64,000 bases of DNA from Advenella kashmirensis W13003 (GTDB lineage Bacteria; Pseudomonadota; Gammaproteobacteria; Burkholderiales; Burkholderiaceae_B): contig NZ_KI650983.1 in the NCBI RefSeq assembly GCF_000506985.1, positions 186,001 to 250,000 on the forward strand, read 5' to 3'. The notes below the pieces were generated by a model. That model was given only the letters and a program-made list of their open reading frames with translations, was not told where the DNA came from and searched no databases. Within the stretch, counting starts at the first letter, position 1. Each line of letters starts with the position of its first letter. Of this stretch, positions 1 through 64,000 are shown piece by piece. The position numbers were made by a program, and so were the translations under genes.

Positions 1-989
1 GCCTTTGCCGCACCGGCCTGCAGTACGTCTTCGATCCGATCGGGATTGTCCATGAGCGAGACGTACTGTTCCCGCAGTGGCGCCAGAATACTTTCCAGAT
101 GGCTGGCCAATTTTTTCTTGGCGTCGCCCCAACCCATACCGTCGGCCAGTTCACCCCGGAACTCAGCCGCCTCTTGCGGACTGGCAAACGCCTTGTAAAT
201 CAGAAACAGATGCGACGCATCGGCGTCCTTGGCTTCGCCCGGCGCGCGCGAATCGGTCACAATGCGTGAAATCGCCTGCGGCAGCGCTTTGGCGCCGCCT
301 TCAAACAAAGGAATCGTATTGTTATAACTCTTGGACATCTTGCGTCCATCCAGTCCGGGCAGCGTCGCCACTTCCTCGTCGATCTGCACATCGGGCAATA
401 CAAAATACTCGCGCCCGCCGCCATATTGGTGATTGAAGCGCTGCGCAATATCGCGCGCCATCTCCAGATGCTGGATCTGATCCCGGCCCACCGGCACCCG
501 ATTGGCATTGAACATCAGGATATCAGCCGCCATCAGGATGGGGTAGGAAAACAGCCCCATATTTATGCCATCATCGGGCTCCTCATTTTTGGCTACGTTC
601 TGATCGACTGACGCCTTATAGGCATGAGCCCGGTTCATCAGCCCCTTGGGGGTCACACATGTCAGGATCCAGCTTAACTCCGGAATTTCCGGTACATCCG
701 ACTGGCGATAAAAAGTGACTTTTTCCGGATCCAGTCCGGCAGCCAGCCAGGTGGCGGCAATTTCCAGTCGTGAGCGCGCGACCCGCTGAGGATCATCACA
801 CTTGATCAGCGCATGGTAGTCGGCCAGGAAAAAGAACGCATCGACATCGGGTTCGCGGCTGGCCAGGATGGCCGGGCGGATGGCGCCCGCATAATTGCCC
901 AAATGCGGTGTCCCGGACGTGGTGATTCCGGTCAATACACGTACATTCTGTTTGGCGCCCTTGGCCTGACGGGTTTGTTCAGCACTCAT
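1..989 (-). CDS. trpS: Tryptophan-tRNA ligase TrpS, 3' end outside window
   Basis: Charges tRNA-Trp with tryptophan in the cytoplasm (class I aminoacyl-tRNA synthetase). The reading frame is open from an ATG at 989 to the left edge with no stop, so the C-terminal part is missing. The N-terminal region has the HIGH-like signature in [14 protein letters not shown], and further on the KMSKS loop reads [10 protein letters not shown]. The stretch [21 protein letters not shown] is typical of TrpS. The gene lies 23 bp downstream of zapE on the same strand and may be cotranscribed with it. Family identity is certain from these motifs. Confidence 0.96.
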
Positions 990-1012
990 AATCTTTTCCA
1001 GCTTCAATTAAT

Positions 1013-2104
1013 TTAAAGTTTCACCGACAACCGTCTCTCGGTTTCGAGATACTCTTTGGACTGCATTTCCGTAATACGCGAAACGGTCCGGTGAAATTCG
1101 TTGGCCAGCACGCCTTCGGTATACAGTTCTTCGGGCGGACATTCGGCCGACATGATCAGTTTGACATGGTGATCATACAGCACATCGATGAGCCAGGTAA
1201 AACGCCGGGCTTCGGAAGAGTGCCGGGGCATCATGCGCGGCACGCCCGACAAAATAATCGTTTGATAGCGGTTGGCCAGTTCCAGATAATCGTTCTGCGA
1301 ACGCGGCCCGCCGCACAACTGGTCGAAACTGAACCAGACAACCGAGCCGGCCACGGCAACCGCCCTGATCACGCGGTTTTCAATATGCAGATTGGTGTCC
1401 TGCAAAGCCGTTTCCGCCAGCCGGTCAAATGCTTCGCGCAGTTGCGCATCCGTCTCTTCGTTCACCGGCGTCAGATACATGCGCACCTGCTCCAGGGTCC
1501 GATGGCGATAATCCACGCCTGTATCCACATTGAGTACATCCATGCGTTTTTCGATCAGCGCGATGGCAGGCAAAATACGATCCCGATGCAGTCCGTCAGG
1601 ATAGAGCGTAGCGGGCTCATAATTGGACGTCATGACAAAGCTGGTACCGTTTTCAAACAGGTTGAGCAGCAGCTTGTAAAGAATCATGGCATCTGCAATA
1701 TCCGACACGTGAAATTCATCAAAACAGATCAGCTTGTATTTCTCGCTGATCTGGCGTGCCACTTCATCCAGGGGATCGCTTTTGCCCCGCAGCTCCTGCA
1801 ACTGATGATGTACGCTGCGCATGAATTCATGAAAGTGGATCCGTGTTTTGCGTTCGATGGCAACCGTCATATAAAAGGAGTCCATCAGAAAACTCTTGCC
1901 ACGGCCGACGCCGCCCCACATATACACACCGCGCGGCGGCTCGGGTTTGCGGAAGAACCGTCGAAAAGGCCTGGCCAGCTCCTGCTGATAGGCGATCAGT
2001 TCGTCGGCAAATACCTGCAGACGCGCGATCGCCCGCTGCTGGGCTTGGTCAGCTTGGTAGCCGCGCTCGGCAAGCGTCTTTTCGTAGTATTGCAGTACGT
2101 TCAT
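1013..2104 (-). CDS. zapE: Cell division ATPase ZapE (AFG1-like)
   Basis: 363 residues, the normal length for the AFG1/ZapE P-loop ATPases. ZapE associates with the division ring and affects FtsZ in E. coli (family knowledge). The Walker A motif GGVGRGKS lies near residue 65 and the Walker B motif LICFDEFHVSD near residue 150, followed by the sensor-like segment FVMTSNYEP. ATG start at 2104; no strong ribosome binding site is visible. It stands between lpdA, from which it is separated by a terminator hairpin, and trpS downstream. Confidence 0.93.
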   Translation of the reverse strand: MNVLQYYEKTLAERGYQADQAQQRAIARLQVFADELIAYQQELARPFRRFFRKPEPPRGVYMWGGVGRGKSFLMDSFYMTVAIERKTRIHFHEFMRSVHHQLQELRGKSDPLDEVARQISEKYKLICFDEFHVSDIADAMILYKLLLNLFENGTSFVMTSNYEPATLYPDGLHRDRILPAIALIEKRMDVLNVDTGVDYRHRTLEQVRMYLTPVNEETDAQLREAFDRLAETALQDTNLHIENRVIRAVAVAGSVVWFSFDQLCGGPRSQNDYLELANRYQTIILSGVPRMMPRHSSEARRFTWLIDVLYDHHVKLIMSAECPPEELYTEGVLANEFHRTVSRITEMQSKEYLETERRLSVKL

Positions 2105-2213
2105 GGAGCAAATCGATTGGGATCAATAGAGGATAATAGCAGAGGCCGCAAGACGCCGCAGGCGCCAGTTGCGTTGTGGTCGATGCGCTGGTAAACAGGA
2201 AAAGCAGCAACAA

Positions 2214-2240
2214 GATCGGGGTGCCGATGGCACCCCGATC
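2214..2240 (-). terminator. Terminator hairpin after lpdA
   Basis: Perfect 12-bp stem GATCGGGGTGCC with a 3-nt loop, about 65 nt after the lpdA stop. On the minus strand it is followed by a T-rich stretch. It separates the odh genes from zapE-trpS. Confidence 0.75.
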
Positions 2241-2305
2241 CGAATGGCAGACAACCGGCACCGACTCTTGCTGATGCCGTCACCACCGTCATTGACTGCG
2301 TCAAA

Positions 2306-3736
2306 TCAGAAGTTAAGAGCGCGTTTGTCAACTGCCAAAGCGGCTTCTTTCAACGCTTCTGACAAGGTCGGATGCGCATGGCAAATACGGGCGATATCTT
2401 CGGAAGCCCCTTTGAATTCCATGATCGTGACCGCTTCGGCAATCAGCTCGGACGCCATGGGTCCGACAATATGCACACCCAGCACTTCGTCTGTTTTGGC
2501 ATCAGCGATCACCTTGGCAAAACCGGTGGTGTCACCCAGTGCGCGCGCGCGGCCATTAGCCAGGAACGGGAAGCTGCCCGTGCGAATTTCACGTTTTTCG
2601 GCCTTGAGCTGCTGTTCTGTTTTACCGACCCAGGCAATTTCCGGAGAGGTATAGATGACCCATGGAATGGTATCGAAGTTGACATGACCGTGCTGGCCGG
2701 CAATGCGCTCGGCCACGGCAACGCCCTCTTCTTCTGCCTTGTGCGCCAGCATGGGGCCGCGCACCACGTCACCCACCGCCCAGACATTGGGCAGGTTGGT
2801 CTTGCATTCTTCGTCAACAGTGATAAAACCACGTTCGTCCAGTTTCAGGCCGACGTTGTCTGCGTTCAGATTGCCGGTAAAAGGAACACGACCAATGGAG
2901 ACGATCAGCTTGTCTACGGCCAGCGACTGCTCGGCACCTTTGGCATCGGTATAGGCGATAGTCACGGTTTTTGCCGTTGCCTTGATATCACCGATTTTCA
3001 CACCGGTTTCAATTTTCAGGCCCTGCTTGGCAAAGGCTTTCTGCGCTTCCTTGGCGACCTGTACATCGGCAGCGGCCAGGAAATCAGGCATGGCTTCCAG
3101 AATGGTCACTTCCGCACCCAGTCGACGCCATACGCTGCCCATTTCCAGACCGATCACGCCGGCGCCGATCACGCCCAGTTTCTTGGGCACGGCAGGAATG
3201 CGCAGCGCACCATCATTGGACAGCACCTGTTTTTCATCGAAAGGCAGATTCGGCAAGGCGCGTGCAACGGAACCGGTAGCCACGATCACGTGGGTCGCCG
3301 TCAGGCTGTCGTTTTTCTTGCCCGTAACACTGATTTTCCAGCTGCCGTCCTCGGCTTTGCCATCAAAGGCGCCAACACCGGCAAAGAATGTGACTTTGTT
3401 TTTCTTGAACAGGTACAGAATGCCGTCGTTGTTCTGTTTGACAACCGTATCCTTGCGACCGATCAGGGTATCGAGCTTGAGCTTGACACTGCCGACCTCA
3501 ATGCCGTGTTCGGCGAAATGATGATTGGCCTGTTCAAAATGTTCGGAAGACTGCAACAGCGCTTTGGACGGAATGCAGCCGACATTGGTGCACGTGCCGC
3601 CTGGTTTCGGATTGCCGGCTTCATCGGCCCAGGCGTCGATACACGCCACTTTTTTACCCAGTTGCGCGGCGCGAATCGCAGCAATATAACCGCCGGGACC
3701 GGCACCAATTACGACAACGTCAAATTGTGAAGACAT
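2306..3736 (-). CDS. lpdA: Dihydrolipoyl dehydrogenase (E3 of 2-oxoglutarate dehydrogenase)
   Basis: FAD-dependent E3 enzyme that reoxidises the dihydrolipoyl group of the E2 protein and reduces NAD+. 476 residues, full length. The N-terminal FAD fold is VVVIGAGPGGYIAAIRAA; the redox-active disulfide is in GGTCTNVGCIPSK (Cys49 and Cys54); the NAD fold is LGVIGAGVIGLEMG; the C-terminal active-site His is in CHAHPTLSEALKEA. It lies downstream of odhB on the same strand with a terminator hairpin in between, so the E3 level may be tuned separately from E1 and E2. The position next to odhAB points to the 2-oxoglutarate complex, although E3 may be shared with other complexes. Confidence 0.97.
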   Translation of the reverse strand: MSSQFDVVVIGAGPGGYIAAIRAAQLGKKVACIDAWADEAGNPKPGGTCTNVGCIPSKALLQSSEHFEQANHHFAEHGIEVGSVKLKLDTLIGRKDTVVKQNNDGILYLFKKNKVTFFAGVGAFDGKAEDGSWKISVTGKKNDSLTATHVIVATGSVARALPNLPFDEKQVLSNDGALRIPAVPKKLGVIGAGVIGLEMGSVWRRLGAEVTILEAMPDFLAAADVQVAKEAQKAFAKQGLKIETGVKIGDIKATAKTVTIAYTDAKGAEQSLAVDKLIVSIGRVPFTGNLNADNVGLKLDERGFITVDEECKTNLPNVWAVGDVVRGPMLAHKAEEEGVAVAERIAGQHGHVNFDTIPWVIYTSPEIAWVGKTEQQLKAEKREIRTGSFPFLANGRARALGDTTGFAKVIADAKTDEVLGVHIVGPMASELIAEAVTIMEFKGASEDIARICHAHPTLSEALKEAALAVDKRALNF

Positions 3737-3784
3737 AATATTCTCTTGATTTCTGTAGAGCAGATGCGATCAGCGCATCTTGTG

Positions 3785-3812
3785 AAAAAACGCGCGCCCC
3801 GCGAAGGGGCGC
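3785..3812 (-). terminator. Intrinsic terminator between odhB and lpdA
   Basis: On the minus strand GCGCCCC-TTCGC-GGGGCGC is followed by GCG and a run of six T. It sits 17 nt after the odhB stop. A standard rho-independent structure; read-through or a second promoter must supply lpdA. Confidence 0.8.
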
Positions 3813-3828
3813 ATTCAGAGCGGGTAAG

Positions 3829-5076
3829 TTACAGTTCCAGCAGCAGGCGCTGTGGATCTTCCAGCGCTTCTTTCATGGCCACCAGACCCAGCACAGCTTC
3901 GCGACCGTCGATAATACGGTGGTCGTAGGACATGGCCAGGTAGTTCATTGGACGAATCACGATCTGGCCGTTTTCAACTACGGGACGGTCCTTGGTAGCG
4001 TGCACGCCCAGGATGGCGGACTGCGGCGGGTTGATAATCGGTGTAGACAGCATGGAGCCGAACGTGCCGCCGTTGGAAATGGAGAATGTACCGCCAGTCA
4101 GATCTTCCAGACTGATTTTGCCTTCGCGGGCTTTGGCGCCGTATTCGGCAATGGTTTTTTCGATTTGCGCGAAAGACAGCTGATCGGCATTGCGAACGAT
4201 AGGCACCACCAGGCCACGTGGGCTGCTGACAGCGATACCGATATCAAAATAACCGTGATAAATAATGTCCTTGCCATCGACTGAGGCGTTGAGCAGCGGA
4301 TATTTTTTCAGTGCTGCAACAGCCGCTTTTACAAAGAAAGACATGAAACCCAGTTTCACGCCATGTTCTTTTTCAAAGCGATCTTTGTAGGCAGCACGCA
4401 AATCCATCACGGCCTTCATATTGACTTCATTGAAGGTTGTCAGGATGGCGTTTTCCTGCTGAGACTGGATCAGGCGCTCGGCAATACGGGCGCGCAAGCG
4501 GGTCATCGGTACGCGCTGCTCGGCACGGCCGTCAAGCGAAACGGTATCGGCGGCAGCTGGTGCTGCCTTGGCGGGTGCAGCGGCGGGCTTGGCCGTTGCG
4601 GCAGCCGCGTCGGCTTTGGTGACACGACCATCACGGCCGGAGCCTTCGACGTCACCGGCAGCGATGCCTTTTTCTGACAGGATTTTGCTGGCGGCAGGTG
4701 AAGCGACGCCGGCACTGCCTTTGCTGCTTTCAGCAGCCTGTGCAGGCGCTGCTGGCGCCTGAGCAGGTGCCGCTTCGGCCTTGGCAGGCTCGGCAGCAGG
4801 TGCGGCACCTTCAGAAGCAGCCGCGCCAGCCTTGGCTTCGGTGTCAATTTTGGCCAGCAACTGGCCGGAAGTCACGGTGCTGCCGTCGCCCTGAGCGATT
4901 TCTGTCAGCACGCCGCTCGCAGGCGCCGGCACTTCCAGTACTACTTTGTCAGTTTCCACTTCGATCAGAGTCTCATCCTGCGTCACCGCCTCGCCTACTT
5001 TCTTTTTCCATTCAAGCAGGGAAGCCTCTGAGATTGATTCGGAGAGCTGGGGAACTACAACGTCGATAATAGCCAT
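3829..5076 (-). CDS. odhB: 2-oxoglutarate dehydrogenase E2, dihydrolipoyl succinyltransferase
   Basis: Core E2 subunit that transfers the succinyl group from lipoamide to CoA. ATG at 5076 gives [14 protein letters not shown], 415 residues; an in-frame TTG six bases upstream is less likely to be the start. The lipoyl domain occupies residues 1-76 with the lipoyl lysine (about Lys44) in [11 protein letters not shown]. An Ala/Pro-rich linker (about 80-120) leads to a peripheral subunit-binding domain ([24 protein letters not shown]), another Ala/Pro linker, and the catalytic domain with DHRIIDG near the C-terminus. It is 34 bp downstream of odhA and cotranscribed with it. Symbol sucB is equivalent. 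Confidence 0.97.
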
Positions 5077-5110
5077 TTTCAATAATCCGTAAAATTGTAA
5101 TTTAGACCGC

Positions 5111-7987
5111 TTACTTGGTCAGAATGAAACCTTTGAGTTTTGGCGCGAATGCCTGTTCCACCAATGCCTTCTGCTGCTCGATATGCTTGGCCATATAGCC
5201 AACCGCAGGAGAAGACGAAGCGGAACGTCCGGCGTAACCCAGGCGCTGTCCGGTAGACATGTCTTCATACAGGTGGTGCTGGATGTAGAACCATGGACCC
5301 TGGTTCTGCGGTTCGTCCTGAACCCAGACGACTTCCGTCGCGTTCGGGTACTTGGCCAGTTCCGTGGCAAATGATTTATGCGCAAACGGGTAAAGCTGTT
5401 CCACCCGCAGGATGGCAACATGACTGGCTTCACGTTCCCGGCGTGCATTCATCAGATCGTAGTAAACCTTGCCCGAGCACACCAGCACGCGCTTGACTTT
5501 CTTGCCGTCAAGATTACTGTCGATTTCACCCAGGATAGGACGGAACTCGCCGGCAGCCAGATCGCTCAGCGGCGAGGTGGCATCTTTGTTACGCAGCAGC
5601 GATTTGGGGGTGAAGATCACCAGCGGCTTGCGGAAAGGACGAATCATTTGACGACGCAGCAGATGGAAAATCTGTGCTGCATTGGTCGGCTGCACGCACT
5701 GCATGTTATGGTCGGCACACAGTTGCAGGAAACGCTCGATCCGGGCCGAAGAGTGCTCGGGACCCTGGCCTTCATAGCCGTGCGGCAGCATGAGTGTCAG
5801 ACCGGACTGGCGGCCCCACTTGGCTTCACCGGAGCTGATGAACTGGTCGATTACGACCTGCGCACCATTGACGAAGTCGCCGAACTGCGCTTCCCAGATC
5901 ACCAGAGTATTGGGCTCGGAGCAGGAATAGCCATATTCAAAGCCCAGCACCGCTTCTTCTGACAGCACCGAATCGATCACGGTGAACGGGGCCTGGGAAT
6001 CAGAGACATTCTGCAGTGGAATATACGTACCGTCATTCCAGCGCTCGCGTTTCTGGTCATGCAATACTGCGTGGCGGTGCGTAAAGGTGCCGCGGCCTGA
6101 ATCCTGGCCGGTAATACGGATCGTATAGCCTGAAGACACCAGCGTAGCAAACGCCAGGTGCTCGCCCATGCCCCAGTCCAGGTTCTGCTCGCCCATGGCC
6201 ATTGCACGGCGGTCAGCCAGCAGTTTTTTCACCAGGTTATGCGGGGTAAAGCTCTCAGGCACGGTGGTGATACGTTCGCCGATACGTTTGAGTTCGGCCA
6301 GCGGCACGGCTGTATCGGCGCTGTCGGTCCACTTGGCGCCCAGAAACGGCGTCCAGTCGATCGAGTATTTGTTTTTGTAGTCGGTCAGTACGGGCTCAAC
6401 GGTTTTCTGGCCGTCTTCCATCAGCCGACGGTAATTCTTGACGAATTCGTCGCCCTCGTCTTCAGCCAGCACGCCTTGTGCGGTCAGCTTGTCTGCATAA
6501 ATCTTGCGTGTGCCAGGATGCGCACCGATGCGTTTGTACATCAGCGGCTGCGTCAGAGATGGCGTATCCTGTTCGTTATGACCCAGCTTGCGGTAGCAGA
6601 TGATATCGACGACCACGTCGTGGTTGAATTCCATGCGGTAATCGAGCGCCAGGCGCGTGGCAAACACCACGGCTTCCGGGTCATCGGCATTGACGTGGAT
6701 GACCGGGGCTTCGATCATTTTGACCACATCGGTACAATACAGCGTAGAGCGTGAGTCGCGCGGGTCAGACGTGGTAAAGCCGATCTGGTTATTAATCACA
6801 ATATGCAGCGTGCCGCCGGTACCGTAACCGCGCGTCTGCGCCATATTCAGCGTTTCCATGACCACACCCTGACCGGCAAAGGCCGCATCACCGTGCACAA
6901 GCACAGGCAACACCTGCTGGCCCAGCGGATCGGCGCGACGTTCCTGACGGGCACGAACGCTGCCTTCCACAACCGGGTTCACAATTTCCAGATGTGAGGG
7001 GTTGAAGGCCAGGGACAGGTGAACCGGACCACCGCGAGTCGACAGGTCACTGGAAAAACCGTTGTGGTATTTCACATCACCATCGGTCAGGCCTTCGGCG
7101 TGCTTGCCTTCAAATTCGGCAAACAGATCGCCTGGCATTTTGCCCATGATGTTGACCAGCATATTCAGACGCCCGCGGTGAGCCATGCCCACGATGATTT
7201 CCTGAACGCCCAGGTCACCGGCGTGATTGACCACTTCGTCCATGGCGGCGATGAAACTTTCGCCACCCTCAAGCGAAAAGCGCTTTTGTCCGACATATTT
7301 GGTATGCAGGAAACGCTCCAGGCCTTCGGCTTCGGTCAACTGCTGCAGAATGCGTTTTTTGGTGTCTGCATCGAACGAGCCGTTGGCGTGCGTGGTTTCC
7401 AGACGTTCCTGAACCCAGCGTTTGGCCTTGGGGTCGGACATATGCATGAATTCGACGCCGACCGAACCGCAATAGGTGTCGCGCAGGGAATTGAGAATTT
7501 CACGCAGGGTCATGGTGCCCTCTTTCGTGAAATAAGTATTGGTGGCGGAATATACCTGATCCAGATCGGCTTCGGTCAGGCCGTAAAAGGCCGGATCAAG
7601 CTCGGGAATTTCAGGACGTTCCTGGCGTTTCAACGGATCAAGATCAGCCCACCGGACACCCAGGGTGCGATAGGCAGCGATTAATGACTGGACGTGAAGC
7701 TGTTTGCCTGCTACTTCCAGGGAAGGTGCAGGGCCACGGGCGGCCTGAACAAAGGCGTTGGCCTTGGCGCGCTGGGCAAAGGAGGTCACAACAGAATGAT
7801 GGTTCTGGTCGCGGGTGCTTTCTGAACCGTCTGTGGCGGGGGTGTGTTGAAGCTGGTCGAAGTAGTTGCGCCAGTGATCGCTCACGGCAGCCGGATTGGC
7901 CAGGTACTCTTCGTACAGTTCTTCGACGTAGGGAGCATTACTCCCAAATAAATAAGAGGTAGATTTTTTTTCAGTTTCCGTTGTCAT
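5111..7987 (-). CDS. odhA: 2-oxoglutarate dehydrogenase E1 component
   Basis: Thiamine-diphosphate-dependent decarboxylase of the TCA cycle, converting 2-oxoglutarate and lipoyl-E2 to succinyl-lipoyl-E2 and CO2. 958 residues from ATG 7987; a GTG four codons upstream lies inside the likely ribosome binding site GGTGAAG, so ATG is preferred. The N-terminus has the E2-binding motif [18 protein letters not shown]. Typical E1o segments follow: [17 protein letters not shown], the TDP site around [12 protein letters not shown] and the C-terminal [17 protein letters not shown]. First gene of the odhA-odhB-lpdA series (symbol sucA is equivalent), driven by a good promoter at 8115-8143. Confidence 0.97.
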
Positions 7988-8114
7988 AAATCGCTTCACC
8001 GTTGCGGGTGTTTCACCCTTTGAGATGCAGGTATACCTTCCGGGTTACGGCTAGACCGAGTTGCGGATAGCGGGCAGAAGGCACAAAACTTAGCCTTGAT
8101 AGCCAATACATGAA

Positions 8115-8143
8115 AGTATAACCATCGCCAGAGCTTAATCCAA
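8115..8143 (-). promoter_or_regulatory. Probable sigma-70 promoter of odhA
   Basis: On the minus strand TTGGAT, a 17-nt spacer and TATACT. It predicts a leader of about 120 nt before the odhA ATG. Seen by eye only; no start-site data. Confidence 0.55.
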
Positions 8144-8578
8144 GGAACTTTTCGGTTTATGCTGGAAATTACCGGTTTCAATTGATTGTGCTTGGTATAT
8201 TTCGGAATTCCGTTGCTAACGACCCACGCCGGGGCCCGTCCGGGCACGCCGGGACTCACCTTCAGGACCCCCGCCGGCCCGTGAAGCCCGTGCCTGCCTG
8301 CGAGACCCTGAGCAGCCCGGGAACCGATATCAGTTTTGACAAAACGGTATCACCCGACTTTTTTGGGCAAAAAAGCGTCTTCATTTCACACTGCGCTTTT
8401 GGGGGGTTATCATGCCGACCTTGCCTGACGACTTTGCCCTTTCGGAAAATCCGAGGGGCCGTGCGCCGAAAACCGGCAACTTGCCTTCCCGGAACGATCA
8501 TCGGCGTTATGATATCGAAATTGCGACAAAAACCGCCGCGCGCCATAACAATATTGTTGAATCTTAAGGACACCAACC
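8144..8578. other. Divergent odhA/maeB intergenic region
   Basis: About 435 bases without a convincing gene; the frames open here show no recognisable protein and lack good ribosome binding sites. It carries the inverted repeat at 8358-8375. A weak maeB promoter (TTGCGA at 8521, 17 nt, CATAAC at 8544) and the maeB ribosome binding site AAGGA near 8567 lie at its right end. Confidence 0.5.
8358..8375. repeat. Inverted repeat CTTTTTTG-GG-CAAAAAAG
   Basis: Perfect 8-bp arms with a 2-nt centre, about 200 bp upstream of maeB. It could be a regulator site or a weak hairpin; nothing else supports a role. Confidence 0.35.
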
Positions 8579-10858
8579 ATGAGCCACGACCGTAACAAAC
8601 TTGCCCTGGATTACCATGCGTATCCAACTCCAGGCAAAATTTCCGTTACTCCGACCAAACCCCTGGCCAATCAGGACGACCTGTCTCTGGCCTATTCTCC
8701 AGGCGTGGCTGCTGCCTGCATGGCGATTTTTGCCGATGGCGATCTGGCCGCATCAAAATACACCTCGCGCTCCAACCTGGTGGGCGTGATTACCAACGGC
8801 ACGGCCGTGCTGGGCCTTGGCAACATCGGCCCGCTCGCCTCCAAACCGGTCATGGAAGGCAAAGGCTGCCTGTTCAAAAAATTCGCCGGGGTGGATGTCT
8901 TTGATATTGAATTGGCAGAAAATGACCCTGACAAACTGGTGGACATTATCGCCGCGCTGGAGCCCACACTGGGCGGCGTCAATCTGGAAGACATCAAGGC
9001 ACCCGAGTGCTTCTATATCGAGAAGAAACTGCGCGAACGCATGAAAATCCCGGTTTTCCATGATGACCAGCACGGCACCGCCATTATTTCCTCGGCCGCC
9101 ATTCTCAATGGCCTGAAAATCGTCGGTAAAGAAATCGGTCAGATCAAGCTGGTCTGCTCGGGCGCGGGTGCTGCCGCCATCGCCTGCCTGGATCTGCTGG
9201 TGAACCTGGGCGTTGCGCGCCAGAATATCTTCGTGGTTGACTCGCGCGGGGTGATCTGGGAAGGTCGCGACGAAAACATGGAGCCCAACAAGGCCCGCTA
9301 TGCGCAGAAAACCGAAGATCGCACATTGGCCGATGTGATGCGCAATGCCGATGTCTTCCTGGGCTGCTCAACCAAAGACGTTCTGAAAAAAGACATGGTC
9401 GCGACCATGGCCGCCTCGCCGCTGATTCTGGCACTGGCCAACCCCGACCCGGAAATTCTGCCGGAAGACGCCAAAGCCGTGCGCCCGGACTGCATTATCG
9501 CCACGGGACGTTCCGACTACCCGAACCAGGTCAATAACGTTCTCTGCTTCCCGTTTATCTTCCGCGGCGCACTGGACGTAGGCGCCACGCGCATTACCGA
9601 AGAAATGAAAATGGCCTGCGTCAAGGCTATCGCCGAACTGGCACAAGCCGAACAGAGCGACGAGGTCGCGCTGGCCTACGAAGGACAGGACCTGAATTTC
9701 GGACCGGAATACATTATTCCCAAACCGTTCGACCCCCGCCTGATCGTGCAAATTGCCCCGGCCATTGCTCAGGCCGCCATGGATTCCGGTGTTGCCACCC
9801 GTCCGATCGAAGACATGGACGCTTATCGTCAGCAACTGCTGAGCTTCGTTTACCGCTCCGGCCCCCTGATGCGCCCGCTCTACAAACAGGCGCGTACGAC
9901 TCCGCCAAAACGCGTCGTCTATGCCGATGGTGAAGACGAGCGCGTACTGCGCGCTGCACAAACGGTAATCGACGAACAGCTGGCCTATCCGATTCTGATT
10001 GGTCGCCCGGCCGTGATCGAAATGCGCGTGAAAAAGCTGGGCCTGCGCCTGGCCGCCGGGACCAATATGGAGATCGTCAATCCGGAAGATGACGAACGCT
10101 TCAATGAAACGTGGACGGCTTACTACAAGCTCAAAGGCCGCGACGGCATCACACCGAATGTCGCCAAGGCAATGGTGCGCAAGCACAATACCCTGATCGG
10201 CGTGCTGCTGATTGACCGCGGCGATGCCGACGCCATGATCTGCGGCGTAGGCAGCCGCTTTGACAATCAGCTCAAATACGTGTCGGAAGTGATTGGCCTG
10301 AAAGAAGGCGTGACAACCTATGCGGCCATGAACGTGCTGATTCTGCCCGATCAGACCCTGTTCATTTGTGATACGCATGTGAACGAAGACCCGAGCGACG
10401 AACAGATTGCCGACATTACGATTCAGGCCGCCGACGAAATGATCCGCTTTGGCATTCAGCCCAAGATCGCCCTGCTGTCGCATTCCAATTTCGGCAGCCG
10501 TCCGTCTGACTCGTCGCGCAAAATGGCCTCTGCCCGGCGCCTGATTGCGCAGCGCCGCCCCGACCTGGAGGTCGATGGCGAGATGCACGCCGACGCGGCA
10601 CTGTCAGAGCGCATCCGCCTGGACGCATACCCCGACTCGACACTGTCCGGCCGCGCCAATCTGCTGATCATGCCGAATCTGGATACCGGCAACATTACCT
10701 ATAATATGTTGAAAATGACCGGCAGCCACGGTATCGCCATGGGACCGATTCTGCTTGGCGCGGCCAAGCCTGTCCATATCCTGACCACCAGCACAACCAC
10801 GAGACGCATTGTCAATATGACGGCGCTGGCGGTTGTCGATACCATGGAGAACAAATAA
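8579..10858 (+). CDS. maeB: NADP-dependent malic enzyme with C-terminal phosphotransacetylase domain
   Basis: Oxidative decarboxylation of malate to pyruvate with NADP+. 759 residues, the length of the MaeB hybrid family: malic N-domain and NAD(P) domain (about 1-430; [33 protein letters not shown] with metal ligands, [11 protein letters not shown]), followed by a phosphotransacetylase-like domain (about 430-759; ending near [22 protein letters not shown]). In studied hybrids the latter domain mediates acetyl-CoA control rather than catalysis (family knowledge). The start has a good AAGGA site. The stop overlaps the DoxX gene start by one base (TAATG), suggesting translational coupling. Confidence 0.96.
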
Positions 10859-11253
10859 TGCGTTCCGACGATCTGTCAAAATTGGTTCTGCGCCTGACAC
10901 TGGGCGTTCTTCTGCTCATGCATGGCATTTTCAAGGTACAGCACGGTATCGGAGGCATCAGCGGCATGGTGGCCTCATCCGGCCTGCCGGGGTTTCTGGC
11001 CTATGGCGTGTATATCGGTGAAGTGATTGCCCCGGTGCTGCTTATCGTCGGGTTGTATACCCGCGTAGCCGCTGTGCTGGTGATCATCAATATGCTGGTG
11101 GCGATTGCGCTTGCGCACAGCGGCCAGTTATTCATGCTCTCGGGCAACGGCGGCCTCAGGCTGGAAGCGCAATACTTTTTCCTCTTTACCGCGGTAGCTG
11201 TTTTTCTGGGTGGCGCGGGCCGCTTCAGCATGAACAGCCCTTACAACAACTAG
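10858..11253 (+). CDS. DoxX family membrane protein
   Basis: 131 residues with four hydrophobic segments and the DoxX-type pattern LRLTLGVLLLMHGIFKVQHG near the N-terminus, GFLAYGVYIGEVIAPVLLIVGLYTR in the middle and GLRLEAQYFFLFTAVAVFLGGAGRFS at the end. DoxX proteins are small inner-membrane proteins of varied roles, some linked to redox stress or quinone-coupled oxidation. It overlaps maeB by one base, so it should be made with the malic enzyme. The specific function is unknown. Confidence 0.85.
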   Translation: MRSDDLSKLVLRLTLGVLLLMHGIFKVQHGIGGISGMVASSGLPGFLAYGVYIGEVIAPVLLIVGLYTRVAAVLVIINMLVAIALAHSGQLFMLSGNGGLRLEAQYFFLFTAVAVFLGGAGRFSMNSPYNN

Positions 11254-11315
11254 GCGATCTGATGGCGCTGCCGCATGTCCAGGCAGCGTCGCCCTGATCG
11301 CCAGACACAAAAAAA

Positions 11316-11346
11316 CCGCAGACTTTTCATGGTCTGCGGTTTTTTT
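11316..11346. terminator. Bidirectional terminator between the DoxX gene and gltA
   Basis: Stem CCGCAGAC/GTCTGCGG with an 8-nt loop, flanked by A-run on the left and T-run on the right, so it can end both the plus-strand maeB unit and the minus-strand sdh-gltA unit. Confidence 0.88.
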
Positions 11347-11370
11347 ATATCAGCAGGCAATGCCTGATAA

Positions 11371-12684
11371 CTACTTGCGTGTCTCGATCTTACCAACTTC
11401 ACGAGCTGCATAGCCGGTGTACAGCTGACGAGGACGACCGATTTTGTAATCCGGATCGGACAGCATTTCGTTCCATTGGGCAATCCAGCCGACTGTACGC
11501 GCCAGTGCGAAGATGGCGGTAAACAGAGACGTTGGAATACCGATAGCGCGCTGCACGATGCCTGAGTAGAAATCGACGTTCGGATACAGCTTGCGTTCGA
11601 CAAAGTACGGATCTTCCAGCGCAATGCGTTCCACTTCCATGGCCAGCTTGAACAGAGGATCGTCTTGCAGGCCCAGGGACTCGAGCACTTCCTTGCAGGT
11701 TTCCTGCATCAGTTTGGCACGCGGGTCGTAGTTTTTGTAGACGCGATGGCCAAAACCCATCAGGCGAACGCCCGAGTTTTTGTCCTTCACTTTTTCCATG
11801 AACTCGCCGACTTTCTCGATGCCGCCGTTGGCCTGCAGATCTTCCAGCATCTTCAGGCACGCTTCGTTAGCGCCACCGTGAGCAGGGCCCCACAGGCATG
11901 CCACACCCGCTGCGATGGCCGCAAACGGATCTGTACCAGACGAGCCGCAAAGACGCACGGTCGACGTAGAGGCGTTCTGTTCGTGATCGGCATGCAAAAT
12001 GAAAATGCGATCCAGTGCACGTTCGACCACGTCATTGACTTTGTATTCCTCGCAAGGCGTTGCAAACATCATGCGCAGGAAGTTGCCTGTATAGGACAGG
12101 TCATTCTGCGGGTAGATGAACGGCTGACCCAGTGAGTACTTGTATGCCATGGCCACGAGCGTCGGCATCTTGGCGATCAGGCGAATAGCTGAAATGTGAC
12201 GGTGCTCGGGATTGGTAATATCGGTAGAGTCGTGATAGAACGCAGACAATGCGCCGACCAGACCAGTCAACACAGCCATCGGGTGCGCATCACGGCGAAA
12301 ACCGCGCAAGAAGAAATGCAACTGCTCGTTGACCATTGTGTGGTGCGTTACTGTCTGGTCAAACTCTTCTTTCTGCGCTGAATTGGGCAACTCGCCGTTC
12401 AGGATCAGGTAGCAGATATCCAGGAAACTGCAATTGACTGCCAGTTGCTCTATAGGATATCCACGGTACAGCAATTCACCTTTTTCACCATCAATATAGG
12501 TAATCGCAGATTCACACGCCGCAGTAGACATGAAGCCGGGATCGTAGGTAAACATATCGGTCTGGCTGTACAACTTGCGGATGTCGATCACATCCGGTCC
12601 TACCGTACCCTTATAGATAGGCAGCTCAATCTTCGTAGAGTCATCTGAAAAGCTCAGAATCGCTTTCTTGTCAGAGAGGTTCAT
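11371..12684 (-). CDS. gltA: Citrate synthase
   Basis: Condenses oxaloacetate and acetyl-CoA to citrate. 437 residues, as in the long hexameric Gram-negative type that is usually NADH-sensitive (family knowledge). Characteristic segments are [19 protein letters not shown], the active-site His region [16 protein letters not shown] and [17 protein letters not shown] with catalytic Asp further on (VDFYSGIV). Last gene of the gntR-sdhCDAB-sdhE-gltA run; a small hairpin with a T-run lies in the 39-bp gap upstream. Confidence 0.98.
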
Positions 12685-12699
12685 TTAACATCCTTAAGA

Positions 12700-12719
12700 A
12701 AAAACCAGACACCGGTCTG
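12700..12719 (-). terminator. Short hairpin with T-run just upstream of gltA
   Basis: On the minus strand CAGAC-CGGT-GTCTG is followed by G and six T, then the gltA ribosome binding site. The stem is only 5 bp, so it may act as a partial terminator or RNA-processing site that sets the gltA:sdh ratio. Confidence 0.4.
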
Positions 12720-12723
12720 CCTG

Positions 12724-12984
12724 CTATCCCTGTCGCATCAAGTCGATAAGGCGTTTTATATTAGGCGTATCATAGATACCTTCCGGATTGGCGCGATCAA
12801 GAAGGATATCAAGCAGACTGTTGTCATCAAGTTCAAAAAGCTGGGTGAGCGACGAGACATCCTCGTCGGTCAACTCCTGTTCATAACGATCCAGAAATTT
12901 CGTAATAATCAGATCGTTTTCGAGCAGTCCCCGGCGGGCACGCCAGCGAAGCCGCGCCCGTTCCAGTTCGGTTAGTGTGGCCAT
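12724..12984 (-). CDS. sdhE: SdhE, FAD assembly factor for succinate dehydrogenase
   Basis: 86 residues, normal length. Promotes covalent flavinylation of SdhA. The RGxxE signature appears as RRGLLENDLI (about residues 17-26), followed by the acidic helical region FLDRYEQELTDEDVSSLTQLFELDDNSLLDIL. It lies 6 bp after the sdhB stop, in the sdh operon that makes its target. Confidence 0.95.
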   Translation of the reverse strand: MATLTELERARLRWRARRGLLENDLIITKFLDRYEQELTDEDVSSLTQLFELDDNSLLDILLDRANPEGIYDTPNIKRLIDLMRQG

Positions 12985-12990
12985 CAGTGA

Positions 12991-13707
12991 TCAGACCGCA
13001 CGACGTACCATCAGTTCCTTGATTTTGCCAATTGCCTTGGTCGGGTTCAGCCCTTTGGGGCAAACATCGGCGCAATTCATAATGGTATGGCAACGGAACA
13101 GACGGTAAGGATCATTCAGATTGTCAAGACGCGCATTTGTTGCTTCGTCACGACTGTCTGCGATAAACCGGTACGCCTGCAACAGGCCTGCCGGTCCGAC
13201 AAATTTATCGGGATTCCACCAGAAAGAAGGACAGGAAGTCGAGCAGCACGCACACAGAATACACTCATACAGACCATCGAGCTCTTCGCGGGCTTCGGGA
13301 GACTGCAAGCGCTCTTTTTCAGGCGGCGGCGTATCGTTGACCAGATAGGGGCGCACTGAGTGGTACTGATTGAAAAAGTGCGTCATATCGACGATCAGGT
13401 CGCGAATGACCGGCAGGCCAGGCAGCGGACGCAGGACAATCGGTTCTTTCAGGTCGTTCAGATTGGTCGTGCATGCCAGGCCGTTCTTGCCATTGATATT
13501 CATGGCATCGGAACCGCACACGCCTTCGCGGCAGGAACGGCGGATGGCAAAACTGTCATCAACGTCGTTCTTGATGCGGATAATGGCATCGAGCAGCATC
13601 TTGTCGGTGGGTTGCAGCTCCACTTCCAGTTTCTGCATGTAAGGGCGCTCGTCCTTGTCAGGATCATAGCGGTAAATCTCGAATTTCATGATACGTTTTG
13701 TACTCAT
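12991..13707 (-). CDS. sdhB: Succinate dehydrogenase iron-sulfur subunit
   Basis: Carries the 2Fe-2S, 4Fe-4S and 3Fe-4S clusters that pass electrons from SdhA flavin to ubiquinone. 238 residues. The N-terminal ferredoxin domain has [21 protein letters not shown]; the C-terminal domain has [16 protein letters not shown] and [21 protein letters not shown]. It is 10 bp downstream of sdhA. A ribosome binding site AGGGT precedes the ATG at 13707. Confidence 0.98.
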
Positions 13708-13717
13708 AATACCCTGC

Positions 13718-15496
13718 TTAGAATGTACGAGCTTTTGGAGGGAACGACTCTACGGTCAGCGGCTTCATGTGCACTGGCTTGTATTCCAGGCGCCCATCGG
13801 CAGAGTGCCACAAGGTGTGCTTGAGCCAGTTCACATCATCACGCTCAGGGTGATCGTTCAGCGCATGCGCGCCACGGCTTTCGGTACGGTTGGCCGCCGA
13901 CTTGATGGTCGCCCGGGCCACTTCGGTGATGTTGGACAGCTCCAGGGCCTCGACGCGCGCGGTGTTGAATACCTTCGATTTGTCATCAAACTTGACATGC
14001 TTGGCCTGTTCGGCAAGCTCATCAATCTGGCTCACGCCTTCGTTCAGCAGTTCAAGCGTACGGAACACGCCGCAATGGCGCTGCATGGACATGCGGATGC
14101 TGTTGGCCACGTCCTGAACCTTCTCGCCAGACTGGCGGGACTCGAGTTCATTGACCCGTGACAGCGAAAAATCGAGCGATTCTTTGGGCAGATCCTGATG
14201 AGCCAGCTGGCGTTCCAGATGCGACTCCACAATCCGGTTGCCTGCCGCGCGACCAAACACCACCAGGTCCAGTAGCGAGTTCGTGCCCAGGCGGTTGGCG
14301 CCGTGAACCGATACCGCAGCACATTCACCAATAGCATACAGACCGTTGACGATTTTCTCTTCGCCGTTTTCCCAGGTAACCACTTCACCATGATAGTTTG
14401 CGGGAATACCGCCCATCTGATAGTGAATGGTCGGTACAACGGGAATGGGCTCCTTGATGGGATCCACGTTGCCGAACTTGATGGCGATTTCACGAATGGA
14501 AGGCAAACGCTTGTTGATGACGTCTGCGCCCAGGTGATCCAGCTTGAGCACCACGTAGCTGCCGTCGGGACCACAACCCCGCCCTTCCTTGATTTCCTGG
14601 TCCATGGAACGCGATACGAAATCGCGTGGGGCCAGGTCTTTCAGGGTCGGCGCGTAACGTTCCATGAAACGCTCACCATCTTTGTTCAGCAGAATACCAC
14701 CCTCGCCGCGCACGCCCTCGGTAATGAGCACGCCCGCGCCGGCCACGCCGGTGGGGTGAAATTGCCAGAATTCCATGTCTTGCAGGCAGATACCGGCGCG
14801 AGCCGCCATGCCCAGGCCGTCACCGGTATTGATGAAGGCATTGGTGGAGGCCTGCCAGATACGGCCGGCACCGCCTGTAGCCAGTACGACTGCCTTGGCT
14901 TCCAGGATATAGATCTCGCCGGTTTCCATTTCAAGGGCAGTGACACCAACGACGTCGCCCTGATCGTTGCGCAGCAGGTCCAGCGCCATCCATTCCACGA
15001 AGAACTGGGTTCGCGCGGCAACGTTGCGCTGATACAGAGTATGCAATAAGGCGTGACCGGTACGGTCGGCTGCGGCACAGGCGCGCTGTACGGGCTTTTC
15101 GCCGAAGTTTGCAGTGTGCCCGCCGAAAGGACGCTGATAAATGGTGCCGTTGGCGTTACGGTCAAACGGCATGCCGAAGTGTTCGAGTTCGTAAACGGCA
15201 TTGGGTGCCTGACGGCACATGAATTCGATGGCGTCCTGGTCGCCCAGCCAGTCGGATCCCTTGACGGTATCGTACATGTGCCAGTACCAGTTATCTTCAC
15301 TCATATTACCCAGTGAAGCACCGATACCGCCCTGCGCGGCAACCGTGTGGGAACGGGTTGGAAAAACCTTGGAAAGGACGGCGACGGATAAACCGGCCTG
15401 AGCCAATTGAAGGGAGCAGCGCATACCGGACCCGCCGGCACCCACGACCACTACATCAAACTGGCGGCGCGGTAATGATGAATTGATAGCAACCAC
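13718..15496 (-). CDS. sdhA: Succinate dehydrogenase flavoprotein subunit
   Basis: Catalytic subunit oxidising succinate to fumarate. 592 residues. FAD fold [18 protein letters not shown]; the His that binds FAD covalently lies in [33 protein letters not shown] is part of the active site; [11 protein letters not shown] is near the end of the FAD domain. It follows sdhD by 3 bp. Acts at the inner face of the cytoplasmic membrane with SdhBCD. Confidence 0.98.
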
Positions 15497-15499
15497 GGC

Positions 15500-15877
15500 T
15501 TATAGACTCCAGACAATTTTAGCGAAATACAGGACGGCGGCGATCAGCCACAGGATAGTGAGTACCTGCAACGTCAGTCGGACACCTACGGGTTTGACGT
15601 AATCCATCCAGATATCGCGCACGCCGATCCACGCGTGCCAGGCAAGCGAGAAAAACGCCAGCGTTGCGGCAATCTGCCCGACGGGCAGGCCCCAACAGGA
15701 GAACGTAAAGAAACCCTTCCAGGATTCGTAATTAATGGGGGTGAACAGCGCAGCAATCAGAAAAACAATTGAATACACAGCCAGGATAACGGCTGTAATG
15801 CGCTGCACGATGAAATCCTTGATGCCGTAACCAGCACCCACGACCAGGCGTTTTGTGCCTACCAGTTCCTTGGACAT
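15500..15877 (-). CDS. sdhD: Succinate dehydrogenase membrane anchor SdhD
   Basis: 125 residues with three transmembrane helices. The family signature is in HAWIGVRDIWMDYVKP, whose His region is near the heme and quinone site. Start ATG overlaps the sdhC stop by one base (TAATG), the usual coupling of the two anchors. Confidence 0.94.
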   Translation of the reverse strand: MSKELVGTKRLVVGAGYGIKDFIVQRITAVILAVYSIVFLIAALFTPINYESWKGFFTFSCWGLPVGQIAATLAFFSLAWHAWIGVRDIWMDYVKPVGVRLTLQVLTILWLIAAVLYFAKIVWSL

Positions 15878-16290
15878 TATATTGCTCCAAACATTTTAAC
15901 GGCGAACACAAGCGTAAGCGCCAGACTCACACCCAATACCACAGCCGCGCTTTTTTGCGCGCTGACCTTGTCGATACCGATATGCAGGTCGAGAACCAGA
16001 TAGCGGATACCGGCGCACAGATGGTGCATAAAGCCCCACAGCAATACCAGCAGAATCAGTTTCAAGATAAAGCCACCCGCCCCGCTGCCCAATGATGCAA
16101 AGCTTTCCGGCGAGGCCACGCTGGCGGCGAAAAGCGGGATCAGGATAATGGGAAGACTGAGAAAAAGCAGAGCGCCACTGATTCGATGCAAAATAGACAC
16201 TTTGCCGGCAGCCGGCAGGTGGTATTTTGTAATCTGGGCAACATCGATATTCCGATATTGCGGGCGCGGTTTTGACGGGGTGTCTGACAT
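15877..16290 (-). CDS. sdhC: Succinate dehydrogenase cytochrome b556 subunit SdhC
   Basis: 137 residues, three transmembrane helices. Signature SILHRISGALLFLSLP and the heme-binding histidine region GFMHHLCAGIRYLVLD. First structural gene of the sdh set, 96 bp after gntR with no clear terminator between, so the two are probably cotranscribed. Confidence 0.95.
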   Translation of the reverse strand: MSDTPSKPRPQYRNIDVAQITKYHLPAAGKVSILHRISGALLFLSLPIILIPLFAASVASPESFASLGSGAGGFILKLILLVLLWGFMHHLCAGIRYLVLDLHIGIDKVSAQKSAAVVLGVSLALTLVFAVKMFGAI

Positions 16291-16386
16291 AACGGCCTCT
16301 AGGAAACAAATTACAACAAAAATAAAAAATAAACCCGCGGAAAAACGCGAAAAACCGCCTGCCGGCCCTCGCGTTCCCTGATCGAA

Positions 16387-17142
16387 TTAGTTTAAACCAT
16401 TTCGATAATGATAATGTTCTGTCACATATAAACCGCGCCGAATCTCCATGGGACGATCCCCGTAGGTATACGAAACGCGGTTCACCTGAAGCAGTGGCAT
16501 TCCCTGCGCGATTTTGAGCAGATCAGCAGTATCCGCATCACAGGCGACGGCCTTGATCTTTTCATCGGCACGAACCATATTGACGCCGAATTCAGTTTCA
16601 AAAAAGCCATAGAGCGGGCCGTTCATGGCCTGAAGCATTTCAATATTCAGGCCCTTGAACGCATCTCCGGGAAGCCAGATTTCGTCCAGTACCGTCGGGA
16701 CGGTGCCGAAAGACATGATACGCCGGATATAAATCACCGAATCGCTGCCACGCAACATAAGAACCCGCGCCACATCGGGCGTAGCTCGTTGCCGACTGCA
16801 CTGCAGATAGACACTTTGGGCGCGGGCCGCACTTTCTTCGCTGTCCGATTTTAACCGCAAAAACCTGTAACGAACCTGAGCCTCATGATGCGTAGCAACA
16901 AATGTTCCTTTGCCCTGGCGGCGGATCAGCATATTGTCGGCGGCAAGTTCATCGATCGCCTTGCGCACCGTGCCCTGGCTGACCTGAAAACGTGCCGCCA
17001 GATCCAGTTCGCTGGGAATGCTCTCACCGGGCTTCCATTCGCCTTCATGCAAGCTGCGCACGAGCAAATCCTTGATCTGCTTGTACAAGGGACTGAAAGC
17101 CGCCGCTGGCGATTTCAACGAAGAAGTGGGAGTATCGGACAT
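16387..17142 (-). CDS. GntR/HutC-family (UTRA) transcriptional regulator of the TCA cluster
   Basis: 251 residues. N-terminal winged helix-turn-helix (about 20-85; PSELDLAARFQVSQGTVRKAIDELAADNMLIRRQGKGTFVA) followed by a UTRA effector-binding domain (about 100-245). It heads the sdh operon and is divergent from mdh across an operator-rich gap that shares a palindrome with the acnB promoter. Together these suggest that it autoregulates and controls sdh-gltA, mdh and acnB in response to a small carboxylate or related metabolite (inference). No obvious Shine-Dalgarno sequence precedes the ATG. The ligand cannot be told from sequence. Confidence 0.9.
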   Translation of the reverse strand: MSDTPTSSLKSPAAAFSPLYKQIKDLLVRSLHEGEWKPGESIPSELDLAARFQVSQGTVRKAIDELAADNMLIRRQGKGTFVATHHEAQVRYRFLRLKSDSEESAARAQSVYLQCSRQRATPDVARVLMLRGSDSVIYIRRIMSFGTVPTVLDEIWLPGDAFKGLNIEMLQAMNGPLYGFFETEFGVNMVRADEKIKAVACDADTADLLKIAQGMPLLQVNRVSYTYGDRPMEIRRGLYVTEHYHYRNGLN

Positions 17143-17169
17143 GTTCGGAGAACAAAATAAAACCTGCTT

Positions 17170-17199
17170 ATTATCTCATATTGCCAGCAGCATTGTCTA
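17170..17199 (-). promoter_or_regulatory. Probable gntR-sdh promoter
   Basis: On the minus strand TAGACA, 18 nt, GATAAT. The -35 lies inside the operator region (17192-17230), as expected for autoregulation. Confidence 0.5.
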
Positions 17200-17230
17200 T
17201 TCTTATATAAGATATAAGTTATAAGACAAT
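17192..17230. promoter_or_regulatory. Probable GntR operator region, gntR/mdh
   Basis: Contains the 12-bp palindrome TCTTATATAAGA at 17201-17212, a second partial copy ending TTATAAGAC at 17225, and outer inverted arms ATTGTCT/AGACAAT. The acnB promoter has the same TCTTATATAAGA core. The region abuts the mdh -35 box and covers the gntR -35 box. Confidence 0.65.
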
Positions 17231-17259
17231 TTGACGATCTATCAGATTTCTACTAAGCT
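17231..17259 (+). promoter_or_regulatory. Probable mdh promoter
   Basis: TTGACG at 17231, 17-nt spacer, TAAGCT at 17254. The operator ends exactly where the -35 begins, as at acnB. Confidence 0.5.
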
Positions 17260-17320
17260 TTAGCGTTAAAATTATCGCATTCGCTTCCCGTTTTTTTCTT
17301 CTTTTCTATTGGAGATCCCT

Positions 17321-18310
17321 ATGTCCAAACCCGCCGTACGTGTCGCCGTTACGGGCGCCGCCGGTCAGATCGGCTACGCCCTGCTTTTCCGCATTGCATC
17401 AGGCGAAATGCTTGGCAAAGACCAGCCGGTCATTTTGCAGTTGCTGGAAATTCCAGATGAAAAAGCTCAAAAAGCCCTCAAAGGCGTCATTATGGAACTG
17501 GACGATTGCGCTTTCCCGCTGCTGCAGGAAATTACCGCACACAGTGACCCCAAGACCGCTTTCAAAGATGCAGACATCGCCCTGCTGGTTGGCGCCCGCC
17601 CACGCGGCCCCGGTATGGAACGCAAGGATCTGCTCAAAGTCAATGCACAGATTTTCACAGCCCAGGGCAAAGCGCTCAACGAAGTGGCCAGCCGCGATGT
17701 AAAAGTATTGGTCGTGGGCAACCCTGCCAATACCAACGCCTACATTGCCATGAAGTCCGCACCGGATCTGCCTGCGAAAAACTTCACCGCCATGTTGCGC
17801 CTGGATCATAACCGTGCGCTCACTCAATTGGCGCAAAAATCCGGCAAGGCTGTCAAGGATATTGAAAAACTGGTGGTCTGGGGCAATCACTCTCCCACCA
17901 TGTATCCGGACATCCGTTTCGCAACCGTCGGTGGCCAAGGACTGGAAAAACTCATCAACGATGATGCATGGAACAAAGACACATTCATTCCGACCGTAGG
18001 CAAACGCGGCGCAGCCATTATTGAAGCGCGCGGCCTGTCTTCTGCCGCCTCTGCCGCCAACGCCGCAATCGACCACATCCGCGACTGGGTTCTGGGCAGC
18101 AATGGCAAGTGGGTTACCATGGGTGTACCGTCCGATGGTTCTTACGGCATCCCCGAAGGTATCATCTACGGCGTCCCCGTTATCACAGAAAACGGTGAGT
18201 ACACACTCGTCAAGGATCTGGAAATCAACGACTTTTCCCGCGAGCGCATGGACTTCACCCTGAAGGAACTGCTCGAAGAGCGCGACGGCGTTGCCGATCT
18301 GCTCAGCTGA
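17321..18310 (+). CDS. mdh: Malate dehydrogenase
   Basis: NAD-dependent interconversion of malate and oxaloacetate. ATG 17321 follows a GGAG site and gives 329 residues, the length of the cytosolic-type MDH common in beta-proteobacteria; an upstream TTG at 17309 is not needed. NAD fold [22 protein letters not shown], substrate arginines in [23 protein letters not shown], and catalytic His in [13 protein letters not shown]. Divergent from gntR-sdh and likely sharing its control. Confidence 0.97.
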
Positions 18311-18324
18311 TCCCCGCTTCAATT

Positions 18325-18354
18325 AAATAGCCACGTCACCGTGGCTATTTTTTT
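18325..18354 (+). terminator. Intrinsic terminator after mdh
   Basis: 11-bp stem AAATAGCCACG/CGTGGCTATTT with a 4-nt loop and a T-run, 15 nt after the mdh stop. prpC downstream therefore needs its own promoter. Confidence 0.88.
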
Positions 18355-18502
18355 GTGACCCGGCGCCCGACAGCCTGCACCTTTGCTCACAAAAAAACGG
18401 CAGCAGGTATTCGGCGTCATCGGCTCAGGTATGGTACTGTATCCGTTGTCTGCGCCTGTTCGCCAGTAACGGCCATGTTTCCCAATCGCCAGGAGATAAA
18501 TC

Positions 18503-19729
18503 ATGTCTACAAAAGCAAGCAAAACCAGCAAGACCGGCAAAAGCGCCGCCACCCCAACCCAAAGCGCAGCATCGGCCCCGGCCGAGAACCCTGCCGGCTT
18601 CAAGCCGAAGAAATCTGTTGCCCTGTCCGGCGTGGTTGCCGGCAACACGGCCATCTGCACAGTTGGACGCAGCGGCAATGACCTGAATTACCGTGGCTAT
18701 GACATTCTTGATCTGGCCGACTCCAGCGAATTCGAAGAAATCGCGCACCTGCTCATTCACGGCAAACTGCCTACCCGGGCCGAACTGAATGCGTACAAGC
18801 AAAAGCTCAAACGCTATCGCGGCCTGCCTGCCAATCTGCAGACTGTGCTGGAATCGCTGCCCGCCCACAGCCATCCGATGGACGTCATGCGTACAGCCGT
18901 CTCGGTACTGGGCTGCACGCTGCCGGAAAAGGATGATCACAATATCGCCGACGCCCGGGATATTGCCGACCGCCTCATGGCCAGCCTGGGTTCCGCACTG
19001 CTGTACTGGTATCACTTCAGCCATAACGGCCGCATTATTGATGTGCAGACCGACGATGACAGCATCGGCGGCCACTTCCTGCATCTGCTGCACGGCGAAG
19101 CGCCGTCAAAAGAATGGGTTCGCGCAATGCACACCTCGCTTATCCTGTATGCAGAACATGAATTCAATGCCTCTACCTTTACCGGTCGCGTGGTGGCCGG
19201 CACGGGTTCCGATATGTTTTCCGCCATCACTGGCGCTATCGGTGCACTGCGCGGCCCCAAACATGGCGGCGCCAACGAGGTCGCCTTTGAAGTGCAGAAG
19301 CGCTATGACACGCCCGATGAAGCCGAAGCAGACATCCGCAAGCGCGTGGAAAACAAGGAAGTCATTATCGGCTTCGGTCATCCGGTCTACACCATTTCCG
19401 ACCCGCGCAACGTGGTGATCAAGCGCGTAGCCAAGACACTGTCTCAGGAAGCCGGCACCACCAAGATGTTCGATATTGCAGAACGCCTGGAAACTGTGAT
19501 GATGGACATCAAGAAGATGTTCCCGAATCTGGACTGGTTCTCGGCCGTGTCCTATCACATGATGGGCGTGCCCACGTCCATGTTTACACCCCTGTTTGTG
19601 ATCGCACGCACCGCCGGCTGGTCTGCGCACATTATTGAACAGCGCATCGACAACAAGATCATCCGTCCCACTGCAAACTACACTGGTCCAGATGATCAAA
19701 AATTCGTGCCGCTGTCGAAAAGGAAGTAA
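18503..19729 (+). CDS. prpC: 2-methylcitrate synthase
   Basis: Condenses propionyl-CoA with oxaloacetate to 2-methylcitrate. 408 residues; the first ~35 are a Ser/Ala/Lys-rich extension, followed by a short-type citrate synthase fold. [19 protein letters not shown] and RGYDILDLA at the start of the fold, [17 protein letters not shown] and [14 protein letters not shown] in the active site are typical of PrpC rather than GltA. An AGGAG site precedes the ATG. prpD follows after 38 bp. Mid-length proteins of this type may retain some citrate synthase activity. Confidence 0.93.
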
Positions 19730-19767
19730 TCACAATCGTCCTTTCCACTTTGTTTTGCAGGTGAATC

Positions 19768-21219
19768 ATGTCCAGCCCTGTTTCAAATATCCGTCCCGAT
19801 CCAGACCAGGTGTTGGTCGATATTGTCGACTACGTTCTGGACTATGAAATCAACAGCGATATTGCATTTGAGACGGCACGCAACTGCCTGATCGATACCC
19901 TGGGCTGCGGCCTGGAAGCGCTTGAATATCCGGCCTGCCGCAAGCTGCTTGGCCCTATCGTGCCCGGCACGGTCGTGCCCAACGGCGCCAGGGTGCCGGG
20001 CACGCAATTTCAGCTGGATCCGGTGCAGGCCGCATTCAATATCGGCGCCATGATTCGCTGGCTGGATTTCAATGACACCTGGCTTGCCGCGGAATGGGGA
20101 CATCCATCGGACAATCTGGGCGGCATTCTGGCCACAGCAGACTGGCTGTCACGTAACGCCGTGGCGGCCGGCAAGGCACCCCTGACCATGCGCGATGTGC
20201 TCACCGGCATGATCAAGGCGCACGAAATCCAGGGCTGCATTGCCCTGGAGAATTCCTTCAACAAAGTGGGGCTCGATCATGTCGTGCTGGTCAAGGTCGC
20301 CTCTACGGCCGTCGTGGCGCACATGCTGGGACTGACCCGAGAGGAAATTATCAACGCGGTTTCGCTGGCCTGGGTTGACGGACAAAGTCTTCGCACCTAC
20401 CGTCATGCGCCCAACGCCGGCAGCCGCAAGTCGTGGGCGGCAGGCGACGCCACCAGCCGCGCCGTGCGCCTCGCGCTCATCGCCAAAACAGGTGAAATGG
20501 GCTACCCTTCCGTACTGACGGCCAAAACCTGGGGTTTTTATGATGTCCTGTTCAAGGGGCAGCCCTTCACGTTCCAGCGCCCTTACGGCAGCTATGTGAT
20601 GGAAAACGTGCTGTTCAAGATTTCCTTCCCGGCCGAATTTCATGCACAAACCGCAGTCGAATGCGCCATGCAGATCCACGATCAATTGCAGGCGGCGGGC
20701 AAAACGGCAGACGATATCCGGACAATCACGATTCGCACGCACGAAGCCTGCATCCGGATCATTGATAAAAAGGGACCGCTTAATAACCCGGCTGACCGCG
20801 ACCATTGCATCCAGTACATGGTTGCCGTCCCGATCCTGTTCGGACGCCTGACTGCCGGCGACTACGAAGACGGCATCGCCGCTGACCCGCGCATCGACCA
20901 GCTGCGCAACAAAATTGAATGCGTCGAAGATCCCGCGTTCACCGCAGACTATCACGATCCCGATAAACGCTCCATCGCCAATGCACTGACTGTTCAGTTC
21001 AATGATGGCAGCAGCCTGGATGAAGTGGTGTGCGAATATCCCATCGGCCACAAGCGTCGCCGCAAGGAAGGTATTCCACTGCTGGAAGCCAAATTTCGCA
21101 CGAACCTGGCGCGCGTGTTCCCCGGCAAACAGCAGGAATACATCATCGCCGCCTCGCTGGATCAGCAAACGCTGGAGGCCATACCGGTGCATGAATATGT
21201 CGATCTGTATGTGATCTGA
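19768..21219 (+). CDS. prpD: 2-methylcitrate dehydratase
   Basis: 483 residues of the MmgE/PrpD family; dehydrates 2-methylcitrate to 2-methylaconitate in propionate catabolism. Characteristic stretches are [59 protein letters not shown], and [18 protein letters not shown]. Next to prpC; no prpB, prpF or acnD is in the window. AcnB encoded 2 kb downstream could hydrate 2-methylaconitate, as AcnB does in some enterics (family knowledge). Confidence 0.96.
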
Positions 21220-21334
21220 CTCGCCCGGCGTTGCCGGTAAATATCAGCAATGCGTCGCATCCGCGCCCTGCGTGTGGGCAAATTCGCTTACTATTATCGA
21301 ATTCCGTATTCATCTGCCCCGACACTCCTGCACC

Positions 21335-21730
21335 ATGTTTCATCCCTACATCATAGCGGCGCTGCCCTTTATTCTCAGTCTTCTGGTTGCCTGTCTTGTC
21401 ATCGCCACCGCATCTCTTCTGTACCTGCTATTTGGCACTCTCAAGGAAACCAATGCGCTGCTCAAGCACCCGTACCTGACGCAACAGCCCTTTAATCGCT
21501 ATCCCATGGGCATCCGCGGCGCCATTTTGCTGGATTATTTCCTGCGCCTGTTTTTGCCTAACAGCACGGTCTGGCTGGCCGGACATGCCAACATTCTGCT
21601 GGCCCATGTCAATCCCAAGACCGTTCCCCTGCGCATTCGCTGGCCGTTGCTCGGGCTGTGGGGAGCATGCCTGCTCGGCATCGTGCTGATGATTATTTTC
21701 TGGGCGCTGATGCTGACTGTGCGTGCGTAG
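21335..21730 (+). CDS. Small membrane protein of unknown function
   Basis: 131 residues from ATG 21335 (MFHPYIIAALPF). Two hydrophobic segments (about 4-30 and 105-130) flank a soluble loop with NRYPMGIRGAILLDYFLRLFLP. An in-frame upstream extension is open but has no membrane-protein character. No family recognised. It lies between prpD and the GNAT-like gene on the same strand. Confidence 0.6.
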   Translation: MFHPYIIAALPFILSLLVACLVIATASLLYLLFGTLKETNALLKHPYLTQQPFNRYPMGIRGAILLDYFLRLFLPNSTVWLAGHANILLAHVNPKTVPLRIRWPLLGLWGACLLGIVLMIIFWALMLTVRA

Positions 21731-21784
21731 TCACTCGCGAGCCAGCGCCGCGAGCTTTTCATTTGCTTAGCAAAAGGATTTCTG

Positions 21785-22063
21785 ATGACCTTGCAGATTA
21801 CCCACCGTCCTGAAGCAGGACGGATCGAAGCGACCGTTGACAACAGTCTCTGCTACATAGATTACCGGCAGGAAGGCAAGGTGATGCATGTGCTGCACAC
21901 CATCGTGCCCGATGCCGTGGGCGGGCGAGGCATTGCCGGTGAACTCACTGAATACGCCATTGACCTGGCCCGCAAAAATGGCTGGAAGATCAATCCGGTC
22001 TGCACCTATACGGTTGCCTATTTCAAGCGTCATCCCGAGTATGCAGACATGAAGGCGGCGTGA
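21785..22063 (+). CDS. Short GNAT-fold acetyltransferase-like protein (YjdJ/COG2388 type)
   Basis: 92 residues. The pattern HTIVPDAVGGRGIAGELTEYA resembles the acetyl-CoA binding loop (R/Q-x-x-G-x-A/G), followed by NPVCTYTVAYFKRHPEYADM, the typical C-terminus of this short family. The substrate is unknown. Confidence 0.88.
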   Translation: MTLQITHRPEAGRIEATVDNSLCYIDYRQEGKVMHVLHTIVPDAVGGRGIAGELTEYAIDLARKNGWKINPVCTYTVAYFKRHPEYADMKAA

Positions 22064-22082
22064 CCCGCCCAGCCTGACAATA

Positions 22083-23048
22083 TCAATTGCTGACTTTCAG
22101 ATTCAACTGCTGCACTGCCTTGGCAATGGCCGCCTGATTCCCCATCTGCGTTTGCATGACAAATGTCATAAGCTGCAATGGCGGATCGGGATTGACCGAC
22201 ACCGTCAGCCTGTCCGCTTCGTTTTTCATAAAACGGCTGACCGACTTGCACGCTTCTTCGGCGTTGGCAATACCCTGAGCCGGCGCCTGCACCAGGCAGT
22301 CGCTTTCCGATTTGGCCAGACGGGCCTCAAAAGCCTGCAACTGCTGCTCACTCGGTTTGCCATCTACCGGCGCCACACCCTGCTGCACTTTGACCACACG
22401 GGGCATCAGGCCGGCGTCATCAAACGTCATGGACATTTCATGAATCTTCAGCGATGACAAGGCACCCATCAGCGCCAGCGGGTTGGACTGCAGCTCTTCA
22501 GACTGGGTGCGCGATGCCTTGACCAGCTCGGCAATCTGGCTCAATTTCAGCAACATTTTCAGATTGCCAACTTCGGACTGCTTCAGATCCAGGTCTACAT
22601 CTGCGGCATCCTGTTTTTCATCCTGCATGCCCTTCATTCTGCCGTCAAGCAGCGGCAGCTTGTCGTAGCCCAGCTCGCCGGCCTTATCTTTCAGAAGCGC
22701 CAGAAACGGACTGTTGCCTGAATCATCGGCAAGTCCGGCAAATTCGAAATCATAGTGTTGCAGCCCGGCATCTTGCTGCAATTTATGCACCGTCAGACTC
22801 TTAATCGTGAAAAACCGGGCGGGATCATCCTTGCGCGTGATTTTCACATCATGCAGAGACGCGTTTCCCAAAATCGTTGCATCCAGCGAACCCCATGTCA
22901 CATTGTCCTGCATGCCGTTTTCAACCAGGTATGCATTGAGTTTTTCTTCCACCTGGGTTTTGGCATAGTAGTTGCCCCCAAACCAGGCAGCGGCGGCCAC
23001 CACGACCAGCGCCCCTACTGTATAAGCCAATTTTCTGGATCCTGCCAT
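22083..23048 (-). CDS. Membrane-anchored protein, possibly DUF945/YdgA-like
   Basis: 321 residues. A single N-terminal transmembrane segment (about 8-24, LAYTVGALVVVAAAAWFGG) followed by a long exported region with repeated beta-strand-like stretches (WGSLDATILGNASLHDVKIT). This organisation recalls YdgA/DUF945 proteins, but the protein is shorter and the match was judged by eye. Convergent with the GNAT-like gene and divergent from acnB. Confidence 0.7.
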   Translation of the reverse strand: MAGSRKLAYTVGALVVVAAAAWFGGNYYAKTQVEEKLNAYLVENGMQDNVTWGSLDATILGNASLHDVKITRKDDPARFFTIKSLTVHKLQQDAGLQHYDFEFAGLADDSGNSPFLALLKDKAGELGYDKLPLLDGRMKGMQDEKQDAADVDLDLKQSEVGNLKMLLKLSQIAELVKASRTQSEELQSNPLALMGALSSLKIHEMSMTFDDAGLMPRVVKVQQGVAPVDGKPSEQQLQAFEARLAKSESDCLVQAPAQGIANAEEACKSVSRFMKNEADRLTVSVNPDPPLQLMTFVMQTQMGNQAAIAKAVQQLNLKVSN

Positions 23049-23184
23049 TTTGTTTCCTTACTTTCGTTAAATCATGCCATTTTCCTGTCGGATGGCCACA
23101 GTCTGACACAGAATTGAACAACCCCGCAGCCAGCCTAGCGGATTGTAACGGGTTTTCCGGTGACGCCGTGCGACAATAAGTCTT

Positions 23185-23202
23185 ATGTCTTATATAAGAC
23201 AT
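23185..23202. promoter_or_regulatory. Probable GntR operator at acnB
   Basis: Perfect 18-bp palindrome ATGTCTTATATAAGACAT, immediately before the -35 box at 23203. A second half-site (AATAAGTCTTAT) lies just upstream. The TCTTATATAAGA core is identical to the site between gntR and mdh. Confidence 0.7.
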
Positions 23203-23231
23203 TTGCTAATGTAGTGCTAAACCCTTATAAT
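23203..23231 (+). promoter_or_regulatory. Probable acnB promoter
   Basis: TTGCTA, 17-nt spacer, TATAAT: a near-consensus sigma-70 promoter 48 bp before the acnB ATG. Confidence 0.7.
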
Positions 23232-23278
23232 GATAGGCGAAAATCATTCTCCTCTCCTTTTATTTCAAGGGTCTTAAC

Positions 23279-25858
23279 ATGCTGGAATCCTATCGTCAGC
23301 ACGTCGCAGAACGCGACGCGCTGGGCATCCCTCCCCTTCCTCTATCAGCCAAACAGACAGCAGAGCTCATCGAGCTGCTCAAGTCGCCTCCCGCCGGCGA
23401 AGAAGCCTATCTGCTTGATCTGATTACCCACCGTGTGCCAGCCGGTGTCGACGATGCAGCAAAGGTCAAGGCCTCTTACCTGGCCGCAGTCGCCTTTGGT
23501 ACAGAAAAATGCCCGCTTATTTCCGCTGAAAAAGCCACCGAGCTGCTGGGCACCATGCTGGGCGGCTACAACATCAGCCCGCTGATCGAACTGCTGGACA
23601 ACGACAAACTGGGTACCATCGCTGCAGAGGCGCTGAAAAAAACCCTGCTCGTATTCGATGCCTTCCACGATGTGCAGGAAAAGGCTGAAAAAGGCAACGC
23701 CAACGCCAAAGCCGTCATGCAAAGCTGGGCCGATGCCGAATGGTTCACCAGCCGTCCCGAAGTACCCGAAAGCCTGACGATTACCGTTTTTAAAGTCACC
23801 GGCGAAACCAATACCGATGACCTGTCTCCTGCGCCCGACGCCTGGAGCCGCCCGGACATTCCGCTGCACGCCCTGGCCATGCTCAAAAACCCGCGCGAGG
23901 GTATTGAACCCCAGGAACCAGGCAAAATCGGCCCCATCAGCCAATTGAACGATCTGAAAGCCAAAGGCAATCTGGTTGCCTACGTCGGCGACGTGGTCGG
24001 TACCGGCTCGTCACGCAAGTCAGCCACCAACTCAGTGCTGTGGTTCACCGGCCAGGACATTCCCTTTGTTCCCAACAAACGCTTTGGTGGCGTCTGTCTG
24101 GGCAGCAAAATCGCCCCGATCTTCTACAACACCATGGAAGACGCCGGCGCCCTGCCCATCGAACTGGATGTTTCGGGCATGAATATGGGCGACGTGGTTG
24201 AACTGCGTCCCTACGAAGGCAAGGCCCTGAAAGACGGCCAGGTTGTAGCCGAATTCAAGGTCAAGTCAGAAGTGCTGTTTGATGAAGTGCGCGCCGGCGG
24301 CCGTATCCCGCTGATCATTGGTCGCGGCCTGACCGCCAAAGCCCGTGAAGCGCTGGGTCTGCCTGCCTCCACGTTGTTCCGCCTGCCTGTTGACCCGGCC
24401 GATTCCGGCAAGGGCTATACGCTGGCACAGAAAATGGTGGGCCGTGCCTGTGGTCTTCCTGAAGGCAAAGGCGTTCGCCCCGGTACCTACTGCGAGCCCA
24501 AAATGACCTCTGTCGGCAGCCAGGACACCACCGGCCCCATGACCCGCGACGAGCTCAAAGACCTGGCCTGCCTGGGCTTTTCCGCTGATCTGGTCATGCA
24601 ATCGTTCTGCCACACCGCCGCCTATCCGAAACCCGTAGACGTCAAAACCCATCACGAGTTGCCTGACTTTATCAGCGACCGTGGCGGCATCGCCCTGCGC
24701 CCGGGTGACGGTATCATCCACTCATGGCTGAACCGCATGCTGTTGCCCGATACAGTCGGCACCGGCGGCGATTCGCATACCCGTTTCCCGATCGGTATCA
24801 GCTTCCCTGCCGGCTCAGGCCTGGTAGCCTTTGCTGCAGCCACAGGCGTCATGCCGCTGGACATGCCTGAATCCGTTCTGGTTCGTTTCAAGGGCAAAAT
24901 GCAGCCCGGCGTCACCCTGCGTGACCTGGTCAACGCCATTCCGCTGTATGCCATTAAAAACGATCTTCTGACCGTAGCCAAACAGGGCAAGAAAAACATC
25001 TTCTCTGGCCGTATCCTGGAAATCGAAGGATTGCCCAATCTGAAAATAGAACAGGCATTCGAGCTGTCCGACGCCTCTGCCGAGCGCTCTGCTGCCGGCT
25101 GCACGGTCCGCCTGGACAAGGAACCGATTATCGAATACCTGAACAGCAATATCACGCTGCTCAAGTGGATGATCGCAAACGGCTATGAAGACGAACGCTC
25201 ACTGGCCCGCCGCATCAAGGCCATGGAAGCCTGGCTTGCCAATCCTCAATTGCTCGAACCCGACGCCAACGCAGAATACGCTGCCGTCATTGAAATTGAT
25301 CTGGCCGATATTCACGAGCCTATCGTTGCCTGCCCGAACGATCCGGACGATGTCAAGACTCTGTCCGACGTGGCCGGTGAAAAAATCGATGAAGTCTTTA
25401 TCGGCAGCTGCATGACCAACATCGGCCACTTCCGTGCTGCGTCCAAGCTGCTTGAAGGCAAGCGCGACATTCCGGTCAAACTGTGGGTTGCACCACCGAC
25501 CAAAATGGACCAGAAGCAGTTGACCGAAGAAGGTCATTACGGCGTGCTGGGTGTGGCCGGCGCCCGTATGGAAATGCCCGGCTGCTCGCTGTGCATGGGC
25601 AACCAGGCGCAGGTCCGTGAAGGCGCGACCGTCATGTCTACCAGTACCCGCAACTTCCCCAACCGCCTGGGTAAAAATACCTTCGTGTATCTGGGATCAG
25701 CCGAACTGGCCGCCATCTGCTCGCGTCTGGGTAAAATCCCGACTCGTGAAGAATATATGGCCGACATGGGTATCATTGATAAAAACAGCAAGGATATCTA
25801 TCGCTACATGAACTTCGACCAGATCGAAGATTTCCGCGAAATCGCCGACTCAGTCTGA
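23279..25858 (+). CDS. acnB: Aconitate hydratase B
   Basis: Isomerises citrate and isocitrate; also able to act on methylaconitate in some bacteria. 859 residues, the AcnB length, with the HEAT-like N-terminal domain ([21 protein letters not shown]), then the swivel domain and the catalytic 4Fe-4S domains. Cluster ligands are in [14 protein letters not shown] and [14 protein letters not shown]; substrate residues appear in [22 protein letters not shown]-like sequence near residue 495-510. Driven by its own promoter with a GntR-type operator. Confidence 0.97.
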
Positions 25859-25867
25859 AGCTGATTT

Positions 25868-25898
25868 GCATCGGTCTGTCCGCAGGACGGGCCGATGC
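25868..25898 (+). terminator. Long hairpin after acnB
   Basis: 14-bp stem (GCATCGGTCTGTCC against GGACGGGCCGATGC, two wobble pairs) with a 3-nt loop, 9 nt after the stop. No T-run follows, so it may stabilise the mRNA end rather than terminate. Confidence 0.5.
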
Positions 25899-26092
25899 GA
25901 TCTGGTTCATCTGGCCCGAAGCAGGAACCTGCATTACAATTGAAATACCGGCATGCTTGCGTGTCACCTGGCCCTGTCCTTGCGACCGGGTTTTTTGTGT
26001 GCGCCAGCAGCGCCGACCTCCCTTCTGCATTATCCGTTCACGGCATCGCCTACGCAATATCGGTGCCGGAGCGCTTTTTTTCGGACACAGAC

Positions 26093-26464
26093 ATGCATCT
26101 GGATCACCCCATTCCCATTTTGCGCATTTTCTCTATCCCGCTTGCCGAGTCTTTTTACCTGGATTTTCTGGGGTTTGAAAAACGCTGGGAGCACCGCTTT
26201 GAACCAGATCTGCCGCTGTACACGGAAATTGCGCGCGACAATCTGGTCCTGCATCTGAGCGAACATTACGGCGACGGCACGCCCGGCAGTGCCGTCTTTT
26301 TACCCATGGAAGGAATCCATGAATTCCAGCAAACGCTGATCGCCCAGAGGGCCTCCTTTGCACGCCCCGGCGTGGAGAAAGCCTCATGGGGTTTCACAAT
26401 GGATATCACTGATCCGTTCGGCAACCATCTGCGCTTTTGCGAGCGCCGTCACGAGCATAGTTAG
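26093..26464 (+). CDS. VOC superfamily protein (glyoxalase/bleomycin-resistance fold)
   Basis: 123 residues from ATG 26093 (MHLDHPIPILRIFSIPLAESFYLDFLGFEKRW). It has the beta-alpha-beta-beta-beta layout of a VOC domain, ending in FTMDITDPFGNHLRFCERR. The HLDHP start and bleomycin-resistance-like tail suggest a binding or dioxygenase-like role; the substrate is unknown. The frame is open further upstream, but this start gives the normal family length. Confidence 0.82.
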   Translation: MHLDHPIPILRIFSIPLAESFYLDFLGFEKRWEHRFEPDLPLYTEIARDNLVLHLSEHYGDGTPGSAVFLPMEGIHEFQQTLIAQRASFARPGVEKASWGFTMDITDPFGNHLRFCERRHEHS

Positions 26465-26698
26465 TACCATGCGCTGCGGCGCGTCCGTAGCGGTGGCGGC
26501 GGTGACAATAGCGGCAATAGCGATGATGAAAAAGAGCGCAGTCGCGCTGTAGGTCGGCCGATCGACCAGATCCGCGGGCCTGTATCGGTGGCGCTGCCAT
26601 AACAGTTTGGCGACAAATACCACCATTGCGCCACAAATTCGGCGATTTTGTTCCAATCGCTTGAAAAGCCACGCGGGTGGTGGTGTAATCTGTAGCAT
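26384..26698 (-). CDS. Possible small membrane protein, unconfirmed
   Basis: 104-residue frame with a GGTAAAG site before ATG 26698. It has a hydrophobic segment SATALFFIIAIAAIVTAATA (about 50-69) and then a helix ending TALAKAQMVAERISD. The layout faintly recalls small cytochrome-oxidase subunit IV-like proteins. It overlaps the 3' end of the VOC gene by 81 bp on the opposite strand. The rest of the interval 26465-26867 shows nothing else. Treat as a candidate only. Confidence 0.3.
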   Translation of the reverse strand: MLQITPPPAWLFKRLEQNRRICGAMVVFVAKLLWQRHRYRPADLVDRPTYSATALFFIIAIAAIVTAATATDAPQRMVLTMLVTALAKAQMVAERISDIHCETP

Positions 26699-26867
26699 AC
26701 TTTACCAAATAGACGCTTTATACAAATTAACAAAATTTCTATAAAAAACAGGTCTTACACACCAGGCTTGCGGTTCTGTATGGGTTAAAGCAATTTCTGT
26801 GATGCCGGGCTGTGCCAATGCGCGACCTGCGCATCATCAATCAGTCCGAAACAATCCAATCGTCACT

Positions 26868-28058
26868 ATGAACCGAGTTCCCTATCAGTTTTCCCAACGT
26901 GCTACCCAACTGACCAGTTCCGCGATCCGTGAAATTCTCAAAATCACCGAACGTCCGGATGTCACTTCCTTTGCCGGCGGCCTGCCCTCCCATTTAGGCT
27001 TTCCCGCTGAACAAATCCGCGCCGCGTATAACCGCGTACTGGCAGACTCCCCCAACGTTGCCCTGCAATATGGCCCCACCGAGGGCTACCGCCCCTTGCG
27101 CGAATGGGTCGTCAGCGACTTTCAGGCACGCGGCACGCATATTGATATCGACGAAGTCCTGATTGTCTCCGGTTCCCAGCAGGCACTTGACCTGATTGGC
27201 AAACTGCTGATCGATCCGGGCAGCAAAGTGCTGGTCGAATCCCCCAGCTATCTGGGTGCGCTGCAGTCGTTCTCGCTGTTTGAACCCGCTTACGAACCGG
27301 TAGCCACAGACGATGGCGGACTCGTGCCGGAAGACATCAGCGAAGAAAAAGCCGATGGTGCGCGATTCATTTACTGCCTGCCCAATTTCCAGAACCCGAC
27401 CGGCCGCACCATGAATCTGGAACGCCGCCAGGCCCTGGTCGAGCGTTGCGCCCGCCTGAATGTGCCCATTGTTGAAGACGACCCGTATGGCGAGCTGCGC
27501 TATGTCGGCGAACCGCTGCCCGGACTGTTGCAACTGGGACGCGAAGCCGGTGCAACCGTGCTGCGCATGGGTTCATTTTCAAAAGTCCTGTCTCCCGGCA
27601 TGCGCCTGGGATACCTGGTAGCACCGCGAGAAATTATCGCCAAACTGGTGCAAATCAAACAGGCCACAGATCTGCACACCGCCACCGTCACCCAGATGGC
27701 CGTTTATGAAACCATCAAGGACGGCTTTCTGAAAACCCATCTGCCCAAAGTGCGCGAATTATATCGCCATCAGTGTCAGTTCATGCTGGACGCAATGGAC
27801 GAGCATTTCCCCAAATCGGCCAAATGGACGCGCCCGACCGGCGGCATGTTTATCTGGGTGCGGGTCGATGAAAAATTCGACACCACGCAGGCATTGGCAC
27901 AGGCCGTTGAGCAGTACAAGGTGGCCTATGTACCGGGCGAACCATTCTACCCCGGTGCCAACGCGCCGAAAAATACGCTGCGCCTGAGTTTTGTCACCGT
28001 GACAGAAGAAAAAATCCGGGCCGGCATTGCCGACCTGGGCAAACTTTTCACGCCCTGA
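26868..28058 (+). CDS. PLP-dependent aminotransferase (class I/II, LysN/2-aminoadipate type)
   Basis: 396 residues from ATG 26868 (MNRVPYQFSQRATQLTSSAIREILK). Fold type I: FAGGLPSHLGFP at the N-terminus, YGPTEGYRPLREWV, VSGSQQALDLIGKLLIDPG, the PLP-Asp region YCLPNFQNPTGRTM, and PLP lysine in GSFSKVLSPGMRLGYLVAP. This subgroup includes 2-aminoadipate and branched-chain or aromatic aminotransferases; the substrate cannot be fixed here. No GntR-type DNA-binding domain is fused. A terminator follows. Confidence 0.88.
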   Translation: MNRVPYQFSQRATQLTSSAIREILKITERPDVTSFAGGLPSHLGFPAEQIRAAYNRVLADSPNVALQYGPTEGYRPLREWVVSDFQARGTHIDIDEVLIVSGSQQALDLIGKLLIDPGSKVLVESPSYLGALQSFSLFEPAYEPVATDDGGLVPEDISEEKADGARFIYCLPNFQNPTGRTMNLERRQALVERCARLNVPIVEDDPYGELRYVGEPLPGLLQLGREAGATVLRMGSFSKVLSPGMRLGYLVAPREIIAKLVQIKQATDLHTATVTQMAVYETIKDGFLKTHLPKVRELYRHQCQFMLDAMDEHFPKSAKWTRPTGGMFIWVRVDEKFDTTQALAQAVEQYKVAYVPGEPFYPGANAPKNTLRLSFVTVTEEKIRAGIADLGKLFTP

Positions 28059-28097
28059 TGCGACGCGACATTTAAATTCAACTGTAATATCAGGCAA

Positions 28098-28128
28098 AGG
28101 CGGTTATCCTATGGGTAGCCGCCTTTTT
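28098..28128 (+). terminator. Intrinsic terminator after the aminotransferase gene
   Basis: Stem AGGCGGTTATC/GGTAGCCGCCT with two wobble pairs, then six T. Confidence 0.8.
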
Positions 28129-28207
28129 TGTTGTCTTGCGCACGGGTAAAAGGAGTAAAATGTTCCGTACCCATTCCAGTCTGCAAGCATCATCCCGGAG
28201 AATAAAT

Positions 28208-30895
28208 ATGTCGTTATCCAGTACTCTCAAAGAATTCAATATCGGCAGTAAAGTTGCACAATATTACTCGCTTCCCGAACTGGGCAAACAGCTTGGCGTA
28301 GACATCGAATCGCTGCCGGTTTCCATCCGGATCGTGCTTGAATCGGTGCTTCGCAACTGTGATGGCCAGAAAATTACCGAAGACCACGTGCGCCAGCTGG
28401 CCAACTGGCAGGCGGTCGCCAAGCGCGAAGATGAAATCCCGTTTGTCGTGGCCCGCGTAGTGCTGCAGGACTTCACCGGCGTGCCGTTGCTGGCCGACCT
28501 GGCGGCCATGCGTGCCGTTGCCGACAAAATGGGCAAAGACCCCAAGAAGATCGAGCCCCTGGTGCCGGTTGACCTGGTGGTTGACCACTCGGTCATGATT
28601 GATTATTTCGGCACCAAAAACGCACTGGACCTGAACATGAAAGTGGAGTTCCAGCGCAATAAGGAACGCTACCAGTTCATGAAGTGGGGCATGCAGGCCT
28701 TTGACACCTTCGGCGTCGTGCCTCCGGGCTTTGGCATTGTGCACCAGGTCAACCTGGAATATCTGGCGCGCGGCGTCTATCAAAAAGACAACGTGTATTA
28801 CCCCGATTCCCTGGTGGGAACAGACAGTCACACCACCATGATCAATGGCATTGGCGTAGTGGCCTGGGGCGTGGGCGGCATCGAAGCCGAGGCCGCCATG
28901 CTGGGCCAGCCGATCTATTTCCTCACGCCCGATGTGATTGGCGTCGAACTCACCGGCAAGCTGCGCGGCGGCGTCACGGCCACTGACCTGGTCCTGACGC
29001 TGACTGAGATGCTGCGCCGCGAAAAGGTCGTGGGCAAGTTCGTGGAATTCTGTGGGGAAGGCACGGCGACGCTGTCAGTCACCAATCGCGCCACCATCGG
29101 CAATATGGCGCCCGAATACGGCGCCACCATGGGCTTCTTCCCGGTCGACGATCACACCATCGACTACTTCAAGGGCACCGGCCGCACCGATGAAGAAGTG
29201 GCCGCGCTGGAAAGCTACTTCAAAGCCCAGAACATGTACGGCATTCCCAAAGGCAAGGACATCCGCTACACCAAGCTGCTGCACCTGGATCTGTCCACGG
29301 TTGCACCCTCCCTGGCCGGCCCCAAGCGTCCGCAGGACCGTATCGAAATCGGCAATGTCAAGAATACGTTTGCCGACCTGTTTGTCAAACCTGCGCTTGA
29401 AAACGGCTTTAACCAGCCTCCGGAAAAATTCGATCAGACATTCGAAACCAGCGAAGGAACCAAGCTCAAAAACGGCGATATCCTGATCGCTGCAATCACA
29501 TCGTGCACCAATACCTCCAACCCCAGCGTGATGCTGGCGGCCGGCCTGCTGGCCAAAAAGGCTGTGGAAGCGGGCATGAAAATCCCGGGCCATATCAAAA
29601 CATCGCTCGCACCCGGCTCACGCGTAGTCACCGAATACCTCACCGCCACCGGCCTGCTGCCCTATCTGGACAAGCTCGGCTTTGACGTGGCCGCGTACGG
29701 TTGCACGACCTGTATCGGCAATGCCGGCGACCTGGCAGCGGATATCAACCAATCCATCATAGAAAATGACCTGGTCTGCGCTGCCGTTCTCTCAGGCAAC
29801 CGCAATTTTGAGGCCCGTATTCATCCGAACATCAAGGCCAACTTTCTCGCTTCCCCGCCTTTGGTAGTGGCTTACGCCCTGGCCGGCACCATCAATAAAA
29901 ACCTGATGACCGAACCAGTAGGCAAAGGCAAGAAAGGCGATGTTTGGCTAGGCGATATCTGGCCGAGTGAAGAAGAGGTTCAGGCCCTGCTCAAAACGGC
30001 GATGCAACCCGAAGTCTTCCGCCAGAACTATGCCCAGGTCAAAACCAACCCCGGCAAGCTCTGGGAAAATATCAAGGGTGTATCGGGCGACGTCTACAAC
30101 TGGCCTGAATCCACCTATATCGCCAAACCACCGTTCTTCGACACCTTCGACATGGCACCCGCCCCCATGCCGCCGGTCAAGAATGCCCGCGCGCTGGGCG
30201 TCTTCGGTGATTCGGTCACGACCGACCACATTTCACCCGCCGGTTCCATCAAGGAAACCTCACCCGCAGGTCGCTGGCTGAACGAAAACGGCATCATGAA
30301 AGCCGACTTCAACAGCTACGGTTCGCGCCGCGGTAATCATGAAATCATGATGCGCGGCACCTTCGCCAACGTACGCATCAAGAACCTGATGATCCCGCCC
30401 CTGCCGACCGGCAGCCGTGTGGAAGGCGGCGAGACCCTGTATCAGCCCGGTGGCGAGCAGATGTCCATTTACGATGCGGCCATGAAATATGTTACCAACG
30501 GTATTCCCACCGTGGTGTTCGGCGGTGAAGAATATGGCACGGGTTCTTCGCGCGACTGGGCTGCCAAAGGAACCCAATTGCTGGGGGTCAAGGCCGTCAT
30601 TGCACGCAGTTTCGAACGTATTCACCGCAGCAACCTGGTGGGCATGGGGGTGCTGCCCCTGCAGTTCAAGGGCAGCGACAGTGTCGACACCCTGGGCATT
30701 ACCGGCACCGAAACATTCGATATCAGCGGACTGGAAGATGGCATCAGGGCACAGCAGGATGTCACGCTGACCATTCGTCGGGAAGATGGTACATCACAAG
30801 ACGTTCCCGTGCTGCTGCGTATTGATACCCCGATCGAAGTTGATTATTATCAGAATGGCGGTATTTTACCGTTCGTCCTGCGCCAGCTGCTTTAA
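28208..30895 (+). CDS. acnA: Aconitate hydratase A
   Basis: 895 residues from ATG 28208, preceded by GGAG; an in-frame extension of 24 codons upstream is unlikely. AcnA/IRP-type aconitase: the first half has [18 protein letters not shown] and [18 protein letters not shown], cluster ligands in [18 protein letters not shown] and [13 protein letters not shown], swivel domain at the end with [19 protein letters not shown] second aconitase 2.3 kb after acnB. AcnA-type enzymes are usually the more stress-resistant form (family knowledge). No GntR-type palindrome is visible upstream. Confidence 0.97.
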
Positions 30896-31072
30896 GCAAG
30901 TCCTGGGGCTCGCTGTGGCGGTTATCCAGAACGCAGGCAAACGTCCGTGCTCTGGTACCGCCGGCCCCGGCAAGCAATTGACGCTTTGCCCGATCTGCGC
31001 TGGAACGCGCGATCCCAACAAGCTGCCCGGTCTGTCGTTCAAACGCAGGCCAACAGCGTAACTGCATGTGTA

Positions 31073-32272
31073 ATGAACCGGAAAAAACCAGCCAGCCTGC
31101 ACGCCAGCGATCAGCCCTTACTTGATTTATGCCTTGCCCTGAAGCAATCAGGCTGCATTGTTGAAGATCGTTATTGGGAAAACCAGATTCAGACTGCGTT
31201 GCTGGATATTTTCAATCAAAGCCGCAAGAAAACCATCGAGCGCCTGCTCGATTATCTGTCCGAGAGCGACTCGGAAACCCACGACATTCTGCTTGAGCAC
31301 GCCGAAACGCTGTCGGAGTCTTGCGAATGGAGCAGCGAGGGTATGCACTACGATTGTGTATTCGTTGCCATCCCGGTCATTGCCTGGACCCGGTTTGAAA
31401 TTCCCCTGCCAATGCTGGATGACACCACCCAGGAGACGCTCAGCAGCCTCGTAAAGCAGCATATTGCCGCCCGCGACGTACGCATCGCGATCCACCCCCA
31501 GGTGCTCAGTGTCGACCAGATGCCGCGCTCGTTCACAGGCGTGTTCCAGTGGATGAAGGCCATCACCGGCAGGGCCTTTGGCGAACAGGCCCGTTCCACC
31601 GTTGCGCTTGACGACCAGCCCGAAGAAATGCAATTGATGTCCGATAGCCGCTTCGTGCTGGCCGCCTTCTGCACCCCGAAAGACCAGGCCGTCTTCCGCT
31701 GGCAGCAGGCAGAAGCCGAACACAGTCAGCAGCGCCAGATCTGCCTGGACAACTGGCGGGAAGCGGCAACGCCCCTGTTCCAGAAGCTGCTGCCCGCCTG
31801 TGGCCTGGAGCTCATGCTGCCCGACGCTTTCTATATTGCCAACCGCCAGGCCGACAAACGCATTCGTTTTGCCGCCATCACCGCTGCAACGCAGTGGCTG
31901 CAAACGGTATTTGCGGTCGCGCCCGATGCCTTCCGTGCCACCGTCGCCCTGTACCAGGACAACGCCCTGCGGGAAATTCGCATCGGATTCACTCTGCTGC
32001 AATCGCATGAAATCGTCTATGGCTGCCTGTGGCCGGTCTTCCCGGATGAACTCGAAAACCAGCAACTGGAATCGATCAACGATTTCGCCCAACTCGACAC
32101 ACTGCTGGAACATCTGCAGAACAACGGCATCCGCCATATCACTGTGCTCAAGGAAGTGCTGGATGGCAGCAGCGATGTGTCAGACGAACCGCTCTTTCCC
32201 AATCCTGCCGGCGAGCTGTTGCCGGTCATGATGCCTGACACTTCGGAGGATCCGATTGGGCGATTCCACTAA
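31073..32272 (+). CDS. DUF2863 family protein
   Basis: 399 residues from ATG 31073 (MNRKKPASLHASDQPLLDLCLALKQSG). Beta-proteobacterial conserved protein of unknown function, with no signal peptide or membrane segment. The 3' end overlaps the TTG start of earP by 17 bp, which suggests translational coupling and perhaps a link to EF-P function or stress (inference). An upstream extension of 42 codons is open but lies in a GC-rich leader with no good start signal. Confidence 0.85.
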   Translation: MNRKKPASLHASDQPLLDLCLALKQSGCIVEDRYWENQIQTALLDIFNQSRKKTIERLLDYLSESDSETHDILLEHAETLSESCEWSSEGMHYDCVFVAIPVIAWTRFEIPLPMLDDTTQETLSSLVKQHIAARDVRIAIHPQVLSVDQMPRSFTGVFQWMKAITGRAFGEQARSTVALDDQPEEMQLMSDSRFVLAAFCTPKDQAVFRWQQAEAEHSQQRQICLDNWREAATPLFQKLLPACGLELMLPDAFYIANRQADKRIRFAAITAATQWLQTVFAVAPDAFRATVALYQDNALREIRIGFTLLQSHEIVYGCLWPVFPDELENQQLESINDFAQLDTLLEHLQNNGIRHITVLKEVLDGSSDVSDEPLFPNPAGELLPVMMPDTSEDPIGRFH

Positions 32273-33446
32273 AACCCCGACACCCGCCGGACCGCGGATC
32301 GATATTTTCTGCCGGGTCGTCGACAATTTCGGAGATATCGGCGTGTGCTGGCGACTGGCCCGTTCCCTGTGCCGGGAATGGCCGGCGCAGGTCAGGCTCT
32401 GGGTCGATGATCTGGACAGTTTTGCACGCCTTGCTCCGGCTGTTGAACCGAAGCTGGCGGCACAAAAGGTCGATGATATCGACATCGTGCACTGGACCGA
32501 TGAAACCACCGGCCATGTACCGGCAGAACTGGTGATTGAAGCCTTTGCCTGCGATCCGCCGGCAGCCTATGTCGATGCCATGCCCGGTCGCACTCGCTTG
32601 TGGCTGAATCTGGAATATCTGTCGGCAGAGTCCTGGACAGCCGGGTTTCATGCCCAGCCCTCTCCACAACGCAATGGCGTGTCAAAGTATTTCTTTTTCC
32701 CGGGCTTCTCCGCTGACACCGGCGGCCTGATCTGCGAAGAAGGGCTCAGCCTGCAGCGCCGCAATTGGACACATTCCCCCAGCAAGCAAAAGCATTTTCT
32801 GGAAAAAATCGGCCTGACCCAGGCACAGGCTTATCTGGATGGGGATACTCTGTTCATCAGTCTGTTCTGTTATCCTTCCGCCCCCTATCGAAGCCTGCTG
32901 CACGCGCTGCGTAAATCACACAGGCCCGTCGTGTTGCTGGTGCCGCAATCGGTCCTGCCGCAGCTGGAGCGAGACGCCGCCACCACGCTATTGCGCGATG
33001 TCGCCACGCAGCCGACCGGCGCCGACCTGCCCGGATTGACGCTGCTGCGTATCCCGTTCCTGGCCCAGGAAGAATACGACCAGCTTCTGTGGATGTGTGA
33101 TCTGAATTTCGTTCGCGGCGAAGACAGCTTCGTGCGGGCGATTTGGGCCCGCAAGCCCTTTTTGTGGCACATCTACGAACAAAGTGAAAATACCCATCTA
33201 AAAAAACTGCAGGCCTGGCTGGCCCTGTTCCCGGGGCACGAGGAAACCAAGGCCATGATGCGCAGCTGGAATTCACCCTCGCGCCACGCCTATTTCACCA
33301 ATCAGCTGATCAGCGTGCTCAATACGCCGGGACAATTGGACAGCTGGCGCCGAAGCTGTCGTACCTTTGCCGAAAATTTGTCTAAAAACAAGACATTATC
33401 GACATCAATCCGGCTTTTTTATGAAAACGCCGTCAACTCAGGCTAA
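32256..33446 (+). CDS. earP: EF-P arginine rhamnosyltransferase EarP
   Basis: Transfers rhamnose from dTDP-rhamnose to Arg32 of elongation factor P. 396 residues with start TTG at 32256, supported by GGAGGA six bases upstream. The N-terminus IDIFCRVVDNFGDIGVCWRLARSL is the family hallmark; the C-terminal nucleotide-sugar region has DLNFVRGEDSFVRAIWARKPFLWHIY, with the catalytic-loop RGEDS. The target gene efp lies 96 bp downstream. Confidence 0.96.
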   Translation: MGDSTKTPTPAGPRIDIFCRVVDNFGDIGVCWRLARSLCREWPAQVRLWVDDLDSFARLAPAVEPKLAAQKVDDIDIVHWTDETTGHVPAELVIEAFACDPPAAYVDAMPGRTRLWLNLEYLSAESWTAGFHAQPSPQRNGVSKYFFFPGFSADTGGLICEEGLSLQRRNWTHSPSKQKHFLEKIGLTQAQAYLDGDTLFISLFCYPSAPYRSLLHALRKSHRPVVLLVPQSVLPQLERDAATTLLRDVATQPTGADLPGLTLLRIPFLAQEEYDQLLWMCDLNFVRGEDSFVRAIWARKPFLWHIYEQSENTHLKKLQAWLALFPGHEETKAMMRSWNSPSRHAYFTNQLISVLNTPGQLDSWRRSCRTFAENLSKNKTLSTSIRLFYENAVNSG

Positions 33447-33542
33447 AATCATACTTTTTTCCGCCGGCGTCCGCACTTAGACAACACGCCAGTCCGGTTT
33501 GCAGCGGAATCAGCCACACCCATTCCATCCGGAGCATATTTA

Positions 33543-34100
33543 ATGAAAACCGCACAAGAACTGCGCGTAGGTAACGTCGTCATGGTCGGCACCGAGCCCC
33601 TGGTCGTTCAGAGAGCCGAATACAACAAGTCCGGCCGCAACGCCGCTGTCGTCAAACTCAAATTCAAAAACCTGCTGACCGGTTCCGGCAGCGAGCAGGT
33701 TTCCAAGGCAGACGAAAAATTTGAAGTCGTCATGCTGGACAAAAAAGAGTGCACCTATTCGTATTTCGCCGACCCCATGTATGTGTTCATGGACGAAGAA
33801 TACAACCAGTATGAAGTCGAAGCCGAAAGTATGGGCGACGCATTGAACTACCTGGAAGAAGGCATGACTGTTGAAGTGGTCTTCTACGAAGGACGCGCCA
33901 TCTCTGTCGAGCTGCCCACCATCATCGTTCGTGAAATCACATACACCGAGCCTGCCGTCAAGGGCGACACTTCAGGCAAAGTGCTCAAGCCTGCAAAAAT
34001 CAGCACCGGTTACGATCTGTCGGTGCCCCTGTTCTGCAATATCGGCGACAAAATCGAAATCGACACGCGCACCAACGAATACCGCAGCCGCGTCATGTAA
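33543..34100 (+). CDS. efp: Elongation factor P
   Basis: Relieves ribosome stalling at polyproline motifs. 185 residues in three beta-barrel domains (KOW-like 1-64, then two OB folds). The tip residue is Arg32 in [12 protein letters not shown], the rhamnosylated type matching the adjacent earP, not the lysine type. C-terminal signature [20 protein letters not shown]. Confidence 0.98.
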
Positions 34101-34147
34101 TCAAACATAATCGGGCTTTGCATAATACGCGCAGCCCCATTATGAAA

Positions 34148-34197
34148 GAGCCCGTTGACAATACTGATTCAATCAGTTTCGCCAACGGGCTTTTTTT
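34148..34197 (+). terminator. Intrinsic terminator after efp
   Basis: Outer stem AGCCCGTTG/CAACGGGCT with an inner ACTGATT/AATCAGT hairpin, then seven T. Confidence 0.85.
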
Positions 34198-34257
34198 GAA
34201 CAGCAGACCAGGATGAGACAGTTCGTCCGCAGCAAATGGCCTGACTCAACGTGCCTG

Positions 34258-34743
34258 CTAGTCCCTGAAGTTGTTGAAACTCAATGGCGCGTCAGCCACC
34301 TCTTTTTTGAGCAAGGCAATCACATCCTGCAGCGTGTCGCGCTTGGCGCCGGTCACTCGCACGGTGTCGCCCTGGATACTGGCCTGAACCTTCAGTTTAC
34401 TGTCCTTGATCAAGCGCACGATTTTCTTGGCAAGATCGCCAGTGACGCCCTTGCGGATAGTATTGATCTGCTTGAGCTTGTCGCCGGAAATGCGCTCTTC
34501 CTTGCCTTTTTCCAGAAAGCGCAAGTCGACATTGCGTTTAGCCAATTTGCCGAGCAGGACCTCGCGCACCTGCGCCACCTTGAAATCATCATCAGCATAA
34601 ATGGTCAACTCAAGCTCTTTCTGTTCGATTCGGGCATCGGACCCCTTGAAATCGAATCGGGTAGACACTTCTTTGTTTGCCTGATCTACCGCGTTGCGTA
34701 CTTCGGTCATATCGGCTTCACTGACCACGTCAAAACTGGGCAT
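34258..34743 (-). CDS. yajQ: YajQ family nucleotide-binding protein
   Basis: 161 residues from the second ATG ([22 protein letters not shown]), with GGAGAG seven bases upstream; the first in-frame ATG overlaps this site. Two ferredoxin-like domains in the YajQ layout ([48 protein letters not shown]). Homologues bind cyclic di-GMP or act as phage-related transcription cofactors; the local role is unknown. Confidence 0.95.
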
Positions 34744-34956
34744 TGCTCTCTCCATCTATTGATATCAAAGGTATTCTACGCGTCCTGCCGGACTGTTTCA
34801 ACGTTGCCCCCACAATCGCAAATCCGGTTTTTTTGTAAATCCGCAGATGTGTTGACTGCAATATGACACGCAAACTTGGTAGACTTGCCTGACAATGACC
34901 GTTTTTCCGGTCAGGATGATTTTATCAGTCCCCACTATTGAACAAGGATACCCATC

Positions 34957-35655
34957 ATGAGTGCACTGAATATACTTGAATCCCTGTTGAACGCCGGCAA
35001 ATCCGCCATGAACCAGGCGAGCACCTCGGCCAAATCGGCCACCTCCGGCGACAAGCCGCTACTGACAGACGGCGACAAAACCACCCTGAGCGCAGGCGTG
35101 CTGGGCATGCTCGTCGGTCACAAGGCCAACAGCAATCTGGCAACCTACGGAGGCCTGGCGGCGCTGGGGACCGTCGCTTACCGTGCCTACCAGCGCTGGC
35201 AGGCAAACCAGTCGGATCGTCAACCGGAAATGCAGGCATCTGCCGCCGCACCGGCCGCCACACAAACCCAGGCCCCCACCCCCATCAACCAGTTGCCTGC
35301 CGATCAGGCCGAAGTGCAAAGCAAGGCCATTCTGACCGCCATGATTGCCGCGGCCAAGGCGGACGGGCATATAGAAGAAAACGAACAGACCATTCTGGAT
35401 CAGTATTTCAGCAAAATGAGTACACCGGAAGAGCAGGCCTGGCTGCGCGCGGAGCTGGCCAAGCCGGTAGATCCCGTAGCCATCGCCAGCCTGGCAACCG
35501 ATCCGCATCTGGCATCACAAATGTATGCTATCAGCGTGTCTATTATCGATACCTCCAATTTCATGGAAAAGGCTTATCTGGACGAGCTGGCCAAACAGCT
35601 GGACCTGACGCCCGAACTGAAAGCAGAACTGGAAACGCAGGTCGCCAAAGCTTAA
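34957..35655 (+). CDS. DUF533 protein with TerB-like domain
   Basis: 232 residues. N-terminal MSALNILESLLNAGK, then a Gly/Ala-rich segment with possible membrane association (LSAGVLGMLVGHKANSNLATYGGLAALG), a Gln/Pro/Ala linker, and an alpha-helical TerB-like domain (about 115-230; MIAAAKADGHIEENEQTILDQYF). Resembles YebE of enterics. Function unknown; perhaps envelope stress (family inference). A terminator follows. Confidence 0.85.
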   Translation: MSALNILESLLNAGKSAMNQASTSAKSATSGDKPLLTDGDKTTLSAGVLGMLVGHKANSNLATYGGLAALGTVAYRAYQRWQANQSDRQPEMQASAAAPAATQTQAPTPINQLPADQAEVQSKAILTAMIAAAKADGHIEENEQTILDQYFSKMSTPEEQAWLRAELAKPVDPVAIASLATDPHLASQMYAISVSIIDTSNFMEKAYLDELAKQLDLTPELKAELETQVAKA

Positions 35656-35712
35656 GCACTCGCTTGATCGTAAATGCGCCGGCTGTCATCTTTCCCGGCG
35701 CCATCCATTGAA

Positions 35713-35742
35713 AACGGCTTGTACACGATCGTACAAGCCGTT
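35713..35742. terminator. Terminator hairpin
   Basis: Perfect 12-bp stem AACGGCTTGTAC/GTACAAGCCGTT with a 6-nt loop, between convergent genes; a T-rich stretch follows on the plus strand and an A-run precedes it, so it can serve both directions. Confidence 0.8.
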
Positions 35743-35769
35743 CTTATTTGGCACGCCGCCGCCGCGTGA

Positions 35770-36918
35770 TCAACTGGCCCGAAACCGCAAGGGACTCAGT
35801 GCCCCCGGGTCAACGCCCTGCGAAAGCAGGTCATCGGGCAGCGCTTCATTGCGCGCCAGCGCGGCCGCCAGTCTGGAAGCACCGTCGGCAGACTGGATGC
35901 CATACCCACCCTGCCCGGCCAGCCAGAAAAAACCCTCTGCCTCAGGGTCCCAGCCCGTCACCAGATTGCCATCAGGCGCAAAGCTGCGCAAGCCGGCCCA
36001 AGTATGGCTCGGACGGCGAATCTGCAGGGTCGTTGCCTGTTCGATATAATAAATACCCGTCGCGATATCCAGTTCTTCGGGCACCACGTCCTGTGGGTCC
36101 ACATCGTCGGCATTCGCAGGCGACCCCATCAATTGACCGGCATCGGGCTTGAAATAATAGGTTTCTTCAATATCGCAGACCATGGGCAGCGTCTCCAGGT
36201 TCAAGCCCGGCGGCGGCGGAAAAGTGAAAGCGCTGCGCCGGCGTGGCTGGATGTCTATCGGCCTGACACCGCAGGCCTGCGCCAGCACATCGGCCCAGGC
36301 GCCTGCCGCATTGACGATATGACGGGCCTGAAAGCGCCGCCCATCGGCACTCTCCAATGTCCACAACCCGTCTTGTCGTGCGCCCTTGCGAACGTCAACA
36401 GAAAACGCCAGTTCCACCCCGTTACGTTTCATGCCCTTCAAATAAGCCTGATGCAGCGCATTGACATCAATGTCTTCGGCATCCCGCTCAAAAATGCCTC
36501 CATACAAATTATCTTCTTTCATGCAGGGGGCCAGGGCCAGCACCTGCTGCGCCGTCAGCCACTCCACATTGGGTGCGCGCGTCAGCAATTCGCGATAGGT
36601 GGCATCTGCCACTGCTTTCTGGCCATGCGTCGCCACATAGATGCACCCTCGCGGATGCAAGACCGGACTGTCGGCAAAACCGGTAGCGCAGGCATTCTCG
36701 AAAAACGTGCGACTGGCGCGCGTCAATGCCTGAAGTTGAGGTGGACCATACGTTTCAATGAACATGGCAGCCGAACGACCCGTCGAATGGTACCCGGCAT
36801 GGGCTTCGCGTTCCAGCACCAGGATTTTGCCCGGACGCTGCGATAACTGATAAGCAAAAGAGGCCCCGGCAATGCCGGATCCGATCACAATATAATCAAA
36901 CACCGATTCATCACGCAC
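35770..36918 (-). CDS. FAD-dependent oxidoreductase, DadA/glycine-oxidase type
   Basis: 382 residues starting at GTG 36918, seven bases after GGGAGG; the open frame continues upstream but without a start signal. FAD fold FDYIVIGSGIAGASFAYQLS, then LEREAHAGYHSTGRSAAMF and a C-terminal FWLAGQGGYGIQSADGASRLAAALA motif that contacts FAD. The family includes D-amino-acid dehydrogenases and glycine or sarcosine oxidases. The substrate is unknown; no signal peptide is seen. Confidence 0.85.
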   Translation of the reverse strand: MRDESVFDYIVIGSGIAGASFAYQLSQRPGKILVLEREAHAGYHSTGRSAAMFIETYGPPQLQALTRASRTFFENACATGFADSPVLHPRGCIYVATHGQKAVADATYRELLTRAPNVEWLTAQQVLALAPCMKEDNLYGGIFERDAEDIDVNALHQAYLKGMKRNGVELAFSVDVRKGARQDGLWTLESADGRRFQARHIVNAAGAWADVLAQACGVRPIDIQPRRRSAFTFPPPPGLNLETLPMVCDIEETYYFKPDAGQLMGSPANADDVDPQDVVPEELDIATGIYYIEQATTLQIRRPSHTWAGLRSFAPDGNLVTGWDPEAEGFFWLAGQGGYGIQSADGASRLAAALARNEALPDDLLSQGVDPGALSPLRFRAS

Positions 36919-37082
36919 TGCATTCCTCCCGTTCCAAATCCATCCTGGCGAAGTCACTGACGCCGCGTCAACGGCCCGCCTGTGCCATCGTGAACGAGCC
37001 GACTGACGACCCGATCCCGACACAGTCATTATGGATCAGAACACGGAGAAAAGCACGCGCACCGGCCAACTCTGCAGCAGCT

Positions 37083-38249
37083 TTACAACCAGCCGGTCTT
37101 GCGAAACTGGCGAAACAACAGGCCGCAGATCAAAAACATCAGCAGCATGACAAGGGGGTATCCGTATTGCCAATCCAGTTCCGGCATATCCTTGAAATTC
37201 ATGCCATAGATACCGGCGATGGCCGTGGGCACCGCCAGAATGGCGGCCCAGGAGGCCAGTTTTTTGGTAATGTCGGTCTGGTGCGCCTGCGCAATCATCT
37301 GGCTGGCCTCAAAAGCAAAGGCCAGTGATTCGCGCAGGGCGTTCATCTGGTCATCTATCCGCGCCACCCGGTCGGAAACGACACGGTAATAGGCTTGCGA
37401 ATCCGATTCGACAAAAGCCAGATTCACCACCGACATTCGCGTACAGATCTCAATAACCGGGGCAATCGACGTGTGCACTCGCAGCAGGTCACGGCGCATC
37501 TTATACAGCTTGCGCACGTCAGACTCCCGAAAGCCGTGCAGAATCATTTTCTGCTCCAGTTGTTCGACATCGGCTTCAAACTTGCCTGCCAGCGCCAGAT
37601 AACTGTCGGCCAGGCCATCGAGTATTTCGGCCACCACAAAGTCACTGCCGCGCGCGATCAGATCGGGCGAGCCCTCAAGCCGCTTGCGAACCGGCGTGTT
37701 GGTCATGGCCTCGCCACGCCGCACAGTGAGGATAAAGCTTTGTCCGAAAATCATCTGCATTTCGCCATAGACGATTTTCTTATTCTCACGCGAGATGGTC
37801 ACGGCCACGATCAGGATATAGTCGCCGTAATCAATAATCTTGGGACGATAGTGGCGCTTCAGAATTTCCTTGGTCGCCATTTTGCTGAACGCCAGGTTCT
37901 TACAGGTCATGCGCAATTCGTCGTCGGGCGGGTCCTTGAGCCCCGTCCACAGCAGGTGATCGGGATCACGCTTATAACCGGAAATTTTTTCCGGCGCAAT
38001 CACTGCCCTGCGCTGACCGTTCACATATTCTACAGACGCCACCACGCCCGAGCCCGGGTCGTTTTCTGCCGCTGTTTTGCTCGCAACGCTTTTTGAGCCG
38101 GCCCCGGTGGGGTTCGCCTTTTCGCCACCCGCCTCTTGGTCGTGAGCGGCCATTGACGCATCCGGATCCGGGGCATTGTCATCGGTGCCGACTGGCCCGA
38201 GGCGTTCGTTCATTTGCGCTTTGGCGATCTCTTTTTTGTCATCTTCCAT
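37083..38249 (-). CDS. CorA-family metal ion transporter
   Basis: 388 residues from ATG 38249 (MEDDKKEIAKAQMNERLG), with GGGAG six bases upstream. A Ser/Gly/Ala-rich acidic start, a long cytoplasmic domain, then two C-terminal transmembrane helices joined by the selectivity loop GMN in AIAGIYGMNFKDMPELDWQYGYP. CorA or ZntB-like channel for Mg2+ or Zn2+; the exact ion is not determined. Confidence 0.93.
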   Translation of the reverse strand: MEDDKKEIAKAQMNERLGPVGTDDNAPDPDASMAAHDQEAGGEKANPTGAGSKSVASKTAAENDPGSGVVASVEYVNGQRRAVIAPEKISGYKRDPDHLLWTGLKDPPDDELRMTCKNLAFSKMATKEILKRHYRPKIIDYGDYILIVAVTISRENKKIVYGEMQMIFGQSFILTVRRGEAMTNTPVRKRLEGSPDLIARGSDFVVAEILDGLADSYLALAGKFEADVEQLEQKMILHGFRESDVRKLYKMRRDLLRVHTSIAPVIEICTRMSVVNLAFVESDSQAYYRVVSDRVARIDDQMNALRESLAFAFEASQMIAQAHQTDITKKLASWAAILAVPTAIAGIYGMNFKDMPELDWQYGYPLVMLLMFLICGLLFRQFRKTGWL

Positions 38250-38323
38250 GTCAGGCTCCCTACAGCGTGGCGATGATACCATCCCTTACCTTACACCCGC
38301 ATTTCCAATGACCGCAAGTCGAT

Positions 38324-39490
38324 TCACGGACAAAACCCGGTATAGTCTGCCAGCCCACGGGTAATGATCATCCGCTGCACTTCGCTTGTCCCTTCGTAAA
38401 TCTGGGTAATGCGGGCATCGCGATAAAAACGCTGTACCGGATAGTCCTCCAGAAACCCATAACCCCCATGCACCTGGATTGCCTGCGAGCAGACTTTTTC
38501 AGCCATTTCCGAGGCAAACAGCTTGGCCTGGGAGGCTTCGGACAGACACGGAATGCCCCGGTCTTTCAGAGATGCGGCATGTAGCACCATCAACCGCGCC
38601 GCGTTGACCTGCGTGTGCATGTCGGCCAGCATATTGGCAATGCTTTGGTGTTTGATCAGCGGTTCGTTGAACTGCACGCGATCCTTGGCATAGGCAATGG
38701 CCGCTTCCAGCGCGGCCCGACCGATGCCCACTGCCTGGGCGCCGATGCCGATCCGACCGTTTTCCAGATTCGACAAGGCAATGGACAAGCCGCGCCCCGC
38801 TTCGCTCAGCAGATTTTCCTGGGGAATCGTGCAGTCTTCTAGCGTGATGGCGCAAGTATCCGAACCACGGATGCCCAGTTTTTTTTCGACCCGACTGACC
38901 ACAAATCCGGGCGTGTCGGTCGGCACCAGAAAAGCAGAAATGCCGCGCTTGCCCTGTTCAGGATCAGTCACCGCAAACACAATAGCCAGCTTGGCACGCT
39001 TGCCATTGGTGACAAACTGCTTGGCGCCGTTCAGCACCCACTGACCATCGCGCAACTGCGCCCGGGTCTTCAGATTATGCGCTTCGGAACCCGCCTGCGG
39101 CTCTGTCAGGCAAAAACACGCGATGGCGCGTCCGCTGGCCAGATCGGGTAGCCATTGTTTTTTCTGGGCATCGTTGCCGCTATTGAGCAGGGTGCCGCAG
39201 CCCACTGAACAATGCACCGAAACCAGTGCTCCGGTAGCCGCGTCTGCCGCCGAAATCTCTTCCAGCGCCAGCGCGTAGGATACATAGTCTGTTTTCGAGC
39301 CGCCCCACTCCTCGGGTACCACCATACCCAGCAGACCCAGCTCGCCCATCCGCTGCAACACATCATCATCAATCCAGCCGGCAGCCTCCCAGGCTTCGGC
39401 CCGGGGCGCGATTTCCTGCGTGGCAAAATCCCGCGTCATATCGCGAATCATGCGCTGCTCTTCGCTTAGGGAAGTATCGAATGTACTCAT
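38324..39490 (-). CDS. Acyl-CoA dehydrogenase (short/branched-chain, probable valine pathway)
   Basis: 388 residues. FAD enzyme with [32 protein letters not shown], and C-terminal [34 protein letters not shown]; the Glu in YEGTSE is the catalytic base position of this family. It overlaps mmsB by four bases (ATGA), so isobutyryl-CoA is a likely substrate; short-chain acyl-CoAs in general are possible. Confidence 0.92.
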
Positions 39491-40380
39491 TTTTCCACCT
39501 TGCCCATAGACTGGATAATCGCCGAAAAATCAAGATGCCCATGTCCCTGGGTACTGAAAGTCTGATACAACTGCTGGGCCGTCGCCCCCATCACAACCGG
39601 CACCTTCGCTGCGCGCGCCGCTTCGGTGGCCAGCCCCAGATCCTTGAGCATCAGATCCGACCCGAACCCGCCTGTATAGCCATTGGAGGCCGGCGCCGTC
39701 TCGACCACATCGGGCCAGGGGTTGTACACTTCAGTGCTCCAGCAACGGCCGGAAGAGGTATTAATAATGCCTGCCAGCACCTTGGGATCCATGCCCAGCG
39801 ACACACCCAGGCTCATGGCCTCGGCAGCGCCGATCATTGAAATACCCAGCAGCATATTATTGGCCACCTTGGCCACCTGGCCATTGCCGGCGCCGCCGCA
39901 GTAAACAATGTTTTTTCCCATTTGTTCCAGCACGGGGCGTGCCTGATCGAATGCGGCCTGCTCTCCGCCCACCATGAACGTCAACGTGCCTGCCTTGGCG
40001 CCGCCGGTGCCGCCGGATACAGGCGCATCCAGCATGGTATTGCCCTGTTTGGCGGCAATGGCTGCAACGTCGCGTGACGTCTGTGGGTCGATTGTCGATG
40101 AATCAATCAGCAGCACACTGGGGTCCACCGCTGCCAGCACACCCTCTTCACCCAGATACACCTTGCGAACATGGATCGATGCAGGCAGCATGGTAATGAG
40201 CACATCGGGCCGGGCTGCCGCCACTTCTTTCGGAGAAGCGGCCGAACTTGCGCCCGCCTTGACCAGTTCGGCGACGGCCGATTCCACCAAATCAAACACC
40301 TGCAACTGATGGCCCGCCTTGAGCAGATTCTGCGCCATCGGAGCGCCCATGTTGCCAAGCCCTATAAAACCAATTTTCAT
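39487..40380 (-). CDS. mmsB: 3-hydroxyisobutyrate dehydrogenase
   Basis: 297 residues from ATG 40380, preceded by GGAG. NAD(P) fold [22 protein letters not shown], substrate loop [22 protein letters not shown], catalytic Lys region [18 protein letters not shown]. Oxidises 3-hydroxyisobutyrate in valine catabolism. Upstream of and translationally coupled to the acyl-CoA dehydrogenase gene. Confidence 0.93.
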
Positions 40381-40510
40381 TGCTGTCTCCACTGTTTTTA
40401 TCTGGTTGATTATACAAATTTCAATACGGCAAGATACCGCCAAACGGACCTCTTGAATGTCATTTACAAGACGATTTGTCGTTCAGCGGTCCGCCTCTGT
40501 TCACAGGTGT

Positions 40511-41455
40511 TCACACGACCCGTGAAATCACCTCGCCCGTCTCGAAAAACCGGTCCAGATTGTCGATGACTCGCTGACTCATTTTCAAACGCGTCTCAAC
40601 GGTGGCACTGGCCGCGTGCGGCATCAGGGTCACGCGTTCGTGCTCACGCAGCGCGGCCGGTACCTCCGGCTCGTTTTCGAACACATCCAGTGCGGCAAAC
40701 CCCAGCTTGTCTTCCAGCAACAATTGCGTCAAGGCCTCTTCATCAATGACCGTCCCCCGGGATACATTGACAACCGTTCCTTTGGGGCCAAGCGCAAGCA
40801 ATATTTCACGATTGATCAGGTGATGAGTGGACGGGCCGCCCACGCAGGTCAGCACCAGATAGTCGGCCCACTGCGCCAATGCCGCAAGAGAGGGTTCAAA
40901 GGTATAGGGCGTGTCGTCGCGCGGCTTGCGATTGTGATAACGGATTTCGCAGTCAAATCCTGCCATACGGCGCGCCACGGCGGAACCAATGCCTCCGAGG
41001 CCCACGATCCCGACGTTCTTGCCCGACACACTTTGCGCCAGCGGGAACGCGCCTTCGGTCGGCCAGCGTCCGTCGCGCACGTAGCGGTCACCCCGCACCA
41101 GTTGCCGGGCACTGCCCAACAGCAGGCACACGGCAAGATCCGCTACGCAATCGTTCAGAACGTCGGGCGTATTGCCCAACTGGACCCCCCGTTTCTTGAG
41201 TTCGCCGGCGTCAATGGTGTCGTATCCCACGCCGAAGCTGCTCACCACACCCAGGTCCGGCAGGCTGTCCAGCCATTCATTGCGCAGGCCATGACCCGCA
41301 GTCGTGACCAGGCCGCGTACCTGTTTACCGTTTTCTGCCAGATAACCCTGGGGATCCGGCTGCTCCCACAGCCTGAGCACCTCATAGTGCGCCTGCAGAT
41401 GAGCGTTAACCAGCTGCGTGCCGCTGGCGACCTGAACAATTCTGGTTCTTTCCAT
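40511..41455 (-). CDS. D-isomer 2-hydroxyacid dehydrogenase
   Basis: 314 residues. NAD(P) fold VGIVGLGGIGSAVARRMAGF; catalytic Arg in NVSRGTVIDEEAL, Glu in DVFENEPEVP and His in MPHAASATVETR. Probably a glyoxylate/hydroxypyruvate-type reductase; the substrate was not determined. ATG 41455 has GGAGGA upstream. It lies 131 bp upstream of mmsB on the same strand. Confidence 0.9.
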   Translation of the reverse strand: MERTRIVQVASGTQLVNAHLQAHYEVLRLWEQPDPQGYLAENGKQVRGLVTTAGHGLRNEWLDSLPDLGVVSSFGVGYDTIDAGELKKRGVQLGNTPDVLNDCVADLAVCLLLGSARQLVRGDRYVRDGRWPTEGAFPLAQSVSGKNVGIVGLGGIGSAVARRMAGFDCEIRYHNRKPRDDTPYTFEPSLAALAQWADYLVLTCVGGPSTHHLINREILLALGPKGTVVNVSRGTVIDEEALTQLLLEDKLGFAALDVFENEPEVPAALREHERVTLMPHAASATVETRLKMSQRVIDNLDRFFETGEVISRVV

Positions 41456-41697
41456 TTACATCCTCCTCAATTTGAATGCCTGAACATTTCGTCATTGAAA
41501 AAGAGAATACCACGACTGTGATCACGCGAACCGCGCCGGACCCGCAATCGATATGCGCTGGCCGTTCAGGCATCTTGCCCTGGCGGCCGCTCGCCCACGG
41601 AATCCCATGACAGGCGGGCTTTTTCCAGAATAAATATATCACTCGTTGTAGAATATTAGGTTACTCCCGATTTCGGGCAACTTTTATTGCAAATTCG

Positions 41698-42960
41698 ATG
41701 TCTCTCATAGTCCACAAATACGGCGGAACCTCAATGGGCTCCGTTGAACGAATCAAGAATGTTGCGAAACGCGTCGCCAAATGGCACAACGCCGGCCATC
41801 AGGTCGTGGTAGTGCCGTCCGCCATGTCCGGTGAAACCAACCGCCTGCTTGGCCTGGCCAAGGACATTTCAGAGCTGCCCGACGGTCGTGAACTGGATAT
41901 GCTTGCCGCAACCGGCGAACAGGCCAGCAGTGCCTTGCTCGCGCTTGCGCTGCAGGCCGAGGGCATCAAGGCCCGCAGCTACACCGGCTGGCAGGTCCCT
42001 GTCCAGACAGACTCGTCTTTTACCAAGGCGCGCATCAAATCCATCGATGACAAACGCATCAAGAATGACCTGAACGACGGACGCGTTGTCGTGGTAACCG
42101 GCTTTCAGGGCATCGATCCCGAAGGTCATATTACAACGCTGGGACGCGGGGGTTCAGACACCTCGGCCGTTGCGATCGCTGCTGCGATCGGCGCCGACGA
42201 ATGCCTGATCTATACCGATGTTGACGGCGTGTACACTACCGATCCACGCGTGGTGCCCGAAGCGCGTCGTCTGGCCGTCATTTCTTTCGAGGAAATGCTG
42301 GAAATGGCCTCGCTCGGCTCCAAAGTGCTGCAGATCCGTTCTGTCGAATTCGCGGGCAAATACAAAGTACCCCTGCGTGTCCTGTCCTCCCTTACCGACC
42401 CGTCCATTCCTCTGCAGCAAGAGCAGAAATCGGGCACATTAATCACCTTTGAGGAAGATTCAAAAATGGAATCCGCTGTCATTTCCGGTATCGCCTTCAG
42501 TCGCGATGAAGCCAAGCTGACGTTGCTGGGTGTGCCAGACAAACCCGGCGTTGCCTATGCCATTCTGGGACCGGTGGCCAAGGCCAATATTGATGTCGAT
42601 ATGATTATCCAGAACCAGTCAGTCGACGGCACGACCGATTTCTCCTTTACAGTTAACCGCAACGAATTCAAACGTGCGACCGATCTGCTGACAGACACCA
42701 TTCTGCCAGCCGTCGGCGCCCGTGAAGTACTGACGGATGACAAAGTCTGCAAAGTGTCTATTGTGGGTATCGGCATGCGTTCGCACGCAGGTGTCGCCAG
42801 CCAGATGTTCAGCACACTGGCCAAGGAAGGCGTCAATATTCAGATGATCAGCACCAGCGAAATCAAAACCTCGGTCCTGATCGAAGATAAATACATGGAA
42901 CTGGCCGTACGCGCCCTGCACAAGGCGTTCGGTCTGGATCAGGAAGCCGATCAGGCCTGA
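41698..42960 (+). CDS. lysC: Aspartate kinase
   Basis: First step of lysine, methionine and threonine synthesis. 420 residues. N-terminal kinase domain (IVHKYGGTSMGSVERI, GRGGSDTSAVAIAAAIGADECLIYTDVDGVYTTDPR) and two C-terminal ACT domains (about 265-420) that mediate feedback inhibition. Upstream 240 bp contain no obvious lysine riboswitch; its promoter was not identified. Confidence 0.96.
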   Translation: MSLIVHKYGGTSMGSVERIKNVAKRVAKWHNAGHQVVVVPSAMSGETNRLLGLAKDISELPDGRELDMLAATGEQASSALLALALQAEGIKARSYTGWQVPVQTDSSFTKARIKSIDDKRIKNDLNDGRVVVVTGFQGIDPEGHITTLGRGGSDTSAVAIAAAIGADECLIYTDVDGVYTTDPRVVPEARRLAVISFEEMLEMASLGSKVLQIRSVEFAGKYKVPLRVLSSLTDPSIPLQQEQKSGTLITFEEDSKMESAVISGIAFSRDEAKLTLLGVPDKPGVAYAILGPVAKANIDVDMIIQNQSVDGTTDFSFTVNRNEFKRATDLLTDTILPAVGAREVLTDDKVCKVSIVGIGMRSHAGVASQMFSTLAKEGVNIQMISTSEIKTSVLIEDKYMELAVRALHKAFGLDQEADQA

Positions 42961-43103
42961 TTGACTGCGGGTGGCCTGTCGCGTTGCGGCAACCGTGCTC
43001 GGCACGACGCCCCCCGTCATACCGGTTTTTCCAGCTGTTGTCGATGATTTGCACGAAATGTGTAGCGAATTTTGAAAATTTCGTGTTAGAATCTCGGATT
43101 GTT

Positions 43104-43198
43104 CGGAGACGTGGCCGAGAGGCTGAAGGCACTTCCCTGCTAAGGAAGCATACGGGCTTAAACCTGTATCGAGGGTTCGAATCCCTCCGTCTCCGCCA
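43104..43198 (+). tRNA. tRNA-Ser (anticodon GCU)
   Basis: Acceptor stem GGAGACG/CGTCTCC, D arm, anticodon stem CTTCC/GGAAG with loop CTGCTAA (GCT anticodon), a long variable arm (class II) and T arm GGGTTCGAATCCC, followed by encoded CCA. A terminator hairpin follows. Confidence 0.95.
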
Positions 43199-43212
43199 GA
43201 GCTATATTGATT

Positions 43213-43242
43213 AAGCCTTGATGATTCATCAAGGCTTTTTCT
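43213..43242 (+). terminator. Terminator after tRNA-Ser
   Basis: Stem AAGCCTTGATG/CATCAAGGCTT with a 3-nt loop, then T-run. Confidence 0.85.
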
Positions 43243-43296
43243 TTTTTTGACTCAGAAAAAGAAATCACGCCCCTTGACGGTCGACCATTACGGGCA

Positions 43297-43620
43297 CTAA
43301 GCGATGGCCTGAATACCGTGCTTTTCTACTATGGTCAACAAACGCAGAGCGGGTCCTCCTGGCTTCTTAATGCCGCGCTCCCAATCAGAGATAAGATTCT
43401 TGCTCACATTCAGATAAAGAGCAAAGATGGGCTGGGACAAGTGTTCACGTTCACGCAGGGCACGGATACTTTCAGGCGCCATGGGTAGCGCTGGTGTCAG
43501 GCAGGTTTCGTCAAACTCACGCATCGTCTGCTTGTTGATAACACCCACATCGTGCAGCGCCTCCATTGTTTCGTGAATAGCTGCGAAGGCTTCACTTCGG
43601 TATTTCTTTGTCATGATCAT
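43297..43620 (-). CDS. HigA-like XRE antitoxin
   Basis: 107 residues with a C-terminal helix-turn-helix (about 55-100: ALREREHLSQPIFALYLNVSKNLISDWERGIKKPGG), matching COG2944-like antitoxins. It overlaps the toxin gene by 29 bp, in toxin-first order as in higBA. The N-terminal part probably neutralises the toxin, and the HTH binds the pair's promoter (inference). Confidence 0.85.
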   Translation of the reverse strand: MIMTKKYRSEAFAAIHETMEALHDVGVINKQTMREFDETCLTPALPMAPESIRALREREHLSQPIFALYLNVSKNLISDWERGIKKPGGPALRLLTIVEKHGIQAIA

Positions 43621-43981
43621 GCACCTCGGTAAAGTGCTTCAGGTCGATCAGCTCGGCCAGTCGAGAGTCTGAAAGTCCTAGCACGTATCTCGCCGCTTCC
43701 TTGAAAGCGGCCTCTTCGTCTTTATCAATATTGTCGCGGCAACTCTTAGCGAACCCATATACAAAAAAAGCACGTTCTGCCGCAAGGTACAGAATAATAG
43801 TCCGAAAACCGCCAGACTTACCCCGACCAGCGCGGGCCAAACGCTGCTTGATCACGCCACCGCCCAGATCAGCATCAATGAGCCCCCGATTTACACGGTC
43901 GGTGGCTTCCAAGAGTGCCTTATCTGAAATGCCCTGTTTTCGGCAAAAACGCGCAAACCAAGCGTTCTTGAAAACCCTCAT
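43592..43981 (-). CDS. RelE/HigB-like toxin of type II toxin-antitoxin pair
   Basis: 129 residues. FKNAWFARFCRKQGISDKALLEATDRVNRGLIDADLGGGVIKQRLARAGRGKSGGFRTIILYLAAERAFFVYGFAKS is the RelE-superfamily (COG4737) pattern; the GKSGGFRTI motif and conserved FFVYGFAK are typical mRNA interferase elements. It probably cleaves mRNA on the ribosome. First gene of the pair with the HigA-like antitoxin. Confidence 0.87.
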   Translation of the reverse strand: MRVFKNAWFARFCRKQGISDKALLEATDRVNRGLIDADLGGGVIKQRLARAGRGKSGGFRTIILYLAAERAFFVYGFAKSCRDNIDKDEEAAFKEAARYVLGLSDSRLAELIDLKHFTEVHDHDKEIPK

Positions 43982-44316
43982 ACAGCTGTCTCAACAATAT
44001 TTCCTATAACACCTAGTATTACATAAAATAAAGACGCTAGCAAGATTTCAGATAGCGGGCCGCGCATTCTGTCGGATGCCGTCAAGCAACTAATCTCTTC
44101 CCAGCGTTCCGCAAGCGATACAGCATTGCCCCCGGCAAACCGAATTGAACCCTACAACACGGATCCAGCACTGCTCAGATCGACGAACGCACATAAAATT
44201 CGCACAACAATTTAAAAATCGACATTTGGCATAACATTTTTGCGTTTTCGGATACACCGTCCAAACAAATAAAAGTGATAATCATTTGCTTTTTTTGTTT
44301 TTGATGTGTGAATTTT
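43982..44316. other. Intergenic region between toxin pair and siderophore receptor
   Basis: 335 bases. No gene visible. The right end contains the probable Fur box; an imperfect repeat around ACACCTAGTATT just before the toxin ORF may be its operator. AT-rich toward the receptor. Confidence 0.5.
44271..44289 (+). promoter_or_regulatory. Probable Fur box
   Basis: AAAAGTGATAATCATTTGC matches the 19-bp Fur consensus GATAATGATAATCATTATC at 14 positions by eye. About 28 bp before the receptor start. Suggests iron repression. Confidence 0.6.
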
Positions 44317-46515
44317 ATGATGCTGTCTGTTGCCTCCCCTGCTGTTTCGCCGCCAGAGCGCCTGCCCAAAACATTGATCCTTTCTGCCATCCTGCTTGCG
44401 TTTGCAGACGGGCCTGCCCGCGCCCAGGAAGGCGCGGCGCAGCGCCCCGTTGAGTTACCCTCTATTGTCGCGACCAGAGAGGCCGATTCGGGCGTGACTG
44501 AAACGACACGCTCCTATACAACCGGCGCCATGAGCACAGCAACCGGGCTTTCGCTTTCCATTCGCGACACACCGCAATCGGTCAGCGTGGTCACGCGCCA
44601 GATGATGGATGATCGAGGCATGCAAACGACGGTCGACGCATTGCAAGGCGCGCCCGGCATTACGATTGAACGCAGGGACAGTAACCGCCATTCCGTCTCA
44701 GCCCGCGGTTTCGATGTCGATAACTATCAGTTGGATGGCATGACCTATCCGCTGTTGATACCGTGGACATTCGGTGAGACCAATCTGGATCTGGCCGTGT
44801 TTGACCGGCTGGAAGTGGTCCGGGGCGCAACGGGCCTGATGACCGGGGCCGGCAATCCGTCGGCGGCGATCAACTACGTGCGCAAGCGCCCGCTTCGTGA
44901 ATTTTCCGCATCGGCTGGACTGGGTGTCGGACGGTGGGACCTCCGACGAGGTTTTGCAGACATTTCGACGCCCATCACAAAGGATGGTCGCATTCGTGGC
45001 CGGATTATCGGCGCATATTCAAAATCGAACAGCTATACCAATCTGCAAAACACAACCACCCGCACCCTGTATGGAGTGATATCCGCCGACCTGGCGCCCG
45101 GCACGGAACTGACCGGCGGCGTATCTTACCAATCCAGCGACTTCAAAGGGTTTGGCAGCGCCTCCCCTCTATTCTTCAGTGACGGCACCCCTACCGATTT
45201 CAGTCGCTCCGTTTCCAATAATTCCAAATGGGGACGCGCCACTAACAATACAACGACCGGCTTTCTGGATCTGAGCCATCAGTTTGCCAACGCCTGGAAG
45301 TTCCGCCTGGCATATAGTCAATCCTATACTGATGCCTTATTGAAATATGTGTACCGTTATGGCTTCCCCGATCGCCATACCGGCCTGGGCATGGACCACT
45401 ATTTCACCAGGTACAAGGGAAATGTGCGTCGTCAGATAGTGAATGTGTCGCTCTCCGGTCCATTTGAACTCTTTGGACGGGAACATGAATTTTCGCTGGG
45501 CTGGATGTGGTCCAGGGATCGCCTGACAATGCCCGAATATGCCCCCTTGATTCCGGATCTGGCCATTGGCAATTTCTACGAGCCAGGTGCGACTCCGGAA
45601 CCCGATTGGTCGTCAAAGCCCGCTCCGGGAGACAAGCTTTACAACAGACAATCGGGCGCCTACGCCGTTGGCCGGTTTTCGCTGACAGACAAACTGCGGC
45701 TTATCGTCGGCGGGCGGATCAGCAATTGGGAAACCGACCAGAACTATTTTGGACGGGAGCGGCACTATCGCCATCGCAACGAATTCGTTCCCTATGCAGG
45801 ATTACTATTTGACCTGAATGATGTCTACACGGCATACGCCAGCTATACCGAGATATTCAAACCCCAGAATAACCGGGACGAGAACGGCAAAATCCTGCCG
45901 CCCATCACCGGCAAAAGCTATGAACTGGGTCTGAAAGCCGCATGGCTCGGCGGCCGTCTCAACGGCGCCGTAGCGCTATTTCAAACCCGTCAGGACAATC
46001 TGGCACAGGCCTCCGGCAAAAACATCATTGGCGCCCCGCCCAACACCCAGGCCTACCGCGCCGTACCGGGCGCCAAAGTACAAGGTATTGAACTGGAGGC
46101 AAGCGGCGAGCTGCTCCCGGGCTGGAACCTGGCCGGCAGTTTCACCCGCTATATTGCCAAAGACGCCCAGGGCCAACCGGTCAATACCGATAAACCACGT
46201 AGTACATTCAAGCTATACACGACGTATCGGCTGCCAGGCAAACTCAATCGCCTCACGCTGGGCGGAGGCGTCGATTGGCAAAGTCGCATTTATAACAATG
46301 CCAAAGCACCCGGCAAGCGCACGGTACAGGTCCAGCAGGGAAGCTACGCGCTTGTCAATGTGATGGCCCAGTATGCGTTCAACGACCGCCTATCGGCGAC
46401 GCTGAACGTAAACAATCTGTTCGATAAAAAATATTATTCACAGATCGTTTTCCATAATCATGGCTGGTACGGCGAACCAAGGAACGTGATGCTTTCGCTC
46501 CAGGCGAAATACTGA
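44317..46515 (+). CDS. TonB-dependent siderophore receptor (FhuE/FpvA type)
   Basis: 732 residues from ATG 44317 (a second ATG follows; a GTG three codons earlier is possible). Signal peptide ends near PARA-QEG. The plug domain has the subfamily sequences GLSLSIRDTPQSVSVVTRQMM, DALQGAPGITIERRDSN and DNYQLDGMTYP. A 22-stranded barrel follows, ending in the outer-membrane signature F/Y-terminal (LSLQAKY). Likely ferric siderophore import; ligand unknown. No siderophore synthesis genes are nearby. A probable Fur box precedes it. Confidence 0.92.
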   Translation: MMLSVASPAVSPPERLPKTLILSAILLAFADGPARAQEGAAQRPVELPSIVATREADSGVTETTRSYTTGAMSTATGLSLSIRDTPQSVSVVTRQMMDDRGMQTTVDALQGAPGITIERRDSNRHSVSARGFDVDNYQLDGMTYPLLIPWTFGETNLDLAVFDRLEVVRGATGLMTGAGNPSAAINYVRKRPLREFSASAGLGVGRWDLRRGFADISTPITKDGRIRGRIIGAYSKSNSYTNLQNTTTRTLYGVISADLAPGTELTGGVSYQSSDFKGFGSASPLFFSDGTPTDFSRSVSNNSKWGRATNNTTTGFLDLSHQFANAWKFRLAYSQSYTDALLKYVYRYGFPDRHTGLGMDHYFTRYKGNVRRQIVNVSLSGPFELFGREHEFSLGWMWSRDRLTMPEYAPLIPDLAIGNFYEPGATPEPDWSSKPAPGDKLYNRQSGAYAVGRFSLTDKLRLIVGGRISNWETDQNYFGRERHYRHRNEFVPYAGLLFDLNDVYTAYASYTEIFKPQNNRDENGKILPPITGKSYELGLKAAWLGGRLNGAVALFQTRQDNLAQASGKNIIGAPPNTQAYRAVPGAKVQGIELEASGELLPGWNLAGSFTRYIAKDAQGQPVNTDKPRSTFKLYTTYRLPGKLNRLTLGGGVDWQSRIYNNAKAPGKRTVQVQQGSYALVNVMAQYAFNDRLSATLNVNNLFDKKYYSQIVFHNHGWYGEPRNVMLSLQAKY

Positions 46516-46537
46516 AATAGTTCGCTCGTTGCCCGTC

Positions 46538-47896
46538 TCATATGCTGATCTCGGGCATCGCAGGCGCGACGGCGCGGGCACCATCCGCCTGCGCGCCAAG
46601 CACATGCGCAATACGTTCGTAAGCATTGTGCAGTTGTTCGGCGTTGACCACATAAGACGGCATCAGGTAAACCGTCCGCCCGATCGGGCGCAGCAGCAGA
46701 CCTTCCTGCAAAAAGCATTGATGCAACTGGGAAGCTGCCAGTGGATAGTCTTCTGGCAGATCAAACGCCGCAATCGTGCCGCACTGGCGAACGCGTTCAA
46801 TGCAAGGCACTGTCTGCAGCAACATGTGCAGTCCGCTCTTGTGATCCTGCGTCAGACGCTGCCAGGCCTTCGTAGTTTCAGCGGTATTGAGCAGCGTCAA
46901 AGAGGCCAGTGCTGCAGCGCAAGCCAACGGATTGGCCGTGTAGGAATGCCCATGGGAAAATGCTTTGTCAGCGGTGTCGGACAGAAACGCCTGATAAATA
47001 GGGTCACTCGTGATTGTCAAGGCCAGCGGCAGAAAGCCTCCGGTGATCCCCTTGGAAACACATAAAAAATCCGGTACAACACCTGTCTGCTCAAAGGCAA
47101 AGCGAGTGCCAGTACGCCCGAAACCGGTCATCACTTCGTCAAAGATGACCAGCGTGTCATGCACGCGCGCCAGCGCCACGGCCTGCGCAATAAATTGTGG
47201 CCGGCACATACGCATCCCCGCCGCGCCCTGCACCAGCGGCTCCACAATCATGGCGGCAACCTGGCCTGCGTGCTGCTTTAACGACGCTTCCAGTGCATCA
47301 AGCGCTGCCGCTTCGCGAGCATCCACATCCTGATCAGCCAGCCAGGTTTCTGGAAACGGCACAGCCACTGAATCAAAGAAGAAAGAACGGAACTGATCAT
47401 GATAACCGCAATGCGCGCCAACGGACATGGCGCCGACTGTGTCGCCGTGGTAGCCACCATGGAAACCTATGAATAGCCTGCGCTCCTGCGAGCAAACATT
47501 TCTCCAGTACTGGTGCGCCATTTTCAGCGCCACCTCAACGGCCGTCGACCCGTTGTCAGAGAAAAAGAATTTTCCAAGCTCGAGCGGCAGCATTTGGTTC
47601 AGCGCCTCACACAACTGTACCGCCGGCTCATGGGTACAACCGGCAAACAGCACATGCTCCAGTGTATTGGCCTGCGCCGCGATGCTCGCGGCGATTTCAG
47701 GACGAGCATGGCCGAACAGGTTCACCCACCAGCTCGAGACCAAATCAAGATAGGCGTTATTACCCTCATCATAAAGCCAGGGTCCGCTTCCACGCACGAC
47801 CGGCAGGCGCGCAAGCGCCGTCTGTTCCTGCGTAAACGGATGCCAGACCAGCGCCTTGTCCCGGTCGACAAGCGTATGTTGTGTGTTCGCACTCAT
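46538..47896 (-). CDS. bioA: Adenosylmethionine-8-amino-7-oxononanoate aminotransferase
   Basis: PLP enzyme converting KAPA to DAPA in biotin synthesis. 452 residues. VWHPFTQ at the start, YLDLVSSWWVNLFGHARPEI, FFSDNGSTAVEVALKMAHQYW, and PLP lysine in CVSKGITGGFLPLALT. Last gene of bioF-bioD-bioA; it overlaps bioD by four bases. Confidence 0.96.
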   Translation of the reverse strand: MSANTQHTLVDRDKALVWHPFTQEQTALARLPVVRGSGPWLYDEGNNAYLDLVSSWWVNLFGHARPEIAASIAAQANTLEHVLFAGCTHEPAVQLCEALNQMLPLELGKFFFSDNGSTAVEVALKMAHQYWRNVCSQERRLFIGFHGGYHGDTVGAMSVGAHCGYHDQFRSFFFDSVAVPFPETWLADQDVDAREAAALDALEASLKQHAGQVAAMIVEPLVQGAAGMRMCRPQFIAQAVALARVHDTLVIFDEVMTGFGRTGTRFAFEQTGVVPDFLCVSKGITGGFLPLALTITSDPIYQAFLSDTADKAFSHGHSYTANPLACAAALASLTLLNTAETTKAWQRLTQDHKSGLHMLLQTVPCIERVRQCGTIAAFDLPEDYPLAASQLHQCFLQEGLLLRPIGRTVYLMPSYVVNAEQLHNAYERIAHVLGAQADGARAVAPAMPEISI

Positions 47897-48525
47897 ACGC
47901 CGCCTCCGGACAAATTCGACAATGCAGCCCGTAACGCAGCACTCGGTTCAAGTCGCTCAAGCGTCGAGGCTGTCACCTCGGGCAGCAGGGGCAATTGTTG
48001 CAGCACAGATGTGCCGCCATAGTCTTCAATGGTTTGAGCTGTCATATCAGATAGACCTCCATTCAAAATAACACCTGGAACAGGGATGCCTTGCGAGCGC
48101 AGTGCCTGCAAAGTCAGCAACGTGTGATTGAGCGTACCCAGACGGGTTGAGGCCACCACCAGCACCGGCAACGCCAGCGCCCTGATCAGATCGAGCATCG
48201 TGCGCCCTTCTCCCAGCGGCACCAGAACACCACCCGCCCCTTCCACAACCAGGCGCGGTACTGCAGGCAGTCGAATCTGCGCCAACGACAGGGATTGTCC
48301 TTCAAGCCGAGCGGCATAATGCGGTGACGCCGGTTCGCGAAAACGATAGCTTTCGGGATGCGTATGACAATTGACATGCGTCTTGACCCATTCGCTGTCA
48401 GTCCGGGGCAACAACCCGGCCTGTACCGGCTTGAAATAATCACACCCGAAATGCCGGCATAGCCAGGCAGACACCAATGTTTTACCTATATCGGTATCGG
48501 TTCCCGTGACAAACACACGCATCAT
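47893..48525 (-). CDS. bioD: Dethiobiotin synthetase
   Basis: ATP-dependent carboxylation of DAPA to dethiobiotin. 210 residues. P-loop FVTGTDTDIGKTLVSAWL; VVEGAGGVLVPLGEG; RLGTLNHTLLTLQAL. ATGA overlaps on both sides with bioF and bioA show a tight operon. Confidence 0.97.
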   Translation of the reverse strand: MMRVFVTGTDTDIGKTLVSAWLCRHFGCDYFKPVQAGLLPRTDSEWVKTHVNCHTHPESYRFREPASPHYAARLEGQSLSLAQIRLPAVPRLVVEGAGGVLVPLGEGRTMLDLIRALALPVLVVASTRLGTLNHTLLTLQALRSQGIPVPGVILNGGLSDMTAQTIEDYGGTSVLQQLPLLPEVTASTLERLEPSAALRAALSNLSGGGV

Positions 48526-49685
48526 GCGCTCCTGCCTGATGCGCCAAACATATGACGACCGATCGCGTCTGACAGCGAAACTATCGTTTCGTCATCATGC
48601 CCTGCGTTCACGGCGATACGCAGGCGTGAGGTACCGGTAGGCACGGTCGGCGGCCGAATCGCCGAGACCAGTATGCCCTCGTCCAGTAACGCGCTCTTGA
48701 GCGCGAGCGTTTCTGCTTCCGGGCCCAGGCACACCGGCACGAGGTTCGTGCCATCGCCCAGCACCGTCAGGCCGGCCTCACGCAAGCGCTGACGCAACAG
48801 CGACGATGTGGCAAACAGGCGCTGTCGTTGCTCACCCAGCGTCCCGACCATCTCCCAGGCCCGGGCCGCAGCGGCCACCGACATAGGCGATGGCGCAGTC
48901 GAGTAGATAAAACCGGCCGTGCGGTTCAGGACAAATTTTTTCAATCCTTCAGTGCAGGCAATGTACGCTCCCGCCCCACCGATCGCCTTGCTGAAGGTGC
49001 CCATGACCAAATGCGGAATCGGTGACAAATCGACAGTCGTGGACAAACCATATCCGCGGGGACCATACAAACCTGTCGCATGCGCTTCATCGAGATACAG
49101 GAAGCAGTTATAGTCCGCAGCGATGGCGGCCATGTCAGCCAGGGGCAGAAGATCGCCCTCCATTCCATGAACGGTTTCCGCCACAATGAATGCGGGCCGG
49201 GATGCCGCGCCGTGTTTCTCCAACTGGCATTGCAAGTCATCCATATCATTGTGCTCGAACAGCACATATTCGGCACCGGACAAAAACAGCGCGTTATATA
49301 AACTGGAGTGATTCAGGCGGTCAAAAAAAACCAGGGGTGGTGCATTTAACACCCGCTTGTGAAGCAGACTGGCCAGAACAGTCATATTGGCCTGATAACC
49401 GGAACAGAAAATAAGTGCCGCCTCGGTTTCCTTATCCTGCGCAATCTGCGCTTCAAACGCCTCCGTCAAACGGTTGTTGCCGGAGAGCAGGCGTGAGCCG
49501 GTCGAACCCACGCCCCAATGCCTGGCCGCCTCGGCCGCAGCATCGATAACATCCGCATGCATGCTGAGTCCCAGATAATCATTACTGGAGAAATCGTGTA
49601 CAACAGTCGCGTCAATTTGCGGCAACGCGCGCAGCCGGTTTTTCTCTGCCTGGGCAAGGCAATATTCTTCATAAAACTGATACAT
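48522..49685 (-). CDS. bioF: 8-amino-7-oxononanoate synthase
   Basis: PLP enzyme condensing pimeloyl thioester and alanine to KAPA. 387 residues from ATG 49685 (MYQFYEEYCLAQAEKNRL); a TTG six codons upstream is possible. DFSSNDYLGLS, GSTGSRLLSGNN, DEAHATGLYG, and PLP lysine in GTFSKAIGGAGAYI. First gene of the operon; bioB and bioC are not here. No clear BirA operator was seen in the upstream gap. Confidence 0.96.
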   Translation of the reverse strand: MYQFYEEYCLAQAEKNRLRALPQIDATVVHDFSSNDYLGLSMHADVIDAAAEAARHWGVGSTGSRLLSGNNRLTEAFEAQIAQDKETEAALIFCSGYQANMTVLASLLHKRVLNAPPLVFFDRLNHSSLYNALFLSGAEYVLFEHNDMDDLQCQLEKHGAASRPAFIVAETVHGMEGDLLPLADMAAIAADYNCFLYLDEAHATGLYGPRGYGLSTTVDLSPIPHLVMGTFSKAIGGAGAYIACTEGLKKFVLNRTAGFIYSTAPSPMSVAAAARAWEMVGTLGEQRQRLFATSSLLRQRLREAGLTVLGDGTNLVPVCLGPEAETLALKSALLDEGILVSAIRPPTVPTGTSRLRIAVNAGHDDETIVSLSDAIGRHMFGASGRSA

Positions 49686-50018
49686 GAATGGCACCTGAGT
49701 CAAGGTCGCAAAGAGGAAATCACCGGCGGGAGCCGGGGCATAGGCGACGTCCGAGTACTATTCTAGAAAAACCTATACATGATTGAAATTTAATAAAAAA
49801 TGAATTTAGATGCCTGATAGGCGACGAAGACGGATGTTAAAGCAATGAACAGTCTGGCAGCCTATACGACTTAATCTGTTTTATTTTGAAAATTTCATCA
49901 CGATTCGCCATTGCTCTTTGAGTGCAGCATCATATACTGTCCTTTTTGCCGCTATAGAGTCGGCTGCAAGATCGCCGTGCCCGTCAGAAAAACAGACCAC
50001 TATGTAAAACAGACCACC
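49686..50018. other. Divergent bioF/paiB intergenic region
   Basis: About 330 bp, AT-rich in parts (TTTAATAAAAAATGAATTT near 49789-49807). No gene, hairpin or recognised operator could be supported. Confidence 0.4.
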
Positions 50019-50675
50019 ATGTATAACCCGTCCTTTTTTCGCATCGCCGACCCTCGGCTGATTGCCGATCTGATCCGCAGCTATCCACTCGGACTGTTGA
50101 TTTCACTCGGGCCCGATGGCGTACAGGCCAGTCCACTACCCTTTTTGTTTTTCCCCGACGAAGGCGAACACGGCGTGCTGCGAGCCCACCTCGCGCGAGC
50201 AAATCCGCATTGGTCATTGTTCGCCCAGGACCCATCCTGTCTGCTCGTATTTCAGGGTGAACAAGGCTATATTTCGCCTTCCTGGTATCCGGGCAAAGCG
50301 ACAACGCATCGGGTGGTACCCACCTGGAATTACGCCATGGTACAAATACGCGGCACGGTTCGCACAACCGACGACCCTGCCTGGCTGCACAGCCAGATCA
50401 GCGCCCTGACCCGTCAGCAGGAAAGCGGCATGCCGTCTCCATGGCAGGTGTCCGACGCGCCACCGGAATTTATCGAACAGCAAAAACGTGCCATCGTCGG
50501 GCTGGAGATCACCATCACGCACATCGAAGGCAAATGGAAAATGAGCCAGAATCGCAACGCCGCCGACCAGGCTGGCGTGATTGACGGCTTGCGCAATACC
50601 CAGGCGACGGAGGGCAGCCAGGCACTGGCAGACACGATGAGCCGGATATTAAAAAAAACGGATCTTGCACAATAA
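50019..50675 (+). CDS. PaiB family FMN-binding transcriptional regulator
   Basis: 218 residues from ATG 50019 (MYNPSFFRIADPRLIADLIRSYPLG). The split-barrel FMN-binding fold has QGYISPSWYPGKATTHRVVPTWNY and a C-terminal KMSQNRNAADQAGVIDGL. PaiB-like proteins repress sporulation and degradative genes in Bacillus; the function in proteobacteria is less clear. Confidence 0.85.
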   Translation: MYNPSFFRIADPRLIADLIRSYPLGLLISLGPDGVQASPLPFLFFPDEGEHGVLRAHLARANPHWSLFAQDPSCLLVFQGEQGYISPSWYPGKATTHRVVPTWNYAMVQIRGTVRTTDDPAWLHSQISALTRQQESGMPSPWQVSDAPPEFIEQQKRAIVGLEITITHIEGKWKMSQNRNAADQAGVIDGLRNTQATEGSQALADTMSRILKKTDLAQ

Positions 50676-50928
50676 GGGCCGACCTTCAGACTGGACGAAT
50701 TACAACCTCCATTGGCCAGGATCATAATCACAATTATCAAAGGACTGCAATCACGTTTGTAAATAAAACAATTGAAATACGAAGCTTGCTCGTGCAAACG
50801 GCAATTGTTTCATCCCGCATAGAAAATGTTATGATCTTTCTATAGTTCATGGGTTGGCTGCCATTCCATCTGACACTAATCTGAATACGATATTTTTTCT
50901 TAAATGTTTATTACAGACAGGAGTTACT

Positions 50929-51501
50929 ATGAAAGAAAAGAGCAAAACAGTCGCAAAAAACAGCGCAAAGACTCGTCTCCAACTGAATGAAGCCGCAATT
51001 GAACGTGCAAAGAAAAGTCTGGATGATGGCGCAGTCGTGGCAGAAGACAATCCATGGCGCGAAGATATTGTTCGACTTCTGAACGACGCTCTTGCCACGG
51101 AAATCGTCTGTATATTGCGCTACAAGCGCCATCACTTTACCGCAACAGGATTGGAATCGCCCGCTATCGCAGACGAATTCCTGGTTCACGCCAATGAAGA
51201 ATCTGCGCATGCCGATTCTATTGCCAAGCGCATCGTGCAACTGGGCGGAGAGCCGGATTTTTCTCCTGATACCCTGCTGGCGCGCAGCCATGCAGACTAC
51301 AACGATGACGCCGATCTGCACGAGATGATCAAGTCGAATCTGATCGCCGAGCGTGTAGCGATTGAATCCTATACGCAAATGATCGACCTCATTGGCGACA
51401 AGGACCCCACCACACGTCGTTTGTTGGAAAGCATTTTGAACGACGAAGAAGAGCACGCCGACGAACTGAGCGACTGGATGCGATCTGTCGTGACCAAATA
51501 A
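50929..51501 (+). CDS. Ferritin-like (bacterioferritin-type) iron storage/protection protein
   Basis: 190 residues from ATG 50929, preceded by AGGAG. A ferritin-like four-helix domain with metal ligands in NDALATEIVCILRYKRHH, HANEESAHADSIAKRI, NLIAERVAIESYTQMI and LNDEEEHADELSDW. The N-terminal ~35 residues are Lys/Ala/Ser-rich and could bind DNA in the manner of Dps (inference). A hairpin follows. Confidence 0.9.
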   Translation: MKEKSKTVAKNSAKTRLQLNEAAIERAKKSLDDGAVVAEDNPWREDIVRLLNDALATEIVCILRYKRHHFTATGLESPAIADEFLVHANEESAHADSIAKRIVQLGGEPDFSPDTLLARSHADYNDDADLHEMIKSNLIAERVAIESYTQMIDLIGDKDPTTRRLLESILNDEEEHADELSDWMRSVVTK

Positions 51502-51512
51502 GTCATGAGTTG

Positions 51513-51540
51513 AAGTGGATTTTTTGCAAAAAGTCCACTT
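51513..51540 (+). terminator. Hairpin after the ferritin-like gene
   Basis: Stem AAGTGGATTTTT/AAAAAGTCCACTT with one wobble pair and a short loop, but only a short T-run after it. Probably a terminator. Confidence 0.55.
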
Positions 51541-51627
51541 TCAATGATAATTGCTCATTGACAGTTTATTCGTAATCGCGGATTATCCCATTTGTCATTC
51601 GACCTACATATTTATGGAGAATAAATC

Positions 51628-51762
51628 ATGAAAAAACTAGGACTGGTCGCCGTGTTGGTATCTCTACTCGGCCTGGCTGCTTGCAACACCGTATCCGGAG
51701 CAGGACAGGATCTGCAGCGTGGTGGAGCAGCCATCACTGGTGCTGCCGAGCGCCATAAATAA
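51628..51762 (+). CDS. Entericidin-type small lipoprotein
   Basis: 44 residues: MKKLGLVAVLVSLLGLAAC at the start is a lipoprotein signal peptide, with the lipobox LAAC and mature N-terminal Cys19; the tail is NTVSGAGQDLQRGGAAITGAAERHK, typical of entericidin A/B (VSGAGxDxxxGG...I). GGAG lies ten bases upstream. In E. coli, entericidin B causes lysis under starvation and entericidin A is its antidote; a single copy here could be either or neither. A terminator follows. Confidence 0.92.
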   Translation: MKKLGLVAVLVSLLGLAACNTVSGAGQDLQRGGAAITGAAERHK

Positions 51763-51820
51763 TGACAGCGTCAGGTTTTTGCATCCCTTGCGGGTATGCA
51801 GGAATCTGATTGATTCGCGA

Positions 51821-51854
51821 AAAAGCCTTGCATGCAATGTGCGCAAGGCTTTTT
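51821..51854 (+). terminator. Intrinsic terminator after the entericidin gene
   Basis: Stem AAAAGCCTTGC against GCAAGGCTTTT with T-run; the loop is about 11 nt. Confidence 0.82.
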
Positions 51855-51997
51855 TACTGCCTGCTGCGTGCCCTCCAAAAATTAGCGCCGTCTCTGGCGG
51901 AATACAATCATTCGCCCTCTATACGTGCATTAACATTTCAATCGAAAACAAAATAGACCGACTTGGCGTTGAACCTTTGCATTAGGGGATACCCGAG

Positions 51998-52041
51998 TTG
52001 TCGCAGCGTAAAAATGTAGATAATATTGGCGCCAATATTAT
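51998..52041 (+). promoter_or_regulatory. Promoter and GntR/FCD operator of the hydrolase-dpp operon
   Basis: TTGTCG at 51998, 17-nt spacer, TAATAT at 52021. The -10 lies in a perfect 22-bp palindrome (52020-52041) with core AATATTGGCGCCAATATT. The same 18-bp core recurs at 57138 and, as variants, at 60007 and 60031. Operator on the -10 suggests repression. Confidence 0.72.
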
Positions 52042-52061
52042 TAACAAAATAAAGGAAGGAC

Positions 52062-52952
52062 ATGTCCGAGGGACAAAATCTTTCAGCCGATCATTTCGGC
52101 GCCGAACGCGCTCGAGCAATTTACGATATGGAAAACAGCACAATATTTGCGTCACGCAAAGACCCACGATTTTCCTACTGTACCTATGCACCCGCTCGAA
52201 AACATGCTGAAGGACAACAACCCGCACTTGTGGTCGTCATGCATGGAACAGGTCGGGCCTTTACCGAATACCGTGACGCGTTCGCCGATTTCGCGCATTG
52301 GAACAATTGCATCATTCTGTGTCCCCTCTTTCCCGCGGGCATCCTGGGGGACGGGAACCGTGACGGCTTCAAGCAACTTGTCGAAGACAACATACGCTAC
52401 GACCATATCCTGCTCGATATGGTTGAAGAAGTGGGCAATAAATTCGATTGTGATTTTCGTCGGTTCGCGCTCTTTGGCTATTCCGGGGGCGGACAGTTTG
52501 CCAACCGGTTCTGCCTGCTTCACCCGCAACGGTTATGGGCAGTCTCCATAGGCGCGCCAGGCTCAGTCACACTGCTGGATACCAATAGTGACTGGTGGAT
52601 CGGCGTGAAAGGCATGCAGGAAAAATTCGGCATCAGCCCTGATTTTGAGACTTTGAAAAAACTGCCTGTACATATGATTGTTGGCAAAGCCGATCTCGAA
52701 ACTTGGGAAATCACCCACAGGGAAGGTGGTAAATTCTATATGCCCGGGGCCAATAAGGCCGGTGCCACACGCCCTGAGCGAATTGCTACCTTGCGCAAAA
52801 GTTTTCAGGATGCCGGCGTGAAAGTGCATTTGGATCTAGTGGATAATGTGGCACACAATGGCCTGGCATGCGTTCGACAGGTCCAGGATTTCTTTGCAGA
52901 CGTATTGTTCAAGCTTCGTTTTGATCACAATTGTGAAATGGTCGATCGCTGA
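52062..52952 (+). CDS. Alpha/beta hydrolase
   Basis: 296 residues from ATG 52062, with a GGAAGGA site. Alpha/beta fold with PALVVVMHGTGRAFTEY (oxyanion hole), nucleophile Ser in FALFGYSGGGQFANR, Asp near DLETWE and His in DNVAHNGLA. No signal peptide: cytoplasmic. It resembles PHB-depolymerase/esterase-like hydrolases. First gene of the dpp operon, so it probably cleaves an ester, amide or lactone in the imported compound or one of its products (inference). Confidence 0.82.
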   Translation: MSEGQNLSADHFGAERARAIYDMENSTIFASRKDPRFSYCTYAPARKHAEGQQPALVVVMHGTGRAFTEYRDAFADFAHWNNCIILCPLFPAGILGDGNRDGFKQLVEDNIRYDHILLDMVEEVGNKFDCDFRRFALFGYSGGGQFANRFCLLHPQRLWAVSIGAPGSVTLLDTNSDWWIGVKGMQEKFGISPDFETLKKLPVHMIVGKADLETWEITHREGGKFYMPGANKAGATRPERIATLRKSFQDAGVKVHLDLVDNVAHNGLACVRQVQDFFADVLFKLRFDHNCEMVDR

Positions 52953-52972
52953 TCTGCACACCAGGAACTGTC

Positions 52973-53917
52973 ATGTTCAAATTTGTGTTGTCCCGTATTG
53001 CCATGGCCGTACCCACGCTGATTATTGTGGCAATTGCCGTATTCGTGCTGATCCGACTGATTCCGGGTGATCCTGCACAGTTGCTGCTGGGCGATATGGC
53101 TGACCCCACCAGCCTGGCCGACTTGCGTATCAGGCTCGGTCTGGATCGCAGCGTCTGGGAGCAGTTCATTATCTGGTTCGGCCACGTGCTGCAGGGCGAC
53201 CTGGGAATCTCAATCAATCAGAATGTTCCCGTTCTTGGACTGGTTTGGGAGCGATTCACAGTCAGCGCTCAAATCGTAATGATCGCCGTGTTGATCGCAA
53301 CCCTCATCGCGGTACCGGCAGGCATTATTGCCGCCTGGAAACAGAACCAGCCGATAGACCTGCTCTTAATTGGCCTGTCGACGCTGCTGGTTTCGATCCC
53401 GACGTTTTGGCTCGGACTCATTCTTCTGCTTTTCTTCGGACTTCAACTGGGGTGGCTGCCTGTGGTCGGATATGTATCGATCGCGACCGACTGGAAGGCG
53501 GGATTGTTATATCTGATGATGCCGATCATGACATTGTTTATACATGAAATCGGCGTCATCATCCGCATGTCCCGCGCCAGTGCACTTGAAGTGCTCAGGC
53601 TCGACTATGTCACCCATGCACGGGCCAAGGGCCTTTCGGAAAGCGCCGTTCTGACGCATCACGTTTTCAGGAACGCGTTTGGCCCTACCTGGACGCTGAT
53701 TGGACTGGTCCTGGGCAATCTGCTTGGCGGGATTGCAGTCGTCGAAACCGTATTTACTATTCCCGGACTCGGACGTTTGCTGGTCGACTCGATCTTCGCA
53801 CGAGACTATCCCGTTATCCAGGGATGCCTTCTCTTTGTCGCCGTCATCTACGTTCTGGTCAACCTGTTTGTAGATCTCTGTTATCCGATTTTCGATCCAA
53901 GAGTCACCGCCGAATGA
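52973..53917 (+). CDS. Dipeptide/oligopeptide ABC transporter permease (DppB type)
   Basis: 314 residues, six transmembrane helices. ABC-permease signature EVLRLDYVTHARAKGLSESAVLTHHVFRNAFGPTWTLIGL. 20 bp after the hydrolase gene, with AGGA before ATG. Forms the membrane channel with the DppC-like protein, whose gene overlaps by four bases. Confidence 0.93.
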   Translation: MFKFVLSRIAMAVPTLIIVAIAVFVLIRLIPGDPAQLLLGDMADPTSLADLRIRLGLDRSVWEQFIIWFGHVLQGDLGISINQNVPVLGLVWERFTVSAQIVMIAVLIATLIAVPAGIIAAWKQNQPIDLLLIGLSTLLVSIPTFWLGLILLLFFGLQLGWLPVVGYVSIATDWKAGLLYLMMPIMTLFIHEIGVIIRMSRASALEVLRLDYVTHARAKGLSESAVLTHHVFRNAFGPTWTLIGLVLGNLLGGIAVVETVFTIPGLGRLLVDSIFARDYPVIQGCLLFVAVIYVLVNLFVDLCYPIFDPRVTAE

Positions 53918-54735
53918 AGACAAAAATTCCATTGAATGCGTTACTGGGCGGCCTTATCATCAGCACCCTGCTCATCGTAGCCATAATCGGGCTTTTCTGG
54001 ACACCGTTTGATCCTCTGAAAATCAATTTCGCCAGCAGACTGCATGCACCAGACGCTCAGTTCTGGCTTGGCACTGACGAATTCGGGCGAGACGAGCTGT
54101 CCAGATTGATCACCGCAGCAGGAACCAGCGTGTGGATCAGCCTGCTGACAGTTTCTTTTGCGCTGACGGGTGGCACCTGTCTCGGACTGCTTACAGGCTA
54201 TTTGCGAGGCTGGACGGATCGTATCATCATGGCGTTAAACAACGCCTTGCTCGCATTTCCGGGACTCTTGCTGGCACTGGGCCTGCTGGCGATATTCGGT
54301 GCGAACAAATACGGCATTATTCTCGCATTGGGGTTGGCTTATATCCCGTCGGTCACCCGGATTGTGCGGGGCACCGTGCTTTCCCTCAGGGAACGCGAGT
54401 TCATCGAGTCGTCACGGGTCTTGGGAAATTCGGAATGCTACACCATGCTGCGTCATGTCCTGCCCAATTGCCTGGCACCCATCACCATCATGGCAACTGC
54501 AATGTTCGGCTGGGTCATTCTTGCCGAAAGCGCACTGTCATTTCTTGGACTGGGCGTGCCCCCACCTGCGCCGACATGGGGCAATATGCTCGCCTCGGCT
54601 CGCCCTTATATTGATTCAGCGACGTGGCTGACTCTGTTTCCCGGCCTGTGCATTGCCCTGACTTTACTCGGTATCAACCTGTTGGGCGATGCCATAAGGG
54701 ATCGTCTGGATCCACGCATGCGAGGTGTACGATGA
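53914..54735 (+). CDS. Dipeptide/oligopeptide ABC transporter permease (DppC type)
   Basis: 273 residues from ATG 53914, which overlaps the DppB-like stop (ATGA). Transmembrane N-terminus (LLGGLIISTLLIVAIIGLFW), periplasmic HAPDAQFWLGTDEFGRDELSRLI, and cytoplasmic loop EFIESSRVLGNSECYTMLRHVLPNCLAP coupling to the ATPase. Confidence 0.93.
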   Translation: MKTKIPLNALLGGLIISTLLIVAIIGLFWTPFDPLKINFASRLHAPDAQFWLGTDEFGRDELSRLITAAGTSVWISLLTVSFALTGGTCLGLLTGYLRGWTDRIIMALNNALLAFPGLLLALGLLAIFGANKYGIILALGLAYIPSVTRIVRGTVLSLREREFIESSRVLGNSECYTMLRHVLPNCLAPITIMATAMFGWVILAESALSFLGLGVPPPAPTWGNMLASARPYIDSATWLTLFPGLCIALTLLGINLLGDAIRDRLDPRMRGVR

Positions 54736-56375
54736 CAGCTCAATTGGTTTCCGTATCGAACCTGTCCCTGAGCGTAGGCCACGGTGGCAGATCAATCGTT
54801 AACAATATTTCATTTGATATTGCCCCAGGGGAAATGGTCGGCATTGTCGGTGAGTCCGGTAGCGGCAAGACCCAGGCAGCCCGTGCCATTCTGGGATTGA
54901 CGCCGCCGCCTCTGGTGCGTGCGGCAGGCACAATCTACTTTGAAGGCCAGGATCTGACCACACTACCCGCGGCACGGCTGCGAACCCTGCGCGGCGCACG
55001 AATCGGCATGGTATTCCAGGAACCGATGACCTCCCTGAACCCGTCCATGACGGTGGGGAAGCAGCTCAATGAAGGGCTCGCACTGCACCGGCGCAAGCTT
55101 GGCAGTGCGGAACGTCGCAGCCGGATACTCACTATGCTGGAACGTGTAGGCATTCAAAATCCTGATGCTGCCATGCGGGCATGGCCTCACGAATTCTCAG
55201 GCGGGATGCGCCAGCGCATCATGCTGGCCTCAGTGATGCTGCTCGAACCGGCGCTTCTGATTGCCGACGAACCGACCACCGCGCTGGACGCCGTCATACA
55301 ACGGGATGTGCTCGAATTGATGACATCCATGACACGCGAACATAACACGGCAGTTCTGATGATCAGCCACGACCTGCCAATGGTTGCACGATACACGGAA
55401 CGAATCATCGTCATGCAGCACGGCAATGTGGTTGAGACGGGCTCCACAGAAACCCTGCTGGCAAGACCCGAACATCCGTACACGCAAAAACTGCTGGCAG
55501 CCATTCCTCATCGCACACCCGCACGCACACAGTCTGCCGCCAGCCCGCTGGTTCAGGTCAACGATCTGATCATTGATTATCCAGGTAAAGGCAGCCTCTT
55601 TTCTCGTGGCCAGGCAAAGCGTGCGCTCAAGGGCATCAGCCTTGCAATCCATCCTGGTGAAGTCGTCGCGGTAGTAGGCGGTTCCGGTTCTGGGAAAACA
55701 ACGCTTGGTCGGGCAATTGCAGGCCTGCTGCGTCCCACCTCGGGCCAGATTCAGTTTGATGGAAAGCCCATAGACAAATCCGATGCTGCCTGGAACCATT
55801 ACCGCCTGAACTGCCAAATGGTCTTCCAGGATCCATACTCTTCCCTAAATCCTCGCATGACTGTCGGGCAACTGGTCGGAGAGGGGCTGAGGCATGTTCC
55901 TGAGATGAGTACGCAGGAGACACGGGAACGTGTAAGCACCGTTCTGGATGAAGTCGGCCTCGACAGACTCTTTGCCGAGCGTTATCCTCACGAACTGTCT
56001 GGCGGCCAGCGACAAAGAGTGGCGATTGCCAGAGCGGTTGTTCGGCGCCCCTCTTTCATTATTGCCGACGAACCCGTCTCTGCTCTTGATGTTACCGTAC
56101 GGGCCCAGGTACTCGCTTTATTCGCGCAATTGCAGAGCAAGTATGGTTTTTCATGTCTCTTCATCAGTCATGATCTGGGCGTAGTCGAACAGGTGGCCGA
56201 TCGCGTAATCGTCATGCACCAGGGTGATATTCTTGAACAGGGAACACGAGACGCTATTTTTGACACTCCGGCACACGAATACACCCGAAAGCTATTATCG
56301 GCCATTCCTGCTCTGGAAGTGACAGAACAAGGCGGCGTTAAACTAAAATGGCGTTTTGCACGGCAGACTATGTAA
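54732..56375 (+). CDS. Fused DppD-DppF-type ABC ATPase
   Basis: 547 residues from ATG 54732, overlapping the DppC-like stop. Two ATP-binding cassettes in one chain: N-half with Walker A GESGSGKTQ (about 41-49), signature FSGGMRQRIMLA and Walker B LLIADEPTTALD; C-half with Walker A GGSGSGKTT, signature ELSGGQRQRVAIARAV and Walker B FIIADEPVSALDV. DppD and DppF are often separate; fusion is known in this transporter group. Powers import through the two permeases. Confidence 0.94.
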   Translation: MTAQLVSVSNLSLSVGHGGRSIVNNISFDIAPGEMVGIVGESGSGKTQAARAILGLTPPPLVRAAGTIYFEGQDLTTLPAARLRTLRGARIGMVFQEPMTSLNPSMTVGKQLNEGLALHRRKLGSAERRSRILTMLERVGIQNPDAAMRAWPHEFSGGMRQRIMLASVMLLEPALLIADEPTTALDAVIQRDVLELMTSMTREHNTAVLMISHDLPMVARYTERIIVMQHGNVVETGSTETLLARPEHPYTQKLLAAIPHRTPARTQSAASPLVQVNDLIIDYPGKGSLFSRGQAKRALKGISLAIHPGEVVAVVGGSGSGKTTLGRAIAGLLRPTSGQIQFDGKPIDKSDAAWNHYRLNCQMVFQDPYSSLNPRMTVGQLVGEGLRHVPEMSTQETRERVSTVLDEVGLDRLFAERYPHELSGGQRQRVAIARAVVRRPSFIIADEPVSALDVTVRAQVLALFAQLQSKYGFSCLFISHDLGVVEQVADRVIVMHQGDILEQGTRDAIFDTPAHEYTRKLLSAIPALEVTEQGGVKLKWRFARQTM

Positions 56376-56442
56376 ATACAGGTCTTGGCAAATCGCCAGC
56401 GAGACCAATAAAATGCCGCATCAGATCTTTATGGAGTCTTTC

Positions 56443-57066
56443 ATGTCGCAACGCCCTTCGTCTTCCACCCGCCTTGCAGATGATCTTGCATCCGACATTC
56501 ATAGCGGCAAGCTTGGACCAGGAAGCTGGCTCAAGCAAGTCGACATTCAGGAACGGTACGGGGCGACGCGACTGGATGTACGCAAGGCACTCGACCAATT
56601 GGTCATCAAGCGGCTGATAGAACACATTCCCAATCGGGGATACCACGTTCATGTGCCCGACCCTGTCAGGCTGGACGAAATTCGGGACGTACGGATATTA
56701 CTGGAGTGTGGTGCACTTGAAGATGTTATCAAACATATCACTGCCAAACAGCTCAAGCATATCGAAGACCTCGCCCGAAAATTTGACATGCTTACGTCAA
56801 CCGGTACGTTGCTTGAACAATATGCCGCCAACCAGGCATTTCATCAGGCCGTATATGCGCTGTGCAAAAATCGAGAACTGGTGCGTCTGATCCACGACAT
56901 CAAGGCTGGCACACCGGCTGCGCCCACGACGCAATGGGTGAATCACGCCCGTGTCCAGCAATCGGCAAAAGAGCACTTCGATCTGGTCGCGGCATTGCGC
57001 GAACGTGACCTGAAGCAGGCTCAAGCAGTCGTAAGACAGCACATTCAGCAATCAGAAGGAACCTGA
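56443..57066 (+). CDS. GntR/FCD-type regulator of the peptide-uptake operon
   Basis: 207 residues from ATG 56443, with GGAG seven bases before. Winged HTH (about 5-70; DDLASDIHSGKLGPGSWLKQVDIQERYGATRLDVRKALDQL) and a C-terminal FCD-type helical ligand domain (LDEIRDVRILLECGAL, NQAFHQAVYALCKN, EHFDLVAALRERDLKQAQAVV). Last gene of the operon; most likely represses it and the two other promoters that share the operator until a substrate or product binds. Confidence 0.9.
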   Translation: MSQRPSSSTRLADDLASDIHSGKLGPGSWLKQVDIQERYGATRLDVRKALDQLVIKRLIEHIPNRGYHVHVPDPVRLDEIRDVRILLECGALEDVIKHITAKQLKHIEDLARKFDMLTSTGTLLEQYAANQAFHQAVYALCKNRELVRLIHDIKAGTPAAPTTQWVNHARVQQSAKEHFDLVAALRERDLKQAQAVVRQHIQQSEGT

Positions 57067-57137
57067 CCACCCTGACGGCCTTTCCGTAAGGGTAACTACG
57101 GGGTGACGGACTCAACAGACTGCGGCAAAATCTAGCA

Positions 57138-57171
57138 AATATTGGCGCCAATATTATTGTTAAAATAATTA
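57138..57171 (+). promoter_or_regulatory. Operator and promoter of the binding-protein gene
   Basis: Perfect 18-bp copy AATATTGGCGCCAATATT at 57138-57155; within it TTGGCG (57143) serves as -35 with TAATTA (57166) 17 nt on as -10. Confidence 0.68.
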
Positions 57172-57190
57172 ACTATTCAAGGAATATCCC

Positions 57191-58735
57191 GTGAACATAT
57201 CCCCGTCCCTGCGCTTGACTCCTGTGGTGGCCGCACTACTTCTCGCACTACCTGCAACCGCCCTGGCAAAACCCATTGTCGTCGCACAACCGGCGGATAT
57301 CCGCTCGACCAATCCGGGAGTCAACCGCGATAACACAACAGATGGTGTCATTTTGAATGTCGTGGAAGGATTGGTGGGCTACAAGGCCAACGGTAGCGTA
57401 GGTCCTCTTCTGGCAAAAAAAATCGACATTTCACAGGACGGCCTGACTTACACATTCACATTGCGGGATAACGTCAAATTTCATAACGGGAAACCCATGA
57501 CATCTGCCGACGTGCTATGGAGCTGGAACCGTTACATGGACCCCAAAACCGGCTGGCGCTGTCTTGGTGAATTCGATGGCCGCAATGGCCTGAAAGTGAC
57601 CGAAGTCAGCGCGCCGGACGCGAAAACATTTGTGATGAAAACGGACAAGGCTTCGGCTGTATTCCTGGATACCCTGGCCCGTACCGACTGTGCCGGCGCC
57701 GCAGTCATACACCGCGATTCTGTCAAAGCGGACGGATCTTGGGACAAACCGATAGGCACGGGGCCTTACATGTTTGACTCGTGGAAAAGAAGCCAGTATG
57801 TCACGCTCAAAAAATTCGCCGGCTATGTCTCCCCTCCGGGCGAGAAAGCCGATGGCTATCTGGGTAAAAAAGTGCCTGTCAATGACGAAGTGAAATTTCT
57901 TGTTGTACCCGATCCATCCACAGCCAGGGCAGGCCTGCAATCGGGCGCCATCGATGCCTCCCAGATCACTTTCTCAGACTACCAGGAACTCAAGAACAAT
58001 ACCGATGTCGCCATCATTCTGCCTCAGGAAGCAAGCAAACACTCCCTGTTGATGCAAACACGTGATCCGGTATTGAAAAACAAAAAATTGCGCCAGGCCA
58101 TTGCTGCTTCGCTGGATATCCCACAAATTGTCATGGCCGCGAGCGAAAACCTTGTCAAGGATGCAAACAATTCTGCTATCCCTGCGACATCGGCATTCTA
58201 CGATGAAGTCCAGAAAAAAGGATATCATTACGATCCCGAGAAAGCCCGCAAATTACTGGCAGAATCGGGCTACAAAGGCGAGAAAATTGTAATCTACGCC
58301 AACAAGCGAGCCCATGTGCCAAGCTACCAGGTTGCAGTGATGGCCCAGGCCATGATGCAGGCGGCGGGCATCAACGCTCAAATCGAAGTACTGGAGTGGG
58401 CCACTCAGCTGGATCGATATAATCGCGGTAACTATCAGATGAGCTCATTCACCTATTCTGCACGCATGGATCCGTCTTTGAGCTACGAACAGTTTTCTGG
58501 CGATAAAGATAAACAATCGCGCAAGGTTTGGGATAATCCGGAAGCAGAAAAACTGATCAGCGCCAGCTTTGACGAATTCGACGATAAAAAACGCCAGCAG
58601 ATTTTTGATCAGCTTCATGAAAAAATGCTTGATGACACCCCACTCATTATTCTATTTAACGGCGCTACCGCCTGGGGATATCGCAAGAATCTGAAAGGCT
58701 TCAGCGTATGGGAAGGCAAGCCGCTTATGTGGTAA
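57191..58735 (+). CDS. Family-5 extracellular solute-binding protein (peptide type)
   Basis: 514 residues from GTG 57191, supported by AAGGA. Signal peptide of 26 residues ending in ATALA. SBP_bac_5 fold: LRDNVKFHNGKPMTSADVLWSWNRYMDP is the hallmark, and DNNSAIPATSAF-like and LLAESGYKGEKIVIYAN segments follow. Captures the substrate in the periplasm for the dpp-type importer. It has its own operator-bearing promoter downstream of the gntR gene, perhaps for extra copies of this protein. Confidence 0.94.
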   Translation: MNISPSLRLTPVVAALLLALPATALAKPIVVAQPADIRSTNPGVNRDNTTDGVILNVVEGLVGYKANGSVGPLLAKKIDISQDGLTYTFTLRDNVKFHNGKPMTSADVLWSWNRYMDPKTGWRCLGEFDGRNGLKVTEVSAPDAKTFVMKTDKASAVFLDTLARTDCAGAAVIHRDSVKADGSWDKPIGTGPYMFDSWKRSQYVTLKKFAGYVSPPGEKADGYLGKKVPVNDEVKFLVVPDPSTARAGLQSGAIDASQITFSDYQELKNNTDVAIILPQEASKHSLLMQTRDPVLKNKKLRQAIAASLDIPQIVMAASENLVKDANNSAIPATSAFYDEVQKKGYHYDPEKARKLLAESGYKGEKIVIYANKRAHVPSYQVAVMAQAMMQAAGINAQIEVLEWATQLDRYNRGNYQMSSFTYSARMDPSLSYEQFSGDKDKQSRKVWDNPEAEKLISASFDEFDDKKRQQIFDQLHEKMLDDTPLIILFNGATAWGYRKNLKGFSVWEGKPLMW

Positions 58736-58741
58736 AGGCAT

Positions 58742-58758
58742 GGGCAGGTACCCTGCCC
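58742..58758. terminator. Hairpin between convergent genes
   Basis: GGGCAGG-TAC-CCTGCCC, a perfect 7-bp stem without a long T-run, in the 57-bp gap between two convergent genes. Confidence 0.45.
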
Positions 58759-58792
58759 GACTCATTTCCCCCAAGGTTCTTTTCACTTGCAA

Positions 58793-59932
58793 TTATTGCC
58801 CCGCCTCCAGAACCACAGGTTCCTCTGTGAGGCTATAGCGTGTAAATACGCTGTTTAAGGCCGGCAACGGGGCTGCATCCATCACCCCAAGCGCCGGCTC
58901 CATCGCGATCATGGCGACCGTTGCCGACAAATTGTCATGGCTGCCCGGTCTCGGCGGACGGCACACTGAATACGGGGTACCAAAATCGTCGAACAGTGCA
59001 CGTTTTAAATCATTCAGATTCAGTTTTTCCTGTTCATTCAGCAGCCGGCGCACGCGCCAATCACGATAGGAACTCTCCGGAGTACTGGCGCGCCCCGTGT
59101 CCAGCAATTTGCAGAGTGCCACCGGATTGACCCAGTGATTGGCATGCACGATCAAATGATCCTCTCCTGGATAAATAGGAAACGATTCATTGGTTGTACA
59201 TTCAAAATCAATACCGAATCCCTGTGCCATGCCAAGCATGATATTGTTTGAACAAGATTTGGGCGTTGTCGCCACTGCTTTGAGTGCGAGCGCGAAGTGT
59301 TGCTGCTCAAGTACCTTGCGCCGAATCAGCGATAAGGGCGTACCCATTTGCCCAAAATCCCGATCAGACTCCAGATAATTGGCTGTAATGGAAACACCGG
59401 CGCTATTGAGGCCACTGCGTGCAAGCCCACCCGCTTCCACAAAAGTCAGAATATCAGGCCCCTCATCGCTGCGAATACGCAGCACGATAGCGGTATCCAC
59501 GCACTCGGCACGCCAATCCCAATTCTGGGCATGCAACAGATTGCCACTTTTTGACCGCTCCGGCAGGATCAGCGCGCCGGTGCATCCATCATCGGGCTCC
59601 AGCTCTACTGCCCGGTTCTTTTCAGCGCGGGCTCGTGCCAATACTTCGGTGCGGGCATTGATCATGACAACATCTTCGAACGGTACGTCCGCCCCTTCAG
59701 CGATCCCGCGCATTTCATCCAGATAGTGCGCCGCAAATTCCTCAATGGCCGGCACAAAGCTGTTGATCAACGCCAGCCTCTGGCTTTCGCTGAATCCCAG
59801 GTCAACCAAGGTCTGACCATACAGTTTCATACTGAGCCGCACGCGCTCCCTGGCCTGCTGCCCGTACTGAACACCGCGCTCGAATGGTCGACCAGCGACC
59901 GAAATAAAAGGAAACTGCTCAATGGTAGGCAT
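58793..59932 (-). CDS. C45-family acyltransferase/amidohydrolase (isopenicillin-N-acyltransferase-like)
   Basis: 379 residues from ATG 59932 (MPTIEQFPFISVAGRPFERGVQYG). Ntn hydrolase of the acyl-CoA:6-aminopenicillanate acyltransferase fold. Hallmarks: INARTEVL (about 91-98), the autoprocessing site DDGCTG with predicted nucleophile Cys117 released after Gly116, and HAQNWDW (about 134-140). Other members hydrolyse or transfer acyl groups on N-acyl amino acids, carcinine or beta-alanyl amines. No signal peptide, so the reaction is cytoplasmic. Its promoter carries two copies of the same operator as the transporter, which ties it to the imported substrate. Confidence 0.9.
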   Translation of the reverse strand: MPTIEQFPFISVAGRPFERGVQYGQQARERVRLSMKLYGQTLVDLGFSESQRLALINSFVPAIEEFAAHYLDEMRGIAEGADVPFEDVVMINARTEVLARARAEKNRAVELEPDDGCTGALILPERSKSGNLLHAQNWDWRAECVDTAIVLRIRSDEGPDILTFVEAGGLARSGLNSAGVSITANYLESDRDFGQMGTPLSLIRRKVLEQQHFALALKAVATTPKSCSNNIMLGMAQGFGIDFECTTNESFPIYPGEDHLIVHANHWVNPVALCKLLDTGRASTPESSYRDWRVRRLLNEQEKLNLNDLKRALFDDFGTPYSVCRPPRPGSHDNLSATVAMIAMEPALGVMDAAPLPALNSVFTRYSLTEEPVVLEAGQ

Positions 59933-60006
59933 CGTATCTATCCGTGAGAAAAGTGCTGCGTGGCGGCACCCATTCACAGACGCAAAGCAGCAATATATCA
60001 ATTTAG

Positions 60007-60048
60007 AATATGGGCGCTATTATTGTAGAATATTTTGGCGCCAATTTA
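60007..60048 (-). promoter_or_regulatory. Tandem GntR/FCD operators and promoter of the C45 gene
   Basis: On the minus strand TTGGCG (60044-60039), 16 nt, TAATAG (60022-60017). One operator variant with core TTGGCGCCAA lies at 60031-60048 over the -35. A second, matching the 18-bp consensus at 15 positions, lies at 60007-60024 over the -10. Centres are 24 bp apart. Confidence 0.62.
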
Positions 60049-60100
60049 AGCATGGGTTTACCCTAGCCCGCCCCGGCGCTGGCATTATTTCAGCGTGGCA

Positions 60101-60562
60101 TCAGGTTACTTTTTCACTGAGTACTTTCTTCATTCGATTGAAATCGCGACGGTACTTCCTGGCCAGTTGTGTCTTTTGTGTATCTGTCAAAATCTTGCCC
60201 GAGGCCTGGAAGAATTTCTTTTCTTCCTCGCGAAGATGATGATGCACTTTTTTGGACAACGCCTTGGCCTGCGCCAGCCAGCCCGGAGAATTGGACGGTT
60301 CCGATTGCAGGTCTTCCAGCATTTCCTCGATTTCGTGATGTTCTGCCAGCGCGTGTCGTGACGGAGAAAGGCCGTTGTCGTCCATCAGAATGGGCGCATA
60401 CAGAAAGCGCTCTTCGGCCGCCGCATGGGCTTCCAGTTCTACGAACAGGTCCTTGAAAATATCGTCCCTGCTGCCCGTACCCGGTTTGGTACGAAGCAGC
60501 CTCTTACAGAGGCTGCGCTGCACGTCATGGCTCTCCCGCAAAGCATCATAAATCGTTTCCAT
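60101..60562 (-). CDS. Hemerythrin HHE domain protein
   Basis: 153 residues. Four helices with iron-binding pattern SHDVQRSL, LEAHAAAEERFLYAPIL, LAEHHEIEEMLEDL and KVHHHLREEEKKFF: the His/Glu spacing of a non-heme diiron bundle. Likely binds O2, NO or iron. A strong positive tail follows. Regulation not seen. Confidence 0.9.
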   Translation of the reverse strand: METIYDALRESHDVQRSLCKRLLRTKPGTGSRDDIFKDLFVELEAHAAAEERFLYAPILMDDNGLSPSRHALAEHHEIEEMLEDLQSEPSNSPGWLAQAKALSKKVHHHLREEEKKFFQASGKILTDTQKTQLARKYRRDFNRMKKVLSEKVT

Positions 60563-60796
60563 TCAATTTTCCTTTTATGTTTTGGGCTTGTCCGCCACAT
60601 TAGCATTAGCTGTTGCCCAAAGTGGCTTCCAGGGAACTGAGTAAGGGGTTTTAGTAACCGGCTATGGGCCGGGTACTGCTGTCACTATAGACGAAATAGC
60701 GACAGCGCTGCGTTGCAACGAGACAACCCGATAAGACGTTCAAATCGATTATGTTGTACTTTTTGGACATTTTTTATATTTTTCTATGCGAAGCGC

Positions 60797-60825
60797 TTGC
60801 ATTACGGAGCCATTTAGAGCATAAT
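60797..60825 (+). promoter_or_regulatory. Probable tRNA-Arg promoter
   Basis: TTGCAT, 17-nt spacer, CATAAT, about 20 bp before the mature tRNA 5' end. Confidence 0.6.
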
Positions 60826-60846
60826 TCTTTTCTTGCAGTTAGCAGC

Positions 60847-60924
60847 GCGCCCGTAGCTCAGTTGGATTAGAGTACTTGGCTACGAACCAAGGGGTCGTGG
60901 GTTCAAATCCTGCCGGGCGCGCCA
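60847..60924 (+). tRNA. tRNA-Arg (anticodon ACG)
   Basis: Acceptor stem GCGCCCG/CGGGCGC, anticodon stem-loop TTGGCTACGAACCAA (ACG), T arm GTGGGTTCAAATCCTGC, and encoded CCA. Its 3' end is the probable attachment site of the integrated element. Confidence 0.95.
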
Positions 60925-60932
60925 TTTTACTT

Positions 60933-60958
60933 AAGGTCTCCAAGCGGAGGCCTTTTGT
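60933..60958 (+). terminator. Terminator after tRNA-Arg
   Basis: Stem AAGGTCTCC/GGAGGCCTT with one wobble and loop AAGC, then T-rich sequence. Confidence 0.7.
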
Positions 60959-61029
60959 TTTTGCACTATTGAATCGGGTTTGCACTATTGAAATGTGAAA
61001 AAATACTCGACTATAGCCCTTATCAAACT

Positions 61030-62154
61030 CTACGCCACTCCTTTCAGAGGGCCAACGCGCTCTGGTTTGCGCCGGTAAATCTTATTCGTAGTCCGAGCAT
61101 CAGCATGCGATAACAGTGCTCTGGCATGCTCAAGTGTGATGGCATCGGAAGCACATTTTGCACGCATATCGTGCTCAGTGAATCGTTGGATCACCTTGGT
61201 TTCCGTTAGTACTCTTTCCATAAAGCGCTGCCACATACTGTCCCAGCCGTCGGTGTTGCCTGTTTCCTCGTCAATGTAGCCTCTTCCGTACTTATTGCAG
61301 AACAACATTGGAGACAATACCGGCCGCACGAACTTGGCCTGCTCAACAGCGGCTTTTAATTCCGGCGTCCATTCATAAATGGTTCGCTTGCCAGATGAGT
61401 TTTCAGTCTTGTGCCGTTGGATGTGTATGCCGTCGTCCTTAATATGCTCATTCAGCCGCAGGCGCAGCAAATCAGATCTGGCCATACCGGTCATTAATTT
61501 GATTCGCATATATGCCTGTATTGCCAACACGCTACCCTTTTTGCGTTGCGATGGCAGCGAGAGTGCTTCAATGATTTCCCAGTCCTCGATATAACGATCA
61601 CGCGACAGCTCTCCTCGTAGCCTCACTTCACCCTTAAAAGGATGGCGATCCAAGTACCCCCACTCTACCGCTTTGGTAAATGCGTGGGATAGCACCTCAA
61701 TTTCCCGATGTGCCGCAACCCGTCCGCCGGTGACTTTGCGTTTTTCCATACCAGTGATCTCATCTTTGACAACAGTCGTTTTCTTTTTGCTCCGAGCATC
61801 AACGTAGCGATAAACAAGCCGAGGCTTCATTCCGGTTATTGGTAATTTACCGAAGACACCACGCAACTGTCGTACCCAGATACGTTGTTGTTCGTGCGTA
61901 CTGACTGCTTTTGTCGGGACCACCTCCAATAAATATCGGTCTAATAGATTGTCGATGGATCGCACTTCGATATTATGTTCTAATCTGGCCGCCCAGACTT
62001 TGTAGGCTTCCGACAAGGCAGTGCCGAGACGAAACATTTTCTTTCCGTCCCAAAGCGTTTCGAGTCCCGGCGGAACCTGATAATAGTACGCCCCATGATT
62101 CAAGCGCCATCTACTCGGCAACCCTCTATTTTCTGCATTTCGCTTGCGTCCCAT
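61030..62154 (-). CDS. Tyrosine recombinase/phage integrase
   Basis: 374 residues from ATG 62154, which overlaps the DUF4224 stop by one base (TAATG). The N-terminal arm-binding region and core domain precede the catalytic fold: Arg in LMTGMARSDLLRLR, the His-x-x-Arg box FTEHDMRAKC, His in ALLSHADARTTN and nucleophile Tyr in NKIYRR. Site-specific recombination at the nearby tRNA-Arg is the expected reaction. Confidence 0.95.
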   Translation of the reverse strand: MGRKRNAENRGLPSRWRLNHGAYYYQVPPGLETLWDGKKMFRLGTALSEAYKVWAARLEHNIEVRSIDNLLDRYLLEVVPTKAVSTHEQQRIWVRQLRGVFGKLPITGMKPRLVYRYVDARSKKKTTVVKDEITGMEKRKVTGGRVAAHREIEVLSHAFTKAVEWGYLDRHPFKGEVRLRGELSRDRYIEDWEIIEALSLPSQRKKGSVLAIQAYMRIKLMTGMARSDLLRLRLNEHIKDDGIHIQRHKTENSSGKRTIYEWTPELKAAVEQAKFVRPVLSPMLFCNKYGRGYIDEETGNTDGWDSMWQRFMERVLTETKVIQRFTEHDMRAKCASDAITLEHARALLSHADARTTNKIYRRKPERVGPLKGVA

Positions 62155-62381
62155 TAGACGGCGTCCCAATCAGGTTCGATTTCCTTTTCATCAGAATTCA
62201 TAACCCTATCGCCGGCACCAAAAGCAAAGTGAATATGGGCGCGCAACACCGCTACCGACCCATCTGGACGAACCCTGTGTTCAATTCCCATGAATCTTAA
62301 TGCTCGCACTTGGGCGTCATGCCGAGTACGGTCAGTCAAGCTGATCAGCTCTGATGTCCTTAAAAATGTAGTTTCTGACAT
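62154..62381 (-). CDS. DUF4224-like small phage protein
   Basis: 75 residues. TFLRTSELISLTDRTRHDAQVRALRFMGIEHRVRPDGSVAV matches the DUF4224 pattern common beside integrases, possibly an excision-related DNA-binding protein. Coupled with the integrase by TAATG. Confidence 0.8.
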   Translation of the reverse strand: MSETTFLRTSELISLTDRTRHDAQVRALRFMGIEHRVRPDGSVAVLRAHIHFAFGAGDRVMNSDEKEIEPDWDAV

Positions 62382-62412
62382 TTCAGTTCCCCAGTTCTCT
62401 CAGGTTGTCTCA

Positions 62413-62440
62413 ATTATACGACTGGCGTCAGTGAGTACAA
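62413..62440 (-). promoter_or_regulatory. Probable promoter of DUF4224-integrase genes
   Basis: On the minus strand TTGTAC, 16 nt, TATAAT; 32 bp before the DUF4224 start. Confidence 0.62.
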
Positions 62441-62452
62441 TTAGAGCGTCTA

Positions 62453-62638
62453 TCAACTCACAACAGAGGTACTCTCAAAAACTGATGAAAATTTATCGTC
62501 ATGCAAATTGATCAGACGTATTTTGTTTGAAAGCATTTTTGAAAACCCTTTGACAAAAAAGGCCCTCAAAGATACTACACCCGACTGTTCCCTCTTCGGC
62601 ATCGGGCATCTTGAACCTCCAGTTTCCCTTTGATTCAT
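62453..62638 (-). CDS. Small hypothetical protein, probable early gene
   Basis: 61 residues from ATG 62638, with GGGGAG nine bases upstream. Sequence MNQRETGGSRCPMPKREQSG is not recognised; the rest is basic (FFVKGFSKMLSNKIRL). An overlapping 35-residue frame (ATG 62609, after GGAGG) begins MPDAEEGTVGCSIF. A strong repressor-bearing promoter lies just upstream, so something is likely made here; which frame is uncertain. Confidence 0.35.
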   Translation of the reverse strand: MNQRETGGSRCPMPKREQSGVVSLRAFFVKGFSKMLSNKIRLINLHDDKFSSVFESTSVVS

Positions 62639-62699
62639 CCCAATTGCTCCCCTTAGGGCATCGCCTGGGTTCCGACAATCGTGTGCCGTTCGATACTTA

Positions 62700-62741
62700 A
62701 TAATAGCAATTGCTAACCAATAATTCAATAGCATTTGCTAT
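62700..62741 (-). promoter_or_regulatory. Probable repressor-controlled promoter
   Basis: On the minus strand TTGAAT, 17 nt, TATTAT (62728-62700). Palindrome TAGCAATTGCTA (62704-62715) lies in the spacer and over the -10; ATAGCA-TT-TGCTAT (62728-62741) abuts the -35. Confidence 0.6.
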
Positions 62742-62934
62742 ATATTTTGGATAGATTTTCAAAATAGTTTAGATACTTACAGGAGTAAATCCAGGTTTGC
62801 TTTGAATCGTAAGCTCGACCCAGTGCCGTTCTTGATGGTAGTTGCTGGCAATGCTAATCGTGATAGTAAATTGGAATGGCGTAGGGCTTACAGCGTCACG
62901 CTCCAAGGCAATAGCGCCTGCACGCTATATGGCA

Positions 62935-63270
62935 TTAATTATTTTTTGATTCTCTAATTTTGAGCGCCTTTAAGCCTAGCAATGTCTCAATTTCGTGTTG
63001 ATCAGCAGCATCCAAACGCAGATATTCCTGATAAGTTATTGAAGCAAATGGCCAAACATCGCCTGAGCGCTCGTCGAACCATCCAGGAGTTAATCCCAAT
63101 TTCACCTCCATCGTACGTGCGGCTTTTTCTCCAAAATTTCTGTGTCCATTTAAAATCTGCGAAATATAGTTTGGATCTATCTTTTCGAATTTTCGACAGA
63201 AAGCAGCGATACTTTGTTTGCCTATAAGGTTTTTAAGTTTTGCGACACGTATTTTCTGGTCTTCAATCAT
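62935..63270 (-). CDS. CI-like phage repressor (HTH only)
   Basis: 111 residues. Helix-turn-helix in SIAAFCRKFEKIDPNYISQILNGHRNFGEKAARTMEVKLGLTPGWFD, the typical N-terminal domain of phage repressors, followed by a short tail with no peptidase S24 domain; it is therefore not expected to be LexA-like self-cleaving. Operators with TGCTAT/ATAGCA half-sites lie on both sides. Confidence 0.8.
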   Translation of the reverse strand: MIEDQKIRVAKLKNLIGKQSIAAFCRKFEKIDPNYISQILNGHRNFGEKAARTMEVKLGLTPGWFDERSGDVWPFASITYQEYLRLDAADQHEIETLLGLKALKIRESKNN

Positions 63271-63312
63271 GCTGTTGTTCTCGGTCGTAAATCGGTTTTA
63301 ATAATTAACTTT

Positions 63313-63345
63313 TGCTATTGAATAATTGAATAGCATTTGATAGCA
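63313..63345. promoter_or_regulatory. Repressor operator cluster upstream of the CI-like gene
   Basis: TGCTAT at 63313 and ATAGCA at 63330 and 63340: the same half-sites as at 62704-62741, forming an inverted and a direct arrangement upstream of the repressor start. Confidence 0.5.
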
Positions 63346-63699
63346 TAAATATAGTAAATCTGGAGTTTTACCAAGCCTCAGGTCATCTACGTATCAGTCT
63401 TTCAAGCTAGCCAGCATCAATACTTTGCTAATTAACTACATAATCAGGCTATAAATCTTTCAAATCGTTCAAATTCCATCATTATCAAAACTCTGTCTGG
63501 TCATTGCCCACTTAGAACAACAAACACATTTCCTGCTTCGAACGGGAATCCCCTACTCGTACTCTTTAAACACCCTGACCGCAGGTCGAGCACGCCGCTA
63601 TGTAAAGTCAATTTAACAAGAAATATCAGAGGATACACGAGCCTCGAATATCTCAATTCTGCAGTCATTTAAATAGCTTTTAGATACATTTGATGTAAA

Positions 63700-63727
63700 T
63701 TGCAATAAGTTCTGTCGTGCTTATAAT
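63700..63727 (+). promoter_or_regulatory. Probable sigma-70 promoter
   Basis: TTGCAA, 16-nt spacer, TATAAT. Points right; the transcribed gene is not established. Confidence 0.45.
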
Positions 63728-63964
63728 ATCATTTCTATTTTAATGTTCATTAAATTGTGGATTTCTAAACAGCAAATGCCGTACTTTTTTTATTTCTGTA
63801 ATACAAAATGCCGGGCGGTTCATACCCACCCTAGTTTTCGATATTCTAGTTACGTTCACAAACTCAACGGATAGGTGTTTTTGGGAATGCTGCCATCTGC
63901 CTCCTGTGAGCATTTCAAATGCATGCTAACCACTTAATAGGGAATATACCCTTAGTAACTACAA

Positions 63965-64000
63965 ATGACTGAACAACAAATCCAAATTTTTGTCAGCCAG
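63965..64000 (+). CDS. Possible gene start cut by the right edge
   Basis: ATG followed by 11 open codons (MTEQQIQIFVSQ) to the window end; no strong ribosome binding site. Only the start can be seen. Confidence 0.3.
   Translation, partial: MTEQQIQIFVSQ

Follow-up and report, generated by a model that had tools for sequence, protein, structure and literature searches.

Conserved palindromic sites link a GntR/FCD regulator, a peptide-type importer and two putative amide hydrolases in a predicted catabolic regulon of Advenella kashmirensis W13003

The operator of Caulobacter VanR, ATTGGATCCAAT, has the TTGG-NN-CCAA spacing that also occurs in the window (the whole stretch of 64,000 nucleotides analyzed here), with another centre and with vanillate genes; in a literature match, the same string occurs in vanillate constructs. 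According to PMC7797058, Atu1419 of Agrobacterium fabrum, an FCD regulator of the VanR group, is a repressor that recognizes short palindromic sequences close to promoters, and its residues Arg86, Asn137, His141, His192 and His214 hold zinc and citrate. Among serine hydrolases, PahZ1 cuts beta-amide bonds, as stated in PMC4456602. In this study, we describe a seven-gene block in which components of these types lie together, as follows.

52022..52039, no strand: predicted operator of the abH-dppB-dppC-dppDF-gntR unit, exact 18-mer, matrix rank 1 (30.7 bits); core TTGGCGCCAA at 52026-52035, about 31 bp upstream of the abH start
52062..52952, + strand: alpha/beta hydrolase abH, with Ser141, Asp211 and His265 invariant in 17 sequences
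52973..53917, + strand: DppB-like permease (PF00528, PF19300)
53914..54735, + strand: DppC-like permease (PF00528)
54732..56375, + strand: fused two-domain ABC ATPase of the DppD-DppF type (two ABC_tran stretches, oligo_HPY)
56443..57066, + strand: GntR/FCD regulator gntR (PF00392, 41.3 bits; PF07729, 82.7 bits)
57138..57155, no strand: predicted operator of the binding-protein gene, exact 18-mer, matrix rank 2 (30.1 bits); core at 57142-57151, about 44 bp upstream of the start
57191..58735, + strand: family-5 solute-binding protein, GTG start (PF00496, 285.3 bits)
58793..59932, - strand: C45 autoproteolytic acyltransferase/hydrolase (NF040521, 286.5 bits; cut-off 85)
60031..60048, no strand: predicted operator of the C45 gene, variant keeping the core TTGGCGCCAA, matrix rank 3 (28.0 bits); core at 60035-60044, about 107 bp upstream of the start

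The sequence-only reading had placed an exact 18-bp palindrome at 52022-52039 and 57138-57155, and we found both copies, which are the only exact ones in the 4.85 Mb genome. If up to 3 mismatches are tolerated, four matches are found in the window, compared with a mean of 0.04 and a maximum of 1 in 100 shuffles. Two variants had also been proposed; the one at 60031-60048 was retained, whereas the candidate at 60007-60024 lacks the TTGG..CCAA core, reaches 3.6 bits (12th in the window) and was rejected. In a matrix built from the sites of relatives, the three retained sites take ranks 1-3 in the 64 kb and the next-best place scores 10.7 bits; the site-picking rule fixes the core columns of this matrix, so that the flanks alone are free. 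The window's own loci, duplicate contigs and three non-promoter sites (L036, L098 and L104) were left out of the matrix. A wider exact-core regulon was considered and rejected, as the genome has three exact ATTGGYRCCAAT places, two of them in the block and the third inside an ORF read as a tricarboxylate-type binding protein. When one mismatch is allowed, the 12-mer core occurs at 81 genomic places, and the reversed pattern at 15.

Judging from ORF ends, abH and dppB are separated by 20 bp, dppB-dppC and dppC-dppDF each overlap by 4 bp, and gntR starts 67 bp after dppDF. A promoter-like match at 56385-56414 (10/12) ahead of gntR could give a separate gntR transcript; the stretch scanned there holds 11 such matches against 7.4 in shuffles. 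It had further been proposed that in each of the three units the sites cover a -35 or -10 box. Support for this is weak: in a consensus scan, a forward match at 57142-57169 (9/12) overlaps the site of the binding-protein gene, but there is no passing forward match over the hydrolase-promoter site and none on the C45 strand at the C45 site.

The gene families named by the sequence-only reading were recovered by profiles: GntR plus FCD for the regulator, SBP_bac_5 for the binding protein, BPD_transp_1 for each of the two permeases, a fused ATPase with two ABC domains, and C45. The regulator exceeds both Pfam cut-offs (27 for PF00392 and 24.3 for PF07729). Its residues R84, N130, H134, H178 and H200 are invariant in 16 relatives and match, in this order, the five Atu1419 residues named above; the last four correspond to the Asn/Asp and three His of a metal-binding FCD domain (PMC7797058).

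The importer has the SBP_bac_5, BPD_transp_1 and oligo_HPY domains of the peptide/nickel type, and the fused ATPase scores 507 bits with NF008453 (cut-off 408). Among the NCBIfam equivalogs listed for the binding protein and both permeases, all fell under their cut-offs (DppA 118/1005, DppB 221/590 and DppC 198/483 bits). The nearest solved sequence to the binding protein is AgaA 6hlx (E 9.3e-37), and alignments with solved structures gave no clue to the ligand. By eye, the binding protein has an apparent signal peptide, and none is visible in the C45 protein or in abH.

To our knowledge, natural substrates have been assigned to only a few of the C45 enzymes of bacteria. The window C45 protein gave no match to PF03417 (AAT) at E 0.001, and its orthologue at L092 scored 43.8 bits (cut-off 23.2). 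Gly116-Cys117, the autocleavage point predicted by alignment to 2x1d, is invariant in 16 sequences, and the nearest solved fold is isopenicillin N acyltransferase 2x1c (E 1.9e-24). For abH, no Pfam family match was found and the short-chain PHA depolymerase model NF050058 gave 32.7 bits (cut-off 150); the structure model (pLDDT 87.1) has poly(aspartic acid) hydrolase-1, 6ve6, as its nearest solved fold (E 2.0e-17). Both enzymes have intact catalytic residues and are modelled with folds of amide hydrolases.

The association of the regulator with the site and the genes is conserved. Among 268 genomes of the family, the regulator is present in 46/46 with a C45 orthologue, and C45 in 46 of the 47 with the regulator. 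Upstream of C45, the core TTGGCGCCAA occurs in 28 of 29 family loci other than our own and the 29th has TTGGTGCCAA; relatives also carry the site at the abH promoter, and in Corticimicrobacter all three sites are altered alike. Four genomes have C45 at a distance from the regulator, and all of them keep the site at both places. The seven genes occur together in 20/46 regulator loci, from beta-, gamma- and alphaproteobacteria, and stray TTGGCGCCAA copies lie outside the block at L137 and L138. Since the same regulator-site pairing recurs in many related bacteria, the regulon looks real, and we consider it very probable that the seven genes form one GntR/FCD-linked regulon. This agrees with the earlier proposal of a single regulon of three transcription units, including where C45 is unlinked; conservation of the sites beside these genes was the expected outcome, and its opposite did not occur. 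Among the matches listed from open-licence papers, we found no description of the block; the sole bacterial-degradation match to the site string carries it in a primer, and C45 with an ABC transporter received a passing mention alone.

We put at roughly 0.6 the probability that the block is a substrate-inducible, local catabolic regulon for uptake of an amide and its cytoplasmic cleavage to an omega-amino product. The GntR/FCD protein, probably a dimer, would bind the dyad ATTGGYRCCAAT at three promoters, those of the abH-dppBC-dppDF-gntR unit, of the binding-protein gene and of C45, and would repress all three units, its own gene included. A small carboxylate, either the substrate or a product, may lift repression by occupying the FCD pocket, which would contain a metal. 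Together, the binding protein and the Dpp-like importer would take up an amide-linked, peptide-like compound, and two enzymes, the Ntn hydrolase C45 and the serine hydrolase abH, which resembles PahZ1, could cut it in the cytoplasm. The product would most likely be an omega-amino acid, such as beta-alanine, GABA or one with a longer chain, and would go to an omega-aminotransferase whose gene lies at another place in the genome.

A peptide-like amide would suit the families of the importer and the hydrolases, and an amide-linked substrate is likely. Beta-lactam chemistry, also suggested by the sequence-only reading, is one of several kinds known for the C45 fold, and none of the neighbouring genes inspected points to it. 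That the substrate yields an omega-amino acid is a more tentative suggestion. An AptA-type omega-aminotransferase (at least 55% identity) is found in 10/58 C45 loci, which is indirect evidence for a beta-alanyl or other omega-amino amide, but in the other 48 none was found within the stretch examined. None is among the seven genes of the block; the genome's only AptA over the cut-off (705.7 bits) is on contig C2, outside the window. The dehydrogenases adjoining AptA-type aminotransferases score under the SSADH cut-off. Elsewhere, the same regulator-site pair accompanies other importers together with M20/M28 peptidases or caprolactamase-like HyuAB. The absence of AptA from most C45 loci is compatible with a less probable reading, in which the same regulon serves an N-acyl-alpha-amino acid, a gamma-glutamyl amide or a short modified peptide, and the omega-aminotransferases belong only to neighbouring or paralogous pathways. 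The M20 amidohydrolases (TIGR01891) in loci with the regulator-site pair would suit it, and so would the gamma-glutamyltransferase that accompanies the same hydrolase family at L056, L060 and L138, as such enzymes act on amides of these kinds. However, L111, L131 and L132 have, within at most 19 kb, a regulator of the operator type together with abH, the importer, C45 and AptA, and the HyuAB proteins of Bosea loci with the same pair are closest to the caprolactamase subunits CapA and CapB, though with 630 and 273 bits they stay under the cut-offs of 1000.

It is very improbable that a different regulator binds the palindrome and that the GntR/FCD protein is a bystander. The genome has 24 GntR-like matches, the assignment of the palindrome to this one comes from sequence comparison, and the 12-mer core is found in 279/398 genomes, about two per genome also in unrelated ones, so that its frequency is uninformative. 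On the other hand, the site tracks the regulator orthologue across differing cargo genes. Where the regulator is at least 35% identical, 56/58 loci have a TTGG-YR-CCAA dyad at a promoter, whereas the dyad is absent from 11/11 C45 clusters whose GntR is 23-34% identical, and a 34%-identical regulator accompanies another palindrome at the same place. Exceptions are L049 (36%), without the site, and L050 (26%), with it. The strict core TTGGCGCCAA gives a site in 30 of the first 46 regulator loci. Of 75 TTGGYRCCAA occurrences, 72 lie in promoter windows, which cover 90.9 kb of 1.604 Mb in 84 loci (L007-L060 and L091-L120, many of them close relatives, with L093, L100 and L101 counted although they duplicate the L007, L009 and L008 contigs); the YR centre was admitted after CA, TG and TA variants had been seen. 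The regulator tree omits these duplicates and L104, and very long branches in a few rows (L103 and L050) make its deep order unsafe.

A detoxification or signal-quenching unit, which would import a bioactive amide such as a beta-lactam or an N-acylhomoserine lactone to destroy it and not to use it as food, is very unlikely, even though the C45 fold is common to isopenicillin N acyltransferase and, more remotely, to penicillin V acylase and acid ceramidase/NAAA, because a dedicated high-affinity importer would be the opposite of what detoxification needs and the annotated regions inspected show catabolic genes and no resistance or signalling gene.

In summary, the predicted catabolic regulon pairs a regulator with a candidate operator in a form open to testing and delimits a module of seven genes, with natural unlinked copies, that covers an importer and two hydrolases. 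An inducer identified in one species would be transferable to relatives, including the rhizobial and Bosea loci in which other enzymes accompany the same regulator and site. More broadly, the block might belong to a horizontally spread, undescribed system for the catabolism of amides of omega-amino acids, such as beta-alanyl, GABA or lactam-derived conjugates, with one GntR/FCD lineage and operator across alpha-, beta- and gammaproteobacteria and with importer and hydrolase swapped among unrelated folds (C45 Ntn, M20/M28 metallopeptidase and caprolactamase-like HyuAB). We regard this as rather doubtful; if true, the regulator ligand would be the shared product, giving a ready-made sensor.

Compared with known systems, the window importer shares all component families with the Dpp/Opp/Nik types that use family-5 binding proteins, but its binding protein and permeases stay under every equivalog cut-off listed. 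Isopenicillin N acyltransferase (2x1c/2x1d) is the closest solved sequence to C45 (E 3.7e-18, about 23% identity); it serves fungal penicillin biosynthesis, whereas the window enzyme lies in a bacterial importer regulon. PahZ1 (6ve6, 9o7u) has the closest solved fold to abH and both are serine hydrolases, with about 20-22% identity in structural alignment and no visible signal peptide in abH. The caprolactam pathway of Pseudomonas jessenii (PMC6061476) resembles the Bosea loci in its CapA/CapB-type enzymes and gives omega-amino products, whereas the window block has no CapA/CapB-type genes. Finally, Atu1419 (PMC7797058) is a tetramer controlling hydroxycinnamic acid breakdown genes, and its palindrome, ATGTATACAT, differs from the window dyad, but it shares with the window regulator the GntR plus FCD architecture and the five residues of the metal/citrate pocket (one Arg, one Asn and three His).

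We have analyzed a block of seven genes that encode an alpha/beta hydrolase, two Dpp-type permeases, a fused double ATPase, a GntR/FCD regulator, a family-5 binding protein and a C45 enzyme. The sequence-only reading had described this block as a regulon under one palindrome, and comparison with relatives supports that description well, with one site fewer and a weaker promoter claim.

52022-52039, before the alpha/beta hydrolase gene: exact copy of AATATTGGCGCCAATATT
57138-57155, before the binding-protein gene: exact copy of AATATTGGCGCCAATATT
60031-60048, before the C45 gene: third site, retaining the ten-base core TTGGCGCCAA
60847-62169: tRNA-Arg gene (anticodon acg), followed on the opposite strand by an integrase-like ORF

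The two exact copies are the only ones in the whole 4.85 Mb genome. When the window was scanned with a matrix built on 84 sites found in relatives (55 of them distinct, the window itself excluded), whose core columns are fixed by the manner of site picking, the three sites ranked first to third at 30.7, 30.1 and 28.0 bits, and the next scored 10.7 bits. A fourth proposed site, 60007-60024, lacks TTGGCGCCAA, ranks twelfth at 3.6 bits and was rejected. The claimed overlap of the sites with promoter boxes is weakly supported and is kept in a weakened form.

The site is kept with these genes in relatives. Among 84 loci (1.604 Mb), picked on protein similarity and never on the site, 72 of the 75 occurrences of TTGGYRCCAA fall within 90.9 kb of promoter windows, and a promoter site is present in 56 of the 58 loci whose regulator is at least 35% identical; these counts are not independent trials, because many loci are close relatives. 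The two misses are L013, whose contig stops short of the C45 gene, and L049, with a 36% regulator. In the other 26 loci, five carry a promoter site, namely L050 (26%) and four C45 loci whose regulator is located elsewhere (L095, L098, L099 and L104), and the site is absent from all 11 C45 loci in which the GntR is 23-34% identical. Two later loci, L131 and L132, agree in having the site upstream of the hydrolase gene; in L137 and L138 a stray site is distant from the block. In the Halomonas locus L050, TTGGCGCCAA (9927) lies about 40 bp upstream of the GntR gene, and the adjoining ORF resembles a TonB receptor.

On sequence comparison, the site goes with the regulator and not with the cargo, as three observations show. 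Firstly, in four family genomes (G080, G081, G084 and G104) the C45 gene and a second binding-protein gene are far from the regulator operon, either on different contigs (G081, G084) or more than 1 Mb away on one contig (G080, G104), and the site is present at the C45 gene and at both regulator-locus promoters in 4/4. Secondly, all three sites of Corticimicrobacter share an identical centre change. Thirdly, in two other species of the window's own genus (L105, L106), whose related block has a regulator of 34% identity, a different palindrome, TTATGCGCATAA, occupies the same place, between gntR and the hydrolase gene. Judging by where the sites lie and by how regulators of this family usually act, the regulator would repress its target promoters.

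When the regulator was used as a query against genome contigs, 46 loci were obtained, and 20 of them, from Alcaligenaceae, Pseudomonas and alphaproteobacteria, hold the complete seven-gene set, arranged in three or more gene orders. Five of the seven genes are present on L013, a contig of 5.3 kb. An M20 peptidase resembling that beside the R. etli regulator occurs in 16 of the 46, 12 of them also with an M28 peptidase, and the four plasmid loci inspected of this type carry polar-amino-acid-type ABC genes. Six loci have a HyuA/HyuB caprolactamase-like pair; the one inspected, L041 (Bosea), adds a family-5 binding protein, two permeases and an M20 enzyme. The remaining three (L049, L050 and L052) are remote. 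Downstream of gntR in L041 lies an octopine/nopaline-dehydrogenase-type gene (PF02317; 10639-11706). All seven genes and the site are found on a conjugative Klebsiella plasmid (L057, 7243-15071), and two clusters contain two C45 genes each (L109, 8171-13096; L113, 9001-17325).

In 268 family genomes, with thresholds of at least 637 bits for C45 and 214 bits for the regulator, 46 genomes have C45 and 47 the regulator; all 46 have both, G101 has the regulator only, and 221 have neither. In the window's genus, nine further genomes all lack the regulator at E 1e-40, an absence that suggests acquisition by transfer or repeated loss. The tRNA-Arg gene and the integrase-like ORF (PF00589, 23.7 bits, under the cut-off of 27.1) form a possible island edge adjoining the C45 gene. 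A ferritin-like protein (50929-51501) and a hemerythrin-domain protein (60101-60562) are encoded on the two sides of the block. An FMN_bind_2 protein is encoded close by (49911-50675), and a gene annotated as an FMN-binding negative regulator is found close to a Tistrella C45 cluster (L059, 7024-7374); this coincidence may be chance.

In terms of substrate, the cargo across the regulator clade comprises an importer and amide-cleaving enzymes whose folds are unrelated. In one Chelatococcus and two Microvirga plasmids, an operator-type block adjoins C45, aldehyde dehydrogenase and AptA-type omega-aminotransferase genes, the last scoring 615-628 bits (cut-off 500). With the Tistrella probe, 10 of 58 C45 loci (55 without duplicates) were found to hold an aminotransferase of 55% identity or more, and the eight scanned, those of the loci other than L114 and L120, all exceed the AptA cut-off, as does that of L042, a locus without C45; the stretches examined of the other 48 have no such aminotransferase. 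The M20 enzyme found in rhizobial regulator loci shares 64-77% identity with one within C45 clusters L058, L114 and L137, which ties the two contexts together. An omega-amino amide is the leading but unproven substrate class, and an N-acyl or gamma-glutamyl amide is a close rival. The earlier substrate proposal, an acylated, peptide-like molecule, amounts to a class and not to a result; nothing specific favours its beta-lactam version.

In the hydrolase, Ser141, Asp211 and His265 are invariant among 17 aligned sequences, and its nearest solved fold is poly(aspartic acid) hydrolase-1. Gly116-Cys117 of the C45 enzyme is invariant among 16 sequences and was also aligned to 2x1d; its nearest solved fold is isopenicillin N acyltransferase (predicted models, pLDDT 87.1 for the hydrolase and 81.2 for C45). 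A Pfam search found no PF03417 match in the window C45 protein, and one orthologue matches. Sixteen aligned regulators all share R84, N130, H134, H178 and H200, which, with two of four spacings equal, correspond to Arg86, Asn137, His141, His192 and His214 of Atu1419, an Agrobacterium fabrum FCD regulator; in Atu1419 these residues hold zinc and citrate (PMC7797058). By analogy, the ligand of the window regulator would be a carboxylate bound with the help of a metal. No published description of the block was found among the matches listed from open-licence papers. The block fits a known kind of system, the catabolic importer-hydrolase regulon under GntR/FCD control, and its unusual feature is that the regulator-site pair stays constant while the enzymes are exchanged.
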